Below, in pieces: positions 1-64,000 of a DNA stretch of 64,000 bases. The DNA comes from an uncultured Eubacteriales bacterium (lineage in GTDB: Bacteria > Bacillota > Clostridia > Christensenellales > CALVMC01). Within the stretch, counting starts at the first letter, position 1; the number at the start of each line of letters is the position of its first letter. Position numbers and translations under genes: made by a program. The notes beneath the pieces were generated by a model. That model ran no database searches. It saw only the letters and a list, made by a program, of their open reading frames with translations, and was not told the origin of the DNA. The stretch is taken from assembly GCA_949296455.1 (NCBI GenBank), contig CASFOZ010000007.1:1-64000 (forward strand). The letters run 5' to 3'.

Positions 1-69
1 TTTTCCATATAAAGTTAATTGACCTTTTGAAAACTCGAAATATAAAAATTAAGCGAAAATTCTTCCGAC

Positions 70-100
70 AAAAAAAATGGAGCAAAGTTGCCTTTGCTCC
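70..100 (-). terminator. Rho-independent terminator of the tRNA operon
   Basis: A 9-bp perfect stem (79-87 with 92-100) with a 4-base loop is followed, in the minus direction, by a run of T residues (70-77 read as T on the minus strand). It lies four bases beyond the CCA end of tRNA-Leu, so it ends the tRNA transcript. Confidence 0.9.
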
Positions 101-104
101 GAGT

Positions 105-192
105 TGGTGCCGAAGACCGGACTTGAACCGGTACGGTGTAAACCACCGAGGGATTTTAAGTCCCTTGCGTCTGCCGATTTCGCCACTTCGGC
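105..192 (-). tRNA. tRNA-Leu (anticodon UAA)
   Basis: This 88-nt tRNA has a perfect 7-bp acceptor stem (109-115 with 186-192), discriminator A and an encoded CCA end. The anticodon loop reads CTTAAAA, giving UAA, which decodes Leu UUA/UUG. A long variable arm forms a hairpin, as expected of class II leucine tRNAs. It is the last gene of the four-tRNA operon. Apparent open frames crossing this area are products of the tRNA sequence. Confidence 0.95.
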
Positions 193-196
193 ATAT

Positions 197-271
197 TGGA
201 GGCGCCATCCGGATTTGAACCGGAGAATCGAAGTTTTGCAGACTTCTGCCTTACCACTTGGCTATAGCGCC
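197..271 (-). tRNA. tRNA-Cys (anticodon GCA)
   Basis: The acceptor stem pairs 201-207 with 265-271 and contains one G-U pair. The discriminator is U, as is usual for cysteine tRNAs, and CCA is encoded. The anticodon loop CTGCAAA gives GCA. It sits 4 bases upstream of tRNA-Leu in the same transcript. Confidence 0.95.
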
Positions 272-275
272 GTAT

Positions 276-350
276 TGGAGCGGGAAACGAGATTCGAACT
301 CGCGACATTCGCCTTGGCAAGGCGACGCTCTACCACTGAGCCACTCCCGC
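276..350 (-). tRNA. tRNA-Gly (anticodon GCC)
   Basis: The acceptor stem GCGGGAG pairs with TTCCCGC through one G-U pair. The discriminator is U and CCA is encoded. The anticodon loop TTGCCAA gives GCC, reading GGC/GGU. It is the second gene of the operon, 4 bases before tRNA-Cys. Confidence 0.95.
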
Positions 351-408
351 AAACAGATTAATTATTAACCATAATATGCAAAATAAAATTAATTGTTAAT
401 AATTATCA

Positions 409-484
409 TGGTGGGAGTTATAGGGCTCGAACCTATGACCCTCTGCTTGTAAGGCAGATGCTCTCCCAGCTGAGCTAAACTCCC
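409..484 (-). tRNA. tRNA-Val (anticodon UAC)
   Basis: The 7-bp acceptor stem is perfect (413-419 with 478-484), with discriminator A and encoded CCA. The anticodon loop CTTACAA gives UAC, reading GUA/GUG. It is the first tRNA of the cluster, 58 bases before tRNA-Gly. Confidence 0.95.
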
Positions 485-501
485 TTTTTAAATGCTTTAT
501 A

Positions 502-530
502 AATATATCAAATAGAACGGAAAAAATCAA
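502..530 (-). promoter_or_regulatory. Sigma-A-type promoter of the tRNA operon
   Basis: Read on the minus strand, TTGATT (525-530) and TATATT (502-507) are separated by exactly 17 bases. They lie 17 bases upstream of the mature 5' end of tRNA-Val. Confidence 0.7.
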
Positions 531-601
531 CTGTTTTTAAACTGAAATTTATTCTGAGTAAAAAAACCCTTGATTTTTCCGTTTACAAATATAAATTCCG
601 A

Positions 602-1255
602 CTAATCTTTATTTATTTTATACTTTGCGGCAGCAGGTTTTCCCTCTCTTTTTTTAAGTTCTTTGAATACCTCTTTGAGTTCTATACCCTTTTCCTGCAT
701 AAGCACAAGAATATGATAGGTTAAATCTGAAATTTCCATAACGAGTTCTTCATTGTTATTGTTGACAGCTGCAATAATAACTTCGGAAGATTCTTCGCCT
801 ACTTTTTTACATATTTTATCGGTACCTTTAGCAAAAAGATAATTTGTATAAGAACCTTCGCCGGGATTGACTTTTCTGTCAGCGATAACCTTTTCGAGAT
901 TGAAAACTATATCCACTCCTTCCGGCTCTTCGAAGCATTTTACCGGTTTATGAAAGCAAGAATATTCGCCTGTATGACAAGCTACGCCTTTTTGTTCTAT
1001 TTTTAAAAGAAGGCAATCGCTGTCGCAATCTGCGGTAACGGTAAGCACTTTCTGAACATTACCGCTTTCTTCTCCTTTTTTCCAAAGTTTTTTGCGCTCT
1101 CTGCTGTAGTAGTGCGCATAACCGGTTTCCAAAGTTTTTTTAACGGCTTCCTCGTTCATATAAGCCTGCATAAGCACCTGACCGGTCAAAGCGTCCTGAG
1201 CGATAGCGCATATCAAACCGTTTTTATCGAAATTCAAAGTTTTTATAATATCCAT
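602..1255 (-). CDS. hisIE: Bifunctional phosphoribosyl-AMP cyclohydrolase / phosphoribosyl-ATP pyrophosphatase
   Basis: Catalyses steps 2 and 3 of histidine synthesis: hydrolysis of PR-ATP to PR-AMP, then opening of the adenine ring. The N-terminal HisI domain (about residues 1-110) shows WKKGEESGN, the metal-binding DCDSDC and ACHTGEYSC. The C-terminal HisE domain (about 115-217) shows [11 protein letters not shown] and [13 protein letters not shown], the acidic helix of MazG-like pyrophosphatases. The length of 217 aa is normal for the fused enzyme. It is the last gene of the his operon, 10 bases after hisF. I saw no convincing terminator between it and the tRNA promoter. Cytosolic. Confidence 0.97.
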
Positions 1256-1265
1256 AGTATCCTCC

Positions 1266-2024
1266 TTAAAGCCTTATAGGCACGCCTTCTTTTGCGAGAT
1301 ATTTTTTAACTTCTTCAATAGTGAGTTCTTTAAAGTGGAAAAGCGAAGCAGCCAAAGCGGCATCGGCTCCGCCGACGGTCAGAACTGTTTTAAAATCTTC
1401 GAGTTTTCCTGCGCCGCCCGAAGCGATAACGGGAATATTTACGGCAGAACTCACGGCTTTTGTAAGCTCTAAATCGTATCCGTCTTTTGTTCCGTCAGCA
1501 TCCATACTTGTAAGAAGAATTTCCCCTGCGCCTAAACTCTGACCTTTATAAGCCCACTCTACGGCGTCGAGTTCTGTTTCTACCCTTCCGCCGTTAAGAT
1601 AAACTTTATATTTACCGTCTTTATTTTTTTTAGCGTCGATAGCAAGACAAATGCACTGAGAACCGAAAAGTTCTGCGCCTTCCGAAATTAAATTCGGATT
1701 TTTGATTGCCGCCGAATTTACGGAAACTTTATCCGCACCCGCTCTCAGAATTTTTTTTATATCGTCCACGGTTCTGAGTCCCCCGCCGACAGTTAGCGGA
1801 ATATAAACTTCTTCTGCTGCTTTCGAAATCACATCGAGCATTATATTTCTTGCGTCGGAAGAAGCGGTAATATCGAGAAAAACAATTTCATCGGCCCCCA
1901 TCTCGTTATAGCGTTTTGCCGTTTCGACAGGGTCTCCCGCATCTATAAGATTTAAGAAATTTATTCCTTTTACAACCTTGCCTTCTTTAAGGTCAAGACA
2001 CGGAATTATCCTTTTTGCGAGCAT
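1266..2024 (-). CDS. hisF: Imidazole glycerol phosphate synthase, cyclase subunit
   Basis: HisF is a (beta/alpha)8-barrel that uses ammonia from HisH to turn PRFAR into imidazole glycerol phosphate and AICAR; AICAR then feeds purine synthesis. The start [15 protein letters not shown] carries the catalytic Asp11, and LAIDAKK near residue 130 holds the second catalytic Asp. [13 protein letters not shown] near the C-terminus fits a phosphate-binding loop. The length of 252 aa is normal. Its start overlaps the end of hisA by 19 bases, which implies translational coupling. Confidence 0.98.
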
Positions 2025-2737
2025 TTAGATTTCTCCAGCGCTTCTTTAAAATCGAGATTACCGCAGTAAATCGATTTACCGAGGATTACCCCGTAAATGT
2101 TTTTATTTCTTAGCTTTATAATATCGTCGATATTTGCGACACCGCCGCTTGCTATTATATCGATACCTGTTGCATCCTGTAATGCTTTTGTAGATTCTAC
2201 ATTGACGCCGGTCATAGCGCCGTCTCTTGAAACATCGGTATACACAATAGTTTTAACTCCGGCTTCCGCCATTTTAACACCGAGTTCTATGCCTGTAAAA
2301 TCGGTAGTGTCAACCCAACCTTTTACAACGGCTTTACCGTTTTTGCAATCGAGACCTACCGCTATTTTATCTTTGTATTTTTTTACCGCACGATTAATAA
2401 AGTTAGGTTCTAAAATTGCGCTTGTTCCTATAACGACTCTTGAAATACCTAACTTTTCTATATACATGGAAATTCTGTCCATTGAGCGGATTCCGCCGCC
2501 AAGTTGGACGGGAATATTGCTTTGCTTAACTATTTTTTTTATGATTTCGCAATTAGTTTCGCAGTCTTTATCGAAAGCGCCGTTTAAATCTACCACATGC
2601 AGATATTCACCGCCTAAACTTTGCCACTTGTCCGCAAGTTCGACAGGGTCTCCGTAAACGGTAACCTTATTTCTATTACCTTGATAAAGCCTTACGGCTT
2701 TACCGTCCAAAATGTCGACTGCCGGAAAAAGTATCAT
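2006..2737 (-). CDS. hisA: ProFAR isomerase (HisA)
   Basis: HisA carries out the Amadori rearrangement of ProFAR to PRFAR, step 4 of histidine synthesis. [14 protein letters not shown] carries catalytic Asp8; [16 protein letters not shown] (around 129) carries the second Asp; [11 protein letters not shown] is the phosphate-binding loop. The 243-aa barrel is homologous to HisF next to it. The start overlaps hisH by 4 bases (ATGA arrangement), and the end overlaps hisF by 19 bases. Confidence 0.97.
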
Positions 2738-3330
2738 TTAAGACCTCCGAAATTTTTCAATATTTTCAATCCTTCTTTTCCGCATTTTTCAGGATGAAAC
2801 TGAGTTGCGAAAATATTATCTTTTTGTACCGCAGCCGCAAATGGCCGTGAATACTCGCAAACAGCGGAAATATTTTCTTTTAAAGTATCCACATAATAAC
2901 TGTGAACGAAATACATTTTACAATTATTAAGACCGTTAAAAAGAGGTTCTTTTCTTATAATATCAATATCGTTCCAGCCTATATGAGGAATTTTAACGCC
3001 ATTGTCGAATTTTACGACTTTGCCTTTGAGTAAAGAGAGACCTTCGCAGAATCCGTCTTCGTAACTGTTTTCAAATAACATTTGCATACCTAAGCAGATT
3101 CCTAAAAAAGGTTTACCCTTTTTTATTTCATTTTTTATTATCTTGTCAAGACCGTTTTCTTTAAGTCCTTCCATACCCTTTTTGAAAGCCCCGACTCCGG
3201 GAAGGCATATATGAGAAGCGTTTTCGATTATTTTTTTATCGGAGGTAATGCAAGCCTCATAACCGAAAAGCGAAAATGCTTTCTGTACGCTCCTTAAATT
3301 CCCTGCGCCGTAATCGAGTAAAGCAATCAT
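2734..3330 (-). CDS. hisH: Imidazole glycerol phosphate synthase, glutamine amidotransferase subunit
   Basis: HisH hydrolyses glutamine and channels ammonia to HisF. It is a class I amidotransferase: the oxyanion strand is LPGVGAFKKGM, the nucleophile is Cys79 in GICLGMQMLFE, and FATQFHPEKCG supplies the His and Glu of the triad. The length of 198 aa is typical. The stop and start codons overlap those of hisB (1 base) and hisA (4 bases), in keeping with stoichiometric production with HisF. Confidence 0.97.
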   Translation of the reverse strand: MIALLDYGAGNLRSVQKAFSLFGYEACITSDKKIIENASHICLPGVGAFKKGMEGLKENGLDKIIKNEIKKGKPFLGICLGMQMLFENSYEDGFCEGLSLLKGKVVKFDNGVKIPHIGWNDIDIIRKEPLFNGLNNCKMYFVHSYYVDTLKENISAVCEYSRPFAAAVQKDNIFATQFHPEKCGKEGLKILKNFGGLK

Positions 3331-3911
3331 TAAAGGGTTCCTTTTGTGGAAGGTATTTCGTTACCTACGATTTTGACAGCCTGCGAAAGAGCTCTTGCAA
3401 AAGCTTTGAATATACATTCTATTTTATGGTGAGTGTTGGTACCGGCATGTAATTTAACATGAAGAGTAATACCTGCGTGATTAACAAACGAACGCAAGAA
3501 TTCTTCGAGAAGTTCTGCGTCGAAACTTCCGCATTTACCGGTAATGTCGGCATTGAAAAACAGATTCGGTCTACCGCTAACATCGACTGTGCAAGTAGCG
3601 AGTGCCTCGTCCATGGGAAGAGTCATACTGCCGTATCTGTTTATTCCGCATTTGTCCCCGATGCACTGAGCGAAAGCTTTACCCATAACGATACCAACAT
3701 CTTCAACGGTATGGTGCCCGTCAATAACCAAATCCCCTTCGCAAGTCACGAGCAAATCGAATCCGCTGTGAGCGGCAAACAGTTGTAACATATGGTCAAA
3801 GAAGCCGATACCTGTTGCAATATCGTATTTACCCTTACCGTCAAGGTTTAAACTCAATTTAATTTTTGTTTCTCTTGTTTCTCTGTTAGAATTAGTTAAT
3901 CTCATTTTCAT
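3330..3911 (-). CDS. hisB: Imidazoleglycerol-phosphate dehydratase
   Basis: Dehydrates imidazole glycerol phosphate to imidazole acetol phosphate using a di-manganese centre. The repeated metal motifs FFDHMLQLFAAHSGFD and DGHHTVEDVGI in the first half are mirrored by FVNHAGITLH and THHKIECIFKAFARAL in the second. At 193 aa it is the monofunctional form, without the N-terminal histidinol-phosphatase domain of enterobacteria. That activity, and the aminotransferase HisC, must be encoded elsewhere. The start overlaps hisD by 20 bases. Confidence 0.97.
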   Translation of the reverse strand: MKMRLTNSNRETRETKIKLSLNLDGKGKYDIATGIGFFDHMLQLFAAHSGFDLLVTCEGDLVIDGHHTVEDVGIVMGKAFAQCIGDKCGINRYGSMTLPMDEALATCTVDVSGRPNLFFNADITGKCGSFDAELLEEFLRSFVNHAGITLHVKLHAGTNTHHKIECIFKAFARALSQAVKIVGNEIPSTKGTL

Positions 3912-5178
3912 CCTCCATAAATCTGCGGTTTATCGCTTCGGCATGAGCCGTTAATCCTTCGGTTTTTGCAATATTTATAATTTTGTCCTTACATTTTTGA
4001 AGTTTTTTCTTCGAATATTTTATGTAACTTATTTTTTTAGTAAAAGTATCTGCGCTGAGTACCGAAAAACTTTTTGCCGTGCCGCTTGTGGGAAGCACAT
4101 GTGACGGTCCTGCAAAATAGTCACCCAACGGTTCAGACGAATAACTTCCCATAAACACAGCGCCGCAATTTCTTATTTTATCGAAAATTTCATTTTGTTT
4201 TTCCGAAATAATTTCAAGGTGTTCAGGCGCAATTTTATTACAAATTTTAACGGACTGCATAATATCCTTAACGATAATTATCGCTCCGTTTTCATTAATG
4301 GATTTTTCTATAATTTCCTTTCTTTCAAGCTGCGAAGATTGGATATCGATTTGTTCCGAAACTTTTTTTGCGAACTCTTCGCTGTCGGTTATAAGAATAC
4401 TTGCGGCAAGCACATCGTGTTCAGCCTGCGAGAGCATATCGGCTGCAACGAGTACGGGATTAGCCGTTGAATCTGCAATCACCAATATTTCGGAAGGACC
4501 TGCAATCATATCTATATTGACGCTTCCGAAAACCTGCTTTTTAGCAGTTGCCACATAAATATTGCCGGGGCCTGCGATTACATCGACTTTTTTAACGCTT
4601 TCGGTACCGTAGGCAAGTGCGGCTATCGCCTGAGCGCCTCCTACTTTATAAATTTTCTCTATACCGCATTCGCAAGCGGCTACTATTGTCAAAGGATTGT
4701 TTATTTTCGGGGAAACCATGACGATTTCTTTAACCCCTGCAACGAGAGCGGGAACAGCGCACATCAAAACCGAAGAAGGATAACAAGCCGTTCCGCCCGG
4801 AACATATATTCCCGCCCTTTTAACGGGCTTTATGACCGAGCCTAATTTATAACCCCAACCGTAAATGAATTTCGTACGCTTCATTATTTTTTTATGGAAA
4901 CGGTAAATATTTTTTTTTGCTTCCCTAATTGCCTCTAAAAGTTCGGGCTTTACATTGAGATAAGCCGCCTTCTTTTCCTGCTTGCTAACTTCGATATTAT
5001 CTTTATTGATTTCTACCGCATCGAATTTTTTTTCATATTCAAAAAGAGCCTTGTCTCCGTTAAGTTTAACATCGGCAATAATTTCCGAAACGGTTTTTTC
5101 GATTTCAGGCTTGTTTATCTGAGTTCTTGAATAAACTCTTTCCAAATTGTCTTTTTCGTAATTTAATATAGGTATCAT
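3892..5178 (-). CDS. hisD: Histidinol dehydrogenase
   Basis: Two-step, zinc- and NAD-dependent oxidation of L-histidinol to L-histidine, the last step of the pathway. Visible family motifs are AGIYVPGGTACYPSSVLM, VGGAQAIAALAYGTESV, DVIAGPGNIYVATAKKQVFG, IDMIAGPSEI and SQAEHDVLAAS. The zinc ligands Gln, His, Asp and His fall in SQAEHD, in the SYSSEPLGDYFAGPSHVLPTSG region and near GLTAHAEAI at the C-terminus. At 428 aa it is full length. It overlaps hisG by 4 bases upstream and hisB by 20 bases downstream. Confidence 0.97.
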   Translation of the reverse strand: MIPILNYEKDNLERVYSRTQINKPEIEKTVSEIIADVKLNGDKALFEYEKKFDAVEINKDNIEVSKQEKKAAYLNVKPELLEAIREAKKNIYRFHKKIMKRTKFIYGWGYKLGSVIKPVKRAGIYVPGGTACYPSSVLMCAVPALVAGVKEIVMVSPKINNPLTIVAACECGIEKIYKVGGAQAIAALAYGTESVKKVDVIAGPGNIYVATAKKQVFGSVNIDMIAGPSEILVIADSTANPVLVAADMLSQAEHDVLAASILITDSEEFAKKVSEQIDIQSSQLERKEIIEKSINENGAIIIVKDIMQSVKICNKIAPEHLEIISEKQNEIFDKIRNCGAVFMGSYSSEPLGDYFAGPSHVLPTSGTAKSFSVLSADTFTKKISYIKYSKKKLQKCKDKIINIAKTEGLTAHAEAINRRFMEDENEIN

Positions 5179-5804
5179 TCTATATTCTCCGCTATAAGTT
5201 TTACAAAAGGCTTTATTTGTTCCGCTTTGGTTTTAAGACTGACTTTATTTACAACAAGTCTTGCGGATACCGGACAAATCTCTTCGAGTATATGAAGATT
5301 GTTTTCTTTAAGTGTTTTACCGCTTTCCACAATATCGAGTATTATATCGGAAAGACCTACAATAGGACCAAGTTCGACAGAACCGTTAAGTTTAATTAAT
5401 TCCACGTTGATTTCTCTTTCCTGGAAAAGTTTTTTAGCGGTATTGATATATTTCGTTGCCACAATAAGGGTTTTGGAAACAGGTTTATTGAGACCGTTTT
5501 CCTTGCCTGCAAGACATAATCTGCATGCGCCGAATTTAAGGTCGAGCATTTCATAAATATTTTTATCTTCTTCGTTCAAAGTATCGCTGCCGCAGACTCC
5601 TATATCGGCGACTCCGTGCTCAACATAAGTCGGGACATCGGAAGGCTTTACGAAAATAAATCTGTACTTTTTATCATCGTCGAACAAAACGAGTTTCCTT
5701 GTAGGCTGTAAAATATTTTTACATTTAATTCCGCATTTTTCGAAGAGTTCCACTGCGTGTTCTGCAAGGCGCCCTTTCGAAAGCGCAATCGTTATTTCAC
5801 TCAT
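5175..5804 (-). CDS. hisG: ATP phosphoribosyltransferase, short-form catalytic subunit
   Basis: Joins ATP and PRPP to give PR-ATP, the committed step of histidine synthesis. The start (ITIALSKGRL), DIGVCGSDTL and the PRPP loop region near ELGPIVGLSDIILDIVESG are typical. At 209 aa it lacks the C-terminal regulatory domain of long HisG and therefore needs HisZ, encoded immediately upstream with a 4-base overlap. Histidine feedback is expected to act through the HisG-HisZ complex (family knowledge). Confidence 0.97.
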   Translation of the reverse strand: MSEITIALSKGRLAEHAVELFEKCGIKCKNILQPTRKLVLFDDDKKYRFIFVKPSDVPTYVEHGVADIGVCGSDTLNEEDKNIYEMLDLKFGACRLCLAGKENGLNKPVSKTLIVATKYINTAKKLFQEREINVELIKLNGSVELGPIVGLSDIILDIVESGKTLKENNLHILEEICPVSARLVVNKVSLKTKAEQIKPFVKLIAENIE

Positions 5805-6988
5805 AATATTTTCTCCGCTTTATCCTGTTCGACATAAATGTATTCGCCCGTAGGATTAGAAGACTTCAATTTTTTAAGATTTTTAACATTCTGTTCGAAT
5901 AAAAGAGAAACGTTTAATCCTTTTTTTCTGTAATCGTAACATATTTCAAAAGCCTTTTTTTCGCTTCCTTTTTTATAGCCAACAAAAATTTCTTTTTCGT
6001 CGCCGCAATCAAGCAACCCTGCATAATCCAAAGCAAGCATAAGGTGTTCCATTCCGACGGCAAAACCGATAGCCGGTAAATCTTTCCCGAATCCTGCAAG
6101 AAGATTATCGTACCTGCCCCCTGAAAGAAGAGGCGAACCGAAATGCACTGAAATTCCCTTGAAAACTATTCCCGAATAATAAGAAATAGAATTAATTAAT
6201 CCTAAATCGTAGGTAACATATTTACCGTATCCGCTTTCGCAAAGCAATTTATCGAGAGATATAAGTCTTTCCAAAGCCTCTTTACTTATTGAATTCAATG
6301 CTTTATTTTCTGCTTTCAAAAGTATTTCTCTGTCCCCGAAAGTTAACGGCAATTCGTTAAGAAGTTCCAAATGTGCTGCGGGTATTTTATATTTTTTAGC
6401 AATTTCTTTAAGACCAAGCATATTCTTTTTGCCGATTACCGAAATTATTTCTTCTTCGGCTTCCGTATCGAGTTTAAGGTCTGAAAGAATTCCTTTTACA
6501 TACCCTACGTTTCCTATATCTATTTGAAAATCTTTTAAACCGGAACTTAAAAGACATTTTATCGCAAGTGTTATGATTTCATAATCCGCATAAAGAGAAT
6601 CCGAACCGATAAGTTCCGCACCTGCCTGATAGAACTCTCTGTAAGAGTACTCTTTTTCATTCATTTTGAAACAATTTCCGAAATAGCAAAGTTTTACCGG
6701 CAATTCTTCGGAAAGTTTAGTCGCTACTATACGTGCAATCGGCAAGGTGAAATCAGGCCGTAGAGCAAGTATGCTTCCGTCGTTGTCGGTAAATTTAAAT
6801 AACTCTTTTACACTGATTCCTTTACTTCCTTCGGTGAAAAGATTCATATATTCTATTGTCGGAGGGGCAATTTCTTTATAACCGTATGACAAAAAAGCCT
6901 TTCTTAACTTTTCTGTAACTTTATTTTTTGCATAACACTCTTTTACAAGAGAATCCTGCACCCCTTTCGGCAATTTATAATTAGTCAT
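5801..6988 (-). CDS. hisZ: ATP phosphoribosyltransferase regulatory subunit (HisRS-like)
   Basis: HisZ is a catalytically inactive histidyl-tRNA synthetase paralogue that activates and feedback-regulates short HisG. Class II synthetase core traces are present: LPKGVQDSL, ALRPDFTLPIARIV, FGNCFKMNEKEYSYREFYQAGAELIGS and GFAVGMEHLMLAL. At 395 aa it is shorter than HisRS; I see no complete anticodon-binding domain, only a short remnant. I start it at 6988 because AAGGAG lies 7 bases upstream and because the longer open frame (to 7051) would run through its own promoter. It is the first gene of the his operon. Confidence 0.94.
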   Translation of the reverse strand: MTNYKLPKGVQDSLVKECYAKNKVTEKLRKAFLSYGYKEIAPPTIEYMNLFTEGSKGISVKELFKFTDNDGSILALRPDFTLPIARIVATKLSEELPVKLCYFGNCFKMNEKEYSYREFYQAGAELIGSDSLYADYEIITLAIKCLLSSGLKDFQIDIGNVGYVKGILSDLKLDTEAEEEIISVIGKKNMLGLKEIAKKYKIPAAHLELLNELPLTFGDREILLKAENKALNSISKEALERLISLDKLLCESGYGKYVTYDLGLINSISYYSGIVFKGISVHFGSPLLSGGRYDNLLAGFGKDLPAIGFAVGMEHLMLALDYAGLLDCGDEKEIFVGYKKGSEKKAFEICYDYRKKGLNVSLLFEQNVKNLKKLKSSNPTGEYIYVEQDKAEKIL

Positions 6989-7006
6989 TATTTTTCTCCT
7001 TATTTT

Positions 7007-7035
7007 AATATAGTTTATATTATATTTTTTGTCAA
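7007..7035 (-). promoter_or_regulatory. Sigma-A-type promoter of the his operon
   Basis: A perfect TTGACA (7030-7035) lies 17 bases from TATATT (7007-7012). Transcription should begin about 12 to 14 bases before the hisZ start codon. The leader is therefore too short for a T-box or peptide attenuator. Confidence 0.85.
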
Positions 7036-7105
7036 TTAAAAGAGAATACATAAAAATATTAAAAAAAACCGTTTATTAAGATAAAAAAATTCTTATAAAT
7101 TTTAT

Positions 7106-7140
7106 GCAAAAAAACGCATAAAATAAAACTTTTATGCGTT
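7106..7140 (-). terminator. Rho-independent terminator of yloU-fakA
   Basis: An 11-bp perfect stem (7113-7123 with 7130-7140) has a 6-base loop and is followed on the minus strand by seven T residues (7106-7112). It separates the fakA transcript from the his promoter. Confidence 0.92.
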
Positions 7141-7219
7141 GAATTATGTATAATTATTCATATATTTTATTTAAAAATTTTTTTGTTCCGACTTCGATAA
7201 AACTCAAATTTATTTAAAT

Positions 7220-8845
7220 TTACTCTATTGAAATCAGATAGAAATAATGCGGCTGACCGCCGTAATAAAGGGCCACATCGAGTCCGGGATAACTCTTTTC
7301 AAGTTTATCTTTGAACTTTTCGGCATCGCTTTCCTTTACGCCTTCTCCGAAATAAAGGGTAATAATTCCGCTTGCGTCATCCACCATTTTGGAAATTACA
7401 TCGCTGCAAACTTCTTCTACGGTTTTGCCTTTTGCTATAATTTTTTTATCGTCGAGTCCTATTATATCTCCTTCTTTAAGGTCGAAACCGTCCATTTTTG
7501 TAGTTCTTATAGCATAAGTAACCTGACCACATTTAACATTTTTAATTGCTTCCTGCATAAGCGAAATATTATCTTCTATCGTAACAGCTTCGTTAAACGC
7601 AATAGCTGCGGCTACGCCTTGCGGTATGTTTGCGGTAGGAACGACAAAGCATTTGTTATCGCATAAGTCTTTTGCCTGCTCTGCTGCAAGAATTATATTT
7701 TTATTGTTCGGAAAAACTATTACATTCTCCGCATTTACGCTGTTCACCGCATTAATAATATCCGCAACGCTCGGATTCATTGTCTGACCGCCTTCTATAA
7801 CGCTGTCGACTCTGAGGTCTTTGAATATGGAAGTTATACCGTCGCCTGCGCAAATTGAGACCATTCCGAATTTTTTCTTCGGTTTTTCTATGGCTTTTGC
7901 AATATTTCTGTTCTGTTCGAGCATATTTTCTATTTTAAGTTTGTCGAGTTCGCCAAGTTCTAAGGCAAATTGAAGAGCCAAATTAGGATTATTTGTATGC
8001 ACATGAACCTTTACCATATAAACATCGCCGATAACGAGTACACAATCGCCGATTTTCATAAGCTTTTCTCTGAATTGGTCGATTATTGCTTCGGTAACCT
8101 GAGGTTTTAAATGTATTATAAAAAATTCCGTACAGTATGCAAATTTTATATCTTCGATATCGGTAAATTCGTCCTGAACAATCATATCTTCGATTTTTTT
8201 CTCGACTACTATTACCTCTTCGGGAATTTCTATACCTGCAAGAACATTATAAAAACCGGTAAAAATACACATTAAACCACGTCCGCCGGCATCAACTACT
8301 CCTGCTTTTTTCAGCACCGGAAGCATATCGGGGGTTTTTTGAAGTATTTCTTCGCCTTTTTCGAGAAGTTGCTTGAAAAATTCTATAAAATCCTGATTTT
8401 TAGCGGCTATTTTCTGCGACTCTTCCGCCATAACTCTGATTACCGTAAGTATCGTACCCTCTTTCGGTTTGGTAACAGCCTGATATGCTACGTCGGCTGC
8501 GCTTTTCAATGCCGTAGAAAACTTTTTAGTGGTTATAGTTTCCGCATTTTCAAGTTCGACTGCAAAGCCTTTGAATATCTGTGAAAGAATTACTCCCGAA
8601 TTTCCTCTTGCCCCTTTAAGTGCGCCGTGCGCAAAGGCTTTTGCGACATCTTCTATAAATTCAGATTCTTCCGACTTGACTTCGTTAATTGCGGAAGTCA
8701 TCGTAAGCGACATATTAGTACCGGTATCCCCGTCAGGTACCGGAAATACATTTAAAGTATCAACCATTGCTTTATTTGCTTGAAGGAGTTTTGCTCCGCC
8801 CGCAAACATAGTTCTTAATTTATCACTATTTATATTTTTAAGCAT
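7220..8845 (-). CDS. fakA: DhaL/DAK2-domain protein, fatty acid kinase FakA (YloV)
   Basis: FakA-type proteins phosphorylate fatty acids bound to a DegV-family FakB partner, feeding exogenous fatty acids into phospholipids. The N-terminal DAK2 nucleotide domain (about 1-200) carries NVFPVPDGDTGTNMSLT, whose Asp residues bind Mg-ATP, and GARGNSGVILSQI. The middle and C-terminal domains, ending in a strand-rich segment with YYGGQPHYFYLISIE, match the YloV architecture. The length of 541 aa is normal. It lies 16 bases after yloU, as in Bacillus. No FakB (DegV) gene is in the window. The ATG is preceded by CAGGAG. Confidence 0.92.
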   Translation of the reverse strand: MLKNINSDKLRTMFAGGAKLLQANKAMVDTLNVFPVPDGDTGTNMSLTMTSAINEVKSEESEFIEDVAKAFAHGALKGARGNSGVILSQIFKGFAVELENAETITTKKFSTALKSAADVAYQAVTKPKEGTILTVIRVMAEESQKIAAKNQDFIEFFKQLLEKGEEILQKTPDMLPVLKKAGVVDAGGRGLMCIFTGFYNVLAGIEIPEEVIVVEKKIEDMIVQDEFTDIEDIKFAYCTEFFIIHLKPQVTEAIIDQFREKLMKIGDCVLVIGDVYMVKVHVHTNNPNLALQFALELGELDKLKIENMLEQNRNIAKAIEKPKKKFGMVSICAGDGITSIFKDLRVDSVIEGGQTMNPSVADIINAVNSVNAENVIVFPNNKNIILAAEQAKDLCDNKCFVVPTANIPQGVAAAIAFNEAVTIEDNISLMQEAIKNVKCGQVTYAIRTTKMDGFDLKEGDIIGLDDKKIIAKGKTVEEVCSDVISKMVDDASGIITLYFGEGVKESDAEKFKDKLEKSYPGLDVALYYGGQPHYFYLISIE

Positions 8846-8861
8846 TTTTAGCTCCTGATTC

Positions 8862-9212
8862 CTATAATTTAACTCCGACTATTTTCACGTTTATTTCCTT
8901 GACCTGAAAGCCGGAAAACTGCTCTACATTATAAACGACGGTACTTTTAAGCGATTCGGTAACCGCTTCGAAAGACACGCCGTTTTTGAATATAGCAAAA
9001 ATATCAATAATTATCTTATTGTTTTCCGTTTTGATTTTTACGCCGTTTGTGTATGGAATTTTGGAAAACAGTCCTTTTATGCTGTCAATAAACCGTCTGG
9101 TTACCAAATCGACCACGCCGTAACACTCACGGGCGGCATAGCCTGCAACCATAGCAATTGCTTTGTCGTTAACGGTTATTTTACCGAACATATTAGAAGT
9201 TGTGACAGCCAT
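8862..9212 (-). CDS. yloU: Asp23/Gls24 family envelope-stress protein (YloU)
   Basis: A 116-aa Asp23/Gls24 (DUF322) protein. The family signature is a short N-terminal strand (GKITVNDKAIAMVAGYAARECYGVVDLV), a central ITV/IIIDIFAIFKNGV strand and a C-terminal helix with EINVKIVGVKL. Members are small and cytosolic or membrane-associated; their role is poorly defined but linked to cell-envelope homeostasis. The constant partnership with fakA and the position opposite rpmB support the YloU assignment. The start has an AAGGTGAG ribosome-binding site. Confidence 0.9.
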   Translation of the reverse strand: MAVTTSNMFGKITVNDKAIAMVAGYAARECYGVVDLVTRRFIDSIKGLFSKIPYTNGVKIKTENNKIIIDIFAIFKNGVSFEAVTESLKSTVVYNVEQFSGFQVKEINVKIVGVKL

Positions 9213-9235
9213 TATTACTCACCTTAATAATTTAT

Positions 9236-9264
9236 ATTATAAAATAATTTATGACCAAAATCAA
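9236..9264 (-). promoter_or_regulatory. Promoter of yloU-fakA
   Basis: TTGATT (9259-9264) and a consensus TATAAT (9236-9241) on the minus strand are 17 bases apart. The start codon is 24 bases from the -10 box. Confidence 0.8.
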
Positions 9265-9282
9265 GTAAATATATTAATTCTC

Positions 9283-9311
9283 TTGCATTAATAATAAATT
9301 GGTGCTAAAAT
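9283..9311 (+). promoter_or_regulatory. Promoter of rpmB
   Basis: TTGCAT (9283-9288) and TAAAAT (9306-9311) are spaced by 17 bases on the plus strand, back to back with the yloU promoter. A GGGAGGTG ribosome-binding site follows before the rpmB ATG. Confidence 0.75.
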
Positions 9312-9347
9312 AGTGTAGTCAGGTTGGCAAATTGGGAGGTGTAAACT

Positions 9348-9539
9348 ATGTCCAGAGTATGCAGCGTATGCGAAAAAGGCAAAATGTACGGCAATACCGT
9401 AAGTCACAGTAACCGTAAAGCAAGGACCAGTTGGAACGCTAATGTGCAGAAGATAAGATATAAGAAAGACGGTAAGGTAGTTACCGGCTATGTTTGTACT
9501 AGATGTCTGCGCAGCGGTAAAATCGAAAGAGTTATTTAA
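9348..9539 (+). CDS. rpmB: Large-subunit ribosomal protein L28, zinc-binding form
   Basis: A 63-aa basic protein of the 50S subunit. The order CSVCEKGKMYGNTVSHSNRKARTSW is diagnostic of bL28. Two CxxC pairs (Cys5/Cys8 and Cys50/Cys53) mark it as the zinc-binding (C+) form; many Firmicutes also carry a zinc-free paralogue, which is not in this window. It is one of only two plus-strand genes here and is monocistronic, with its own promoter and terminator. The arrangement opposite yloU and beside spoVM matches Bacillus. Confidence 0.97.
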   Translation: MSRVCSVCEKGKMYGNTVSHSNRKARTSWNANVQKIRYKKDGKVVTGYVCTRCLRSGKIERVI

Positions 9540-9570
9540 TAAGGATAATACAATTTCTTTTACTTAAAAT

Positions 9571-9596
9571 AAATTCCCTTTACGGGAATTTTTTTA
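9571..9596 (+). terminator. Rho-independent terminator of rpmB
   Basis: An 8-bp stem (9571-9578 with 9584-9591) closed by a 5-base loop runs into a T tract on the plus strand, 32 bases after the stop codon. Confidence 0.88.
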
Positions 9597-9610
9597 TATA
9601 AAATAACAAA

Positions 9611-9655
9611 TCTTACTTTATGTTATCTTACTTTATTTTATCTTATTTTATTCCT
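9611..9655. repeat. Three tandem 15-bp units
   Basis: Three units in a row begin TCTTA(C/T)TTTAT: 9611-9625, 9626-9640 and 9641-9655. The first two differ by one base and the third has diverged. The array sits in the gap between the rpmB and spoVM terminators. It is probably a slippage-type microrepeat without a known role. Confidence 0.7.
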
Positions 9656-9766
9656 ACCCTTTTAATTTGAAATAAAAGAACATTTGATTTTTTGTAATTA
9701 ATTTAAGTTGTAAGATAAATTTACGGGATAATTTTAACTCTATAAAATTTTATAATTACAGATAAC

Positions 9767-9791
9767 AAGAAAAAAGCCGAAATACATCGGC
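9767..9791 (-). terminator. Probable terminator of spoVM
   Basis: A 5-bp GC-rich stem GCCGA/TCGGC (9776-9780 with 9787-9791, 6-base loop) is followed on the minus strand by six T residues. It lies 17 bases beyond the spoVM stop codon. Confidence 0.7.
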
Positions 9792-9808
9792 CGCAATTAA
9801 GTCAATAA

Positions 9809-9886
9809 TCAGCTTTTCTCCTTTTTACAAAACAACTTCAAAAAAAATTTAACGAATTTAGGCGGATTAACGCAAACTATTTTCAT
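9809..9886 (-). CDS. spoVM: Stage V sporulation protein SpoVM-like micro-protein
   Basis: A 25-residue open frame starts 4 bases after a strong GGAGGG ribosome-binding site. Its start MKIVCVNPPKFVKF keeps the spacing of Bacillus SpoVM (MKFYTIKLPKFLGG), including Pro9-Lys10-Phe11; Pro9 is known to be essential there. The rest is an amphipathic, Lys/Phe/Leu-rich helix with a basic end. SpoVM binds the convex forespore outer membrane and anchors the coat ATPase SpoIVA. Position supports the call: between rpe and rpmB, as in Bacillus. It implies the organism forms, or descends from, endospore formers. An upstream CATATAAT could be a sigma-E -10 box. Confidence 0.85.
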   Translation of the reverse strand: MKIVCVNPPKFVKFFLKLFCKKEKS

Positions 9887-9914
9887 TTTTCCCTCCAAAC
9901 GATTGATATTAAGC

Positions 9915-9922
9915 ATTATATG
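9915..9922 (-). promoter_or_regulatory. Possible sigma-E-like -10 element of spoVM
   Basis: CATATAAT on the minus strand, 28 bases upstream of the spoVM start, resembles the sigma-E -10 consensus (CATACAnT). I found no convincing -35 partner at 13-15 bases. It also contains a TATAAT, so ordinary sigma-A use is possible. Confidence 0.3.
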
Positions 9923-10089
9923 CAAAAAACAAAAAAGTGCTACTGTTTAAAAGATAATATTATTAAAATTTATTTAGGATTATTTAAATATAAAAATTCC
10001 GATAATTTAGTTACAATATAAACAGAGTTTAAATTAATCTAAGTTTTTGTTGTTTAAGTTGTATTATTAATGAATAAATATATAAATAT
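9923..10089. other. AT-rich gap without recognised features
   Basis: These 167 bases between rpe and spoVM are almost pure A/T. Only short AT palindromes are present (for example near 10080-10100, at the end of rpe). No open frame with a ribosome-binding site and no convincing terminator was found. Confidence 0.6.
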
Positions 10090-10749
10090 TTAAATATTAT
10101 ATGATTTAATTTTATTTATAGTTTTTGTAGGATTATCCGAACCGTAAAAACTGCTTCCGCAAACAAGTAAATCCACTCCCCGTTCGATAAAATCTTTTGC
10201 GTTGCTCTCGGTAACCCCGCCGTCAAGTTGCAATAAAACTTTCGGATTAATATTATCTATCATTTTTCTTACTGCGGATATTTTAGGCAACACCGTTTCG
10301 ATAAATTTTTGACCGCTGAATCCCGGAAAAACTCCCATAAGCAGTATATAATCTACAAAAGGAATATATTTTTCGAGAATAGCAGACTCTTCGTCCGGAT
10401 TAATTACAACGCCTGCTTTTTTCCCTTCTCCTTTTATTATATCGATTGATTCCATAGGTTTTTTTGAAGCAGATATATGAAATGAAATCATATCCGCCCC
10501 TGCTTTTGCAAATTCTTTAAGATATTTTTCGGGCTCCGTTATCATTAAATGAGCGTCGATTAAAAGGTCGGTATAAGGTCTTATTGCCTTTATCATAGGC
10601 ATTCCGAAAGTTATATTGGGAACGAAAACTCCGTCCATCACATCTGCGTGAATATAATCGGCGCCTGCCTTTTGAGCAAGTTTTACCGAAGATTTCATAT
10701 CCGCAAAATCGCCTGATATTATTGAAGGACCTATTTTAATTTCTTTCAT
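10090..10749 (-). CDS. rpe: Ribulose-phosphate 3-epimerase
   Basis: Interconverts ribulose-5-phosphate and xylulose-5-phosphate in the pentose phosphate pathway. The barrel motifs are clear: GPSIISGDFADM, YIHADVMDGVFVPNITFG (metal His and catalytic Asp), DAHLMI (metal His), LLMGVFPGFSGQKFIE and LQLDGGV. The length of 219 aa is normal. The start overlaps the end of rsgA by 14 bases. The rsgA-rpe pairing is conserved in Firmicutes. Confidence 0.97.
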   Translation of the reverse strand: MKEIKIGPSIISGDFADMKSSVKLAQKAGADYIHADVMDGVFVPNITFGMPMIKAIRPYTDLLIDAHLMITEPEKYLKEFAKAGADMISFHISASKKPMESIDIIKGEGKKAGVVINPDEESAILEKYIPFVDYILLMGVFPGFSGQKFIETVLPKISAVRKMIDNINPKVLLQLDGGVTESNAKDFIERGVDLLVCGSSFYGSDNPTKTINKIKSYNI

Positions 10750-11656
10750 TTTTATTTGAGCTCCCGTTTAAATTTTCTATAATTTTTAAATACCTGTCGT
10801 ACCTGTCTTTTGAAATTGCTCCATTTTTAACCATTTCTCTGACGCAGCAATACGGTTCGTCTTTGTGCAGACAATCTGAAAATTTACAACCGCATTCCCC
10901 GAAAAATATTTTTGCGACATCACTAACGCTTACGTCAAAAAGTTCCAAAACCGAAAAACCGCAAGTATCGGCAATAAAACCGTCTCCGAATCTGAAAAGT
11001 TCGACGTGTCTTGTAGTATGTTTTCCGCGCTCGGTTTTTTTACTCATCGTCGCAGTTTTAAGATTTGACTCAGGCAATAACTTATTAATAAGCGATGATT
11101 TTCCCACGGCGGACTGACCCGCAAAACAGACTGTCTTTCCTTTTATAAGAGAATTTATCTGTTTTATACCTTTACCAAGTAAAGCCGAAGATTTTATAAC
11201 TTTTACTTTATCTTTAAAATCATTATAACATTTTTCGTATACATTGCAATCTATATCGCACTTGTTTACCAAAATTACCGGTTCAACCTTGTTTTTAACA
11301 CAATAAACAATTAATTTTTCAACAAGCAGATAATCGGGCTTTGGTACGGGCGCTATAACTACTATAAGCATATCGAGATTGGAAAGCGGCGGTCTTATAA
11401 AAAAATTCTTTCTTTCGAATATTTTTTCGACGGTAAATCCGTTTCCGTCACTCGAAATCAGCACGTTGTCTCCTGCAAGTATACCTTCTTTTCTGAGCTT
11501 TCCCCGTGCCATACAAATAAATCTTCCTTGTTCGGTTAAAACATCGAAAACTCCTCCCACGCCTTTTATAACCTTACCCGTAAGACTTTTTTTTGTTTTA
11601 TTTGTATCTATTTTTCCGTCATTTACAATATCCAAAGTTTTTTCCGAATTATTCAT
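10736..11656 (-). CDS. rsgA: Ribosome small-subunit-dependent GTPase A
   Basis: A circularly permuted GTPase that checks late 30S assembly. An N-terminal OB fold (about 25-90; GKVIKGVGGVFDV) precedes permuted motifs: NKCD (G4), GQSAVGKSSLINKLL (G1) and DTCGFS (G3). The C-terminal zinc knuckle has the Cys/His set around GECGCKFSDCLHKDEPYCCV. The chosen ATG adds about 24 residues before the OB fold and has no close Shine-Dalgarno. It overlaps the rlmN stop by 8 bases, so coupled re-initiation is likely; a TTG seven codons in is an alternative start. Confidence 0.94.
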   Translation of the reverse strand: MNNSEKTLDIVNDGKIDTNKTKKSLTGKVIKGVGGVFDVLTEQGRFICMARGKLRKEGILAGDNVLISSDGNGFTVEKIFERKNFFIRPPLSNLDMLIVVIAPVPKPDYLLVEKLIVYCVKNKVEPVILVNKCDIDCNVYEKCYNDFKDKVKVIKSSALLGKGIKQINSLIKGKTVCFAGQSAVGKSSLINKLLPESNLKTATMSKKTERGKHTTRHVELFRFGDGFIADTCGFSVLELFDVSVSDVAKIFFGECGCKFSDCLHKDEPYCCVREMVKNGAISKDRYDRYLKIIENLNGSSNKNERN

Positions 11657-12725
11657 TGTTACTGTACGAGCGTCTGAGTTGACCGCACGCTCCTCCTATC
11701 TTTGCACCTATCGTCCGCCTTACCGTAAACGATATTCCCTGTCTTTTAAGTTCTTCCGTAAAAATTTCCGTTCTTTCCTTTGAGGAAGGTTTAAGATTTT
11801 TCTCTTTCACATAATTAAGCCTTATAATATTCACATGAGAGGAAAAGCCTCTTAACAGTTCCTTTAATTTTACGGCACACTCCTTATTGTCGTTTATATT
11901 GTCTATGAGAGCATACTCGAATATGACTCTTCTTCCGCTTTTTTCAAAATAATACTTACAAGCTTCTATTACACTTTTCAAATCGTATTTTTTTGATACC
12001 GGCATAATTTTATTTCTTATACCGTCAAAGGGTGCATGTAGCGAAAGACATAAATTAACCGCCATATTCTCATCGGCAAGCTTATAAATACCGTCTACAA
12101 GTCCGCAAGTAGAAAGGGATATGTTTCTTTGACTTATATTCAAGCCTTCCTTTGAAGTTATAATTTTTAAAAACTTCAATGTATTTTCATAATTATCCAA
12201 GGGCTCGCCGCTTCCCATAAGAACTAAATTGGTTATTTCCCGTTTTTGACTGTTGCCGCCCATAAACTTATTTACGGCATAAACTTGACCTGCAATTTCC
12301 CCGGCTGACAGATTTCTTATAAGTCCGTCTATTCCCGACGCACAGAAAGCACAACCCATACGGCAACCTACCTGAGTAGATACGCATAAAGTATTTCCGT
12401 ATTTATACTTCATAAGTACCCCTTCGATTATATTTCCGTCGAAAAGTTTATAAAGGAATTTATAAGAGCCGTCTTTTGAAGGAATGTTTTTTATTATCTC
12501 AATTCCTACGGCTCTTGATAACGACGACAGTTTCTGTCTGAAAGAATTGGAAAGATTTGTCATACCGGAAAAGTCTTCGCCCGAAATCAACCATTGAAAG
12601 AGTTGCCCTGCTCTGTATCCCGGTTCTTTTAAATCGGTAACTAATTTGCGGATTTCATCAAAATCAAAATCGGTTAGAAGAACTTTATTTTCGCCGTCTG
12701 AAAGTTTTCCTTTTATATTTTCCAT
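11649..12725 (-). CDS. rlmN: 23S rRNA (A2503-C2)/tRNA (A37-C2) methyltransferase, radical SAM
   Basis: RlmN methylates C2 of A2503 in 23S rRNA and of A37 in some tRNAs. The radical-SAM cluster cysteines are Cys121, Cys125 and Cys128 (CRMGCAFC). LVLMGSGEPLDN and SLSTCG are typical of the family. A C-terminal Cys347 in GGACGQL is the mechanistic methyl-accepting cysteine. The length of 358 aa is normal. It lies between rsmB (1-base overlap) and rsgA. The usual Firmicute neighbours prpC and prkC are missing here. Confidence 0.97.
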   Translation of the reverse strand: MENIKGKLSDGENKVLLTDFDFDEIRKLVTDLKEPGYRAGQLFQWLISGEDFSGMTNLSNSFRQKLSSLSRAVGIEIIKNIPSKDGSYKFLYKLFDGNIIEGVLMKYKYGNTLCVSTQVGCRMGCAFCASGIDGLIRNLSAGEIAGQVYAVNKFMGGNSQKREITNLVLMGSGEPLDNYENTLKFLKIITSKEGLNISQRNISLSTCGLVDGIYKLADENMAVNLCLSLHAPFDGIRNKIMPVSKKYDLKSVIEACKYYFEKSGRRVIFEYALIDNINDNKECAVKLKELLRGFSSHVNIIRLNYVKEKNLKPSSKERTEIFTEELKRQGISFTVRRTIGAKIGGACGQLRRSYSNNE

Positions 12726-13963
12726 TATTTTATTCTCCTGAGTTTAGCAAGAAAAAATCCTCCGAAGCCCTCTCTTATCGGAAGATACTGTTCTCCGAAA
12801 TCGAAAATATCGCCTTCGGTTTTACATCTTTCCAAAACAAAATTATCGTGAGTCTCAAGGAAATTTTTTATCTGTAAAGAGTTTTCTTCTTTGGTAATCG
12901 TGCAAGTAGAATATATTAAAGCTCCGTCTTTTTTTACATATCCGCAAGAAGTATCCAAAATAACCGATTGCAATTTCGATAATGTATCTATATCTTCTTT
13001 CTTTCTGTTCAGTAATATATCCGGTCTTATATCCGATACTCCGAAACCGGTACAAGGAACATCGAGAAGAACGGTATCGAATTTTTCCGCAAATTCGTCT
13101 TTTCTGACGGTTGCGTCGTTTAAAAATATTTCATTGTATTCGATACCCATTCTTTTAAAGTAAGAATCTATAAGTTTTAATCTGTGACTATGGACATCGC
13201 ATACCGTAACATTGCAACCGTTTAATGTTGCGGCTATACTTTTTCCGCCTGGTGCGGAACATAAATCAAGTGTATTTTTTTCGCATTCGTTTGCAATAAG
13301 AGAAGAACATAAAGATATATATGTTATTTTACCTTCATTAAAAAGACGAGAAAGTTTTTCGTTGTTTGCGGTTAAATATCCCCCTGAACAACTTAATGTA
13401 AAATTTATTTCATTTACTTTTAAAAATTTTTCAAATTCCTCTCTGCTCCACTTTATTCCGTTTACTATTATATGGTATTTTTTTTGTTTTTTTTCAAAAC
13501 ATAATTCGGTAATACTTTTCCCGTAATTATTTAAATAAATTTCCGCAAGATATTCGGGAATATTGCCTTTATAAGAAATTTCTTCGGCAATGTTTTTAAA
13601 ATCGGGCGGCAGTTTAAGTTCAGATGCTTTTTTTAAAACGGCATTGATAAATCCGCAAACATTGCTTTTTCCTATGCTTTTTGCAAAATTTACCGCTTCA
13701 TTGACTACTGCATATTTTTTTGAATTTTCATCGAAACATAAAAGATAGACCGCTATTTTAAGTATAATAAGAATTTTATTTTTAGGTTTTTTTTCGATTA
13801 GTTCAAAAAGAACACGGTTTATTCTGAATTCGTTTTCAAGAACTCCTTTGACCGTTTTAAAAACCTGTTTATCTTCTCCGCATTCTTTTTGAAGTTCGAT
13901 ATTCGAATAGGCTTTATTCAAATAAATTTTTTCGAGAATTTTATAAACCTCAGCGTATTTCAT
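12725..13963 (-). CDS. rsmB: 16S rRNA (cytosine-967-C5)-methyltransferase
   Basis: The N-terminal NusB-like RNA-binding domain (about 1-135, ending near KSIGKSNVCGFINAVLKK) is followed by an m5C methyltransferase domain. That domain has the SAM site LDLCSAPGGKSIAATL, motif IV DVPCTGFGV (catalytic-pair Cys) and motif VI YSTCTITKEEN (nucleophile Cys). The length of 412 aa is slightly below average. The start overlaps the end of fmt by 14 bases. Confidence 0.96.
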   Translation of the reverse strand: MKYAEVYKILEKIYLNKAYSNIELQKECGEDKQVFKTVKGVLENEFRINRVLFELIEKKPKNKILIILKIAVYLLCFDENSKKYAVVNEAVNFAKSIGKSNVCGFINAVLKKASELKLPPDFKNIAEEISYKGNIPEYLAEIYLNNYGKSITELCFEKKQKKYHIIVNGIKWSREEFEKFLKVNEINFTLSCSGGYLTANNEKLSRLFNEGKITYISLCSSLIANECEKNTLDLCSAPGGKSIAATLNGCNVTVCDVHSHRLKLIDSYFKRMGIEYNEIFLNDATVRKDEFAEKFDTVLLDVPCTGFGVSDIRPDILLNRKKEDIDTLSKLQSVILDTSCGYVKKDGALIYSTCTITKEENSLQIKNFLETHDNFVLERCKTEGDIFDFGEQYLPIREGFGGFFLAKLRRIK

Positions 13964-14918
13964 TTGAAAATACTTCTCCGCTCTTAATCTGATAACCGTT
14001 GAGAAAATCGGAAGACGGCAGAACCTTTTTACCCTGCTTTTGCAGTAACTTCAAAAATACTGCTCCGTCCTTGCAGATAACCGCAATTTTACCGTCGCCG
14101 CAAACGACGGTAGAAATTGAATAATTTTTATCTTTTATAAATTTTTTATAGAAATCGGAATTTAAATCAACCTTTTCCGCTTCATAAATTTTTACGGTAT
14201 TTTTGCCGTGAAAGGTATAAGCGCAAGGCCAAGGATTTGTTCCTCGTATGAAATTGACCAGATTATCGGAAGTATTATCGAAATCAATCAATCCGTCTTC
14301 CTTTTTGAGCTGCTTGCAATATGTTGCCTTTTCATCGTCCTGTCTGACAAATACAGCCTTTCCGTTCTCCAGCAAATCTATCGCTAAGTTTAAACATTTA
14401 GCGCCAAGTTTAGCAAGTTTATCAAAAAGAGAGCCTGCGGTGTCCTGCGGTAATATTTCAGTTTTTTCGGAATAAACAATATCTCCTTTATCGAGTTCTT
14501 TTACCGTTCTCATTATCGTAACTCCGCTTTCTTTGTCTCCGTTTATAACTGCCCAATTTACGGGAGATGCTCCTCTGTATTTGGGAAGCAAGGAAGCGTG
14601 CACGTTAAACACCCCGAACTTCGGTATTGAAAGAAGTTTTTCACTTAAAATTTGTCCGTAAGCGGAAGTAACGATTAAATCGGGTTTAATTTTTTCGAGT
14701 AAAGAAATTCCCTCTTCATCGCTTACTTTTTTAAATTGATAAACGGGAATACCTTTTTCTGCGGCATAGTTCTTTACGGGATTATTCGTCTCTATAAGTC
14801 CCCTTCCGCAAGGCTTATCGGGTTGCGTTATAACGGCGACAATATTTCGTCCCTTCTCCACTAAACCTTTAAGCGAAGATAACGAAAAAGACGAGGTACC
14901 CATAAAAACTATTTTCAT
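13950..14918 (-). CDS. fmt: Methionyl-tRNA formyltransferase
   Basis: Formylates initiator Met-tRNA with 10-formyl-THF. The N-terminal Rossmann domain opens with IVFMGTSSFSL and carries the catalytic VFNVHASLLPKYRGASPVNWAV segment and ELDKGDIV. The C-terminal OB-like tRNA-binding domain runs from about 205 (FIRGTNPWPCAYT). The length of 322 aa is normal. It pairs with def (TAATG 1-base overlap), whose product removes the formyl group. Confidence 0.97.
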   Translation of the reverse strand: MKIVFMGTSSFSLSSLKGLVEKGRNIVAVITQPDKPCGRGLIETNNPVKNYAAEKGIPVYQFKKVSDEEGISLLEKIKPDLIVTSAYGQILSEKLLSIPKFGVFNVHASLLPKYRGASPVNWAVINGDKESGVTIMRTVKELDKGDIVYSEKTEILPQDTAGSLFDKLAKLGAKCLNLAIDLLENGKAVFVRQDDEKATYCKQLKKEDGLIDFDNTSDNLVNFIRGTNPWPCAYTFHGKNTVKIYEAEKVDLNSDFYKKFIKDKNYSISTVVCGDGKIAVICKDGAVFLKLLQKQGKKVLPSSDFLNGYQIKSGEVFSNEIR

Positions 14919-15358
14919 TATTTTTCCTCCCTGTCGTAAAAGATTATTCCGTTAAGGTGGTCATATTCATGACAGAAAGCTCTTGCGGTAAAATCGGTAA
15001 CTGTATATTCGACCGGTTTTCCGAAACGGTCAAAACCTTTAATCTTAACTTTTTTTGGACGGGCAACTTTACAACTGAAATTTTTTACGCTGAGACATGC
15101 TTCATCGTCTATCTGAACTCCTGACTCTTCTACAATTTCTGGGTTAACGATTTCATAATAATTATTGTCGGCGCTGACTACAAATACCCTTTTAAGTATT
15201 CCCACCTGAACAGCCGCAAGACCTGCACCGTTTGCCTTTTTCAGAGTATCTTTCATATCATCCAATAAGACGGCAAGTTTATCGTCGAATACTTCTACCG
15301 GTTTGGAAATTTTACGAAGTATCTCGTTTTCGTCCGTTACAATATCTCTAATAGCCAT
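14918..15358 (-). CDS. def: Peptide deformylase
   Basis: Removes the formyl group from nascent N-terminal Met. All three metal-site motifs are present: motif 1 GAGLAAVQ (residues 44-51), motif 2 EACLS with metal ligand Cys88, and motif 3 HEYDHLNG with His130, Glu131 and His134. Two substitutions differ from the textbook motifs: V for P in GxGLAAPQ, and A for G in EGCLS. At 146 aa it is compact, near the short end of the family. The metal and catalytic residues are intact, so it should be active. It lies 9 bases after priA. Confidence 0.96.
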   Translation of the reverse strand: MAIRDIVTDENEILRKISKPVEVFDDKLAVLLDDMKDTLKKANGAGLAAVQVGILKRVFVVSADNNYYEIVNPEIVEESGVQIDDEACLSVKNFSCKVARPKKVKIKGFDRFGKPVEYTVTDFTARAFCHEYDHLNGIIFYDREEK

Positions 15359-15367
15359 AAAGCCCTC

Positions 15368-17557
15368 CTAATTAAGATTTTGCGGATTTATTTCTGCAAA
15401 AATCGTAGTTTTTTTATTTGCGGCGTCATCGGCAATCTGAAATATTTTCTCAGTGAGATAATCCTTTCTTTCAGGTCTTATTCTCATAAGAATCTGATAG
15501 CGGAATTTCGACTGTATTCTTTTTACCGGCGCTTTCATTGCCTGCATATAAATAAAATCGTTTAGATTTTCTTTTACTAAACTTTTAATTTCATTATACA
15601 TTTTTTTTGTCGTAAATACAACATCGTTTTCGTTTTCCGAAGTAACAAGTATCCTTAAAATAACCGAAAACGGAGGATAGAGAGTTACTTCCCTTGAATT
15701 GATTTCTTTTTTATAGAACCCTTTATAGTCGTAATTTTTTGCATATCTGAAAATATAATGGTTAGGCGCATATGTTTGTAATATAACTTTACCGGGATGC
15801 TTTGCTCTTCCTGCCCGTCCCGACATCTGAGTAACGAGCTGAAATGTTCTTTCGGGGCTTCTGTAATCGGAAAAATACAGACTCATATCGGCATCGAGAA
15901 TTCCGACCAGACTAACATTTTCAAAGTCGTGACCTTTTGCTATCATTTGCGTTCCTACAAGGACATCGGCTTGACCGGAACCGAACTTATCGAGTATATC
16001 GACATAAGCGGTTTTCGTTCTTGTGGTATCGTTATCCATTCTTAAAGTTTTGACATCGGGAAATAACTTATAGATTTCGTTTATCACCCTTTCGGTACCG
16101 ATTTTTCCTTGTCTGAAATTATCGCTTTTACAGTTCGGACATTTGTCGAGCATTTTGTATTGTTTTCCGCAATAATGACATTTCAACAAATTATCTTCGC
16201 TGTGATAGGTTAAAGAAACATCGCAGTCTTCGCACTTTGCGACGTATCCGCATTCACGGCACATAAGAAACGAAGCATAGCCTCGTCTGTTGACAAAAAG
16301 CATGGCTTGGTTTTTGTTTTTGAAACAGTTTTCAAGTTCGATAAGAAGTTTATTTGAAAACAAACCGAGATTGCCGTTTCTGAGCTCGCTCGTCATATCC
16401 ACAATTTCTATTTCAGGCATTAATTTGCCCGACACTCTCTCGGGCATCTCGATAAGTTTCAATTCGCCCAAAACGCTTTTTCTGTAAGTTTCAACCGACG
16501 GCGTCGCACTTCCTAATATCATATAAGCGTCGTTGTAATCGGCTCTGAATTTTGCAATATCGGCAGCATTGTAACGGGGATTGCTTTCGCTCTGATAACT
16601 TGCGTCGTGCTCTTCGTCGAGAATGATTATTCCTATATTTTTAATAGGCGCAAAAAGCGCAGACCTTGCTCCTAATACGATTTTGGCTTCACCCGAATTT
16701 ATTCTTCTCCACTCGTCGAACCTTTCTCCCGTTGAAAGTCCGCTGTGAATTAATGCTACCTTGTCTCCAAATCTTCCTCTGAAATTTTTAAGCATCTGGG
16801 GCGTTAACGATATTTCGGGTACAAGCATTATGGCGGTTTTGTTCTGACTTAATACTTTTTCTATTGCGGATAAGTAGACTTGTGTCTTACCGCTTCCCGT
16901 AACACCGTGCAAAAGAATATGTTTGTTATCGCCTTTAAAAATTTCGTTTAAAGCATCTTGCTGCCTTTGAGTTAAAACTAAACTTTTACTTTCCGTCACG
17001 CCTGTTTTTTTATACGGAATTCTGTTAGTTTCTATATATCCCGCTTTAAAGCAACCGTCTTTAATAAGAGACATTACGCTTTGAGCGCCGAATTTAGCAT
17101 TCATAATGCTTTGATATTCGGTTTTTTTATCTGCAAGATATTCAACTGCCTGCCTCTGATTTTTAGCGTTCTTATGTAATTTTTTTAATATATCCTCTTT
17201 GTCTGCTTCTTCGCTAAAATTGACAACCATAAGTTTTTTTATCTTACCGCTGACGAGTATCTGCGGAACGCATAGTCTCAAAGCGTCGACTCTTTTTATA
17301 TGATAGGCTTTTTTCATAAACGAAGCAAGAGCCAAAGTTTCGCTGTCAAAACACGGATTTTCGTCGACAACACTTAATATGTTTTTAAGTTTTTCAAATT
17401 CGCTTCTATCTTTGACTTTTACCACATAACCCAAAGCAGGCTGTCTGCCGAACTCGATATTGACTAAACAACCTGCTTTAACATTCATTCCTTCCGGAAT
17501 ATTATAGTCGAATTCTTTATCGAATTCGCAAACATCCACTACAATTTCAGCTACCAT
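15368..17557 (-). CDS. priA: Primosomal replication restart helicase
   Basis: PriA reloads the replicative helicase at stalled forks. The order is an N-terminal DNA-binding domain (about 1-190), then a superfamily 2 helicase with Walker A GVTGSGKTQVYL, DEEHDASYQSES, GSATPS, VGTQMIAKGHDF and QMSGRAGRA. Inserted in it are eight zinc-binding cysteines (CRECG, CEDCD, CHYCG and CPNCKS). At 729 aa it is the expected length. The start overlaps coaBC by 11 bases. Confidence 0.97.
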   Translation of the reverse strand: MVAEIVVDVCEFDKEFDYNIPEGMNVKAGCLVNIEFGRQPALGYVVKVKDRSEFEKLKNILSVVDENPCFDSETLALASFMKKAYHIKRVDALRLCVPQILVSGKIKKLMVVNFSEEADKEDILKKLHKNAKNQRQAVEYLADKKTEYQSIMNAKFGAQSVMSLIKDGCFKAGYIETNRIPYKKTGVTESKSLVLTQRQQDALNEIFKGDNKHILLHGVTGSGKTQVYLSAIEKVLSQNKTAIMLVPEISLTPQMLKNFRGRFGDKVALIHSGLSTGERFDEWRRINSGEAKIVLGARSALFAPIKNIGIIILDEEHDASYQSESNPRYNAADIAKFRADYNDAYMILGSATPSVETYRKSVLGELKLIEMPERVSGKLMPEIEIVDMTSELRNGNLGLFSNKLLIELENCFKNKNQAMLFVNRRGYASFLMCRECGYVAKCEDCDVSLTYHSEDNLLKCHYCGKQYKMLDKCPNCKSDNFRQGKIGTERVINEIYKLFPDVKTLRMDNDTTRTKTAYVDILDKFGSGQADVLVGTQMIAKGHDFENVSLVGILDADMSLYFSDYRSPERTFQLVTQMSGRAGRAKHPGKVILQTYAPNHYIFRYAKNYDYKGFYKKEINSREVTLYPPFSVILRILVTSENENDVVFTTKKMYNEIKSLVKENLNDFIYMQAMKAPVKRIQSKFRYQILMRIRPERKDYLTEKIFQIADDAANKKTTIFAEINPQNLN

Positions 17558-18764
17558 CTGATTTATCTTTTTTCGCCTGTATAAGTTCTTTTATTCTGTC
17601 GGTTAAAATTTGAGCGAGTTCGCTTTTTTTCATTTTATCGTAATCGTATTTATTTTTTTCGGTAAACACGGTAACGATATTGGTATCGACATTGAATCCT
17701 GCCCCTTCTTTCGTGACATCGTTGGCAACTACCATATCGGCTTTTTTTCTGATTAATTTATCGTAAGCGTTTTTTTCGAGATTTTCGGTTTCGGCGCTGA
17801 ATATAACTAAAATGCGGTTTCCCTTTATCTCGCCAAGTTTTGCAGCAATATCCGGATTCTTTACAAGTTTAAGTTCTAAACTTTGGCTTTTGATTTTTTT
17901 ATCAGAAATATTTTCTACTTTATAATCCGCCGGCGCAGCGGCTTTAACGATAATATCGCAGTTTTTATATTCCTTCATTACGGCATTATACATATCTTCC
18001 GTTGTCAGAACTTCGATTACCTTGTCTATGCAGTTCGGAACGGGTTCGCTTGTTCTTCCTTTAACAAGAACCACATCGGCGCCCTTTCTTTTGAAGGCCT
18101 TTGCTATTTCAAAGCCCATTTTGCCGCTTGAAAAGTTAGAAATAAATCTGACTGCGTCTAAATATTCGCAAGTGGCTCCCGCCGTAATTAAAACGGTTTT
18201 TCCTGAAAAATCGAGATTTTTAAATAAAATCTTTTCCGCAGCCCTATATATTTCGTTAACGTCCGCAAGGCGTCCCTTTCCCGTATCGCCGCATGCTAAA
18301 TGTCCGATTTCGGGTTCTAAAACGTTTATACCGCTTTCTGACAAAAATTTAATATTTTTCTGCACGATTTCATTTTCGTACATTGCGGTGTTCATAGAAG
18401 GACATATAAGTTTAGGCGCTTTACAAGCGGTGAAAACCGTTGTAAGCATATCGTCGCATATCCCGGACGCAATTTTTCCTATAAAATTAGCGGTTGCGGG
18501 CGCTACTATAAATAAATCGGTTTTCTTCGCAACCGATATGTGTTCGACATCGAATTTCCCTTTTCTTTCGAAAGTATCGGTAAGAACTTCGTTGTTAGTG
18601 ATAGTTTCAAAGGTTAAAGGCGTCACGAATTTGGAAGCATTTTCCGTCATTATAACTGTACAAATTGCTCCGTTTTTTTTAAGCATACTGACAAGCTCGC
18701 AAATTTTATACGCTGCTATTCCGCCGGTAATTCCGACGGTAACATTTATACCTTTGAAAATCAT
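17547..18764 (-). CDS. coaBC: Phosphopantothenoylcysteine decarboxylase / phosphopantothenate-cysteine ligase
   Basis: Bifunctional coenzyme A enzyme. The N-terminal flavin-dependent CoaC half (about 1-180) has VGITGGIAAYK, APATANFIGKIASGICDD and the flexible flap PSMNTAMYEN. The CoaB half has ITAGATCEYLDAVRFISNFSSGKMGFEIA, KAAAPADY and NDV near the end. The length of 405 aa is normal. It starts 12 bases after rpoZ with no clear ribosome-binding site, so it is likely coupled to the upstream gene. Confidence 0.97.
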   Translation of the reverse strand: MIFKGINVTVGITGGIAAYKICELVSMLKKNGAICTVIMTENASKFVTPLTFETITNNEVLTDTFERKGKFDVEHISVAKKTDLFIVAPATANFIGKIASGICDDMLTTVFTACKAPKLICPSMNTAMYENEIVQKNIKFLSESGINVLEPEIGHLACGDTGKGRLADVNEIYRAAEKILFKNLDFSGKTVLITAGATCEYLDAVRFISNFSSGKMGFEIAKAFKRKGADVVLVKGRTSEPVPNCIDKVIEVLTTEDMYNAVMKEYKNCDIIVKAAAPADYKVENISDKKIKSQSLELKLVKNPDIAAKLGEIKGNRILVIFSAETENLEKNAYDKLIRKKADMVVANDVTKEGAGFNVDTNIVTVFTEKNKYDYDKMKKSELAQILTDRIKELIQAKKDKSDGS

Positions 18765-18776
18765 ATAAGTTCAGTA

Positions 18777-18974
18777 TCAGTTTCCTTTCGTTATCGTAAT
18801 TTTACCCTGATATAACTCTTCCGCTGCAAGCGAAACGGGTTTTTTACCCGATTCGTTTAAATAGTCGGTTTCCTGAGTTAAAAGTTGTCTTGCCCTTTTT
18901 GCTACAACGCAGGCAAGTTCATACTTACAGTTAGTCATTGCAATTATTTTATCGATAGGCGGATAATTTAACAT
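18777..18974 (-). CDS. rpoZ: DNA-directed RNA polymerase omega subunit
   Basis: A 65-aa omega subunit that helps assemble the beta' subunit. The conserved opening is PPIDKIIAMTNCKYELACVVAKRARQL, followed by KKPVSLAAEELYQGKI. A GGAGGTACC ribosome-binding site precedes the ATG. In most Firmicutes gmk lies immediately upstream; here yicC comes 43 bases before it instead. Confidence 0.96.
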   Translation of the reverse strand: MLNYPPIDKIIAMTNCKYELACVVAKRARQLLTQETDYLNESGKKPVSLAAEELYQGKITITKGN

Positions 18975-19017
18975 TTGGTACCTCCATTAATTTACACTGT
19001 TTGATTTATTTTTTACG

Positions 19018-19893
19018 CTATTCGATATTCTGTATCTGTTCGCGCAATTTCTCTATTTCGTTTTTAAGGTTCACTACAAAATTGGAAATTTCCAAATCAT
19101 TGGCTTTTGACCCGATAGTGTTTGCTTCTCTGTTCATTTCCTGAACAAGAAAATCCATTTTTTTCCCTACTGCTTTATCTTCGTTAAGCATATCGGAAAA
19201 CTGGATAAGATGGGAACGAAGTCTCGTTACTTCTTCATCGATATCCGAACGGTCGACAAAAAAAGCAACTTCGTTTAAAAGACGAGCTTGGTCAATCTCC
19301 ACTTCGCCCAAAGCTGCGGATATCCGCTCGGTTAATTTCTGTTTATATATTTCCTTGACTTTCGGCGCTCTTTCTGCTATTTCATCGGTAAACTCGGAAA
19401 TTTTTAAATGAATATCTTTTAACTTCTCTTTAAGACAATTTCCTTCTGCCTCACGCATAGAGTCAAGTCCGTCGATAGCCGAATTTAAAGCTTCTTTTAA
19501 AATTTCGGCAAGTTTTTCGGTATCGCTCTGTTCGATATTTTCAGAGTAAACTTCGGGAAATTTCATAAGCCTCGATGTCGTCATATCGTCCTGCAATCTG
19601 TATAAGGTTTTTATTTGTTCGTTTATGAATAACAATCCCGATGCTATATCTTTGTTAAGACTGAACACACTGCTGTTTTCTCTTCTGTCGAAAAAATTAA
19701 CATATATATCGATATGACCTCTTGAAATTCTTTTTTGAATTTCTTTTCTGATAATATCGTCTCCGAAAGATAAAACCTTCGGAGATTTTATGTTCAAATC
19801 CGAAAATCTGTGATTTACGCTTTTAAGTTCGACGGTTATTTCGTAACCGTATTTCAAAACGGCGCCTTTGCCGTAACCTGTCATGCTTTTCAT
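19018..19893 (-). CDS. yicC: YicC/YloC family endoribonuclease
   Basis: A 291-aa YicC-family protein; E. coli YicC is a metal-dependent endoribonuclease that degrades certain small RNAs. The N-terminal signature MKSMTGYGKG and VELKSVNHRFSDLNIKSP, and the C-terminal DUF1732 part with FLVQEMNREANTIGSKANDLEIS, are both intact. The middle is a charged helical segment. It sits 2 bases after the AIR-synthase-like gene and upstream of rpoZ, the conserved yicC-(remA-gmk)-rpoZ position, but with remA and gmk missing. Confidence 0.93.
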   Translation of the reverse strand: MKSMTGYGKGAVLKYGYEITVELKSVNHRFSDLNIKSPKVLSFGDDIIRKEIQKRISRGHIDIYVNFFDRRENSSVFSLNKDIASGLLFINEQIKTLYRLQDDMTTSRLMKFPEVYSENIEQSDTEKLAEILKEALNSAIDGLDSMREAEGNCLKEKLKDIHLKISEFTDEIAERAPKVKEIYKQKLTERISAALGEVEIDQARLLNEVAFFVDRSDIDEEVTRLRSHLIQFSDMLNEDKAVGKKMDFLVQEMNREANTIGSKANDLEISNFVVNLKNEIEKLREQIQNIE

Positions 19894-19895
19894 AA

Positions 19896-20861
19896 TCAGT
19901 TTATCTTGTATATTTCATCCTTTTCTGAATTGACAATCTCTTCCCCGCCTGCTCCTATGATTTTTTTGTTATCGGTAATTTTTCCTATTACGCAAGCGGA
20001 AACACCCTTTCTTTTAAATGCCTTTATAATCTTTTCAGGTTCGGAAGCTGTTAAAATCATACTTCCGCTGGAAACGGATTTTAAAGGATTGATATTGAAT
20101 TTGTCACAAAGTTTTTTTGTTAAAGTAAGAACGGGTACTTTATTTTCATCTATGATACAGCCGAAGCCGCCGCCTTGGCACATTTCTCTTACTGCGCCGA
20201 AAATTCCTCCCTCGGTTACATCGTGTACGGCTCCCACCTCGGAATTTAAAATAATTTGCGCTTCCTTTTTAATACTCAGCATATCTCCGAGATTTCCTAA
20301 AATATTCAATTCTTCCGTGGTAAGCAACGAATTTAATTCGTCAAAAGCCATTCTTCCTGCAAGAATCAAACTTGTTTCGATGGCGGCATATTTTGTCACT
20401 ATTATGCTGTCGCCTTCCTTAGGTTTATTAAACGGCAGTTTTTTTATTTTCCTGCCTACCATGGTAACCATTACTATTTCTCTTGAAACGGCATCGGTAA
20501 ATTCGGTATGCCCGCCTACTATATCTATATTGAGTTCCGAAGCCCTTCTTTCGGCGTCTTCCATAATAGATTTAATAACCGAAGTACTTGAAGATATCGG
20601 AGCAAGTATAATTATTTCCGCCGCTATCGGCTCTCCCAAAGAAGCGTAAATATCGTTTGCGTTTATATCTATCGCAAGCGAACCGGGTGCTCTGCATTTT
20701 GCAGTTATCGGGTCGGAAGTCATAAGTAAATCTCCGTCGATATTTAAAACTGCGCAGTCTATACCTATTCCTGCTCCTAAAAGAACTTCTTTACGCCTTT
20801 TACCGAGCAGGCTTAAAACGTTTTCATTTAGTTCGACATCGCTTAACTTTCCGCTCCGCAT
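19896..20861 (-). CDS. AIR synthase-related (HypE/PurM-fold) protein
   Basis: A 321-aa member of the PurM/HypE/SelD/ThiL ATP-binding fold. The N-terminal nucleotide half shows GAGIGIDCAVLNIDGDLLMTSDP and the metal-binding VGGHTEFTD; the C-terminal half shows VGAVHDVTEGGIFGAVREMC, SSGSMILTASEP and a closing VIGKITDN. These arrangements resemble HypE-type archaeal and bacterial AIRS-like proteins more than PurM or ThiL. The substrate is unknown, and no hydrogenase maturation genes are near. It is the first gene of the yicC-rpoZ-coaBC-priA operon, with its own promoter and a GAAGG ribosome-binding site. Confidence 0.8.
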   Translation of the reverse strand: MRSGKLSDVELNENVLSLLGKRRKEVLLGAGIGIDCAVLNIDGDLLMTSDPITAKCRAPGSLAIDINANDIYASLGEPIAAEIIILAPISSSTSVIKSIMEDAERRASELNIDIVGGHTEFTDAVSREIVMVTMVGRKIKKLPFNKPKEGDSIIVTKYAAIETSLILAGRMAFDELNSLLTTEELNILGNLGDMLSIKKEAQIILNSEVGAVHDVTEGGIFGAVREMCQGGGFGCIIDENKVPVLTLTKKLCDKFNINPLKSVSSGSMILTASEPEKIIKAFKRKGVSACVIGKITDNKKIIGAGGEEIVNSEKDEIYKIN

Positions 20862-20899
20862 ATAACCTTCGCCTAAATATTTAAATATATTATTAAAAT

Positions 20900-20928
20900 A
20901 TTATAACACTTTTAAATGACAATAACAA
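20900..20928 (-). promoter_or_regulatory. Promoter of the AIRS-yicC-rpoZ-...-rpe operon
   Basis: TTGTTA (20923-20928) is followed after 17 bases by TATAAT (20900-20905). The -10 box is extended by an upstream TG (TGTTATAAT). It starts directly after the ligA stop codon. Confidence 0.75.
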
Positions 20929-22875
20929 CTATTGATTTAACATTCGGAAAAATTCTTCCTGATTTATTATTTTGATTCCGAGTTTTTTTGCCTTTTCCAA
21001 CTTGCTGCCTGCGTCTTCTCCCACTATCAAAAGATTGACTTTTTTTGTAACGGTATCGGAAGTTTGACCGCCCCTTCTTTTTATTTCCTCATAAGCTTTA
21101 TCACGGCTCATTCCGTCAAGTTTTCCTGTAATTAAAACCGTTATATCGGAAAAAATACCATGATTGCTTTCTTCTTCGACAAAATTCATATACTTTGATA
21201 AATCTTCAATCAACTGCAAATTTTTGCCGTCGGCAAAATATTCTGTAACGCTTTTTGCCATAATGTCCCCGAAATCGTTCAAGTCTTTAAGTTCGTCTTC
21301 CTTTACACTGATAAGTCTGTTTAAGTTTTTGAATTTATCTGCAAGAGTTTTAGCATTCTTTTTTCCTATTGTGGGAATCCCTAAAGCGGTTATAAATCTG
21401 TATAAAGGAACATTTTTCGATGCATTTATAGAAGATATTAAATTTTCCGCTTTTTTGTCTTTAAAGCCTTCGAGTTCCAACAAATCTTCTTTTTTGAGTT
21501 TATAGATATCGGCAAAATTTTTAACATTAAGTTCATTATACAGAAGTTCGCAAGTCTTTTCGCTGAGCCCTTCTATATCCATAGCCTCTTTCGAAGCAAA
21601 ATGGACAAGAGCGGAAATAATTCTTGGCGCACAATTTTCGGTATTCGAGCAGTAATAAAAAGCTCCTTTTTTTATTACGTCCGCATTACAAACGGGGCAT
21701 TTATCGGGCGGTAAAATATCTATCGAATTTTCAAAATGTTCGGCGTTTGAAGTAACTTCGGGAATAACATCGTTCGAGCGTCTTACAAATACTCTTGAAT
21801 TTATCTTAATATCTTTTTTGAGTATGTCGGCATAATTATTCAATGTAGCCCTTTTAATAGTCGCTCCTCCGAGTTCTATCGGTTCTAAAATGGCAAGCGG
21901 ATTGATTTTTCCCGTTCTCGAAACCTGCCATATTACATCTTTTAAAACAGTACTTTCTTCTTCCGCTTCGAATTTATATGCAATAGCCCATTTCGGGAAT
22001 TTATCGGTAAATCCGAGTTCCTCTCTTAAAGCGGTGTCGTTAACCTTTATAACTGCACCGTCGATAAGATAATCGAGTCCGTCTCTTCCCTTTTCAATTT
22101 TTTTAAGTTCAGAATTTAAAATATTTTTGTCTTTTATGACTTTGAAAAAATCGCCTGACGGAAATCCGTTTTCTTTTATAAATTCATACATTTGCAGTTG
22201 AGAAGAAAAAGACTTGTCTTTTGAGTAACCGATATTATAAAAAATAAGACTCAATTTTCTGCTTCTCGTAACATTTACGTCAAGATTTCTGAGTGCGCCC
22301 GCAGCCGCATTTCTCGGGTTTTTAAGTGTCTTTTCGTGCGTTCTGTTATATTCGTTAAAATCAGAAAGCCGCATTATACATTCGCCCTGAATTTCGATAT
22401 CCCCTTTATAAGGAATTTGTAAGGGCAATTCTTTTACGGTTTTGATTTGTTCGGTTATCTCTTCACCTGTTATGCCGTCGCCCCTTGTGGAAGCTTTAAT
22501 GAAATTCCCTCCGCTGTAAAAAACATTGACGGAAAGGCCGTCGTATTTGTATTCCAAAGTATATTCGAAAGAACCTATTTGTTTTTCCGTTCTTTTTTCC
22601 CAATTTAAAAATTCTTCAAAACTCTGACATTTGTCCAGACTGTAAAGACGCTGTTTGTGTTTGTAAGGCAGAAATTTTTTATCTACGCTTCCCCCTACGA
22701 GTTTTGTCGGAGAATTATCGCTTATAAAGCCCGTTTCTCTTTCAAGCTCTTCGAGCTCCTTGTAAAGTTTATCGTATTCTTTATCGGAAATTACATTGTC
22801 GTCTTCATCATAATATTTTTTTCTATGATAATTGAGTATCCGAATTAACTCTTCCTGTCTTTTTAATTTATCCAT
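20929..22875 (-). CDS. ligA: NAD-dependent DNA ligase
   Basis: Seals nicks during replication and repair using NAD. The Ia domain (RILNYHRKKYYDEDD) comes first. The adenylation domain has Lys110 in EYKYDG and STRGDGITGEEIT, then the OB fold and a four-cysteine zinc finger (CPVC ... YYCSNTENC). Helix-hairpin-helix repeats follow (around 440-560), and a C-terminal BRCT domain (ITVLITGKLDGMSRDKAY onward). At 648 aa it is complete. Start and stop overlap with pcrA as TAATG. Confidence 0.97.
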   Translation of the reverse strand: MDKLKRQEELIRILNYHRKKYYDEDDNVISDKEYDKLYKELEELERETGFISDNSPTKLVGGSVDKKFLPYKHKQRLYSLDKCQSFEEFLNWEKRTEKQIGSFEYTLEYKYDGLSVNVFYSGGNFIKASTRGDGITGEEITEQIKTVKELPLQIPYKGDIEIQGECIMRLSDFNEYNRTHEKTLKNPRNAAAGALRNLDVNVTRSRKLSLIFYNIGYSKDKSFSSQLQMYEFIKENGFPSGDFFKVIKDKNILNSELKKIEKGRDGLDYLIDGAVIKVNDTALREELGFTDKFPKWAIAYKFEAEEESTVLKDVIWQVSRTGKINPLAILEPIELGGATIKRATLNNYADILKKDIKINSRVFVRRSNDVIPEVTSNAEHFENSIDILPPDKCPVCNADVIKKGAFYYCSNTENCAPRIISALVHFASKEAMDIEGLSEKTCELLYNELNVKNFADIYKLKKEDLLELEGFKDKKAENLISSINASKNVPLYRFITALGIPTIGKKNAKTLADKFKNLNRLISVKEDELKDLNDFGDIMAKSVTEYFADGKNLQLIEDLSKYMNFVEEESNHGIFSDITVLITGKLDGMSRDKAYEEIKRRGGQTSDTVTKKVNLLIVGEDAGSKLEKAKKLGIKIINQEEFFRMLNQ

Positions 22876-25067
22876 TACTTAATAATCTCCAAAGGTGCAA
22901 CTGTTAAATTGAAAGCTTTTATACCGAGTTTTTCGAATTTAATGTCGGCAACTTCACCTCTCACGGCAAGTATTACTCCTTCGCCGAACCTGTTGTGTCT
23001 TACCTTTACACCGGCAATAAATTCGCTTAAATCCTTCTTTAAATTAGGATTAGGAACGGAATTGTAAAATCCGCTCTGAAATCTTTTGGCTGCGCTTTCG
23101 AATACGGGAATATCCGAATTTAATTTGCTTTCGTGTTGCTTTATTAAATAATTATAGGATTTTTTGTCATCGGTTATTCCCAAAGCTTCTTTAACGAAAC
23201 GGCTTTCGGCATTGCTTTCGGTTTTATTGAACCTGAATCTGCTTGTTGCACTCGTAAGGTAAAGCATTTCCATAGCACGTGTTACTGCAACATACATAAC
23301 ACGTCGCTCTTCTTCGAGTTCCTTTCTTTCGTAAACGGATTTCGAAGATGGGAAAATTCCTTCTTCCAAACCTACGATAAATACCACCTTGAATTCAAGT
23401 CCCTTAACCGAATGTACGGTAGCAAGCGTCACGCAAGAAGTTTCGTTTTCGCTGTCGATATCGCTGATTAAAGAGACCGATTGCAAAAAATCTTCAAGTT
23501 TAGCCTCTTCGTTGTCGTAAATAAATTCACGAGCGGCGTCGGCAAGCTGATAGGTATTTTCGAGTCTTTGAGTATCTTCTTCTTTGCCTGTCGAATATTC
23601 CTTTTCAATACCCAAATTGGTAATTAACGAGCGTATGAATTCGTTTAAAGGAAGTTTTTTACTTCTTTCCGCTTCGATATTCAATAAATTATAAAGTTCG
23701 AGTATTTTAATTTTTGCGGCGTTATTAAGTCCTTCTATATCGGCTGCCCTTCCCAAAGCCTCGAACATCGAAATACCGTTAAGGTCGGCAAATTGAACTA
23801 ATCTTACTATACTGCTTTCGCCGATACCCCTTTTAGGAAAATTTATTATTCTGCTTAACGCTTCGTTATCGTTCGGGTTTGATATTATACGAAGATATGC
23901 AAGAATATCTTTGACTTCCTTTCTTTCATAAAATTTGAAACCGCCGTAAATTCTGTACGGTATGGAATAAAGTGTAAGTTTTTCTTCGAAAAGTCTCGTC
24001 AAGGAATTAAGTCTTACCAAAATAGCGAAATCGCCGTAAGAATAACCTTTGTCGATAACTAAATTGTGAATTTCACGAACGGTAAATTCCGCCTCTTCTC
24101 TATCCGTATAAAGTCTTCTGTGCTGAATATTCATACCCTTTTCGATATCTGTCCAAAGGGTTTTTCCGAGCCTTGAAGAATTGTTTTTTATAATTGAATT
24201 CGCTGCCGAAAGAATATTGGAAGTACTTCTGTAATTTCTTTCGAGTTTATAAATTTTAGCGTCGGGAAAATTTTTTTTAAAATCGAGAATATTACTTATT
24301 TCTGCGCCTCTCCAACCGTATATACTTTGGTCTTCATCTCCTACCACAAAAATATTTTTATATTTATTTGAAAGAAGCCTTACGAGCATATATTGAATTT
24401 TGTTTGTATCCTGAAATTCGTCAACATGAATATATTTAAATTTTTCAGAATATTTTTCAAGCACATCGTCGCATTTAAGAAAAAGTTCGAGAGTTTTTAA
24501 AAGTAAATCGTCAAAATCGAGAGCATTATTGTTTTTTAATCTTTTTTCGTATTTGATAAAAACATCGGTAATCAAATCGCTGTCTTCGAAGTCGAATTTT
24601 TCCTTATAACTCAAAGGACTGTATCCACCGTTTTTAGCATTTGAAATATGGAATTTAATTTTGCTTTTTAAATTTTTGTCGTTAATTTGTTCTTCGTCTA
24701 AAATGTTTTTTATGACTCTGTCAGTTTCGGTTTCGGAATATATGGTAAAATTAGACCCGTAACCTATTTTCTCTATTTCAGACCTTAAAATTCTTGCGCA
24801 GAAAGAATGGAAGGTTGAAACCCATACCGGACAGTTTTCGCCGACCAAGGCATTAACTCTTTCTCGCATTTCTTTTGCCGCTTTGTTAGTAAAAGTTATT
24901 GCAAGAATATTATAAGGCTTAACTCCTAAATCTTTAATTAAATGAGCAATACGGTAAGTTAGCACCCTTGTTTTTCCGCTTCCTGCACCTGCAAGTACAA
25001 GAACTTGTCCTTCGGTATCGAGGACGGGTTTAATTTGTTCTTCGTTTAATTTATCAGCTAAATTCAT
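22875..25067 (-). CDS. pcrA: ATP-dependent DNA helicase PcrA (UvrD family)
   Basis: A superfamily 1A 3'-5' helicase for repair and removal of recombination filaments. Motifs in order: Q-motif LNEEQIKPV, Walker A GAGSGKTRVLTYRI, Ia TFTNKAAKEM, II DEFQDTNKIQ, III GDEDQSIYGWRGA, IV ERNYRST, V TVHSVKGLEFKVVFIVG and VI YVAVTRA. The C-terminal Tudor-like tail ends in RHNRFGEGVILAV, which in family members contacts RNA polymerase. The length of 730 aa is normal. pcrA-ligA is a conserved pair in Firmicutes. It has its own promoter. Confidence 0.97.
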   Translation of the reverse strand: MNLADKLNEEQIKPVLDTEGQVLVLAGAGSGKTRVLTYRIAHLIKDLGVKPYNILAITFTNKAAKEMRERVNALVGENCPVWVSTFHSFCARILRSEIEKIGYGSNFTIYSETETDRVIKNILDEEQINDKNLKSKIKFHISNAKNGGYSPLSYKEKFDFEDSDLITDVFIKYEKRLKNNNALDFDDLLLKTLELFLKCDDVLEKYSEKFKYIHVDEFQDTNKIQYMLVRLLSNKYKNIFVVGDEDQSIYGWRGAEISNILDFKKNFPDAKIYKLERNYRSTSNILSAANSIIKNNSSRLGKTLWTDIEKGMNIQHRRLYTDREEAEFTVREIHNLVIDKGYSYGDFAILVRLNSLTRLFEEKLTLYSIPYRIYGGFKFYERKEVKDILAYLRIISNPNDNEALSRIINFPKRGIGESSIVRLVQFADLNGISMFEALGRAADIEGLNNAAKIKILELYNLLNIEAERSKKLPLNEFIRSLITNLGIEKEYSTGKEEDTQRLENTYQLADAAREFIYDNEEAKLEDFLQSVSLISDIDSENETSCVTLATVHSVKGLEFKVVFIVGLEEGIFPSSKSVYERKELEEERRVMYVAVTRAMEMLYLTSATSRFRFNKTESNAESRFVKEALGITDDKKSYNYLIKQHESKLNSDIPVFESAAKRFQSGFYNSVPNPNLKKDLSEFIAGVKVRHNRFGEGVILAVRGEVADIKFEKLGIKAFNLTVAPLEIIK

Positions 25068-25093
25068 ATACTACCTTGAATAACAATACGATA

Positions 25094-25122
25094 ATTTTAA
25101 CATAACGGTATCATTAAAGCAA
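25094..25122 (-). promoter_or_regulatory. Promoter of pcrA-ligA
   Basis: TTGCTT (25117-25122) and TAAAAT (25094-25099) are 17 bases apart, with an extended TG before the -10. The pcrA ATG follows 26 bases downstream. A weak inverted pair TACCTTG/CAAGGTA flanks the promoter (25072-25078 and 25120-25126); it may be chance. Confidence 0.7.
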
Positions 25123-25133
25123 GGTATAAATAA

Positions 25134-25475
25134 TCAAAGAGAGGAATTTTCTTTCAAGAATCTGTTTTTACAAGCAATGTATTTTGCCGAAAGTTTTAAA
25201 ATATATCTTTCCTTTTCTCCCGATTCGAGATTATCGTAATAATTTTTATCTATGAGTTTCCCTATGGGATTGGAAATATCTATATTATTATTAAGAATAT
25301 TGCATACTCTAAGATAAAAACCGTCGTCCTGTACGACAGAAACATTATCGGAAGAATTATCTATAGAAGCCGCAGTTTCCGATAATAATTCTTTATTTAA
25401 AAAGCCATCTTTATGATACCCGCTCCTTATTCTGTTTTTTGCGGCTTTTGCTAAATTATGTAAACTTTCAGACAT
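25134..25475 (-). CDS. Conserved-looking small protein of unknown function
   Basis: A 113-aa soluble protein that I do not recognise. It has an AGGAG ribosome-binding site and its own sigma-A-type promoter, so it is very likely a real gene. The N-terminus is basic and helical (SLHNLAKAAKNRIRSGYHKDG). The middle is acidic and polar, and the C-terminal half (PIGKLIDKNYYDNLESGEKERYILKLSAKYIACKNRF) is predicted helical and charged. There is no signal peptide, membrane segment or metal motif. It is divergent from rpsU and 66 bases upstream of pcrA, which has its own promoter. Confidence 0.7.
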   Translation of the reverse strand: MSESLHNLAKAAKNRIRSGYHKDGFLNKELLSETAASIDNSSDNVSVVQDDGFYLRVCNILNNNIDISNPIGKLIDKNYYDNLESGEKERYILKLSAKYIACKNRFLKENSSL

Positions 25476-25502
25476 TTCGCATCTCTCCTATCTTTTTGTA
25501 CA

Positions 25503-25531
25503 ATTATATATTAATTTACAAAAATAGGCAA
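25503..25531 (-). promoter_or_regulatory. Promoter of the 113-aa protein gene
   Basis: On the minus strand TTGCCT (25526-25531) lies 17 bases from TATAAT (25503-25508). A ribosome-binding site and ATG follow about 28 bases downstream. Confidence 0.75.
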
Positions 25532-25590
25532 GTATAATCGACTGATTCTGAAAAAAAAGATTAACTTATTTAAGTTTATACCGTAAAGCG

Positions 25591-25619
25591 TTGACAATAA
25601 TAAATTTATCATTTAAAAT
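25591..25619 (+). promoter_or_regulatory. Promoter of rpsU
   Basis: A perfect TTGACA (25591-25596), a 17-base spacer and TAAAAT (25614-25619) on the plus strand precede the GGAGGTG site of rpsU. Confidence 0.85.
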
Positions 25620-25648
25620 AATATTATCAAAATTACGGAGGTGAAAAT

Positions 25649-25828
25649 ATGTCAACAGTTAAAGTCGGTGAAAACGAGTCTTTGGACAGTGCTTTACGCC
25701 GTTTTAAACGCAAATGCGCACGTGATGGCATTATTGGTGACCTTCGCCGTAAAGAACATTACGAAAAGCCAAGCGTCAAACGCAAAAAGAAAGCGGAAGT
25801 AGCACGCAAAAGAGCTTACAAAAATTAA
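25649..25828 (+). CDS. rpsU: Small-subunit ribosomal protein S21
   Basis: A 59-aa very basic protein of the 30S subunit. It begins [20 protein letters not shown], the diagnostic bS21 opening, and continues [22 protein letters not shown] before a Lys/Arg-rich tail. The GGAGGTG ribosome-binding site is 5 bases before ATG. It is monocistronic with a consensus promoter and a strong terminator. Codons such as CGC and CGT are more frequent than in its neighbours, as expected of a highly expressed gene. Confidence 0.97.
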
Positions 25829-25851
25829 AAAACGGGCAATGCCCGTTTTTT
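25827..25851. terminator. Bidirectional terminator between rpsU and the first lipoprotein gene
   Basis: The GC core CGGGC/GCCCG (25833-25837 with 25841-25845) is flanked by A6 on the left and T6 on the right. It works as a terminator for rpsU on the plus strand and for the convergent lipoprotein gene that ends at 25884. Confidence 0.9.
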
Positions 25852-25883
25852 GTTTGTCACGGTTTTATATTGATGACTTACAC

Positions 25884-28673
25884 TTAAACCGTTTCATACC
25901 CTAACTTTACGCATACGGGATTGTATTTATCGGAATATACGAATATTCCGTTTTCTACAAGATACACAAACGCAGAATGCTGAGTATTGTTAACGTCGAT
26001 TATGACAGTCTGATTTGTTTTGACATCCGAATCTGCGCCGTAAAACTCCTGCGAAATAAAATTCCCGCTTTTAAAAGGATAACTCCATCCGCATGTAATT
26101 TCTTTGTATTCCCCTAAAACTGCGTCACTGTTTATTCCGGAATACAATATGTTATAATTTATCGTAAGATAATTAACCGTACCGTCCGAATAGTTATAAA
26201 CTCTTCCTATGATTCCGCCGGCAAAATCGGTTTGAGCGACCTCTATACCGACATTTAAAACGCATCTGGTAATTTCATATTTTCCGGTCAACACCGTTTC
26301 ATAATCCATTTCTCCCGCAAATCCTCCTATACAGTATGTTTCGCCTGCAAAGATACTGCCCGTTATAATATTGTCGATTATGTTCACATTACCTTCTATC
26401 TTTCCCGCAAAAATTCCTGCCGAAATATTTCCGTCGCCGCTTTCGGTTATATTAATATTTGCGTTTATTATCGAAAGACCTGTTATATCCCTACCCGCAT
26501 AGACTCCGAAAAGTCCTATATAATTATTAACGCAATAATTTATAGTCAGATTTTCGATAATGAAATAATTGCCTTGCAAATCATCGTTGCAATACAGTTT
26601 GCCTGTGAAAGGCGATTGCTCGTCGCCTACCGGAATCCATTCGTAGCCTGAAAGGTCTATATCGTTTGCCACAATATAGAAACCGTTTTTATCAACACTC
26701 ATATAATACAATTCCTGAGGGGTTTTGACTATATATGGCTCCTGCTGCGTTCCTAATCCTTCCGGCAAAACCGGAGTTATGTAATTTATTCTGAAAATTT
26801 CAAATTCAATTATCTGACTTAACGACGAGGCATATTCGCCGCTCTCGTCAACGGCTTCAACCCGAACGGAATAAGTACCGTTTTCCAAATCGAGATTTTC
26901 AGTATCGATTGCAACTTCGCTCGTATCGAACACATCATAAACAACATCTTCACAATAAATATAGATGCGATAATAATCGCAATTTACAACGCTGTTCCAA
27001 CTTAAAATATTTTCGTTTATTGTTAAATTTATATCTTGAAGCCTTTCTCTGTTAAATGTAGCCGAATATGAGTTTCCTGCATCATAATATTCTTCGGTCG
27101 TAAATACACTCACGGTAATTGTAAAATTGTAAACTTCATTAATCATTGCTGAATACAATTCTTTTATTTCAAGATTAAAAAACGGCAAAGGCGAATAAGT
27201 ATTGACGAATTCTCCGCTTAGATTATCGGTAAATCTTAACTCGTAAAGTAATACTCCTTTGCCTAAATTATCGAATTCGACGGTAAAATAATTGCTTTCC
27301 TTATCCTGATTGAAAGTAAAATTATCGATATCGGGCAATTTTATTCTTTTAACATATTCGAGATATACTCTTTCCGAATCTTTATACCCTACAGCAGTAA
27401 AATAAGCCGAAAGACTGTGCAATCCGATTTCGGAATTCATACTGATTTTTATAGTTTCGCCTAAGCAATCATAAACTTTTTCATCTTCGTCGATTATAAG
27501 ATATAATTTACCGTCAGTAGGAAAATTTACGATAAGTTCATCTGTTTCCGCATCGTAACTCATAGTAGGTTTTTCAATCTGCGGTAATTTGTTGTATGAA
27601 TATATAACTTCCGAATAAAAGGTGTTGCCATTTCCGTATGCCTTAATCGATATAGAATATTCGCCGGGCTGATATTGGTCTTGTTCAATATCGAGACTGT
27701 CCTGAACGGTTTTGAGATAAACTCCGTTATAATAAATTTCGATTAAGTTTTCCGACATATTTTCATCGTTTGAAATTATCAGATTGCCGTTGTTAAATTC
27801 ATTATCGGGATATTTATAGGTAAAATTCTCTTCCCATTTGTTTTTGACATAGCCCGTCGAGTCGCAATAAAAATTTTCTCCGCTTAAAGTATAATCTCCG
27901 AAAGTAAGTTCGCCGTTACAGTCGAGTAATTTCCCGTTAAGAAATATGCTGTACGATACTTCTTCCAAAAACACGATTTTGCCGTCCGTTAAATCATAAT
28001 AAGGAATTTCGGACTGAACGCTGAGTTTAATCTTTTCCGAATAATCGGAATAAACTTCCTCTCTTTTACTTGCCGCATAAAAAATGTAATTACCGTTATC
28101 CAAATCGGAAATATTAAAGTAAATCTTATTTTCGTCGGAAATCAAAAGACTTTCCGAAAGTAAATCTCCGTTTATATAAAAATCATATTTTAATTCGGGA
28201 TTAGTCTCCCATGATATAAAATCGGAATTTATTTCCAATATCGGCGCATCGGGCTTAGGAATAACCAAATGGGAATCGCCGCCCACAATAACCGAATTAT
28301 CGTAATTTATATCGGTTTTAAAATTCAATTTATAAGTCCTATCTATTGTATCAGAATCGTCTGCAACGAATTCACAATAAAATGTATGAATTCCTTCAAT
28401 TATTTTTCCGCTGAAAACCTTGATTTTATCCGTATCGTTGAATTCAATTAAACGGTAGTCGAATCTTATTAATTTCAGCTTAAAACCGTCAGGCGTTTTA
28501 TAGGTAAAATATCCTTCGCAATCGATATTGAAATTTATAGAGTACTCTTCTTCCGTCCAACTGAAATTATTGTTCGGGTCGGAATTTATTACCTGTATCT
28601 GTTCGGAAAAATTGCATGCGCAAAACGAAAGCAAAACTAAAAGTATTGCCAAAAGAGTTATAAATTTTTTCAT
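25884..28673 (-). CDS. Large surface lipoprotein with C-terminal GLUG-like beta-helix region (paralogue 1)
   Basis: A 929-aa exported protein. The signal peptide (residues 1-20, MKKFITLLAILLVLL then SFCAC) ends at Cys20 in an atypical lipobox. Residues about 25-640 are a string of beta-sandwich-like segments. One, near LSWNSVVNCDYYRIYIY, resembles a fibronectin type III-like repeat. The last 290 residues have glycine-rich repeats (YIGLFGVYAGRD, SAGIFAGKIEG, CIGGFAGEMD, FAGGIIGRVYN) typical of GLUG-type right-handed beta helices. It lacks an LPXTG or SLH anchor, so lipid anchoring is assumed. The ligand is unknown. It shares domain order with the gene at 34855-37581. Confidence 0.8.
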   Translation of the reverse strand: MKKFITLLAILLVLLSFCACNFSEQIQVINSDPNNNFSWTEEEYSINFNIDCEGYFTYKTPDGFKLKLIRFDYRLIEFNDTDKIKVFSGKIIEGIHTFYCEFVADDSDTIDRTYKLNFKTDINYDNSVIVGGDSHLVIPKPDAPILEINSDFISWETNPELKYDFYINGDLLSESLLISDENKIYFNISDLDNGNYIFYAASKREEVYSDYSEKIKLSVQSEIPYYDLTDGKIVFLEEVSYSIFLNGKLLDCNGELTFGDYTLSGENFYCDSTGYVKNKWEENFTYKYPDNEFNNGNLIISNDENMSENLIEIYYNGVYLKTVQDSLDIEQDQYQPGEYSISIKAYGNGNTFYSEVIYSYNKLPQIEKPTMSYDAETDELIVNFPTDGKLYLIIDEDEKVYDCLGETIKISMNSEIGLHSLSAYFTAVGYKDSERVYLEYVKRIKLPDIDNFTFNQDKESNYFTVEFDNLGKGVLLYELRFTDNLSGEFVNTYSPLPFFNLEIKELYSAMINEVYNFTITVSVFTTEEYYDAGNSYSATFNRERLQDINLTINENILSWNSVVNCDYYRIYIYCEDVVYDVFDTSEVAIDTENLDLENGTYSVRVEAVDESGEYASSLSQIIEFEIFRINYITPVLPEGLGTQQEPYIVKTPQELYYMSVDKNGFYIVANDIDLSGYEWIPVGDEQSPFTGKLYCNDDLQGNYFIIENLTINYCVNNYIGLFGVYAGRDITGLSIINANINITESGDGNISAGIFAGKIEGNVNIIDNIITGSIFAGETYCIGGFAGEMDYETVLTGKYEITRCVLNVGIEVAQTDFAGGIIGRVYNYSDGTVNYLTINYNILYSGINSDAVLGEYKEITCGWSYPFKSGNFISQEFYGADSDVKTNQTVIIDVNNTQHSAFVYLVENGIFVYSDKYNPVCVKLGYETV

Positions 28674-28766
28674 ATCAACCTCTTGTTTTATCTTTTGTAT
28701 AGTTAATTAAGTAAGAATTATCGAATTATATAAACCCGGATAATAAACATTTTCTTTCGGTAAAAA

Positions 28767-29105
28767 TTACCAAAATTTATCGCTGAGTTTCTCTCCCGCA
28801 AGAATATGAATATGAAGATGTGGAACGCTTTGACCGGAATCGTTTCCGTAATTTATTGCAAGTCTGTATCCGTTAGAAAGTCCCAATTTATCTGAAAGTT
28901 CGGATATTTTTATAAAGCATTTTTTTAAAAGTTCAAAATCGCAATTTTTGTCTTCTATTCCTGTAAAATGCTTTTTGGGAATTAATAAGTAATGTATTTT
29001 AGGCTCACCTAAAATATCACTGATTATAATCATATTATCGTCTTCATAATGTTTTGTCGAAGGTATTTCACCTTTAACGATTTTACAAAACAAACAATCA
29101 CTCAT
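28767..29105 (-). CDS. HIT family nucleotide hydrolase/transferase
   Basis: A 112-aa histidine-triad protein, probably hydrolysing nucleoside phosphoramidates or AMP conjugates (HinT-like). The zinc-site Cys pair is at the start (CLFCKIVKGEIPS) and the catalytic triad is HLHIH (His96, His98, His100) after QSVP. I start it at 29105, where GGAAGGAG precedes ATG and the CLFC motif falls at the family's usual place; the longer frame would add 20 unrelated residues read through the end of mtaB. It overlaps mtaB by 8 bases. Confidence 0.92.
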   Translation of the reverse strand: MSDCLFCKIVKGEIPSTKHYEDDNMIIISDILGEPKIHYLLIPKKHFTGIEDKNCDFELLKKCFIKISELSDKLGLSNGYRLAINYGNDSGQSVPHLHIHILAGEKLSDKFW

Positions 29106-30480
29106 AGACAACTCCTTCCGATACGCCGTCTGCGTCCCGTACAATTTTAATTTTATAAATTTCACCGATTTTTAAATTCGGATTTTTAACTTTAACATAA
29201 ATATAATTTTCGCTGTAACCGAAATAATACCCGCCCCTTTTCTGCTCGATAAGAACATGTAAAACTTTGCCGATAAATTGAGAACGGTATTTGTTATAAA
29301 GCTCTTTTTTAACAAGAGCCATTTTTTCAACTCTTTCTTTTAACACATTCGGGGGTAATGATTTTAAATTATAAGAAGCCGTTCCTTCCCTTGCCGAATA
29401 AGGAAAAATATGAATATCGGAAAATTCGGCTTTTTTTACAAAGTCAACGGTGTTCTGAAAAGCCTCTTCGCTTTCGGTAGGAAAACCAACGATTATGTCG
29501 GTGGTAATGCAAGGCTTTTCAAAATACATTCTTATTAACTTTAATTTTTCCGAAAATATTTGAGGGCTGTATTTTCTGTTCATACTTTTAAGAACATCTT
29601 TGTCCCCGCTTTGAAGCGATAAATGAAAGTGCGGACAAAAACCGGCTTTTTTCATTGCGGAAAGTGTTTCTTCGTTCAAAAAACCTGCTTCCAAAGAACC
29701 AAGTCTGAATCTGCAATTTATCTCGGAAAGTTTTTTTATCAAGGAAACAAGACTTGAACCGTTATCCTTACCGTATGCAGAAAGATTAATTGCCGTAAGA
29801 ACTATTTCTTTGGAAATTTTACTTAATCTTAAACACTCTTTTACTATGCTGTCTTCATTTCTCGAACGGGAACGACCTCTTAAATAAGGAATAATGCAAT
29901 ATGAACAAAAATTATCGCAACCGTCTTGGATTTTGACAAAACTTCTTTCTCTGAAACAAAGCGGACCGTCGCAGTCTTCGAAAATCAAAGGAAGTTCTTT
30001 TTTTAAAAACTTTCCGCTACCGATTAAATGAAAATTATTGCTAATTGAACTGCCGCTTATTTTCCCGTTGAGAATTTTATTGGAACTTATATTTTTATCA
30101 GAAAATTCATCGCTTGAAATTTTTTGTTCGTACTTGTCTTTTATAATATTTATATCGGGGAAAAATTCCAGAGAATATTTTTGAGCGCAGCCTGAAACTG
30201 ATTTTACATTTTCATCTTTGATAAACGGTTCGGGATTTTTTTGAGAAGCACAACCTGTAACGACGATAATTGCTGACGGATTGATTTTTTTTATTCTGGA
30301 TAACATCTGTCGTGATTTTCTTTCGGCCTCATGGGTCACCGCACATGTATTGACTATATAGTAATCGGCGGCAATCAGCCCTTCACAAACATCATAGCCC
30401 CTGTCCGAAAGTATTTTAGCCATACAGTCGCTTTCATACTGATTAACCTTACAGCCAAGCGAACAAACACTGACTTTCAT
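29098..30480 (-). CDS. mtaB: tRNA t6A37 methylthiotransferase MtaB
   Basis: Adds a methylthio group to t6A at position 37 of tRNAs reading ANN codons. The N-terminal UPF0004 domain binds an auxiliary Fe-S cluster (Cys10 in CSLGCKVNQYESD, then Cys46 and Cys77 in NTCAVTHEAERKSRQ and TGCASQ). The radical SAM cluster is Cys188, Cys192, Cys195 (CDNFCSYC), and a C-terminal TRAM domain follows. A Ser/Asn/Lys-rich stretch of about 50 residues (115-165) between the first two domains appears longer than usual, giving 460 aa in total. Confidence 0.93.
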   Translation of the reverse strand: MKVSVCSLGCKVNQYESDCMAKILSDRGYDVCEGLIAADYYIVNTCAVTHEAERKSRQMLSRIKKINPSAIIVVTGCASQKNPEPFIKDENVKSVSGCAQKYSLEFFPDINIIKDKYEQKISSDEFSDKNISSNKILNGKISGSSISNNFHLIGSGKFLKKELPLIFEDCDGPLCFRERSFVKIQDGCDNFCSYCIIPYLRGRSRSRNEDSIVKECLRLSKISKEIVLTAINLSAYGKDNGSSLVSLIKKLSEINCRFRLGSLEAGFLNEETLSAMKKAGFCPHFHLSLQSGDKDVLKSMNRKYSPQIFSEKLKLIRMYFEKPCITTDIIVGFPTESEEAFQNTVDFVKKAEFSDIHIFPYSAREGTASYNLKSLPPNVLKERVEKMALVKKELYNKYRSQFIGKVLHVLIEQKRGGYYFGYSENYIYVKVKNPNLKIGEIYKIKIVRDADGVSEGVVYE

Positions 30481-30560
30481 TTTATCCTCCGCAATTCAGT
30501 AATTTTATTCAGCAATACAATAAATTAAATTTTAAATCAATCAATATTCATTATTAAATT

Positions 30561-31280
30561 TTATAAGCAGTCCCAATAGCGATAATCGATTAAAGCCGTA
30601 GTTGTTATAAACGCAGTATCCACCCTTAATATTCTTTTTCCGAGAGTTATCGAATTTGCGCCGGAAGCTATTATTTTCTCCTCTTCTTTTGTTGAGAAAC
30701 CTCCTTCCGACCCTATTATAACTGCTATCTTAAATTTTCCTTTTAAATCCGTTTCGTTAATTTTTTTATTTTTTTCACGCTCGTTTGCATAAATTACGAT
30801 ATCGTAATCTTTAATCTTTTGAATTATCTCATCAAAGTCCGTAATAGGATTGATTTTAGTCAGATATGCTCTTTGACATTGTTTTGAAGCGTCTTTTGAA
30901 ATTTTTTCAAATCTTTCCAAAGAGTAATCTTTGTTTTCAGTATAATCGCTGTTAAAAAAATTTATTTCGTTATAACCTAATTCGACAGCTTTCTGAACTA
31001 TAAACTCAGCAATATTTTTTTTAGGACAAGCCTGATATAAATGCAGAGAATAGGGATTTTCTCTTTCGTTTTTTACTTTATCGGTTATCCGAACGGTGAA
31101 TCCGTCTTTCTGAAAATTTTCTATTTCACCGTAAAAATCATATCCGCTGCCGTCGCACAATATTATTTTAAATCCGCTTTTCAATCTTAAAACTTTATAT
31201 GCGTGATAAAATTCCGCTCCTTTGACTACAACTTTATCTTTAACAATTTTTTCATCGGTAAAAAATCTTTTTATTTCCAT
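30561..31280 (-). CDS. rsmE: 16S rRNA (uracil-1498-N3)-methyltransferase
   Basis: A SPOUT-fold enzyme that methylates U1498 of 16S rRNA. An N-terminal PUA-like domain (about 1-70, with FYHAYKVLRLKSG) is followed by the knotted SAM domain: ACPKKNIAEFIVQKAVELG, VIIGSEGGFSTKEEE and LGKRILRVDTAF. The length of 239 aa is normal. It is 3 bases downstream of prmA, a common Firmicute pair. An 80-base AT-rich gap separates it from mtaB. Confidence 0.95.
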   Translation of the reverse strand: MEIKRFFTDEKIVKDKVVVKGAEFYHAYKVLRLKSGFKIILCDGSGYDFYGEIENFQKDGFTVRITDKVKNERENPYSLHLYQACPKKNIAEFIVQKAVELGYNEINFFNSDYTENKDYSLERFEKISKDASKQCQRAYLTKINPITDFDEIIQKIKDYDIVIYANEREKNKKINETDLKGKFKIAVIIGSEGGFSTKEEEKIIASGANSITLGKRILRVDTAFITTTALIDYRYWDCL

Positions 31281-31283
31281 AAT

Positions 31284-32183
31284 CTAATTTTTTTCAAATA
31301 AAAAAGCATTCCACTCGCCATACTTTTTATCAGATACAAACTTTATTTTTTTAGAAAAAGCACTCTTTATTTCCTTGGCACGCTCTTCTATTATTCCGGA
31401 AAGCAATAACTTCCCCTTTTCGTTGACGGCATCGCATAGCAAATTTTCAATGGAAAGCAATATATTTGCCGTTATATTTGCTATAACTATATCGGCATTA
31501 TCTTCTTTTTCTATGCTTCTCAATTCTATACGAGCGTTTTCTATATTATTTAACTTTAGATTATTTGAAGCCGATTTTACGGCATTCTCATCTGTATCGA
31601 GCAGTAAAGCGCTGTCCCCGCCCTTTTTCAAAGCTGCAATTGCAAGTATTCCGCTACCTGCTCCCACATCGAGAATTTTCTTTCCTTTAAGGTCAAGTTC
31701 GGATAAATAATTCAGACACAACCTTGTGGTTTCGTGCTGTCCTGTTCCGAAAGCCGTATTCGGATTGATTCTGATTTCGTTTTGATTGCCGTTATATTTT
31801 TCCCATTCGGGAACGACGGTAAAAATTCCTTCCGATATCGGCTTGTAAAATTTTTTCCATTCTTTATCCCAAGGTTCTTCTTTTCTTTTTTGAACGGAAA
31901 AAACAAGTTTATCATTTAATCCGAAACATGCAAGTAAATCGTTACAAGATTTTTTTATACTCATTTGAGTATTTTTATCAAGTTTATCGAAATAACCTTT
32001 TATCTCGTAATTGTCGTTTTTGGAAAGGATTGTTTTTCCTGTATCCGCCCAATCGTATTTGCCGTCAATCTCGTACCAGCCTTTTACTTCGGTACCGGTC
32101 GCACCGTTTTCAAATAATATATCGGATATCCCTTCTTCGAGTATTTTAGGACATATAACTTTGAATTCGTAATAATAAGCCAT
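31284..32183 (-). CDS. prmA: Ribosomal protein L11 methyltransferase
   Basis: Trimethylates ribosomal protein L11. The N-terminal substrate-recognition domain is followed by a class I SAM fold with NPNTAFGTGQHETTRLCL, LDVGAGSGILAIAALKKG and VIANITANILL (NxxANxL motif). The length of 299 aa is normal. It lies 30 bases after the PPi-type phosphofructokinase gene, a non-canonical neighbour, followed directly by rsmE. Confidence 0.96.
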   Translation of the reverse strand: MAYYYEFKVICPKILEEGISDILFENGATGTEVKGWYEIDGKYDWADTGKTILSKNDNYEIKGYFDKLDKNTQMSIKKSCNDLLACFGLNDKLVFSVQKRKEEPWDKEWKKFYKPISEGIFTVVPEWEKYNGNQNEIRINPNTAFGTGQHETTRLCLNYLSELDLKGKKILDVGAGSGILAIAALKKGGDSALLLDTDENAVKSASNNLKLNNIENARIELRSIEKEDNADIVIANITANILLSIENLLCDAVNEKGKLLLSGIIEERAKEIKSAFSKKIKFVSDKKYGEWNAFLFEKN

Positions 32184-32213
32184 AGTATTAATCGTAAATT
32201 TAAATATTTCGAA

Positions 32214-33470
32214 TTATTTTTTTACGGGAACTTTCTTTAATCTTGCAAATCTCGGCAATCCGTTTTCCAAAGGCGCTTTGATATCGCCTTGAATTAAAGG
32301 CAAAGCGTATTTTATAAAATCATCGGTCAAGTTGATTCCGTCGGCGCATATCCATTCGTCAGGAATTTTCTTTTCGGTATTTGCCGCAAATTCCAGCGGA
32401 AGGGCTCTGAAAACCGCTTTGTAAGAAGGAGAATTCAAATCTCTTTCGATAATTGTCATTTTATCCGTAAGACCTTTCAAAGCAAATTTTACGGCGTATG
32501 CTCCGCATTTAAAAGCCTCTTCGACATCGACTTTCGACGCCAAGTGAGCGCCGCACCTTTGTAAAAGACTGAACTCAATCGACCTGACTTTAGCCTTGAA
32601 TTCTTTTTTAACTTCCGAAGCAAGCAGAAGTCCTACGCCGCCTAATTGCGCATGCCCGAAAGAATCGACTGTTCCTCTTGTAAGTTCTTCGGAAACATAG
32701 TTGCCGTTTTTATTTTTTATTCCTTCGGAAACGACCGCAACGCACTTTCCGTTCTTTTCTGCCATTACCTTTCTTATGTCTTCGATAAATTTGTCCCTTG
32801 AAAAAACGACTTCGGGAAGATATATTAAATCCGCACCGCAACCCGGTTCGTTAACGTTACTCAAAGCGGCAGCGGCAGTAAGCCAACCTGCATTTCTTCC
32901 CATAACTTCGATTATAGTTATGGTAGGTTGGTCGTAAACTACTGCGTCTCGGTAAATTTCCATTACCGAAGTTGCCACATACTTTGCCGCACTTCCGTAC
33001 CCCGGACAATGGTCTGTTCCGTAAAGGTCGTTATCTATCGTTTTAGGAACACCTATAACCCTGCACTCGTAACCGCTTTTTGCCATAAATTTGGAAATTT
33101 TGTTACAGGTATCCATGGAGTCGTTACCTCCGTTGTAAAAGAAATACCTGATATTGTATTTTCTGAAAACTTCCAAGAGCCTTTCGTATTCGCTTGCGTC
33201 TTCCTCGATATCTTTCATTTTATATCTGACGGAACCTAAGGCAGAAGACGGTGTTGTTTTTAAAAGCATGATTTCTTTTATATCTTCTTTGGAAATATCG
33301 TAAAAATCCTCTTCTAAAATTCCCTTTATTCCGTGGGCTGCTCCGTAAACATCCGTTATGATGTCACGATTTTTCAACGCTTCGGTAAACACTCCCGCCG
33401 CACTGCTGTTAATTACAGAACTTGGTCCTCCCGATTGAGCAAACAAACACGCACCTTTTAATACCGCCAT
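32214..33470 (-). CDS. pfp: Pyrophosphate-type 6-phosphofructokinase
   Basis: A 418-aa group II/III phosphofructokinase. Cofactor-deciding residues are of the PPi type: GGNDS (Asp117 where ATP enzymes have Gly) and PKTIDND (Lys143 where ATP enzymes have Gly). The usual catalytic Asp residues follow in TIDND. These substitutions are known to block ATP and favour PPi, making the reaction near-reversible. Asn116 in place of the more common Asp is a variation. Substrate-binding EVMGRNAGWL is kept. It is encoded 24 bases downstream of an ATP-type enzyme. Confidence 0.9.
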   Translation of the reverse strand: MAVLKGACLFAQSGGPSSVINSSAAGVFTEALKNRDIITDVYGAAHGIKGILEEDFYDISKEDIKEIMLLKTTPSSALGSVRYKMKDIEEDASEYERLLEVFRKYNIRYFFYNGGNDSMDTCNKISKFMAKSGYECRVIGVPKTIDNDLYGTDHCPGYGSAAKYVATSVMEIYRDAVVYDQPTITIIEVMGRNAGWLTAAAALSNVNEPGCGADLIYLPEVVFSRDKFIEDIRKVMAEKNGKCVAVVSEGIKNKNGNYVSEELTRGTVDSFGHAQLGGVGLLLASEVKKEFKAKVRSIEFSLLQRCGAHLASKVDVEEAFKCGAYAVKFALKGLTDKMTIIERDLNSPSYKAVFRALPLEFAANTEKKIPDEWICADGINLTDDFIKYALPLIQGDIKAPLENGLPRFARLKKVPVKK

Positions 33471-33494
33471 AAATTCCCCCTAAATAAATTAATT

Positions 33495-34457
33495 TTATAT
33501 ACTCAGAACCTGAGCTATTTTATACATATCTATATCGAACTTTTTCTTCATTTGTACGGCTTCCATAATTTCTTTTTCTATTACCTGATTATCTTTAATT
33601 CCTACTGCCATATTGGTTTTTCCTTCCAATAACAAAGTTACCGCTCTGTAACCTAAACGGGCTGCAAGGATACGGTCAAACATAGTGGGAGTGCCGCCAC
33701 GCTGAATGTGTCCCAAAGTAGTAATTTTCACTCCCACATTGAGATTTTTGATAATTAAGTCCCTTAATTCTCTTGCGTCTCCCGCACCTTCCGCAAAAAC
33801 AATGATATCGGAAGTTTTACCTTTGTTATAACAGTCCGTTAATTCTTTTATGATTTTATCCGTGCTGATTTTCATTTCGGGCGTAACTATTATTTCGGCT
33901 CCGCCTGCAAGACCTGCGTATAATGCAATATCTCCGCACCTTCTTCCCATAACTTCAACTATACTCATTCTGTCGTGAGAAGTCATAGTATCTCTTAAAT
34001 TGTTTATCGCCGACAATACGGTATTAACCGCCGTATCGAATCCTATCGTAAAATCGGTATAAGCCATATCGTTGTCTATGGTTCCCGGAAGACACGCAGA
34101 AGGTACTCCGTATTCTTTATAAAGGTCGTTGCAGCCTCTCATACTGCCGTCTCCGCCGATAACCACAAGACCGTCGATCTTGAAATTTTTTATATTCTGA
34201 TATGCCCGTTCTCTTCCCTCTTTCGTGGTAAATTCCTTACTGCGAGCGGTTTTTAAAATTGTACCGCCCCTTTGTATTATGTCGGAAACGCTTCTTTTTG
34301 ACATTTCGAACATATTCCCGAAAACAAGTCCGTTATATCCTCTTTCGACGCCTATAACTTCAAGGTTGTTGTATATTGCCGTTCTTACTACTGCCCTTAT
34401 GCAAGCATTCATTCCCGGCGCATCTCCGCCGCTTGTCAGTACCGCTATTCTTTTCAT
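33495..34457 (-). CDS. pfkA: ATP-dependent 6-phosphofructokinase
   Basis: A 320-aa glycolytic enzyme of the short bacterial class. ATP-type residues are Gly104 in GGDGS and Gly125 in PGTIDND. TSGGDAPGMNACIRA (nucleotide loop) and EVMGRRCGDIA (fructose-6-phosphate binding) are complete, as is the GHIQRGG effector region. It is 10 bases after mtrB and 24 bases before the PPi-type enzyme, all in one transcript. Confidence 0.97.
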   Translation of the reverse strand: MKRIAVLTSGGDAPGMNACIRAVVRTAIYNNLEVIGVERGYNGLVFGNMFEMSKRSVSDIIQRGGTILKTARSKEFTTKEGRERAYQNIKNFKIDGLVVIGGDGSMRGCNDLYKEYGVPSACLPGTIDNDMAYTDFTIGFDTAVNTVLSAINNLRDTMTSHDRMSIVEVMGRRCGDIALYAGLAGGAEIIVTPEMKISTDKIIKELTDCYNKGKTSDIIVFAEGAGDARELRDLIIKNLNVGVKITTLGHIQRGGTPTMFDRILAARLGYRAVTLLLEGKTNMAVGIKDNQVIEKEIMEAVQMKKKFDIDMYKIAQVLSI

Positions 34458-34467
34458 TTTTATCCTC

Positions 34468-34686
34468 TTACTTTTTTTCGCTCCGTACTGTGCCGTACTG
34501 AGTCGTTATTTCCGCATTGCCTCTTATTTTCATAACAGAGGTATTATCGGTAAATTGCACTATCAATACTTCGCCGCTGTCAAGCATCTCGGTATGCAGC
34601 GGTTTGGTTTCGTTTCCTCTTGTAAAGCCTATAACTTGGACATTAGAAGACAAAGCTTTGATTACAATATATTCCGTTTTCTCCAT
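34468..34686 (-). CDS. mtrB: Trp RNA-binding attenuation protein (TRAP/MtrB) homologue
   Basis: A 72-aa protein aligning end to end with Bacillus TRAP (VIKA...VIG-TRG...GEV-I-QFT--TS--K-RG...YG...SEKK). TRAP is an 11-mer ring that binds tryptophan and (G/U)AG repeats in trp leader RNAs. The tryptophan-pocket segment TRGNET and TDNTS are conserved, and Lys53 and Arg55 match RNA-contact Lys56 and Arg58. The third contact, Lys37, is Met34 here, which could weaken or change RNA binding. No trp genes or obvious GAG/UAG arrays occur in the window. It is the first gene of the pfkA-pfp operon. Confidence 0.9.
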   Translation of the reverse strand: MEKTEYIVIKALSSNVQVIGFTRGNETKPLHTEMLDSGEVLIVQFTDNTSVMKIRGNAEITTQYGTVRSEKK

Positions 34687-34704
34687 AATTATATCCTCAA
34701 AAAG

Positions 34705-34733
34705 ATTATATCAAAATTTTATACATATTTCTA
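34705..34733 (-). promoter_or_regulatory. Promoter of mtrB-pfkA-pfp
   Basis: An extended -10 TGATATAAT (TATAAT at 34705-34710) has a partial -35 TAGAAA (34728-34733) 17 bases upstream. A GAGG ribosome-binding site and the mtrB ATG follow. Confidence 0.6.
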
Positions 34734-34854
34734 CTGTTTATTATATATATTTAACATTTAAATAAAAATTAAATCAAAAAATCGACAGATTTAAAGTTAT
34801 TTAACAATAATTATAAAACCGGATTATCACTTTCTTAAACGGAAACTTCTCAAC

Positions 34855-37581
34855 TCAGTTAAGTTCACATAATCTTACATACATATTATTATACTCGGTC
34901 AAAACATAATTCCCGTTTAGAGTAAGCTGACTGTAAAAACTTTGACCGGTATCCGACAAATCTTTTACAGATGCTTGAATAGGGTTAAATTCCGCACCCG
35001 AATAAAAATTTTCCGAAACATAGTTCAATTTGTAAGCATAACTCCAATCGCAAACAAATTCATTAAAATACTGAGCAAACAAAATACCTTCGACGCTTCC
35101 GTAAAGAAGATTGTAACTTACCATCAGATAATTAATGTCTTCCGAATAATTAACCGCTCTTCCTATAAATCCCGAAGCATATAATGCGTTTGTAAAACTT
35201 ATATGAGCATTACTGACGCAATACATAATATCGTATCTTTCGGTAAGGGGACTTAAATAATCGATTTCCCCTATTGTTCCGCCGATACTGTTTGCAACTT
35301 CTACATTCAAAGTACCGCTTACAACTACATTTTTAATGTTTATTTTATTTTTAACAAGTCCGCATAAAATTCCCGCTTTAACATTTACGCCGCCTTCTAT
35401 ATCGATCAACGCATCCGTGACGGAAATATTCTCTAAATCTCCCCCTGCGTAACATCCGAAAAGTCCGACATAATTACCGGTAAAAACTGTAACGGTTAAA
35501 TTTTTAATCGTATAGTAATAACCTATACTGTCTGTTCCTATAATCAGTTTTCCGGTAAAAGGCCGGTTTTCATCTCCGACAGGCACCCACTCATAGCCTT
35601 CAAGGTCGATATCGTTATTAATAAAATACACTGCGCTTTTATCTATACTCATATAATTCAGTTCCTGCGGAGTTTTTACTATATACGGGTCGCTGTCGGT
35701 ACCGCTTCCTGCCGGTTTTTCAGGTTCGATATATTGAGTTTTTTCTATCGTAATTTGAATTGTATTACTTACGGACGAAGCGTATTCAAAGTCTTTATCT
35801 ATTGCTTTTATCTGTACCGTATATACTCCGTCATTCAATTCCGATTCCGGATTGAAATTTGTTTCATAGGTAACAAAAGTTTTCATAACGCTTCCGTTAT
35901 TGAAAACCGTAATTTCATATTCATCGGCGTGCAGTACCGAGTTCCACACTAAGATATTTCCGTCGCAAGTAAGATTGATTTCTTGCAATCGTTCTCTCGT
36001 AAAAGTTTTTTGACTGTCTTCTCCCGGCAAATAATAATATGCTTTCGGGACAGCCGATACCGAAACGGTATAATTATATGTTTCTTCCGTTGCGACACAA
36101 AGAATGTCCTGATTTAACGATACGGAAAAAAAGTCAATTAGCGAAGTTGTCTGCCATATATCCCCGCTTACATTATTTTTGAAAGTTAAAAGGTAATACG
36201 AAACATTGCTCCCTAAACTTTCGAATTCAATTTCCATAATTTTCAGTTCGGTATTTACGGTTATAAAAAGCTCCGACATATCGTCGAGTTTTACCGTTTT
36301 AACATAATCGTATTCAACGATATCAGAGTCTTTGTATCCTGATCGGTATAACTGTACTTTGACTCTGTTTTCCCCGTCGGCAGAGTTTAAAGGTATTCGG
36401 GTAAGACTTCCCTGTGTAACTATATTCAATGTTTCGCAAGAAGTAAAAACTAAAATATTTTCACCTGAATTATGGCTGACTACAAGCTCGTCGGTATCGC
36501 TATCGTAAGATATCTGCGGAGTTTGTAATTTAGGCAATTTTATGTAATTTTGCTCTATACTTTCAAAAAACACCCCTGAAACGCCCTGAGAAGCTATTTT
36601 TAGGCAATAACTGCCGGGATTAAATATTTCGGTTTCTATATCGACTTCATTTTCACAGCTCAAAATATACTCGCCGTCGCAATAGATTTCTATTACGGAA
36701 AATAAAATATTTTCGTCGTTTTCCACCGTAAGTTTTCCGTTTTCAAAAACATATTCTGTCTTTAAATATTGAAAGGTATCGGAATATTTTTCTATAATAT
36801 AAAAGTCGTTTTCAAATTTACAATCGAAATAAAAAACAGAATTAAAGCCGTAAGAAATTTCCTGCCCGCTATATTCTTCCCCGTTCAAAGTAAATTTCCC
36901 GATGTAAATTTCCGAAGTTTCCAAAAATCCTTCGTTTATCGTATAAGTGAATTCTGCCGTTTTTATTTTAACATTTATTGCAGGAGACTTTTCGGTTTTA
37001 ATACCGCCGATACTTGCTGTTACCGTAAAAGCATATTCGCCGTCATTCAAATCTTTCAAATCGAGTTTATTTATGTTTGAACCTTCTTCGGGAAAAATTT
37101 TTATCTTGAAATTTTCTCCGCTTTCCACTAAATAGTAATCTGCGTTTTCTATATTATTCCAGCACAAAAACTGTCCTGAAAACTCAGGATCTACCACTTC
37201 CGGCTCTTTGTCTTCTCCGAAAGATTCGCCTCCGTTTTCATTTGAACCGGTAATACTGTCGAGCATTTCTTTGGTAACATTAAAGGTAAAATAATTGAAA
37301 TAATATTCTTGACCATCAAAAACTTTTAAAGTGATATCGTATGTGCCTTCGGTAATATTTCCGAAAATACCGCTCAAAAGATTGACTTTATTTTGTACCG
37401 TCTTTGTTATTCCGTTAAGCTTGATATCGAAATTATCGACATCCACCCCGTCTAAAAAGACAGAAAGTATCCCCGTTTCATCGACATGTGAAGTAAGAAT
37501 TTTTTTATCGGTATTAGTGTTGCAAGCAGAAAAAATTAAAATAAAAATTATAACTAATACAATTAAATATAATTTTTTCAT
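34855..37581 (-). CDS. Large surface lipoprotein with C-terminal GLUG-like beta-helix region (paralogue 2)
   Basis: A 908-aa exported protein. The signal peptide MKKLYLIVLVIIFILI ends in a good lipobox, FSAC, at Cys20. The remaining architecture copies that of the 25884-28673 gene: serial beta-sandwich-like segments (one ends PQISYDSDTDELVVS, the counterpart of PTMSYDAETDELIVN in the other). A shared junction reads DPYIVKTPQELNYMS ... GYEWVPVGDENRPFTGKL, and glycine-rich repeats (YVGLFGCYAGGD, SIGGTIGEID) follow. Sequence identity looks moderate, so the duplication is old. Function unknown; a surface adhesin or scaffold is plausible. Confidence 0.8.
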   Translation of the reverse strand: MKKLYLIVLVIIFILIFSACNTNTDKKILTSHVDETGILSVFLDGVDVDNFDIKLNGITKTVQNKVNLLSGIFGNITEGTYDITLKVFDGQEYYFNYFTFNVTKEMLDSITGSNENGGESFGEDKEPEVVDPEFSGQFLCWNNIENADYYLVESGENFKIKIFPEEGSNINKLDLKDLNDGEYAFTVTASIGGIKTEKSPAINVKIKTAEFTYTINEGFLETSEIYIGKFTLNGEEYSGQEISYGFNSVFYFDCKFENDFYIIEKYSDTFQYLKTEYVFENGKLTVENDENILFSVIEIYCDGEYILSCENEVDIETEIFNPGSYCLKIASQGVSGVFFESIEQNYIKLPKLQTPQISYDSDTDELVVSHNSGENILVFTSCETLNIVTQGSLTRIPLNSADGENRVKVQLYRSGYKDSDIVEYDYVKTVKLDDMSELFITVNTELKIMEIEFESLGSNVSYYLLTFKNNVSGDIWQTTSLIDFFSVSLNQDILCVATEETYNYTVSVSAVPKAYYYLPGEDSQKTFTRERLQEINLTCDGNILVWNSVLHADEYEITVFNNGSVMKTFVTYETNFNPESELNDGVYTVQIKAIDKDFEYASSVSNTIQITIEKTQYIEPEKPAGSGTDSDPYIVKTPQELNYMSIDKSAVYFINNDIDLEGYEWVPVGDENRPFTGKLIIGTDSIGYYYTIKNLTVTVFTGNYVGLFGCYAGGDLENISVTDALIDIEGGVNVKAGILCGLVKNKINIKNVVVSGTLNVEVANSIGGTIGEIDYLSPLTERYDIMYCVSNAHISFTNALYASGFIGRAVNYSEDINYLMVSYNLLYGSVEGILFAQYFNEFVCDWSYAYKLNYVSENFYSGAEFNPIQASVKDLSDTGQSFYSQLTLNGNYVLTEYNNMYVRLCELN

Positions 37582-37661
37582 TTTGTTATCCTTTGATATT
37601 TTGTCTTTAGTGATTTTAATTTTAAAAAGTTAATTGAAAAAAAATTGAAATTATTTGGAAA

Positions 37662-38492
37662 TTATTTTAACTCATCTTTTTTTAATATATCACCCTCCTT
37701 TAATAGTGCTGAAAGTTTAGTTTCGTCTTTTTCTTTAATTGCGCCGCCGAGTTCTTTTAGCTTTAAAATAATTTTATCGATTTGCGCTGAAAGATTTTCG
37801 GAATTTAATATCATAAGTTCGCTCCACATATCGGCATTGATTACGGAAACCCTTGTCATATCCTGATAACTGCCTGCGCTGAAACCCTTTATTTCGAAAT
37901 CTTTGCTTCTTATATATGCGTTCGAAACTGCGTGCGCAAGCTGGGAAGTATAGGCTATTATTTTGTCGTGTTCTTCGGCAGTCGTTTTGACAACGGTTTT
38001 GAATCCTATTTTCTGCGATAATTCCGTCAAAAGCAAATAATACTTTTTATCGCAGTTTTTATTCTCTATAAGTATCATACTTGCGCCTTTGAATAAATCG
38101 AAATCGGAATAACCGAAACCTGACATTTCTCTTCCCGCCATAGGATGACAACTCAGGTAATTCACACGGCAGTTATTCAATATTTCGCTTATTTCGTCCC
38201 CTATGGAATTTTTTACTCCGCATATATCGGTAACCAAACAATCCTTTTTAAATTTGAAACAGTTTTCTTTAATATACTTTAAAGTCTGATGCGGTTTAAG
38301 ACATACGAAAACCATATCGGCTTCTTCAAGCAGCCTGTCATTAAGTATTTTATCGGCAGATTTTGTATCTATAAGTTTATCGGAAGTTTCTTTATCGGTA
38401 TCGTAAGCGTAAACCGTGTAATCGGTATATTTTTTAAACGCTTTACAGAGCGATCCGCCCATAAGTCCCGTGCCGATGACTGCAATTATCAT
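37662..38492 (-). CDS. tyrA: Prephenate dehydrogenase
   Basis: Oxidative decarboxylation of prephenate to 4-hydroxyphenylpyruvate, the tyrosine branch. The Rossmann loop is AVIGTGLMGGSLCKAF. VTDICGVKNSI, SCHPMAGREMSGFGYSD and an EEHDKIIAYTSQLAHAVSNA helix are typical TyrA segments. At 276 aa there is no C-terminal ACT domain. It is the last gene of the aro operon, overlapping pheA by 4 bases. Confidence 0.95.
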   Translation of the reverse strand: MIIAVIGTGLMGGSLCKAFKKYTDYTVYAYDTDKETSDKLIDTKSADKILNDRLLEEADMVFVCLKPHQTLKYIKENCFKFKKDCLVTDICGVKNSIGDEISEILNNCRVNYLSCHPMAGREMSGFGYSDFDLFKGASMILIENKNCDKKYYLLLTELSQKIGFKTVVKTTAEEHDKIIAYTSQLAHAVSNAYIRSKDFEIKGFSAGSYQDMTRVSVINADMWSELMILNSENLSAQIDKIILKLKELGGAIKEKDETKLSALLKEGDILKKDELK

Positions 38493-39622
38493 ATTTCCCT
38501 GTACCCTCCGAGATAGATAAGTTCTTTACAGTAGGAAGCCATGTCTTCGAGCATATCCTTGAATCTTCCGTCGGCAAACTTCGCTTCGATATCGAAGTAA
38601 AAATTATATTCGTAATCAGAACCTTTTATCGGTCTGGATTCGAGTTTTGTAATATTGTAACCGTATTCGGCAATTATACACATAAAATTAAAAAGACTGT
38701 TTTTTCTGTTTTCCAATTTAACGATAAGACTTGATTTATCGTCGTTTTCTGTATATAAATTTTCTTTCCCGACAGCGATAAATCTCGTGTAATTGTGCTG
38801 TGCATCCTGAATATTTTTATCCAATATTTCAAGACCGTAAATACTGCAAGCTTGCTCGGAAGAAATTGCGGCACAAGATTTATCGTTTGTATTAAATACA
38901 AATTCCGCCGCCATTGCCGTATTTGCGTTTTCTACGGGAATAAACCCGTGCGTTTCAATATAATTTTTACATTGATTTAAAGCCTGCTGATGAGAGTAAA
39001 CCTTTTTTATATCTTTAATAGTACTGCCTTTAATTCCCGCAAGACAGTGATTTACAGAAATTTTACTTGCAAGATTAATAAATAAACCGCTTCCGTAAAT
39101 TAAATCGTATACTTCGTTTACGGAACCTGCCGTTGAATTTTCAATAGGCAGAACCCCGAAATCGCATTCGCCGCATTGAACGGAATTAATCACGCTTTTG
39201 AATGTCGGTTTAAAAATTATTTTAGGATTTTTGAACATTTTTTTTGCGGAAATAGAAGAATACGCTCCTTCCGTCCCCTGACAACAAATTTTTAAATCGC
39301 TTTTGAATTTTCCGTCGGATTTAACGATATTGAATAAATTTTTCTCAATAAAATTAACAGGATTAAGAATAGCGTGTTGTTTGAGTTTCGAATAACTCAT
39401 AATCACTTCATATAAAAGTTTAATATCTTTTCTATTTTCTTCATTTAAACCTTTACATAAATTATCCGTCACCTGTTTTTCTCTGTCGGAGGAAAGTATC
39501 GGCAGATTATTTTCTTTTTTATATTGAGCAACCTTTTTTACAAGCTCCAATCTTTTCAGATAAAGTTCTTTTATTTGATTGTCTACAATATCGATTTTTT
39601 CTCTTATATCTTTTAAATCCAT
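38489..39622 (-). CDS. pheA: Bifunctional chorismate mutase / prephenate dehydratase
   Basis: Converts chorismate to prephenate and then to phenylpyruvate. The N-terminal AroQ-type mutase is helical (LKDIREKIDIVDNQIKELYLKRLELVKKVAQYK). The dehydratase starts at CCQGTEGAYSS and has the PIENSTAGSV and TRFIAVG motifs. The C-terminal ACT domain carries ESRP, the Phe-binding feedback motif. I start it at 39622, giving 377 aa: the TAATG junction with aroC overlaps by one base, and the longer frame would add 26 residues read across aroC. Confidence 0.95.
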   Translation of the reverse strand: MDLKDIREKIDIVDNQIKELYLKRLELVKKVAQYKKENNLPILSSDREKQVTDNLCKGLNEENRKDIKLLYEVIMSYSKLKQHAILNPVNFIEKNLFNIVKSDGKFKSDLKICCQGTEGAYSSISAKKMFKNPKIIFKPTFKSVINSVQCGECDFGVLPIENSTAGSVNEVYDLIYGSGLFINLASKISVNHCLAGIKGSTIKDIKKVYSHQQALNQCKNYIETHGFIPVENANTAMAAEFVFNTNDKSCAAISSEQACSIYGLEILDKNIQDAQHNYTRFIAVGKENLYTENDDKSSLIVKLENRKNSLFNFMCIIAEYGYNITKLESRPIKGSDYEYNFYFDIEAKFADGRFKDMLEDMASYCKELIYLGGYREI

Positions 39623-40695
39623 TATAAACTCCGTATTGAGTCGTAAACTGCTAACGCAACAGCCGCTTCTATACAAACCGAACCTCTCAGCGCAACGCAA
39701 GGGTCATGGCGCCCTTTAATAAGAAGTTCACTCTCTTTCAAATTGACCATATCGACGCTTTTTTGCTTTTTGAAAATAGAAGGCGTAGGCTTAAAAGCCG
39801 TTCTTAAAATTAAGGGCATTCCGTCTGAAAGACCGCCCAATATACCGCCGTTATTGTTAGATGAGGTTTTGATTTTACCGTCCTTAATAATATATAGGTC
39901 GTTTGCCTCGCTTCCTTTCATATCGGCAATCGAAAAACCTGCTCCGAATTCGATACCTTTAACCGCAGGAACGGCAAAAATTATTGAGGAAATAACACTT
40001 TCGAGATTCCCGAAAATGGGATTTCCTATTCCGACTTCGAGTCCCGTAACTGCGCACTCAACGATACCGCCTACGGAATCGCCTTCTTTTTGGACCTTTT
40101 CTATACATTCGAGCATATCGGCGCCCGCTTTGTCGTCAAGTACTTTTAAAGTTTTATCTTTTAAAATATCATAGTATTTTTCTGTCTCTGTACTTTCAAA
40201 AGGCTTATCTTTTATACCGCCCACGGAATAAATATGCGAAAAAACCTTTATCCCCTTTCGTTCGAGATACTGCATTGCAATACCACCCGCAAATACCAAA
40301 GGCGCAGTAAGCCGTGCTGAAAAATGACCGCCGCCCGATAAATCGTTAAATCCCTTATATTTAATATAAGCCGGATAATCGCTGTGTGACGGACGGGCAA
40401 TCTTTTCAAGTTCTTCGTAATCTTTATCGTTAAAATTTTTATTATAAGTTAATGCTGAAAGCGGTGCTCCGGTGACTGTTCCGTTTTTAACGCCCGACAT
40501 TATTTGAAATTCATCGTCTTCCTTTCTTGGCGTTGTTAACTTGCCGCCCGGCTTTCTTCTTTTCAATAAAAGATTCAACTTTTCGAAATCAATTTTGAGA
40601 CCCGGTTCCAACCCGTCGACAACAACGCCGACGCAATTTCCGTGCGATTCTCCGAAAATTGAAATTTTAACTCTATTACCCCACATCGAGGACAT
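39622..40695 (-). CDS. aroC: Chorismate synthase
   Basis: FMN-dependent elimination of phosphate from EPSP, the last shikimate step. The motifs are GESHGNCVGVVVDGLEPG, RPSHSDYPAYIKYKGFNDLSGGGHFSARLTA (FMN/EPSP binding) and RHDPCVALRGS near the end. The length of 357 aa is normal. It overlaps aroA by 20 bases upstream. Confidence 0.97.
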   Translation of the reverse strand: MSSMWGNRVKISIFGESHGNCVGVVVDGLEPGLKIDFEKLNLLLKRRKPGGKLTTPRKEDDEFQIMSGVKNGTVTGAPLSALTYNKNFNDKDYEELEKIARPSHSDYPAYIKYKGFNDLSGGGHFSARLTAPLVFAGGIAMQYLERKGIKVFSHIYSVGGIKDKPFESTETEKYYDILKDKTLKVLDDKAGADMLECIEKVQKEGDSVGGIVECAVTGLEVGIGNPIFGNLESVISSIIFAVPAVKGIEFGAGFSIADMKGSEANDLYIIKDGKIKTSSNNNGGILGGLSDGMPLILRTAFKPTPSIFKKQKSVDMVNLKESELLIKGRHDPCVALRGSVCIEAAVALAVYDSIRSL

Positions 40696-41944
40696 TTACA
40701 TTACCTCCAAGTCCGCTGTAATCGTCGAAAAAACCTCCGTAGCTTTTATTGACAGCTTCTGCGTCGGTTATAATAATTTCGTCGGCTGTAACTCCCGCTG
40801 TCGCTGCGCTCATAACTATTCTATGGTCGTTAAATCCGCATACAACTCCGTTTTTTATATTGACATTTCCGTCTATTATCAATGTATCTTCTCCGGAAAT
40901 TCTTGCAACCGCTCCCATTGTATTTATCATATTGCATGTTGCCGTAAGTCTGTCGCTCTCTTTCAGTTTAAGCCTTTTTAAACCTGTCAAAGTACTCCTT
41001 CCTTTTACGCATGCGAGTGTCGCCGCAACGACGGGTGCGATATCGGGACATTGAGAAAAATCGTATTTAATAGGAACAAGATTGCTTTTTTGAACTTTAA
41101 CTCCGCAATCGGTAAATGATATTTCTCCGTTCATTTTTTTCAATATATCGACTATTCTTATATCCGCTTGCAAGGAATCCTTTTTTAATTTTGTAATTTC
41201 AATATCTCCGTTAAGAACTCCTGCGCACATGAAAAACGCTGCCTGGGAATAATCTCCCTCGTTTTCATAATTTTTCGATATATAATGTTGATTTCCTTTA
41301 ATATAATAACCGTCAGCTTCTTTTTCTATAATTACAGAAAAATGTTCGAGCATCTGAATGGTTAAATCAATATATCTTTCCGATTCGGTTTTCCCTATAA
41401 CCTTAATTTTACTGTCCCCTTTGAGCAAAGGTAACGCAAACAAAAGACCCGATATGTACTGGGAAGATTCGTCGCCTTTTAAAGTATAAATTCCCGGTCT
41501 GAGTTTTCCGTCGATATTTACGGGCAGTCCGTTTTTCGTACTGAACTTAGCACCGTGTTTTTCCATTTCGTCGGCAAGCATTTTATAAGGTCTTTCCGAT
41601 AGTCTGCCGCTTCCGTCTATTTTACATTCGATACCGAGCGCCGACATTACAGGCATTAAAAACCTCAAAGTGGAACCCGATTCCATACAGAAAAGTTCGG
41701 CTTTGTCGTTATATGTTTCGGGAGCGTAAACGGTAAGTTTATATTCGTTATAATTATATTTTACCCCTATTGAACACAAGCAACTTAAAGTAGCCCTTAC
41801 ATCGTTACTTAACTCTATATTATCGATAATCGTTTTTTTGCCCCGTGCCAAAGCGGCGCAAATTAAAGCCCTATGTGCAAGCGATTTAGACGGCGGTGCC
41901 TTTACCACCCCTTTTAAAAATGCAGAACTTACTGAAACTCTCAT
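40676..41944 (-). CDS. aroA: 3-phosphoshikimate 1-carboxyvinyltransferase (EPSP synthase)
   Basis: Transfers enolpyruvate from PEP to shikimate-3-phosphate. KAPPSKSLAHRALICAALARG is the conserved lysine/serine active-site segment. ESGSTLRFLMPV carries the class-defining G-S-T region and LKLKESDRL the PEP contact. The 422-aa inside-out two-domain barrel is full length. The ribosome-binding site is weak (AGG 14 bases away) and a promoter-like sequence places its start point at the ATG itself. Confidence 0.97.
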   Translation of the reverse strand: MRVSVSSAFLKGVVKAPPSKSLAHRALICAALARGKKTIIDNIELSNDVRATLSCLCSIGVKYNYNEYKLTVYAPETYNDKAELFCMESGSTLRFLMPVMSALGIECKIDGSGRLSERPYKMLADEMEKHGAKFSTKNGLPVNIDGKLRPGIYTLKGDESSQYISGLLFALPLLKGDSKIKVIGKTESERYIDLTIQMLEHFSVIIEKEADGYYIKGNQHYISKNYENEGDYSQAAFFMCAGVLNGDIEITKLKKDSLQADIRIVDILKKMNGEISFTDCGVKVQKSNLVPIKYDFSQCPDIAPVVAATLACVKGRSTLTGLKRLKLKESDRLTATCNMINTMGAVARISGEDTLIIDGNVNIKNGVVCGFNDHRIVMSAATAGVTADEIIITDAEAVNKSYGGFFDDYSGLGGNVNVLDVG

Positions 41945-41950
41945 AATTAT

Positions 41951-41979
41951 ATTTTAACCTAAATTATCTTTATAGACAA
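41951..41979 (-). promoter_or_regulatory. Possible internal promoter giving a leaderless aroA transcript
   Basis: TTGTCT (41974-41979), 17 bases and TAAAAT (41951-41956) on the minus strand sit in the only sizeable gap of the aro operon (50 bases, aroB to aroA). The predicted start, about seven bases on, falls on the A of the aroA ATG. Confidence 0.4.
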
Positions 41980-41994
41980 TAATTTTAATAATGT

Positions 41995-43035
41995 TTAAAT
42001 ATATAAACTGCTAAGTTCGGTTTTGACTAACTTATACTGTCCGATTTTTTCCAAAAGAACTACCGTTATGAAATTATCTCTTACCTTTTTATCTCTTAAC
42101 GCTATATCGACAAGTTCGTTATGGGAAAAAGGACAAGTAGTCTGAAAACCGCAGCTTTCGGATATTCTCACAAGTTCTTCGGAAATACCTTTACTCATAA
42201 GACCTTTATTTTCAGCCCATTTTGAAATCAATATCATTCCTATAACGACGCACTGACCGTGGGGAACTTTAAATTTGAAAGCCTTTTCTACTGCGTGACC
42301 TAATGTGTGACCGAAATTTAAGGCTTGACGAATACCTGTATCCCTTTCGTCGTTTTCAACAAATTCTTTTTTTATCGACAGACACTTTTCTATAATTTTC
42401 AGAATATCGGCATTAGCGTATCCACTTTCTATATCACTGAAAAGAGAACTGTTTTTTATCGCTCCGTATTTAATAACTTCGCCCATTCCGCAAAGTATTT
42501 GCTTGCTGTCAAGGGTATCCAAAACGGCAGCGTCGATATAAACGCCTTTCGGCTGATAAATTGCTCCGACAAGATTTTTTCCTGTTTTTAAATCGACGCC
42601 TGTCTTTCCGCCGACGGAGGAATCGACTGCCGCAAGAAGGGTCGTGGGAACCTGAATATAATCTATTCCCCTTAAAAAAGAGGCTGCCGAAAAGCCTGCG
42701 ATATCGCCCGTAACTCCACCGCCCAAAGCAATAATCAGACTGTTTCTGTCAAAGTAATTTTTACTTAAAAAATCATAGATATTGTTTACCGTTTTAAGCG
42801 TTTTTTGCCTTTCTCCATGTTTAAAATCAAATACAGCGACTTTTTTGGCGAAATTTAATTTTGAAAGCAGATTTTGAGCATATAAATTTTTCACCGTATC
42901 ATCGGTAATTACTGCTATATTTTTATAGTCTTTTACAGAAAGGACGAAATCGCTTAATCCTTTAAAAATATCGTCTTTATTGTTTTTTTCAATTAAAATT
43001 TTATACGGCGAACTTGCCTTGACTTCTATAATCAT
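41995..43035 (-). CDS. aroB: 3-dehydroquinate synthase
   Basis: Converts DAHP to 3-dehydroquinate with NAD and zinc. The visible motifs are ALGGGVTGDIAGFSAASFLRGI (NAD binding), PTTLLAAVDSSVGGKTGVDLKTGKNLVGAIYQP (active site) and LNFGHTLGHAVEKA with HGQCVVIGM (zinc ligands). The length of 346 aa is normal. It starts with a 4-base overlap with aroF. Confidence 0.97.
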   Translation of the reverse strand: MIIEVKASSPYKILIEKNNKDDIFKGLSDFVLSVKDYKNIAVITDDTVKNLYAQNLLSKLNFAKKVAVFDFKHGERQKTLKTVNNIYDFLSKNYFDRNSLIIALGGGVTGDIAGFSAASFLRGIDYIQVPTTLLAAVDSSVGGKTGVDLKTGKNLVGAIYQPKGVYIDAAVLDTLDSKQILCGMGEVIKYGAIKNSSLFSDIESGYANADILKIIEKCLSIKKEFVENDERDTGIRQALNFGHTLGHAVEKAFKFKVPHGQCVVIGMILISKWAENKGLMSKGISEELVRISESCGFQTTCPFSHNELVDIALRDKKVRDNFITVVLLEKIGQYKLVKTELSSLYI

Positions 43036-44051
43036 AAAGCATCTTTAAAAGATAACATACATTCTCTTACCTTGAATATTTTACCTGCTAATTTTTCAAA
43101 AGTCGGAATATCCAAAGACTGTGCGCCGTCGCATAAAGCGCATGAAGGGTTATTATGAACTTCTATAATAAGTCCGTCGGCTCCTGCCGCAACTGCTGCA
43201 AGTGCAAGAGGTTCGACAAGAGAAGACATTCCGCTTGCATGCGAAGGGTCGACTATTATCGGCAGATGAGTTTTTTCTTTAAGAACGGGAATCGCTGAAA
43301 TATCCAAAGTGTTCCTTGTTGCCTGCTCGAAGGTTCTTATTCCTCTTTCGCAAAGAATTACATTGTCGTTACCGCCCGCCATAATGTACTCTGCACTCAT
43401 TAAAAGTTCTTCTATTGTATTTGCAAGCCCTCTTTTGAGAAGAATAGGTTTATTGCATTTTCCGAGTTCTTTAAGCATTGAAAAGTTCTGCATGTTTCTT
43501 GCGCCGACCTGAATTACATCGACATCGTTAAAACAATCCAAATCGCTTAAACTCATAAGTTCGGTTACAATAGGCATACCGGTAATTTTCTTTGCTTCTT
43601 TTAGGTATTCTATTCCCTCGGCTTTAAGTCCCTGAAAAGCATAAGGCGATGTTCTGGGTTTAAATGCGCCGCCTCTCATAAGATTGGCTCCCGCTTTTTT
43701 AACGGCTTTTGCAATAGTACAGATTTGCTCTTTGCTTTCTACTGAACAAGGTCCTGCGATAATCTGAAAATTTCCGCCGCCTATTTTATAGCCGCCCACA
43801 TTGATAACCGTATCTTTCATATGCATTTTTCTGTTAGCTTTTTTATACGGTTCCTGAATTCTCTTTACGTCTTCGACTGCCGAAAAAGATTTAATGGCAT
43901 CTATATCGAGTGCGGTTGTGTCTCCGATAAGACCGAAAATTGTTTTCTGGACACCTTCCTGCACCATAACTTTTATGTTTTTTGCTTCAATCCATTTAAG
44001 TAAATCTTCGACGCCACGGTCGTGAATACTTCCTTTAACGATAATTACCAT
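43032..44051 (-). CDS. aroF: 3-deoxy-7-phosphoheptulonate synthase, type I-beta
   Basis: First step of the shikimate pathway, from PEP and erythrose-4-phosphate. The N-terminal ferredoxin-like regulatory domain (about 1-70) mediates Tyr/Phe feedback in the Thermotoga-type enzymes. The catalytic barrel has QIIAGPCSVES, MRGGAFKPRTSPYAFQGL and HLPIIVDPSHASG (metal site). The length of 339 aa fits. It follows aroQ by 16 bases and is downstream of the Phe/Tyr attenuator. Confidence 0.96.
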   Translation of the reverse strand: MVIIVKGSIHDRGVEDLLKWIEAKNIKVMVQEGVQKTIFGLIGDTTALDIDAIKSFSAVEDVKRIQEPYKKANRKMHMKDTVINVGGYKIGGGNFQIIAGPCSVESKEQICTIAKAVKKAGANLMRGGAFKPRTSPYAFQGLKAEGIEYLKEAKKITGMPIVTELMSLSDLDCFNDVDVIQVGARNMQNFSMLKELGKCNKPILLKRGLANTIEELLMSAEYIMAGGNDNVILCERGIRTFEQATRNTLDISAIPVLKEKTHLPIIVDPSHASGMSSLVEPLALAAVAAGADGLIIEVHNNPSCALCDGAQSLDIPTFEKLAGKIFKVRECMLSFKDAL

Positions 44052-44067
44052 AACAGCCTCCGCTAAA

Positions 44068-44511
44068 TTAATTTAATTCTTTTAAAATCTGAGCCATTGC
44101 CTCTACGGCAAGTAAATATGAAAAGTGTTTAAAGCCTGCTATTGTACCTGCGCAAACATCGGAAATAACGGACTTTCTTCTGAATTCTTCTCTTGAATAT
44201 ATATTTGACATATGCACTTCTATAAACGGAATACCCGCACACTCTATTGCGTCACGGATAGCTATGCTGTAATGAGTTAAAGCGCCTGCGTTTATAATAA
44301 CGCCCGAATATTTTTCCCGTGCCTTTTGAATTTTATCGATAATTTCGCCTTCGCCGTTACTTTGAAAAAATTCGGCATTAAGACCTTCTTCTTTGCTCTT
44401 TTCTTCGATAAAAGCGTTTATTTTATCGAGAGTATACCCTCCGTAAAATTCTTTTTTTCTCATACCCGTTAAATTGATATTGGGTCCGTTAATAATTAAA
44501 ATACTTTTCAT
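44068..44511 (-). CDS. aroQ: 3-dehydroquinate dehydratase, type II
   Basis: Dehydrates 3-dehydroquinate to 3-dehydroshikimate. The 147-aa flavodoxin-like type II enzyme has INGPNINLTGMRKKEFYG (flexible lid with the Arg/Tyr pair), FQSNGEGEIID, INAGALTHYSIAIRDAI and FIEVHMSNIYSREEFR (catalytic His). It is the first structural gene behind the attenuator; GAGGTG lies 5 bases before the ATG. Confidence 0.96.
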   Translation of the reverse strand: MKSILIINGPNINLTGMRKKEFYGGYTLDKINAFIEEKSKEEGLNAEFFQSNGEGEIIDKIQKAREKYSGVIINAGALTHYSIAIRDAIECAGIPFIEVHMSNIYSREEFRRKSVISDVCAGTIAGFKHFSYLLAVEAMAQILKELN

Positions 44512-44521
44512 TTTACACCTC

Positions 44522-44565
44522 GCCGTTTATTAAAAACGGCCTTCCCTATTGACGAGAAGACCGTT
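44522..44565 (-). promoter_or_regulatory. Attenuator: terminator and competing hairpins before aroQ
   Basis: The minus-strand RNA can form a 10-bp stem (44556-44565 with 44535-44544, one G-U pair) followed by five U residues: a Rho-independent terminator placed between the leader peptide and aroQ. Segment CCCTAATTG (44589-44581) can instead pair with CAATAGGG (44551-44544) inside the terminator loop, with one bulged A; this traps the 5' terminator strand. Upstream GGCGCA (44649-44644) can pair with TGCGCC (44593-44588). A third stem (44522-44528 with 44534-44540) lies just before the ribosome-binding site. The arrangement is that of translation-coupled attenuation. Confidence 0.85.
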
Positions 44566-44601
44566 AAATATACTTTTCTTCAATTAGGGCGCAACTAAAA
44601 A

Positions 44602-44673
44602 TTACTCGTTTTTAAAGTAAAAAGAGTTATTAAAGTAAAAGTATGCGCCAAAATTTTTAACCGATAAATTCAT
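44602..44673 (-). CDS. Phe/Tyr-rich leader peptide of the aro operon
   Basis: A 23-codon open frame begins 4 bases after AAAGGTG, about 13 bases into the predicted transcript, and ends at a UAA eight bases before the second pairing strand. Its sequence contains five Phe and three Tyr among 23 residues, with the cluster YFYF (codons 11-14) and FYF (18-20). A ribosome stalled there would cover the GGC-GCA pairing strand. Ribosome completion would cover the downstream strand and favour the terminator. A pause-type hairpin (44604-44627) overlaps the stop codon. This matches the control logic of pheA/trp leader peptides. Confidence 0.85.
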   Translation of the reverse strand: MNLSVKNFGAYFYFNNSFYFKNE

Positions 44674-44689
44674 AATTCACCTTTATTAC

Positions 44690-44718
44690 AGTATAGTACC
44701 TTTAAATTACATTGTCAA
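44690..44718 (-). promoter_or_regulatory. Promoter of the aroQ-tyrA operon
   Basis: A perfect TTGACA (44713-44718), 17 bases and TATACT (44690-44695). The -35 box is the last Leu-Thr codon pair of aroK. The transcript starts around 44683-44684, directly before the leader peptide's ribosome-binding site. Confidence 0.85.
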
Positions 44719-45240
44719 CGGTTTTGAAGTTTTTTTTGCGGCTTCCAAATAAATTTTATTTGCAAGTGCGTTAAAATCCACGGTTGAAAAGTCGCAATCT
44801 TCTAAAATCATATCGGCGGTGTTTTTGTAAATTTCCAAACGGCTTTCGTAAAGCTGCCAAAGTTCCATTGAGGTTTTATTTACCGCAAGCGGTCTTGACT
44901 GGCTTTTATGGATTCTCTGAAAGCACTTATCGAAAGGCGTATTCAAAAAAACGCAGAATGTATCTTTTGCTACGATTTTAGCGCAGTTCTCGTTATGTAA
45001 AGTTCCGCCGCCAAGAGCAAGTACAAAATCGTCGAAAGTTAAAGTTTCTATAAGAAGTTTTTTTTCTTTTGTGCGGAAATACTTCTCTCCGTTTATGTTG
45101 ATAATGTTTCTTACCGACATATTGCAGTCTTTTTCGATTATTCTGTCCAAATCAAGAAAATTTAAATTTAATCTTGCGGCAAGTCTTTCCGAAAAATAAC
45201 TTTTGCCCGACCCCATAAAACCGGTGATTGTAATTTTCAT
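44707..45240 (-). CDS. aroK: Shikimate kinase
   Basis: Phosphorylates shikimate at the 3-position. Walker A is GFMGSGKSYF; shikimate contacts are LDLDRIIE and the ALGGGT segment; the lid includes SQSRPLA. At 177 aa it is full length. It overlaps aroE by 4 bases and belongs to the polyamine transcript rather than the aro operon behind it. Its last codons contain the -35 box of the aro promoter. Confidence 0.95.
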   Translation of the reverse strand: MKITITGFMGSGKSYFSERLAARLNLNFLDLDRIIEKDCNMSVRNIININGEKYFRTKEKKLLIETLTFDDFVLALGGGTLHNENCAKIVAKDTFCVFLNTPFDKCFQRIHKSQSRPLAVNKTSMELWQLYESRLEIYKNTADMILEDCDFSTVDFNALANKIYLEAAKKTSKPLTM

Positions 45241-46070
45241 TGAAATTTCTCCTCTAAAAATTCGTTTGCCTTTCGTGTTAGCGATTCTATCTGTTCATCG
45301 TTGAATTCACTTCCAAGCCAAATGCTTTGAGACATCGCCGCCTGACTTACAAGCATTACAAGCCCTGTCGAAGCTTTTATTCCGTTATCTCTCGCTAATT
45401 TTACCAAAGCCGTAGTTTTGGGATTATAAACCAAATCGTAAACATATTCAGAGTTTAAAACTACATCTTCGCTTACGGGAATACCTTTTATATCGGGATA
45501 TGTTCCCACGGGCGTGCAATTCACTATTAAATCGTATTTTCCCTTAACTTCGTTTATATCCTGTATTAAGCATTCTTTTAAATTAAAATTTTTCAGACGA
45601 TTTGAGATATCCCGTGCTTTGTTTGCCGAAGTACTTCTGACCGCAAAGGTAATATCGGTTTCAGAAAGAGCCAACTCAGCCGCAACTACCCCTGCCGCTC
45701 CGCCCGCTCCTAATATCAAGGCGCTTTCGATATTCCTATTGCAGATTTTTGAAAGACCTTTAATAAAGCCGTATCCGTCGGTATTGTAACCTTTTAATAT
45801 TCCGTTCTCTCTTTTAACGGTATTCACCGCACCGTATAAGGCTACTTTATCGTCTGTTTCATCGAGATATTTCAAAATAGTACTTTTATAAGGTATAGTA
45901 ACATTAAATCCTTTAAGAGTATAAATTTCGCTGTTTTTTCCGAGTTCCTGTTCGTTTATATCGTAAACATCGTAACTGTAATTAAAACCTGAAAGTGCAA
46001 AAAGTTCCTTATGAATAAAAGGCGAAATGGTATGCTTTAAATTTTTACCTATAAGCCCGTAATCTTTCAT
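45237..46070 (-). CDS. aroE: Shikimate dehydrogenase (NADP)
   Basis: Reduces 3-dehydroshikimate to shikimate. The start YGLIGKNLKHTISPFIHKE carries the shikimate-binding serine region; NVTIPYKSTILKYLDE holds the catalytic Lys (with Asp in AVNTV...NTDG); ALILGAGGAAGVVAAELA is the nucleotide loop. The length of 277 aa is normal. It starts at the stop of nspC (1-base overlap), so its expression follows the polyamine genes. Confidence 0.96.
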   Translation of the reverse strand: MKDYGLIGKNLKHTISPFIHKELFALSGFNYSYDVYDINEQELGKNSEIYTLKGFNVTIPYKSTILKYLDETDDKVALYGAVNTVKRENGILKGYNTDGYGFIKGLSKICNRNIESALILGAGGAAGVVAAELALSETDITFAVRSTSANKARDISNRLKNFNLKECLIQDINEVKGKYDLIVNCTPVGTYPDIKGIPVSEDVVLNSEYVYDLVYNPKTTALVKLARDNGIKASTGLVMLVSQAAMSQSIWLGSEFNDEQIESLTRKANEFLEEKFQ

Positions 46071-47203
46071 TATGACAACCTTTTTTTAAAATCTTCGTAC
46101 CCGAATTTTTTAACCGTAATAAATTTCCCGCTTTTATCTATTACATCGATATCGGGAAGATTGAAACCGTTAAAAGTATTGTTTTTTACCATAGTATAAT
46201 GCGCCATATCGCAAAAAATAATCTTATCGCCCGCATCGAGTTTTTTATCGAAGCGGTACCTTCCTACAACATCGCCTGCAAGACAAGTAGGTCCTGCCAA
46301 TATATATTCGTACCTACCTTTATCGCAAGAATTCAAGACCTTCGGCGTGTACGGCATTTCGAGAACATCGGGCATATGGCAAGCTGCCGATGCGTCTATT
46401 ATTGCGATATCGCAGCTGTTTTTGACAACCGATAAAACCTGCGCTACTAAATAGCCCGTATTAAGAGCCACCGCCTCTCCCGGTTCGAGATAAACTTTGA
46501 GAGGATATCTTTCTTTAAAATCCTTTACAATTTTAATAAGTTCTTCTCTGTCGTAATCCTCTCTTGTTATATGATGACCGCCGCCGAAATTAATCCATTT
46601 AAGATTTTTGAAGAATTTGGAAAACTTCTGTTCAACTACTTTTAAAGTACGCTTTAAAACATCGCTGTTCTGTTCGCACATAGTGTGAAAATGAAGTCCT
46701 GAAACTCCGCTTGGAATTTCTTTTAAATCGTTTATCTTTATTCCAAGCCTTGAATTTTTTGAACACGGATTATAAATTTCCGTTTCTATTTCCGAATATT
46801 CGGGATTAATTCTGAGCCCTACTTCTATATCTTTACCGCTCTTTAAAATTAAAGGATAAAACTTTTCATAATCGCTTATAGAATTAAATACGATATGGTC
46901 TGCATATTTAAGAATTTCGTTAAATTCGCTTTCTTTATATGCGGGGGAAAAAATATGGCATTCTCTTCCCTTCATATATTCAAAACCGAGCCTTGCTTCA
47001 AAAAGAGAACTTGCGCAACTTCCTTTAAGATATTCGGCTATCAAAGGATAAAAATAAAACATTGAAAAACCTTTCTGCGCAAGTAAAATTTCTGCTCCGC
47101 TGTTTTTTTGAACATAGTCGAGAATTTCAAGATTTTTTATAAGTAAATTTTCATCGACAATGTAGCAAGGCGTTTCGATTTCGGAAAGTAAATTTAAATC
47201 CAT
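46070..47203 (-). CDS. nspC: Carboxynorspermidine/carboxyspermidine decarboxylase
   Basis: A PLP enzyme of the alanine-racemase fold that decarboxylates carboxyspermidine to spermidine (or carboxynorspermidine to norspermidine). The PLP lysine is Lys44 in LLAQKGFS. GLHFHTMCEQNSD, WINFGGGHHITREDYD and YLEPGEAVALNTGYL are typical NspC segments. The length of 377 aa fits. It follows the matching dehydrogenase with a 1-base overlap, forming the complete two-step route. Confidence 0.95.
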   Translation of the reverse strand: MDLNLLSEIETPCYIVDENLLIKNLEILDYVQKNSGAEILLAQKGFSMFYFYPLIAEYLKGSCASSLFEARLGFEYMKGRECHIFSPAYKESEFNEILKYADHIVFNSISDYEKFYPLILKSGKDIEVGLRINPEYSEIETEIYNPCSKNSRLGIKINDLKEIPSGVSGLHFHTMCEQNSDVLKRTLKVVEQKFSKFFKNLKWINFGGGHHITREDYDREELIKIVKDFKERYPLKVYLEPGEAVALNTGYLVAQVLSVVKNSCDIAIIDASAACHMPDVLEMPYTPKVLNSCDKGRYEYILAGPTCLAGDVVGRYRFDKKLDAGDKIIFCDMAHYTMVKNNTFNGFNLPDIDVIDKSGKFITVKKFGYEDFKKRLS

Positions 47204-48408
47204 TAATCTACGAGCTCCGGATTGAAAGTCTCTTTGAAAGGAAGCCCGAACTTATTTAAATTTTCCATAAACGGATCGGGATTGAACTCTTCTATATTAT
47301 GAACGCCGGGCTTATTCCATGTTTTCGTCGCAAGCATCATAGCTCCTATCATGGCAGGTACTCCCGTTGTGTACGATATAGCCTGCGAACCGACTTCCTT
47401 GTAACATTCCTGATGGTCGCAAACATTATAAACATAATAATTAATATTCTTACCGTCTTTTTTACCCGTAAAAATACACCCTATATTTGTTTTTCCTTTT
47501 GTTCTTGGACCTAAACTTGCAGGGTCCGGAAGAACGGCTTTTAAAAACTGCAAAGGAACGATTTTCTTTCCTTCGAAGTCTATAGGTTCAATCGAAGTCA
47601 TACCTACATTTTCAAGAACCTTTAAATGAGTCAGATACCTTTCCGAAAAGGTCATAAAAAATCTTATTCTTTTTATTCCCTTGATATTTTTTGCAAGAGA
47701 CTCGATTTCTTCATGGTGTAAAAGATACATATCTTTTTTGCCGATTTCCGGAAAATCGTAAACCCTTTTGATTTCCATAGGTTCGGTTTCTATAAACTTA
47801 CCGTTTTCAAAGTAACTGCCCTTTGCGGTAACTTCTCTTATATTTATTTCGGGATTGAAGTTTGTCGCAAAAGGATAACCGTGATCGCCTGCGTTAGCGT
47901 CAAGGATATCGAGATAATTGATTTCGTCAAAATAATGTTTCATCGCATAAGCCGAAAAAACCCCCGTGACTCCCGGGTCGAAACCGCTCCCGAGAAGCGC
48001 CGTTATCCCCGCTTTTTCAAATCTGTCGTTGAATTCCCATTGCCATTTGTATTCGAATTTTGCAGTATCCTTAGGTTCGTAATTTGCCGTATCGACATAA
48101 TTCTTTCCCGTTTTAAGGCAAGCTTCCATAATCGTCAAATCCTGATACGGAAGGGCGAGATTCAAAACTACATCGGGATTGAATTTTTCGATAATGGCTA
48201 TTACTTCTTTGGTATTGTCTGCGTCAAGTCGAGCGGTCGTAATTTTTGTTGAAGTACCCTTTTTTTCGATACTTGCTTTGATAGCGTCGCACTTTGAAAG
48301 TGTTCTCGAAGCAATACAAAGTTCGTTAAACACTTCACTGTTCTGACAACATTTGTGTGCTGCAACGGAAGCTACTCCGCCTGCTCCTATCAATAGAATT
48401 TTACTCAT
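47203..48408 (-). CDS. Carboxy(nor)spermidine dehydrogenase, saccharopine dehydrogenase family
   Basis: Condenses L-aspartate semialdehyde with putrescine (or diaminopropane) and reduces the product to carboxy(nor)spermidine. The N-terminal Rossmann loop is LLIGAGGVASVAAHKC, with typical saccharopine-dehydrogenase-like segments NLALPYQDLTIMEACLKTGKNYVDTANYE and LLGSGFDPGVTGVFSAYA. Pairing with nspC, rather than lysine genes, decides the function. The length of 401 aa fits. It overlaps speB by 8 bases. Confidence 0.92.
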   Translation of the reverse strand: MSKILLIGAGGVASVAAHKCCQNSEVFNELCIASRTLSKCDAIKASIEKKGTSTKITTARLDADNTKEVIAIIEKFNPDVVLNLALPYQDLTIMEACLKTGKNYVDTANYEPKDTAKFEYKWQWEFNDRFEKAGITALLGSGFDPGVTGVFSAYAMKHYFDEINYLDILDANAGDHGYPFATNFNPEINIREVTAKGSYFENGKFIETEPMEIKRVYDFPEIGKKDMYLLHHEEIESLAKNIKGIKRIRFFMTFSERYLTHLKVLENVGMTSIEPIDFEGKKIVPLQFLKAVLPDPASLGPRTKGKTNIGCIFTGKKDGKNINYYVYNVCDHQECYKEVGSQAISYTTGVPAMIGAMMLATKTWNKPGVHNIEEFNPDPFMENLNKFGLPFKETFNPELVD

Positions 48409-49264
48409 AGTCTTTACCTCCCAAACTTAACAATAATTCTCTTATAATTTTACAAGCCGTCTGCGTAGAACAGCCTGACATATCGTAAACAGGACAAAGT
48501 TCAGTAACATCGAGTCCAACGATATTGAGTTTTGAAATTTTATAAACCGCTTTAAGCAAGTCGTTGAATCTTACTCCCCCTGCTTCGGGAGTTCCCGTAC
48601 CCGGAAAACACGAAGGGTCTAAAATATCCAAATCGAGAGTAAAATAAACCGGTTTGTCTTTAAGGGCTTCAACCACTTCGTCCAGTCCCGTAAAATCAAA
48701 CTTTGTCAGTATAGTGGAATTTTTTGCGAATTCAAACTCTTCCTTTTCTCCGCTTCTTATTCCGAACTGATATATTTTCCCTTCGCCTAAAATATCGAAA
48801 CATCTGCGCATAACTCCTGCGTGAGTAAGTCCCACTCCCAAGTAGTTATCACGCAAATCGGCATGAGCGTCGAACTGAATAACCCTTAAATCTTCGTAGA
48901 CTTCGGACGCCGCAAGAACGCTTCCTAATGTTACGAGATGTTCTCCACCTATCATAAAAGGAATTTTTCCGTCTCTGTAAATTCTGAGAGCGTAACCTTT
49001 TATTTCGTCGAGAGTCATATCGGCATCACCGATAGGAAGTTCCAAATCGCCGTCGTCGCAGACTGAAATCTCTCCGATATCCTTATCGATATACGGACTG
49101 TAAGTTTCCATTCCGAAGCTGTCGTTTCGTACCGCCGAACTTGCAAAGCGTGCGCCCGGTCTGAAAGACGTTGTACTGTCAAAAGGTGCGCCGAAAAGAA
49201 TTATATCGGCATCGTCGTATGCTTTGTCGCAACCTAAAAAAACTTTCGGTAATTTGTTAGCCAT
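48401..49264 (-). CDS. speB: Agmatinase
   Basis: Hydrolyses agmatine to putrescine and urea with a di-manganese site. The ureohydrolase motifs are GGEHLVTLG, VIQFDAHADLRDNYLG and LDLDILDPSCFPGTGTPEAGG. The length of 287 aa is normal for SpeB. It lies between speE (8-base overlap) and the carboxyspermidine dehydrogenase, and links SpeA to both spermidine-forming routes. Confidence 0.95.
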   Translation of the reverse strand: MANKLPKVFLGCDKAYDDADIILFGAPFDSTTSFRPGARFASSAVRNDSFGMETYSPYIDKDIGEISVCDDGDLELPIGDADMTLDEIKGYALRIYRDGKIPFMIGGEHLVTLGSVLAASEVYEDLRVIQFDAHADLRDNYLGVGLTHAGVMRRCFDILGEGKIYQFGIRSGEKEEFEFAKNSTILTKFDFTGLDEVVEALKDKPVYFTLDLDILDPSCFPGTGTPEAGGVRFNDLLKAVYKISKLNIVGLDVTELCPVYDMSGCSTQTACKIIRELLLSLGGKDYE

Positions 49265-50099
49265 TTAAAAGCTCCTTTACATAGTTAGGAAGTTTAAAAG
49301 CTCCCTCGTGAAGTTCGGTATTATAGTAACCTGTTTTAATTTTTAACTTATTCCATTTTTCCTTATTAAGGTAGTAAGGCGAATATTTTTTCGAAGCGAA
49401 TCCGAAAAGCCAATGTCCCGAAGGATAGGTCGGAATATGAGCCTGATAAACCTTATGCAAAGGAAACACCGCTTTTATATTTTTGTGGGCTCTTTGCATG
49501 GCTTTGGCGTCCTGCGGATAATAAGGGCTTTCGTGTTGATTGACGAGAATTCCGTCGTCTTTGAGCGCCTTGAAACAACTTCCGTAAAACTCTCTTGTAA
49601 AAAGACCTTCACCGGGTCCGAAAGGGTCAGTCGAATCGACGATAATCAAATCATACAAATCGGTTTTGTTCCTTACGAATTTCAAGCCGTCTTCATAATA
49701 AATTTTAACCCTTTTGTCGTTAAGTTTGCAAGCGGTTTGATTAAAATGTTTTTTGCATACTTCGACGACTTTTTTATCTATTTCCACCAAATCTATTGAT
49801 TTTACGCATTTATATTTGCAAAGTTCCCTTACGGTGCCGCCGTCGCCTGCTCCTATAACAAGAATATTCTGTGCGTTCGGGTGAACCGCCATAGGAACAT
49901 GAGTTATCATTTCGTGATAAATAAACTCGTCTTTTTCTGTAATCATAAGAAAGCCGTCGAGAGTAAGAATTCTTCCGAAATCGAAGGAATCGAAGATATC
50001 TATTCTTTGAAAATCGCTTTGAACGCTTACAATCTGCTTGTCTATTTTTATAGAAAATTTGACGTTAGGCGTATGGTTTTCGCTATACCAAAGTTCCAT
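49257..50099 (-). CDS. speE: Spermidine synthase
   Basis: Transfers aminopropyl from decarboxylated SAM to putrescine. The SAM-like binding loop VIGAGDGGTVREL, the DGLKFV and VDSTDPFGPGEGLFTREFY segments and HESPYYPQ follow the family order. The length of 280 aa is normal. It is 5 bases after speA. Confidence 0.96.
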   Translation of the reverse strand: MELWYSENHTPNVKFSIKIDKQIVSVQSDFQRIDIFDSFDFGRILTLDGFLMITEKDEFIYHEMITHVPMAVHPNAQNILVIGAGDGGTVRELCKYKCVKSIDLVEIDKKVVEVCKKHFNQTACKLNDKRVKIYYEDGLKFVRNKTDLYDLIIVDSTDPFGPGEGLFTREFYGSCFKALKDDGILVNQHESPYYPQDAKAMQRAHKNIKAVFPLHKVYQAHIPTYPSGHWLFGFASKKYSPYYLNKEKWNKLKIKTGYYNTELHEGAFKLPNYVKELLNG

Positions 50100-50104
50100 T
50101 TGAG

Positions 50105-51556
50105 TTACTCCTTTAAAACTTTTATATAATCGGCTTTTATATCTTCGGTTCCGAGAAGCTGACAGCCTTTGTCTTTTGCGTAACTTATATATTCAAGTAT
50201 TTTATCTGTAATTTCTTCGCCCGGAGCGAGAATAGGTATTCCCGGCGGATAACACATAACGAATTCCGAACATATTTTTCCTGCGCATTCTTCCCTTTTC
50301 AAAGAGATTTTATCCGAATAGAAGGCTTGTTGCGGAGGTAAAACAACTTTCGGAACGATATATTCGCTTTCGAACATACCGCTTTTGTCTTTTGAATAAA
50401 GCCTTTTGATTTCGAAAAGAGCAGATATAAGTCTTTCGATTTCAAGCGCTCTGTCCCCTGCGGAAATTATGGCAAGAATGTTCGCAATATCACCGAATTC
50501 AATTTGTATATTGTAATCGTCACGAAGAATATCGTAAACTTCTCTTCCTGCAAGACCTATATCTCTTGTATATACCGATAATTTTGTTTTATCGAAATCG
50601 AAGACATATTTATTGTCTATAAGTTCGTCGGCAAAAGCATAGTAGCCGCCAAGACCGTTAATCTCGTCTCTTGCGTAATTTACGAACTCCAAGGTTTTTT
50701 TGAATATTTCCTTTCCGTTTTGTTGAAGATTTTTTCTTGCAAGGTCAAGAGAAAGCATTAAAAGATAACTTGCGCTTGTTGTCTGAGTAAGGTTAATAAT
50801 CTGTCTTAAATAATCTGCGTTTACAGTTTCACGAGCAAGAAGAACGGAGCTCTGAGTCAAAGAGCCGCCCGTTTTATGCATACTGACCGCCGACAAGTCC
50901 ACACCTGCCGCCATAGCCGAAAGGGGCAAATTATCTCCGAAATAAAAATGTGCGCCGTGTGCCTCGTCGGCAAGAAGAAGCATATTATGTTTTTTGGTAA
51001 TTTCGGAAATTCTTTTAATATCGGAACAAATTCCGTAATAAGTGGGATTATTGATAAGAACGGCTTTTGCGTCCGGATTCTGCTTGATTTTCCGTTCTAC
51101 TTCTTCGGCGCTGACTCCCAAGGCAATACCGAGTTTTTCGTTTATACCGGTATCGAGATAAACCGGGATACCGCCTCCAACGACAAGAGCATTTATAACG
51201 CTTCTGTGAACGTTTCTCGGCAAAATGATTTTCTCTTTAGGTTTAACCGCATACATAATCATAGCCTGAACGGCTGCGGTAGTTCCGTTAACTATAAAAA
51301 AAGCCTCTTTGGCGCCGAAAGCTTCGGCGGCAAGAGCCTGAGCTTCTTTTATTACTCCTTCGGGATTGCAAAGATTGTCGAGAGGCTTCATTGAATTGAC
51401 ATCGCATTTCATACAAGTCTCCCCTAAAAATTCGGTAAGTTCCCTGTTGCCTCGTCCGCCCTTATGCCCGGGGACATCGAAGGGAACGACTCTGTTAGAC
51501 AAATGCTTTTTAAGCGCATCGAATAGCGGCGCTTTGAAAAAGTCCCGTTCTTTCAT
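50105..51556 (-). CDS. speA: Arginine decarboxylase (PLP, Orn/Lys/Arg family)
   Basis: A 483-aa fold-type I decarboxylase like Bacillus SpeA. The motifs are [10 protein letters not shown] at the start, [26 protein letters not shown] and [13 protein letters not shown], in which Lys228 binds PLP. The C-terminal small domain includes [13 protein letters not shown]. Members also include lysine and ornithine decarboxylases; arginine is favoured because agmatinase lies two genes downstream. It overlaps speD by 4 bases. Confidence 0.92.
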
Positions 51557-52362
51557 TTTTTATATATATTTACCCCGCTGAAAATTTCTATCATTTCCTT
51601 TCTTAAACAGTCGGTAATTTCAAGTCTTTTTTTCGGCGGCAATTCGTAAACATCGGTATTGAAAAGATAATTCTGAAGTTCTATATCTTTAATAAGCATT
51701 TTTGTATGGAAGATATTTGACTGATAGACGTTGACATCTATTGCGTCGTATTTTTTTAGAGTCTTTTCGTCTATATAATCCTGAATGGAAGTTATATCGT
51801 GGTCTATATAATATTTGACGCCCTTATCGTCTCTTGTAAAACCACGGACTCTGTAATCGATAGTCATAATATCGGAATCGAAATTTGCTATAAGATAATT
51901 GAGAGCGGTAAGCGGAGAAATTTCGCCGCAAGTAGAAACATCTATATCGACTCTGAAAGTTGAAATTGCGTTATCGGGATGGCTTTCGGGAAAGGTGTGA
52001 ACGGTAACATGACTCTTGTCGAGATGGGCGCAAACTGAATTGCGAGGCATTTCGAAATATTTACCTTTATTACAAGAAATATCTATTTCGTCGGGAGTAA
52101 GATTATCTTCCGCAATAAGAATGTTTACGGAAGCCCCTTGCGGGTCATAATCCTGTTTTGAAATATTTAAAATGGCGGCACCTATCAAATGCGTGACATC
52201 GCATAGAATTTTAGTTAAACGTTCGGAATCGTATTGCTCGTCGATATATGCAATATAATCCTGCTGTTCTCTTTTACTTTTTGCGTAGCAAACGTCATAA
52301 ATACTGAAACTTAAAGTTTTAGTAAGGTTATTGAAACCGTATAATTTTAATTTGTTTTCCAA
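51553..52362 (-). CDS. speD: S-adenosylmethionine decarboxylase proenzyme, E. coli type
   Basis: Provides decarboxylated SAM for SpeE. The 269-aa proenzyme aligns with the longer E. coli class, not the 120-aa Bacillus class: [25 protein letters not shown] at the start and self-cleavage at [13 protein letters not shown], between Lys116 and Ser117, the latter becoming the pyruvoyl group. Translation starts with TTG at 52362, chosen because no nearby ATG exists and the E. coli protein begins at this point. A candidate -10 TATAAT lies at 52402-52407; I see no clear -35. It is the first gene of the polyamine operon. Confidence 0.94.
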
Positions 52363-52484
52363 CCGCCCTATTTCCTTAGTTTATTAGCTCCATAAAAGCC
52401 AATTATATGATATAAGAAAACGATAAGAATGTAAATTATTTTAATACATTTTTTTATATATTATAAATAATTTAAATAATAAAA

Positions 52485-54194
52485 CTACTGTTTTTTATAA
52501 ACTTTGAGACCTATACTGTTAAGAAGAGGTATCATACCGTAAATGGGGTCTTTATCTTTCTGTTTCAAAACATCGTCGAGTTCAATCCAATGGACGATAT
52601 AAGGAGAAGTTTTCTTTTCGAGATTTTTTTCTTTTCCGTATTTCCAGTCGTTAGCAACCTTTTCGTTTACCCATCTCTCGTGTTCCATACGGGCAAGTTT
52701 TTCGACTTCTTCTTCCGTGAAATATTTTATTTCGTTAAAAGGAAGTTCTTTGTCGGAATAAAAATACCCCAAAGTTTCAAGTTTATAAGCATAGGTTTTA
52801 GCCTGAGCGATATTATCGAGTTTATATTGAAGGTCTAAATTTTCCCAACTTTCCATTCTTGGAAGCAAAGTGACATTGTTGTCCTTTTGATTTTTAATAT
52901 AATTTTCGTGTATTTTTTTCGCTATATTCTGAAGATTTATAAAAAGCTGTGAAGATTCGCTTAATTTAACTCTTTTTGCCGTTTTCTGAATATCGCAAGA
53001 GATATCGATATTATCGAATAAACTTTTGATATTTATTGTAGAACAAATTTTGCCGCTCTTTTTTCCTGCATATTCCTCGTCGTATTCCGATGCGAAATGA
53101 TATACGAAATTAAGACTGTCGTCATTTAAATCTATATCGTAATCCATAGGAGCAACGGCGTTTTTACTTTTCTTTCCGTAAGGGATTCTGTTCCAGTCCT
53201 GAAGTTCGTCGCAAAGGATAAGCAAATATCCCATAGGGTGAAGTTCTGCGTTAAGAACGGGAAAGTTAAGGCTTTTTATAAGATTGTGCGGATAATAGTT
53301 ATGAAGAAGCACCGCAGCGGCAGAATCCACAATAAGATTGAAAAAGAAAGAAGGATTGAGATTTGCCTTCTGAATTATGAAATAATACCATTTAAGAATG
53401 GTAAGAGCGCTGAAATAACCGTGGTCGGTAAAACCGGATTTTTGCATTCTTTCGATATTCTGTTTAAGCCTTTCGTTAATCATAGAAAGGTCGATACCCA
53501 AATTTTTATGAAAATTTTCGGCAATTAAATTCAACGGATTTAAAAGTTCTTCGGGAGCAAACTCGGGATAATCGTTTTTGAAAGAAGCGGAAATTTTATC
53601 TACCGAAATAATTTCCGGAAGTTTAATAAATTCGTCGAAATCGTAAATTTCCACTTTTGCAAGAAATTTTTTTTCATTGTTATCGTTAAAGCCGTTCAGA
53701 AAATTTATATACTGTTTAATCTGTTCGTTGATAATTTCAAAAGGATAACCGATATCGTGAAGAAGGGATATTATTCCCCATCTGACGAAGAAATCGTCTT
53801 TTTCGTTATCGTAATAATTTTTGGAAGTATCGAAAAATTTTTCTTTAAAAATATTTCTGAACCTGTCGTTGCTTTCGTAAATAGCCATACCCAAAGCAAA
53901 GATATAAACCGAGTGAGTATAATGGTCTCTGAGTTTATCTAAAAGAGAACCTGCAAGTTGTTCATAGGAACACATCGTGTCGATAAGACCTACAAAACTT
54001 CCGTCGTTGTTTTTATTTTCGATATACTTGAATGTTTCGAAAAAAGCAAGTATTACGTCGTAAGCGTCTTCTCTTCTACCCGTTTCGATAAACTTCATCA
54101 AAGTTTTTTTGATAAGTTTTTTATTTTCCGAATTGGAAGCCGCAATAAAATCATCGTCGATAAATCTATTAACAAAAACATTTAATTTTGACAT
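52485..54194 (-). CDS. HD-type phosphohydrolase-like protein with a C-terminal RyR repeat
   Basis: A 569-aa soluble protein of unknown function. Residues about 80-335 resemble an HD fold: RDHYTHSVYIFALG (His91, His94), SLLHDIGYPFE (His146-Asp147), FTDHGYFSA (Asp257-His258) and LILCDELQDW (Asp329). A middle stretch (about 335-490) has no recognised motif. Residues 493-569 match a ryanodine-receptor-type RyR repeat: EEEVEKLARMEHERWVNEK, DWKYG, KKTSPYIVHW and IPLLNSIG. No signal or membrane segment. It is monocistronic with an extended -10 promoter. Catalysis and ligand are unproven. Confidence 0.7.
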   Translation of the reverse strand: MSKLNVFVNRFIDDDFIAASNSENKKLIKKTLMKFIETGRREDAYDVILAFFETFKYIENKNNDGSFVGLIDTMCSYEQLAGSLLDKLRDHYTHSVYIFALGMAIYESNDRFRNIFKEKFFDTSKNYYDNEKDDFFVRWGIISLLHDIGYPFEIINEQIKQYINFLNGFNDNNEKKFLAKVEIYDFDEFIKLPEIISVDKISASFKNDYPEFAPEELLNPLNLIAENFHKNLGIDLSMINERLKQNIERMQKSGFTDHGYFSALTILKWYYFIIQKANLNPSFFFNLIVDSAAAVLLHNYYPHNLIKSLNFPVLNAELHPMGYLLILCDELQDWNRIPYGKKSKNAVAPMDYDIDLNDDSLNFVYHFASEYDEEYAGKKSGKICSTINIKSLFDNIDISCDIQKTAKRVKLSESSQLFINLQNIAKKIHENYIKNQKDNNVTLLPRMESWENLDLQYKLDNIAQAKTYAYKLETLGYFYSDKELPFNEIKYFTEEEVEKLARMEHERWVNEKVANDWKYGKEKNLEKKTSPYIVHWIELDDVLKQKDKDPIYGMIPLLNSIGLKVYKKQ

Positions 54195-54210
54195 AATTCA
54201 CCTAATCAGT

Positions 54211-54240
54211 ATTATAACATATTAATTATAATTTTTACAA
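54211..54240 (-). promoter_or_regulatory. Promoter of the HD-RyR gene
   Basis: TTGTAA (54235-54240) and TATAAT (54211-54216) are separated by 18 bases, with an extended TG (TGTTATAAT). The ATG is 16 bases from the -10 box, so the leader is short; AGGTG is the ribosome-binding site. Confidence 0.75.
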
Positions 54241-54334
54241 TACTTTATAATAAATTAAAATTTAAAAAAGACCTGATAATAGTTAAATTAAAAAAGCCAA
54301 AACTCAATATAAAAATCAAATCGATATAACCAAA

Positions 54335-54366
54335 TAAAAAACCGCAATATAAATTGCGGTTTTTTA
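54335..54366 (-). terminator. Terminator of glmS
   Basis: A 9-bp stem AACCGCAAT/ATTGCGGTT (54340-54348 with 54353-54361) flanked by A and T tracts on both sides. It lies 70 bases after the glmS stop. The symmetrical design would stop transcription from either side. The bases between it and the HD-RyR promoter are plain AT-rich sequence. Confidence 0.88.
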
Positions 54367-54436
54367 TGTATATGTTGACTTATTTATAAAATCTATTTAG
54401 AGTTTTGAATTTACAATAAAACAATTAATTGCAAAC

Positions 54437-56218
54437 TTATTCCACGGTAACGGATTTTGCAAGGTTACGTGGTTTATCCGCATCGAGTCCTTTGATTTTT
54501 GCGGTATAGTAGGCAAATAACTGCAAAGGAACGACTGCCGCTACCGTCGGAAATTTCCCGCCGTTTACGATAATGATATCGTCGGAAATATCTTTAAAAC
54601 GAGCCTCAACTTCCAAAGTGGAAAGCACGACTACTTTTGCCCCTCTTGCCCTGACCTCGCATACTGCGTTGACTATTTTGTCTACCATATCGGATTTTGT
54701 CACTATGGCAACTACAAGAGCGTTTTTATCCATAAGAGCGATAGTTCCGTGTTTAAGTTCCCCTGCCGCATAACCTTCGCTCGATATATAGGTAATTTCC
54801 TTAAATTTCAGCGAACCTTCCTCGGCAAGCGGATAATCCCTGCCCCTTCCTATAAAGAAAACGCTTTTTATATCCCTATACTTTTCCGCAAGGATACTGA
54901 CATTCTGTTTTTCGAGATACTCGCTTATTCTGTTTGTTTCGAGAAGAAGTTCGGAACAGACTTCGTCGAAAAGTTCGTTATTTCCGTCGCCTTTTGCAAA
55001 ACCTGCCGCAAACAGCGTAAGCAAGGCAACCTGACAACAATATGCTTTTGTGGACGCAACTGCAATCTCCGGACCGGCTTTGGTATATAAAGACTTATCG
55101 GCAATATGGGTAATACTCGAATTTTCCACATTGGTTATTGCAAGGCAATATGCGCCGCATTCTTTTGCCGCTTTCAATGCTTCTAAAGTATCGGCAGTCT
55201 CGCCGCTCTGAGTAATGAACACTGCAAGAGAATTTTTATCGCAAAGCCTTGTATCGTATCTGAACTCGCTTGCAAGAGAGGAAGTAACTTTTATCTTTGA
55301 CCAATTTTCGATATAACTTTCAGCAGCCCTGCCTGCGTTATATGCCGTTCCGCAGCCTATAATGTATATATGATTGAATTTTTTGTTTTTCAAAAAATCC
55401 GTTATATCATTATTAGAAGTTACCGTTCTGTTGACCGAGGCGGGAATTTCGTAAATTTCTTTAAGCATATAACTTTCAAAGCCGGAAAGTTCGCTGTCCG
55501 AACTTTCGGCTTCGATATTTTTAATTTCGATTTTGAGTTTGTTTCCGTAAAAATCGGTAAGTTCGGCTTTGTCGTCTTTGATTTGAAGAACTTCGCCGCT
55601 CTTTAAAATATGAACCTTTTTTGTATATTCCAATAACGCCGGAATATCGCTTGCTATATAAAAGCCGCTTTTTGCAAAGCCTACGATTAAAGGACTGTTT
55701 TTTCTTGCGCAGATAATTTCGTTGACGCCCCGTGCAATAACAGCAATGGCAAACGAACCTTCGAGTTTGTTTACCGCATAAAGAACTGCGTCGATTAACT
55801 CGGTACCCGACGAATACTTACTGTCTATAAGTTTTGCGATAACTTCGGTATCGGTATCGGAATTGAATTTATACCCTTTATTTTTCAGTTTGTCTTTAAG
55901 GTACTGATAATTTTCTATAATGCCGTTATGAACTACAGCAATATCGCCCGAAGTATGAGGATGAGAATTCTCGTCGGAAGGTTTTCCGTGAGTTGCCCAT
56001 CTTGTGTGAGCGATACCGCAACAGGATTTTACGGAAAAGTCCACAGCGCACTCAAGCTGAGAAACCCTGCCTGCTTTTTTTACGACATAAAGGCTATTAT
56101 CATCGCAGTTCAAAGCGATACCTGCGCTGTCGTAGCCACGGTATTCCTGTTTTTTTAATCCTTTTATAAGTATCGGAGCAGCGTCCGATTTACCTATATA
56201 TCCGAATATTCCGCACAT
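54437..56218 (-). CDS. glmS: Glutamine-fructose-6-phosphate aminotransferase (isomerizing)
   Basis: Makes glucosamine-6-phosphate for peptidoglycan and other amino sugars. The N-terminal glutaminase starts CGIFGYIG with the catalytic N-terminal Cys, and has HTRWATHGKPSDENSHPH and DTEVIAKLI. Two SIS domains follow (IIGCGTAYNAG and FIGRGRDYPLAEEGSLKFKE), and the protein ends KNLAKSVTVE. I start at 56218 (593 aa) because Cys must be residue 2 and GAGGAG precedes it; a GTG start upstream would include the ribosome-binding site. There is no room for a glmS ribozyme. Confidence 0.97.
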   Translation of the reverse strand: MCGIFGYIGKSDAAPILIKGLKKQEYRGYDSAGIALNCDDNSLYVVKKAGRVSQLECAVDFSVKSCCGIAHTRWATHGKPSDENSHPHTSGDIAVVHNGIIENYQYLKDKLKNKGYKFNSDTDTEVIAKLIDSKYSSGTELIDAVLYAVNKLEGSFAIAVIARGVNEIICARKNSPLIVGFAKSGFYIASDIPALLEYTKKVHILKSGEVLQIKDDKAELTDFYGNKLKIEIKNIEAESSDSELSGFESYMLKEIYEIPASVNRTVTSNNDITDFLKNKKFNHIYIIGCGTAYNAGRAAESYIENWSKIKVTSSLASEFRYDTRLCDKNSLAVFITQSGETADTLEALKAAKECGAYCLAITNVENSSITHIADKSLYTKAGPEIAVASTKAYCCQVALLTLFAAGFAKGDGNNELFDEVCSELLLETNRISEYLEKQNVSILAEKYRDIKSVFFIGRGRDYPLAEEGSLKFKEITYISSEGYAAGELKHGTIALMDKNALVVAIVTKSDMVDKIVNAVCEVRARGAKVVVLSTLEVEARFKDISDDIIIVNGGKFPTVAAVVPLQLFAYYTAKIKGLDADKPRNLAKSVTVE

Positions 56219-56240
56219 AAAACTCCTCACCCTATAATAT

Positions 56241-56302
56241 TCGGAAAGCGGTTAAACGCAACCGCTTTTCCATAATTTATTACGGTTAAACAGAAAAATC
56301 AA
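56241..56302 (-). promoter_or_regulatory. glmS promoter with a hairpin at the start of the transcript
   Basis: TTGATT (56297-56302) and TAAATT (56274-56279) are 17 bases apart, just after the purB stop. The predicted RNA begins with an 11-bp stem plus one bulged A (about 56242-56252 with 56259-56270), loop GCGTTT. The stem has no T run after it, so it is not a terminator; it may protect the mRNA 5' end. Confidence 0.5.
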
Positions 56303-56303
56303 A

Positions 56304-57734
56304 TTAAACCTTAATGTCTGCTTTTGATTTTTCGAATTTTTCTTTTTTAAGAATAGGCTCTACTTCTCTTTTAACGAAATTTTCCGTCTGTTCGACGCTT
56401 CTTCCGATAAAGTTTTCGGCTTTCATTACGCTGTCAAGAAGACCTTTTACGGAAGAGAACTCACTGTCGTTTTTAATAAGTTCTATAAGGTTGTTATCGA
56501 GTCCTTCCTGCTTGACTCTTTTTGAAGCTTCCATAGAATGAACCCTTATTCTTTCGTGCAATTTCTGTCTGTCGCCACCTGCCTGTGTAGCTTTCATTAA
56601 AATTGTTTCCGTCGCCATAAAAGGAAGTTCTGCGTCTATGTTTCTTTTTATTATCTTGTCATAAACGACGAGTCCGTCGGAGACATTTATATACAAGTCG
56701 AGAACGCCGTCAAGGGCAAGAAAAGCCTGAGATATAACTATACGCTTATTCGCCGAATCGTCCAAAGTTCTTTCAAACCATTGAGTGGAAGCGGTAACGG
56801 CGGCATTCATCGGAAGAGAAATTACATAACGGGCAAGAGAACCCATTCTCTCGCTTCTCATAGGATTTCTCTTGTAAGCCATAGCCGAACTTCCTATCTG
56901 AGATTTTTCGAAAGGTTCTTCCATTTCTTTTCTGCTCTGCATAATACGGACGTCGTTACTGAACTTATATGCGCTCTGCGCAATAGAAGACAGAACGGAA
57001 AGCACATTGTAATCGATTTTTCTCGTATAAACCTGACTTGTTACGGCAAGTGCTTTTTTGAAACCCATTTTTTCGACGACCTTTTTTTCGAGTTCGTCAA
57101 CCTTTTTGCCGTCGCCGTTAAAAAGGGAAAGAAAACTTGCCTGTGTTCCCGTTGTACCCTTTACGCCACGAAGTTTAAGATTGTCGATAAGAAAAACGAG
57201 ATTTTCATAATCGATAAGCAAATCCTGAATATAAAGGCACATTCTTTTACCGAGAGTGGAAAGCTGAGCAGGTTGCAAATGAGTAAAAGAAAGTACGGGA
57301 AGATTTTTATATTTGACAGCGTTGTTTTTAAGATTATCGATAACGGTCAAAAGTTTGTTTTTAATGACGAGAAGGGCTTCTTTCATCATAATAATTTCGG
57401 CGTTATCGGTAACGAAGCAACTTGTTGCGCCCAAATGAATTATAGGTCCTGCCTTGACAGCCTGCTGCGAATAAGCGTAAATATGCGCCATAACGTCGTG
57501 TCTTACTTCCTTTTCACGGGCCTCTGCGACATCGAAATTGATATCGTCTTTATATTTTTTTAATTCGTCGACCTGTTCTTTTGTAATTTCAAGACCGAGT
57601 TCCATTTCTGACTCGGCAAGGGCAATCCAAAGTCTGCGCCATATTCCGTACTTGTTGTTATCGGAAAAAATACGCTGCATCTGTTTGCTTGCATATCTTG
57701 TACAAAGTGGATTAACATAAATATCTCTTTCCAT
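56304..57734 (-). CDS. purB: Adenylosuccinate lyase
   Basis: Cleaves SAICAR to AICAR and adenylosuccinate to AMP. The fumarase-superfamily helices carry ATSCFVTDNAEIIMMKEAL, SFTHLQPAQLSTLGKRM and the signature SSAMAYKRNPMRSERM. The 476-aa frame starts at 57734, where AGGAG lies 7 bases upstream; the longer frame would add 50 residues of basic sequence read across purA. It follows purA by 8 bases and ends the purine operon. Confidence 0.95.
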   Translation of the reverse strand: MERDIYVNPLCTRYASKQMQRIFSDNNKYGIWRRLWIALAESEMELGLEITKEQVDELKKYKDDINFDVAEAREKEVRHDVMAHIYAYSQQAVKAGPIIHLGATSCFVTDNAEIIMMKEALLVIKNKLLTVIDNLKNNAVKYKNLPVLSFTHLQPAQLSTLGKRMCLYIQDLLIDYENLVFLIDNLKLRGVKGTTGTQASFLSLFNGDGKKVDELEKKVVEKMGFKKALAVTSQVYTRKIDYNVLSVLSSIAQSAYKFSNDVRIMQSRKEMEEPFEKSQIGSSAMAYKRNPMRSERMGSLARYVISLPMNAAVTASTQWFERTLDDSANKRIVISQAFLALDGVLDLYINVSDGLVVYDKIIKRNIDAELPFMATETILMKATQAGGDRQKLHERIRVHSMEASKRVKQEGLDNNLIELIKNDSEFSSVKGLLDSVMKAENFIGRSVEQTENFVKREVEPILKKEKFEKSKADIKV

Positions 57735-57742
57735 AGAATCTC

Positions 57743-59014
57743 CTACAAAACGGCAATATTTTCTCTTGCGGGGCCGACTCCTGCATATTTTACTTTTACT
57801 TTTGTAACCTTTTCGATAAGGGCTATATACTTTTTCGCATTTTCGGGAAGGTCTGAAATTTTGCGTATTTTGGTAGTATCGCACATCCAGCCGTCTAATT
57901 CTTCATAAACCGGTTCCACCCTTTCCTGCTCTCTTGTCGACGGCATATAATCAATAATTTTACCGTCGAGTTTATAAGCTACGCAAACTTTGATTTTTTT
58001 AACATTGTCGAGTTTATCGATTTTGCATACGGCAAGTTCGGTAAATCCGTTTACGTCGGCGGCGTATTTAACGGTCTGTAAATCAAGCCAACCTAGTCTT
58101 CTCGAACGACCGGTTCTTGCGCCGAATTCATCGTCGACTTTGCTTCCGTCGCCACGGAACAGCGCAGCTTCCTCGTCTTCCATTTCCGTCGGAAACGGTC
58201 CTAATCCTACTGCGCTCGAAAAGGCTTTCATAACACCGACTATATTATCGAGAGATTTAACCGGTATCCCCGAAGATACGCAAGCGTAAGCCGCTACGGG
58301 ATTTGATGAAGTTACGAAAGGATAAATACCGAGGTCTATATCCTTCATAACGCCGAGTTGCCCCTCGAACAGAATATTCTTTTTTTCGTCAAGAAATTTA
58401 TGTATGAAACTTACCGGTTCGACTATTCTGTGCTTTAACTGTTTATACCAGAAATTACATTTTTCAAGCATATCCGAAACGCTTACTTCGTCATAACCGT
58501 TGATTTTAAGTTCTTTATTGATATATGCCAAAGCAATTTCCAAGCGCTCTTTAAGATAATCGCTGTCGCTTAAATCTTCCATACGGAGAGCTATTCTTCT
58601 TGCTTTGTCGGCATAAGCAGGTCCTATACCTCTTTTCGTAGTGCCTATACCGCCCTTTCCTTTTTCGGCAGCGGCGTCAATCATAATATGATAAGGCATG
58701 AGTATAACGGCTTTCGAACTTATGAAAAGACCGGAAGTGTCGACTTTGCATTTTTCAAGTTCGTTGAGTTCTTTTAATAGTTCGTCGGGATTGACTACCG
58801 TACCCGTCCCTACGATAACCTTGCATTTATCATAGAATATACCGCACGGAATAAGGTGAAGTTTGAATGCTCCCTTATCGTTGACAACGGTATGACCTGC
58901 GTTGTCACCGCCCTGAAATCTTACTATCAAATCGGCGTCCTGTGAAAGATAGTCGACCATTTTACCTTTACCTTCGTCGCCCCACTGAGCTCCTACAACA
59001 ACTTTAACAGACAT
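57743..59014 (-). CDS. purA: Adenylosuccinate synthetase
   Basis: GTP-dependent joining of IMP and aspartate, the first AMP-specific step. GAQWGDEGKGKMVDYL and GGDNAGHTVV (nucleotide and IMP binding), STTREQERVEPVY-like GDGSKVDDEFGARTGRSRRLGW and VGVGPARENIAV-like ends are consistent. The 423-aa length is normal. It is 9 bases downstream of purF and 8 before purB. Confidence 0.97.
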   Translation of the reverse strand: MSVKVVVGAQWGDEGKGKMVDYLSQDADLIVRFQGGDNAGHTVVNDKGAFKLHLIPCGIFYDKCKVIVGTGTVVNPDELLKELNELEKCKVDTSGLFISSKAVILMPYHIMIDAAAEKGKGGIGTTKRGIGPAYADKARRIALRMEDLSDSDYLKERLEIALAYINKELKINGYDEVSVSDMLEKCNFWYKQLKHRIVEPVSFIHKFLDEKKNILFEGQLGVMKDIDLGIYPFVTSSNPVAAYACVSSGIPVKSLDNIVGVMKAFSSAVGLGPFPTEMEDEEAALFRGDGSKVDDEFGARTGRSRRLGWLDLQTVKYAADVNGFTELAVCKIDKLDNVKKIKVCVAYKLDGKIIDYMPSTREQERVEPVYEELDGWMCDTTKIRKISDLPENAKKYIALIEKVTKVKVKYAGVGPARENIAVL

Positions 59015-59023
59015 AAAACACCT

Positions 59024-60448
59024 CTATTTTAAACGCAATTTATCTTTATCCTTACCGTCAACCGGCATGGGATATTTACCGTCGAAACAAGCCATACAAA
59101 ATCCCAAATCGGAAGAAGAACAGGCTTCTTTCAAATCTTCTATTTTCATATAACGGACGGAATCTGCTCCGAGTTCTTCGGCTATTTCCTTTTCCGTTCT
59201 GTTGTTCCCTATAAGTTCGTCATGAGTCTGCATATCGATACCGAAATAGCAAGGGTGCTTGATAATTGGAGAACATATCCTTAAATGAACCTCTTTTGCA
59301 CCCGCTTTTTTAAGCATGGTTACGATTTTTTTACTGGTTGTGCCTCTTACTATAGAATCGTCCAAAAGCACAAGTCTTTTCCCTTCGACATTGAATTTAA
59401 GGGCGTTCATTTTGACATCGACATATTTTTCTCTTGACTTCTGGTCGGGCTGAATAAAAGTTCTTCCCACATATCTGTTTTTAGTCAAGGCTTCGACATA
59501 AGGGATACCGCTTTCTTCTGCGTAACTTCTTGCGGCAACTACCGCACTGTCGGGAACGCCTGAAACGATATCTGCGTCGACGGGATATTTTTTTGCAAGA
59601 AGTCTTCCGCTTTTTTGTCTTGCGTCATAAACCGAACAGCCGTCGATAATAGAATCCGGTCTTGCAAAGTAAACATGTTCGAAAATACAAAGGGATTCCC
59701 TTTTCTTTTCCATATAAAAACTTACCGTTCCGTTTTTATCGGAAATAAGAATTTCGCCGGGTTTCATATCCCTTATAAATTCGGCTCTTACCGAATCGAG
59801 AGCGCATGTTTCGGAAGACACGATAATGTTATCGTCGAGTTTACCTAAACATAAAGGTCTTATTCCGTAAGAATCCCTTACTGCGATAAGCACGTCTTTT
59901 GTCATTATAAGAAGGGTAAAAGCCCCGATTAATTTTTCGGCTGCCATTTTTACCCCTTCAATCAAATCCTTATCGGAATATTTATTGATAAGAGCTGCGA
60001 TAACTTCGGTATCGATATTTGTCTGAAAAATAACTCCGTCTTTAATCAGTTCTTCTCTGAGCTGGTCGGAATTGACTATGTTACCGTTATGCGCAAGAGC
60101 GATTTTACCTCTTTTACCCGTAAAGACGAGAGGCTGACCGTTAAGAATATTGCTCGACCCCGTAGTGGAATATCTTACATGACCGATAGACACATTGCTT
60201 TTCGGAAAATTATTCAAAGAAAAATTTGAAAAGGCATAAGGAACAAGCCCCATACCTTTATGGTAAACTATACCGTCACCGTTTGAAACGGCAATACCGG
60301 CACTTTCCTGACCTCTGTGTTGAAGAGCGTAAAGTCCGTAAAAAACCATACTGCCCAAATCTTTTTTTGTAGGAGAATAAACGCCGAAAACGCCGCACTC
60401 CTCATTCATTGCATCAAACGGACATTTTCCTGTTCTTGAATAGTTCAT
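59024..60448 (-). CDS. purF: Amidophosphoribosyltransferase, Fe-S type
   Basis: First committed purine step, forming phosphoribosylamine from PRPP and glutamine. A short propeptide (residues 1-17, ending NEE) precedes the catalytic Cys of [10 protein letters not shown], as in Bacillus PurF. The PRPP loop is [17 protein letters not shown]. Cysteines in [13 protein letters not shown] and [11 protein letters not shown] fit the oxygen-sensitive [4Fe-4S]-binding form. The length of 474 aa is normal. It overlaps purC by 4 bases. Confidence 0.97.
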
Positions 60449-61155
60449 TTGTCACCCATAAGTCTTTTGAGAACTTCGTTATAGGCGTCTTCGACTCCGC
60501 CGAGGTCTCTTCTGAATCTGTCCTTGTCGAGTTTTGTTTTTGTTTTGCTGTCCCAGAAACGACATGTATCGGGCGAAATTTCGTCCGCAAGAATAATCTG
60601 ACCCTTGTATCTTCCGAATTCGAGTTTGAAATCTACAAGTTCGATATTTATATCTTTGAGATAATCGCTTAAAATTTTATTGATTTTAAGGGAATATTCT
60701 TTTATTGTGTCGAGTTCCTTATCGGTTGCAAGTTCGATAGCCGCAATATGGTAATCGTTGATAATGGGGTCGCCCAAAGCGTCGTCCTTGTAACAAAATT
60801 CGAGAACGGTTTTTTTAAGTTTCGTTCCTTCTTCAAGACCCAATCTTTTCGAGAGACTGCCTGCCGCAATATTTCTGACAATAACTTCTATGGGAACGAT
60901 TTTAACCTTTTTGACATAGGTTCTTCTGTCGTCTATTTCCTCGACGAAGTGAGTGGGAATACCTTTCGATTCCAGCAATTTAAAAAGGAAATTGCTTACT
61001 TTGTTGTTTACGACGCCCTTTCCCGTAATTGTTCCTTTTTTAAGACCGTTGAAAGCGGTAGCGTCGTCTTTATAATCGACGATAACAATATCGTCGTTAT
61101 CGGTTGCCCACACTTTTTTTGCTTTGCCCTCGTAAAGCTGTTCAAGCTGTTTCAT
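60445..61155 (-). CDS. purC: SAICAR synthetase
   Basis: Joins CAIR and aspartate to SAICAR. The motifs are [10 protein letters not shown] at the start, [35 protein letters not shown] and [16 protein letters not shown]. The start at 61155 (236 aa) has AGGAG upstream and gives the standard N-terminus; the longer frame to 61200 adds an unconserved leader. It opens the purC-F-A-B operon. Confidence 0.96.
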
Positions 61156-61217
61156 AGAAATATCTCCTGAATTTAAAAAATTTTTGTTTTTAACATACAA
61201 CCTTTCGGCACTGAGAA

Positions 61218-61226
61218 ATTATATCA
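61218..61226 (-). promoter_or_regulatory. Extended -10 promoter of the purine operon
   Basis: TGATATAAT on the minus strand with a poor -35. A leader of about 55 bases follows before purC. I saw no purine riboswitch or clear PurR box in it. Confidence 0.55.
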
Positions 61227-61344
61227 TAATGCGCTGAAAAAAGAAAGCAATTACTTGTTATTGATATAATTTGTCAAAATCTGTAAATTTTATTTACTGT
61301 TAAAATAAGCCCGAATACCGATTTAAAACAGGTTTTTTACAGTA

Positions 61345-62523
61345 TCAATAAACCTTTTCGATATTTTCTTTTTTTGCCTGTTCCATAACCGCTTTTGCAA
61401 CAGCCTTTGAAACTCTCTCGTCGAAAGCGGAGGGAATAATATAATCTGCACTGAGTTCTTTATCCGAAATCAAAGAGGCAATCGCAACGGAAGAAGCGAG
61501 TTTCATTCCTTCGGTAATTTTACTTACCCTTGCATCGAGCGCTCCCCTGAAAAGACCGGGGAAAGCAAGTACGTTATTTATCTGATTAGGATAATCCGAC
61601 CTGCCCGTCCCTATAACGGCTGCGCCGCCTTTTACTGCGTCGTCATAAGAAATTTCAGGTTCGGGGTTAGCCATCGGAAAAACTATTGCGCCCTTTTTCA
61701 TCCCCGCAACCATATCGGAAGTCAAAAGTTTCGGCGCTGAAACGCCTATAAAGACATCGGAATTTTGCAAAGCTTCTTTAAGGGAATATTCTTTGCACTG
61801 TTTATTTGTAATTTCCGAAAGTTCCTTGGCAAGAAAATTATAACTTTCGGATTTGTTTTTCGTCAGAATACCTTTACTGTTGAAACAGAATATTTCCTTT
61901 ACTCCGAAATTGAGAAGCATTTTGACGATAGAACTTCCTGCAGCGCCCGTACCGCTTACCGTTACGGTAATATCTTCCTTCTTTTTTCCCACTACTTTAA
62001 GAGCGTTAATCAATGCTGCGACGGTGACTATCGCAGTACCGTGCTGGTCGTCGTGGAATACGGGAATATTGAGTTCTTTAATGAGCGTCCTTTCTATTTC
62101 CACGCAGCGTGGCGCCGAAATATCTTCCAAGTTTATTCCGCCGAAAGCCGGAGCTATTGCTTTGCATATTGCGATTATTTCCTTAGGGTCTTTAGTGTTA
62201 AGACAAATCGGAACGGCATCTATTGCCGCAAATCTTTTGAAAAGAACCGCCTTTCCTTCCATAACCGGAAGCCCTGCTTCGGGGCCTATATCCCCTAATC
62301 CCAAAACGGCAGTGCCGTCGGTCACGACTGCAACGCTGTTGCCTTTCCAAGTGTAGTCGTAAACTTTCGACTTGTCTTTGGAAATTATTCTGCAAGGTTC
62401 TGCAACGCCCGGGGTGTATGCAAGGGATAAATCCTTTCTCGTTTCGAGAGGAACTTTAAGTTCTACCGAAAGTTTTCCTTTCCATTCTTTGTGTTTCTTT
62501 TCTGCTTCTTCGTAAATGTTCAT
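61345..62523 (-). CDS. NAD(P)-dependent malic enzyme
   Basis: Oxidative decarboxylation of malate to pyruvate. The short bacterial type (392 aa) has SLAYTPGVAEPCR, GTAVLGLGDIGPEAGLPVMEGKAVLF, PVFHDDQHGTAIVTVAALINAL (metal Asp residues) and a Rossmann loop VSGTGAAGSS. The start at 62523 (AGAGG upstream) replaces a longer frame of 19 extra residues. It follows fumC by 10 bases, so fumarate-malate-pyruvate is encoded as a unit. NAD versus NADP preference is not decidable by eye. Confidence 0.94.
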   Translation of the reverse strand: MNIYEEAEKKHKEWKGKLSVELKVPLETRKDLSLAYTPGVAEPCRIISKDKSKVYDYTWKGNSVAVVTDGTAVLGLGDIGPEAGLPVMEGKAVLFKRFAAIDAVPICLNTKDPKEIIAICKAIAPAFGGINLEDISAPRCVEIERTLIKELNIPVFHDDQHGTAIVTVAALINALKVVGKKKEDITVTVSGTGAAGSSIVKMLLNFGVKEIFCFNSKGILTKNKSESYNFLAKELSEITNKQCKEYSLKEALQNSDVFIGVSAPKLLTSDMVAGMKKGAIVFPMANPEPEISYDDAVKGGAAVIGTGRSDYPNQINNVLAFPGLFRGALDARVSKITEGMKLASSVAIASLISDKELSADYIIPSAFDERVSKAVAKAVMEQAKKENIEKVY

Positions 62524-62533
62524 ATAAAACCTC

Positions 62534-63889
62534 TTAATATTTAATCGCCTTATCGAGAACGGAATCGAAGGTTTTTTCATCTAATAAATTTAATTTCAAA
62601 ACCGCTTCTTTAAGGGAAATATTTTCTTTGAAAGCAAGTTTGACCGCCTCAGAGCATTTGTCGTAACCGATAACGGGGGTAAATGCGGTTGCAAGCATAA
62701 GACTGTTTTTTAAATTAAAGTCCATTTTTTCCTTGTTTACCTTAATTCCGTCCATACAGTTTTTTGCAAAACTCAAAGCGACATCGCCTAAAAGACGGGA
62801 ACTTTCAACGCATTTAAAAGCAATGAGCGGCATATATACATTAAGTTCGAGTTGACCCGAAGACGACGCCGAAGATACCGCCACGTCGTTTCCGAGAATC
62901 TCGCAAAAAACCATGGTAACCGCTTCACACTGGGTAGGATTTACTTTGCCCGGCATTATGGAACTTCCCGGTTCGTTTGCGGGAATCGTGATTTCACCTA
63001 TACCCGTTCTCGGTCCGCTTGACAAAAGCCTTACATCGTTAGCTATTTTATTAAGATTCACCGCAGCCGTCTTTAAAGCAGAATGATAAACGGTAAGAGC
63101 GTCCTTGAATGCAAGTCCGTGGAATTTATTGTCTTCTTTGAATTCGAAACCTGTAACACTCGAAAGTTCTTTTACAACCGTTTTCGAATAAGAAGGCGGA
63201 GTATTTATTCCGCTTCCCACAGCCGTTCCGCCAAGAGGTATCTTTTTTAGAAAATCCAATGAAGCCTTAATGCTTTTTTCCGCCGTTTCGACGGCGACCT
63301 TCCAAGCTTCGGTTTCGTCGGAAAAAGCGACGGGAGTTGCGTCCTGCATATGGGTTCTACCCGATTTATATATACCTTTGTTATTTTCCGATATTTTTTT
63401 TATGCTTTCCGAAAGTTTTTCAAGTGCCGGTAAAACCTTGTTTACTGCAAGTTCCGTGCACGCAATATGAATTGCAGTAGGAAAGACATCGTTTGTGGAC
63501 TGCGACATATTGACATCGTCGTTAGGGTGTATTTTAATCCCCTTCTTTTTTGCAAGGTGTGCTATAACCTCATTGACATTCATATTTGTCTGAGTGCCGC
63601 TGCCCGTCTGCCATACGACAAGAGGAAATTCCTCTTTAAGTTTTCCGCCGATAATCTCATTGGCGCATGAAATTATAATATCCGCTTTTTCTTTTGAAAG
63701 TTTACCGCATTTGTAATTTGCCGACGCAGAAGAAGCTTTAATCTGCGCTATCGCCTTGATAATTTCAAAAGGCATAATTTCCATACCTATTTTAAAATTA
63801 TTACGGCTTCTTTCGGTTTGTGCTCCCCATAATCTTTCTGCGGGAACATCGATTTCTCCAAAACTGTCTTTTTCCTTTCTGTATTCCAT
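62534..63889 (-). CDS. fumC: Class II fumarate hydratase
   Basis: Oxygen-stable, iron-free fumarase that interconverts fumarate and malate. The superfamily motifs are SGTQTNMNVNEVIAHLA, GRTHMQDATPVAFSDE and the signature GSSIMPGKVNPTQCEAVTMV around residue 310. The 451-aa protein is slightly shorter than the usual 460. GDXX-type start DVPAERLWGAQTERSRNNFKIG confirms fumarase rather than aspartase. It is the first gene of the fumC-malic enzyme operon. Confidence 0.95.
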   Translation of the reverse strand: MEYRKEKDSFGEIDVPAERLWGAQTERSRNNFKIGMEIMPFEIIKAIAQIKASSASANYKCGKLSKEKADIIISCANEIIGGKLKEEFPLVVWQTGSGTQTNMNVNEVIAHLAKKKGIKIHPNDDVNMSQSTNDVFPTAIHIACTELAVNKVLPALEKLSESIKKISENNKGIYKSGRTHMQDATPVAFSDETEAWKVAVETAEKSIKASLDFLKKIPLGGTAVGSGINTPPSYSKTVVKELSSVTGFEFKEDNKFHGLAFKDALTVYHSALKTAAVNLNKIANDVRLLSSGPRTGIGEITIPANEPGSSIMPGKVNPTQCEAVTMVFCEILGNDVAVSSASSSGQLELNVYMPLIAFKCVESSRLLGDVALSFAKNCMDGIKVNKEKMDFNLKNSLMLATAFTPVIGYDKCSEAVKLAFKENISLKEAVLKLNLLDEKTFDSVLDKAIKY

Positions 63890-63955
63890 ATCGTACCTTT
63901 TATGAATTATTAATAAAAATTTATCCGAAAAATATACAATTTATCTTTATCTTTT

Positions 63956-63984
63956 ATTATATATTAATTCCCGTTTTCAAGCAA
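63956..63984 (-). promoter_or_regulatory. Promoter of fumC-malic enzyme
   Basis: TTGCTT (63979-63984) lies 17 bases from a consensus TATAAT (63956-63961) on the minus strand, with a 66-base leader before the fumC ATG. Confidence 0.65.
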
Positions 63985-64000
63985 TAAAAACAACACGAAT

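Follow-up and report, generated by a model that had tools for sequence, protein, structure and literature searches.

Gene and local setting

The window, the whole stretch of 64,000 nucleotides that we analysed, comes from an assembly of 1.38 Mb and encodes on its minus strand, at positions 52485-54194, a reading frame of 569 codons with an ATG start at 54194, preceded by a Shine-Dalgarno-like AGGTG. A second genome of the genus (an uncultured Clostridia MAG) carries a 99% identical copy, and full-length homologues with 30-36% identity occur elsewhere; the reading frame is therefore a genuine gene and not a chance ORF. We call the protein HD-RyR, after a probable HD phosphohydrolase region in its N-terminal half and a RyR repeat at its C-terminal end.

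Upstream lies glmS, separated from the HD-RyR gene by a strong intrinsic terminator (54334-54367, minus strand) with a 15-bp stem followed by T-rich sequence, and downstream a gap of 122 bp precedes the next gene. A promoter-like site with a TG-extended -10 element (TTGTAA-18-TATAAT) is found at 54211-54240 of the minus strand, a match to the consensus only, of a kind that was not above chance overall (13 found versus 10 expected). The first-pass annotation had described the gene as standing alone with its own extended -10 promoter; the terminator, the TG-extended -10 and the downstream gap bear out the former, HD-RyR being a single-gene unit in the window, while the promoter is retained as a consensus match of roughly chance frequency. 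No TIR, SLOG or channel gene adjoins HD-RyR within the window. Further along the minus strand, at 45237-52362, lies a polyamine cluster that, by reading only, appears to place two spermidine routes side by side, with genes resembling those for AdoMet decarboxylase, Orn/Lys/Arg decarboxylase, spermidine synthase, agmatinase, carboxynorspermidine dehydrogenase and carboxynorspermidine decarboxylase.

The RyR repeat

HD-RyR certainly carries a C-terminal RyR repeat. As the first-pass annotation had proposed for residues 493-569, the Pfam profile PF02026 matched residues 494-565 (52500-52715, minus strand; H505, W508, W517 and D547) with E=1.8e-11 and 44.6 bits against a gathering cut-off of 27.4, and 35 of 36 relatives matched it as well. 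A profile built from the 36 relatives found the animal ryanodine receptors RyR1/2/3 at E values of about 1e-37 to 1e-39 and a B. thetaiotaomicron RyR protein at 1e-19. In an AlphaFold2 model of the protein (mean pLDDT 84.9, pTM 0.85), the best fold match in the PDB was Repeat12 of human RyR3 (Foldseek E 7.6e-5, probability 1.0; TM 0.60 on the target), and the matching RyR3 Repeat12 entries include ATP-, ADP- and AMP-PCP-bound forms. Ryanodine receptor Repeat12 (RyR1-3) thus provides the best PDB matches in both sequence and fold; unlike the receptors, which carry tandem repeats within a giant animal calcium channel, HD-RyR has one repeat in a soluble protein of 569 residues, with tandem repeats in some relatives. 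Against viral structures, Foldseek returned phage RyR proteins only. CpcD and similar weak Pfam matches, which fall in the RyR part where their position was shown, were dismissed.

Phage RyR proteins bind 2'/3'cADPR, and one of them, RyDEP, cleaves these molecules (PMC13232231, preprint May 2026), which renders outdated the initial remark that the role of bacterial RyR repeats is unclear. RyDEP contacts its nucleotide through H75, W78, H100 and D117, with H100 contacting the phosphate (PMC13232231). By sequence alignment rather than superposition, we propose H505, W508, S530 and D547 as the counterparts of these residues in HD-RyR. Among 91 relatives spanning the RyR region, H505 and W508 are kept in all and D547 in 90. 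The position of RyDEP H100 is Ser in HD-RyR, Ser or Thr in most relatives and His in 29 of 93, so the ligand of HD-RyR may differ from that of RyDEP. A nucleotide pocket in the RyR repeat is likely, for a ligand that need not match RyDEP's. The two proteins share the RyR fold family, an H-x-x-W and an Asp that serve as nucleotide contacts in RyDEP, and a setting of TIR-made cADPR, whereas the phage proteins are evasion proteins tested as R12-like domains and HD-RyR is encoded by the host, with an HD fusion, a linkage to TIR genes and Ser in place of the phosphate-binding His.

A probable HD phosphohydrolase region

Residues 64-345 (53160-54005, minus strand) form a probable HD phosphohydrolase region in which H91, H94, H146-D147, D257-H258, H298-N299 and D329-E330 are invariant. 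The spaced His, HD and Asp residues that had first suggested this identity are real: 91 of 93 relatives (of which 85 are non-redundant at 90%) retain the complete set H91, H94, H146, D147, D257, H258, H298 and D329, and the two exceptions both lie inside one four-copy array, L081. Of the metal residues originally put forward, His91, His146, Asp147 and Asp329 are indeed invariant; the canonical motif-I histidine, however, is His94 ('RDHYTHSVY'; compare 'RFRHTCSVV' in YqeK-like HD proteins) and not the likewise invariant His91. The order H94, HD146-147, H258, H298, D329 resembles the H-HD-H-H-D type seen in PgpH- and YqeK-like proteins of the same genome. HD phosphohydrolases with these ligands (PgpH, YqeK, HD-GYP) share the ordered motifs; HD-RyR differs in having about 110 residues from HD to the next His, and HDxGYPxE rather than HDxGK.

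In a scan for five ordered motifs, derived from five HD proteins that this genome encodes, HD-RyR scored 58, compared with 21.6 +/- 4.7 (maximum 42.8) across 2000 shuffles. The 36 family members all scored 46-62, above a background maximum of 38.8 among 217 proteins with one exception, a protein that is GGDEF/HD-GYP by sequence. The scan placed its third block at 226 and not at H258, so that H258 is proposed as a ligand from its invariance. Sub-threshold matches to PF01966 were found in 10 of the 36 relatives (E 0.01 at best); in the cases inspected they cover the HD motif, the longest extending from the motif-I His to HD. HD-RyR itself, searched as a single sequence, gave no HD profile match in Pfam, NCBIfam or PADLOC, and the profile search that the first-pass annotation had suggested thus returned no significant HD match for it, an outcome that the annotation had named as refuting its proposal. 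The model of residues 64-345 is all-helical and confident, and gave no significant Foldseek fold match in the PDB (exopolyphosphatase 3rf0 at E 1.9). In the search for HD, a profile (A4) run against PDB sequences gave a single match, a coiled-coil that we judged spurious, and hhalign against an HD alignment of five sequences, too thin a template, was uninformative. Judged by the order of its motifs and the invariance of its ligands, the N-terminal half very probably belongs to the HD phosphohydrolases as a distant member, an identity that had been proposed from the outset and that stands on these features and not on a significant profile or fold match.

Distribution and gene neighbours of relatives

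A search of 84,980 GTDB species genomes yielded 390 candidate stretches encoding relatives of HD-RyR, and 77 loci were read, ignoring spurious opposite-strand ORFs in GC-rich loci. The hosts include Clostridia and other Firmicutes, Chloroflexi, Coriobacteriia and, among archaea, Methanobrevibacter, and the occurrence is patchy within the class (5 of 391 genomes at E<=1e-20). In a scan of viral_contigs, the single HD-RyR protein found no match and the alignment found one locus. A scaffold from a gut phage collection, MT836912, encodes a relative with a TIR protein directly after it.

The survey of homologues' neighbours proposed with the first-pass annotation proved informative. TIR genes lie within three genes of HD-RyR at 34 of 384 positions, versus 2 of 493 farther away in the same loci (p=6e-11); for TIR, DUF4062, SLOG or RyR genes together the figures are 63 of 384 versus 2 of 493 (p=9e-22). 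We built the TIR model from sequences of the window's order and class, some of them from HD-RyR genomes, and the SLOG and DUF4062 models from HD-RyR neighbours, so that for the latter two the enrichment tests position only. At least one partner of the four types occurs in 45 of 53 loci outside Methanobrevibacter, versus 4 of 23 Methanobrevibacter loci. Partners confirmed by Pfam are TIR_2 proteins with LRR, NB-ARC/TPR or Big domains, DUF4062-AAA/NACHT-WD40 proteins (DUF4062-STAND), DUF4231/SLATT_3 membrane proteins with a SLOG-like N-terminus (SLOG-2TM), TrkA_N-RyR proteins, Pkinase-LRR proteins and, in Methanobrevibacter, Pkinase-HSP70 and Metallophos proteins. Many operons consist of TIR-STAND and HD-RyR with no other evident effector; at several loci the operon also encodes SLOG-2TM or RCK-RyR as a second candidate effector.

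The linkage extends to fusion. At L081 (12204-15407), within a tandem array of four HD-RyR genes, a single protein has the architecture TIR-TIR-HD-RyR-RyR, with its HD residues partly lost. Tandem HD-RyR-RyR forms occur at L059 and L064. HD-RyR is followed by a SLOG-like domain at L076, L078 and L082, which we take as the true fusions, a count of fused SLOG including slightly overlapping neighbours; SLOG reads cADPR in Thoeris (PMC9503650; PMC11204291). RyR and TIR are also found together with no HD: at L134 (G012) and L135 (G039), a stand-alone RyR protein of 92-93 residues is encoded between a TIR gene and a gene for an RCK-like membrane protein with a RyR-like end, the TIR of G012 being fused to an FtsK-type ATPase.

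At L020 (6937-8775), and similarly at L024, L043 and L082, a membrane protein with TrkA_N and/or a C-terminal RyR adjoins HD-RyR. Such TrkA_N (RCK) RyR proteins are possible bacterial RyR-gated membrane effectors; like HD-RyR they end in a RyR sensor and adjoin HD-RyR or TIR genes, and they differ in having a membrane/RCK effector where HD-RyR has HD. The Methanobrevibacter loci mostly lack TIR and have Pkinase-HSP70 and Metallophos genes instead. There, a recurrent cassette (L070 at 15112-15909, L059, L077, L080, L081 and others) holds a Pkinase-HSP70 fusion, a Metallophos phosphatase and either one or two genes for HD-RyR-RyR, followed by small membrane proteins that match no Pfam family and carry a pore-like 'SNAFTSNGYxVLG' motif.

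The TIR protein of the same genome

The genome encodes one RyR gene, that at 52485-54194, and one TIR_2 protein. The latter, TIR-Sel1, lies on a different contig, C11 (L097, 418-2616, minus strand), and comprises 732 residues with a TIR domain and ten Sel1 repeats. The presumed catalytic Glu, found in 34 of 40 aligned TIRs, is present. Outside the genus, it matches best to TIRs that adjoin HD-RyR or are fused to it, among them Chloroflexi TIRs at 40-43% identity, and these linked TIRs outrank every unlinked TIR of its own order. In a TIR tree it falls among mostly HD-RyR-linked TIRs with weak support (93/38), so that its affinity rests on the best-hit pattern. Among the sampled genomes of the order, TIR_2 occurs in 9 of 9 HD-RyR genomes versus 22 of 43 other genomes (p~0.005, hypergeometric, uncorrected for relatedness). 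TIR-Sel1 is thus a candidate partner of HD-RyR that would be encoded far away from it.

Comparison with known systems

Thoeris (ThsB TIR with ThsA SIR2-SLOG/Macro) likewise pairs a TIR enzyme with a separate protein that joins an ADPR-type sensor domain to an enzymatic one, whereas HD-RyR has RyR instead of or besides SLOG, and HD where ThsA has SIR2 or Macro. Neither of these two ThsA domains was found in HD-RyR or its Pfam-scanned neighbours. An adjacent TIR gene, as for ThsB, is absent next to the gene in the window and present in many relatives; the TIRs linked to HD-RyR match ThsB models weakly. As the defining genes of Thoeris are absent, we assign HD-RyR to the RyR-domain proteins, with a probable HD region, and not to Thoeris. 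PADLOC did not recognise the protein, and a bacterial HD-RyR protein is undescribed in PADLOC, NCBIfam and the literature searched; Burroughs et al. 2015 (NAR), which lies outside that search, may discuss prokaryotic RyR, and priority for bacterial HD-RyR proteins is not certain.

Discussion

HD-RyR is probably an undescribed sensor-effector of a NAD-derived immune signal. In the specific form that we favour, and that may well be correct, the RyR repeat would sense a TIR-made signal of the ADPR type, most likely a cADPR isomer, and switch on the HD hydrolase, in an effector role of the Thoeris type. That TIR enzymes produce cADPR isomers out of NAD is established in other systems, and here the enzyme would be TIR-Sel1. 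The linkage, the fusion and the conserved residues suggest that the RyR repeat binds an adenine-containing, NAD-derived nucleotide. Binding would then activate, rather than inhibit, the N-terminal metal-dependent HD hydrolase, which might act on a nucleotide and so stop growth or phage replication in an anti-phage role; alternatively, its output would be removal of the signal. Counting against this proposal are the lack of an adjacent TIR, the Ser at the position of RyDEP H100, the lack of a significant HD profile or fold match, the silence of PADLOC and the Methanobrevibacter loci mostly without TIR. From the first reading of the gene, the idea that HD and RyR pair in a ligand-controlled hydrolase is upheld, with RyR certain and HD judged by its motifs and invariant ligands. 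The suggestion of nucleotide signalling was right in kind, with TIR/SLOG-type NAD-derived signals (cADPR isomers) indicated and ppGpp unsupported.

Conversely, RyR might capture the TIR-made signal for HD to degrade, ending or buffering the signalling, as a host counterpart of phage RyDEP. RyDEP is a precedent for a RyR protein that destroys 2'/3'cADPR (PMC13232231), and several of the operons hold SLOG-2TM or RCK-RyR as a second candidate effector. The ligand order H94, H146-D147, H258, H298, D329 is that of PgpH- and YqeK-like HD proteins of the same genome, and proteins of these kinds are binuclear phosphodiesterases; the H-HD-H-H-D ligand set keeps this alternative viable. Against it, many operons hold TIR-STAND and HD-RyR with no other evident effector, and both the fusion to SLOG and the tandem arrangement of RyR point to an enzyme under regulation. 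Since the SLOG-coupled effectors and the RCK-RyR parallel favour a sensor plus effector, we consider signal removal rather unlikely as the main role.

Less probable still is a special case of the favoured proposal, in which the RyR ligand activates a SAMHD1/dGTPase-like HD triphosphohydrolase that depletes dNTPs or NTPs. The motifs 'HDIGYPxE' and 'CDELQxWxR' recall those of dNTPases, and phage-restricting dGTPases are known. No dNTPase profile or PDB sequence was matched, however, and H258 and H298, as additional invariant residues, are more in keeping with the H-HD-H-H-D type.

Similarly improbable is a housekeeping regulator of metabolism or stress outside immunity, sensing for example NAD, ADP-ribose or adenylates, a role implied by the early suggestion of a stress response. 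In the genus the gene is an orphan single-gene unit between metabolic operons, animal RyR Repeat12 binds ATP, ADP and AMP-PCP, and the Methanobrevibacter copies accompany kinase-HSP70 and phosphatase genes; yet the patchy distribution (noted above) and the strong enrichment of TIR, STAND, SLOG-2TM and DUF4062 neighbours, typical of conflict systems, speak against such a role. Links to ppGpp and to polyamines found no support among the relatives and were rejected.

The favoured reading, a RyR sensor for a TIR-made signal coupled to an HD output, has a wider and more tentative extension, which we regard as plausible rather than probable. RyR repeats may be ancient receptors for TIR-made messengers of the cADPR type, gating interchangeable outputs (an HD hydrolase, an RCK-type membrane protein, SLOG-coupled forms) in undescribed prokaryotic immune systems, with animal Repeat12 belonging to the same lineage. 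The identity of the cADPR receptor and the direct binding of cADPR by RyR are long-standing questions, and a host-encoded RyR enzyme with TIR-linked and TIR-fused relatives offers a small soluble system in which to study ligand and output. If the favoured proposal is true, TIR signalling would gain RyR as a new sensor and HD as a new output; if the repeats are indeed ancient receptors, this would bear directly on the action of cADPR on RyR channels itself.
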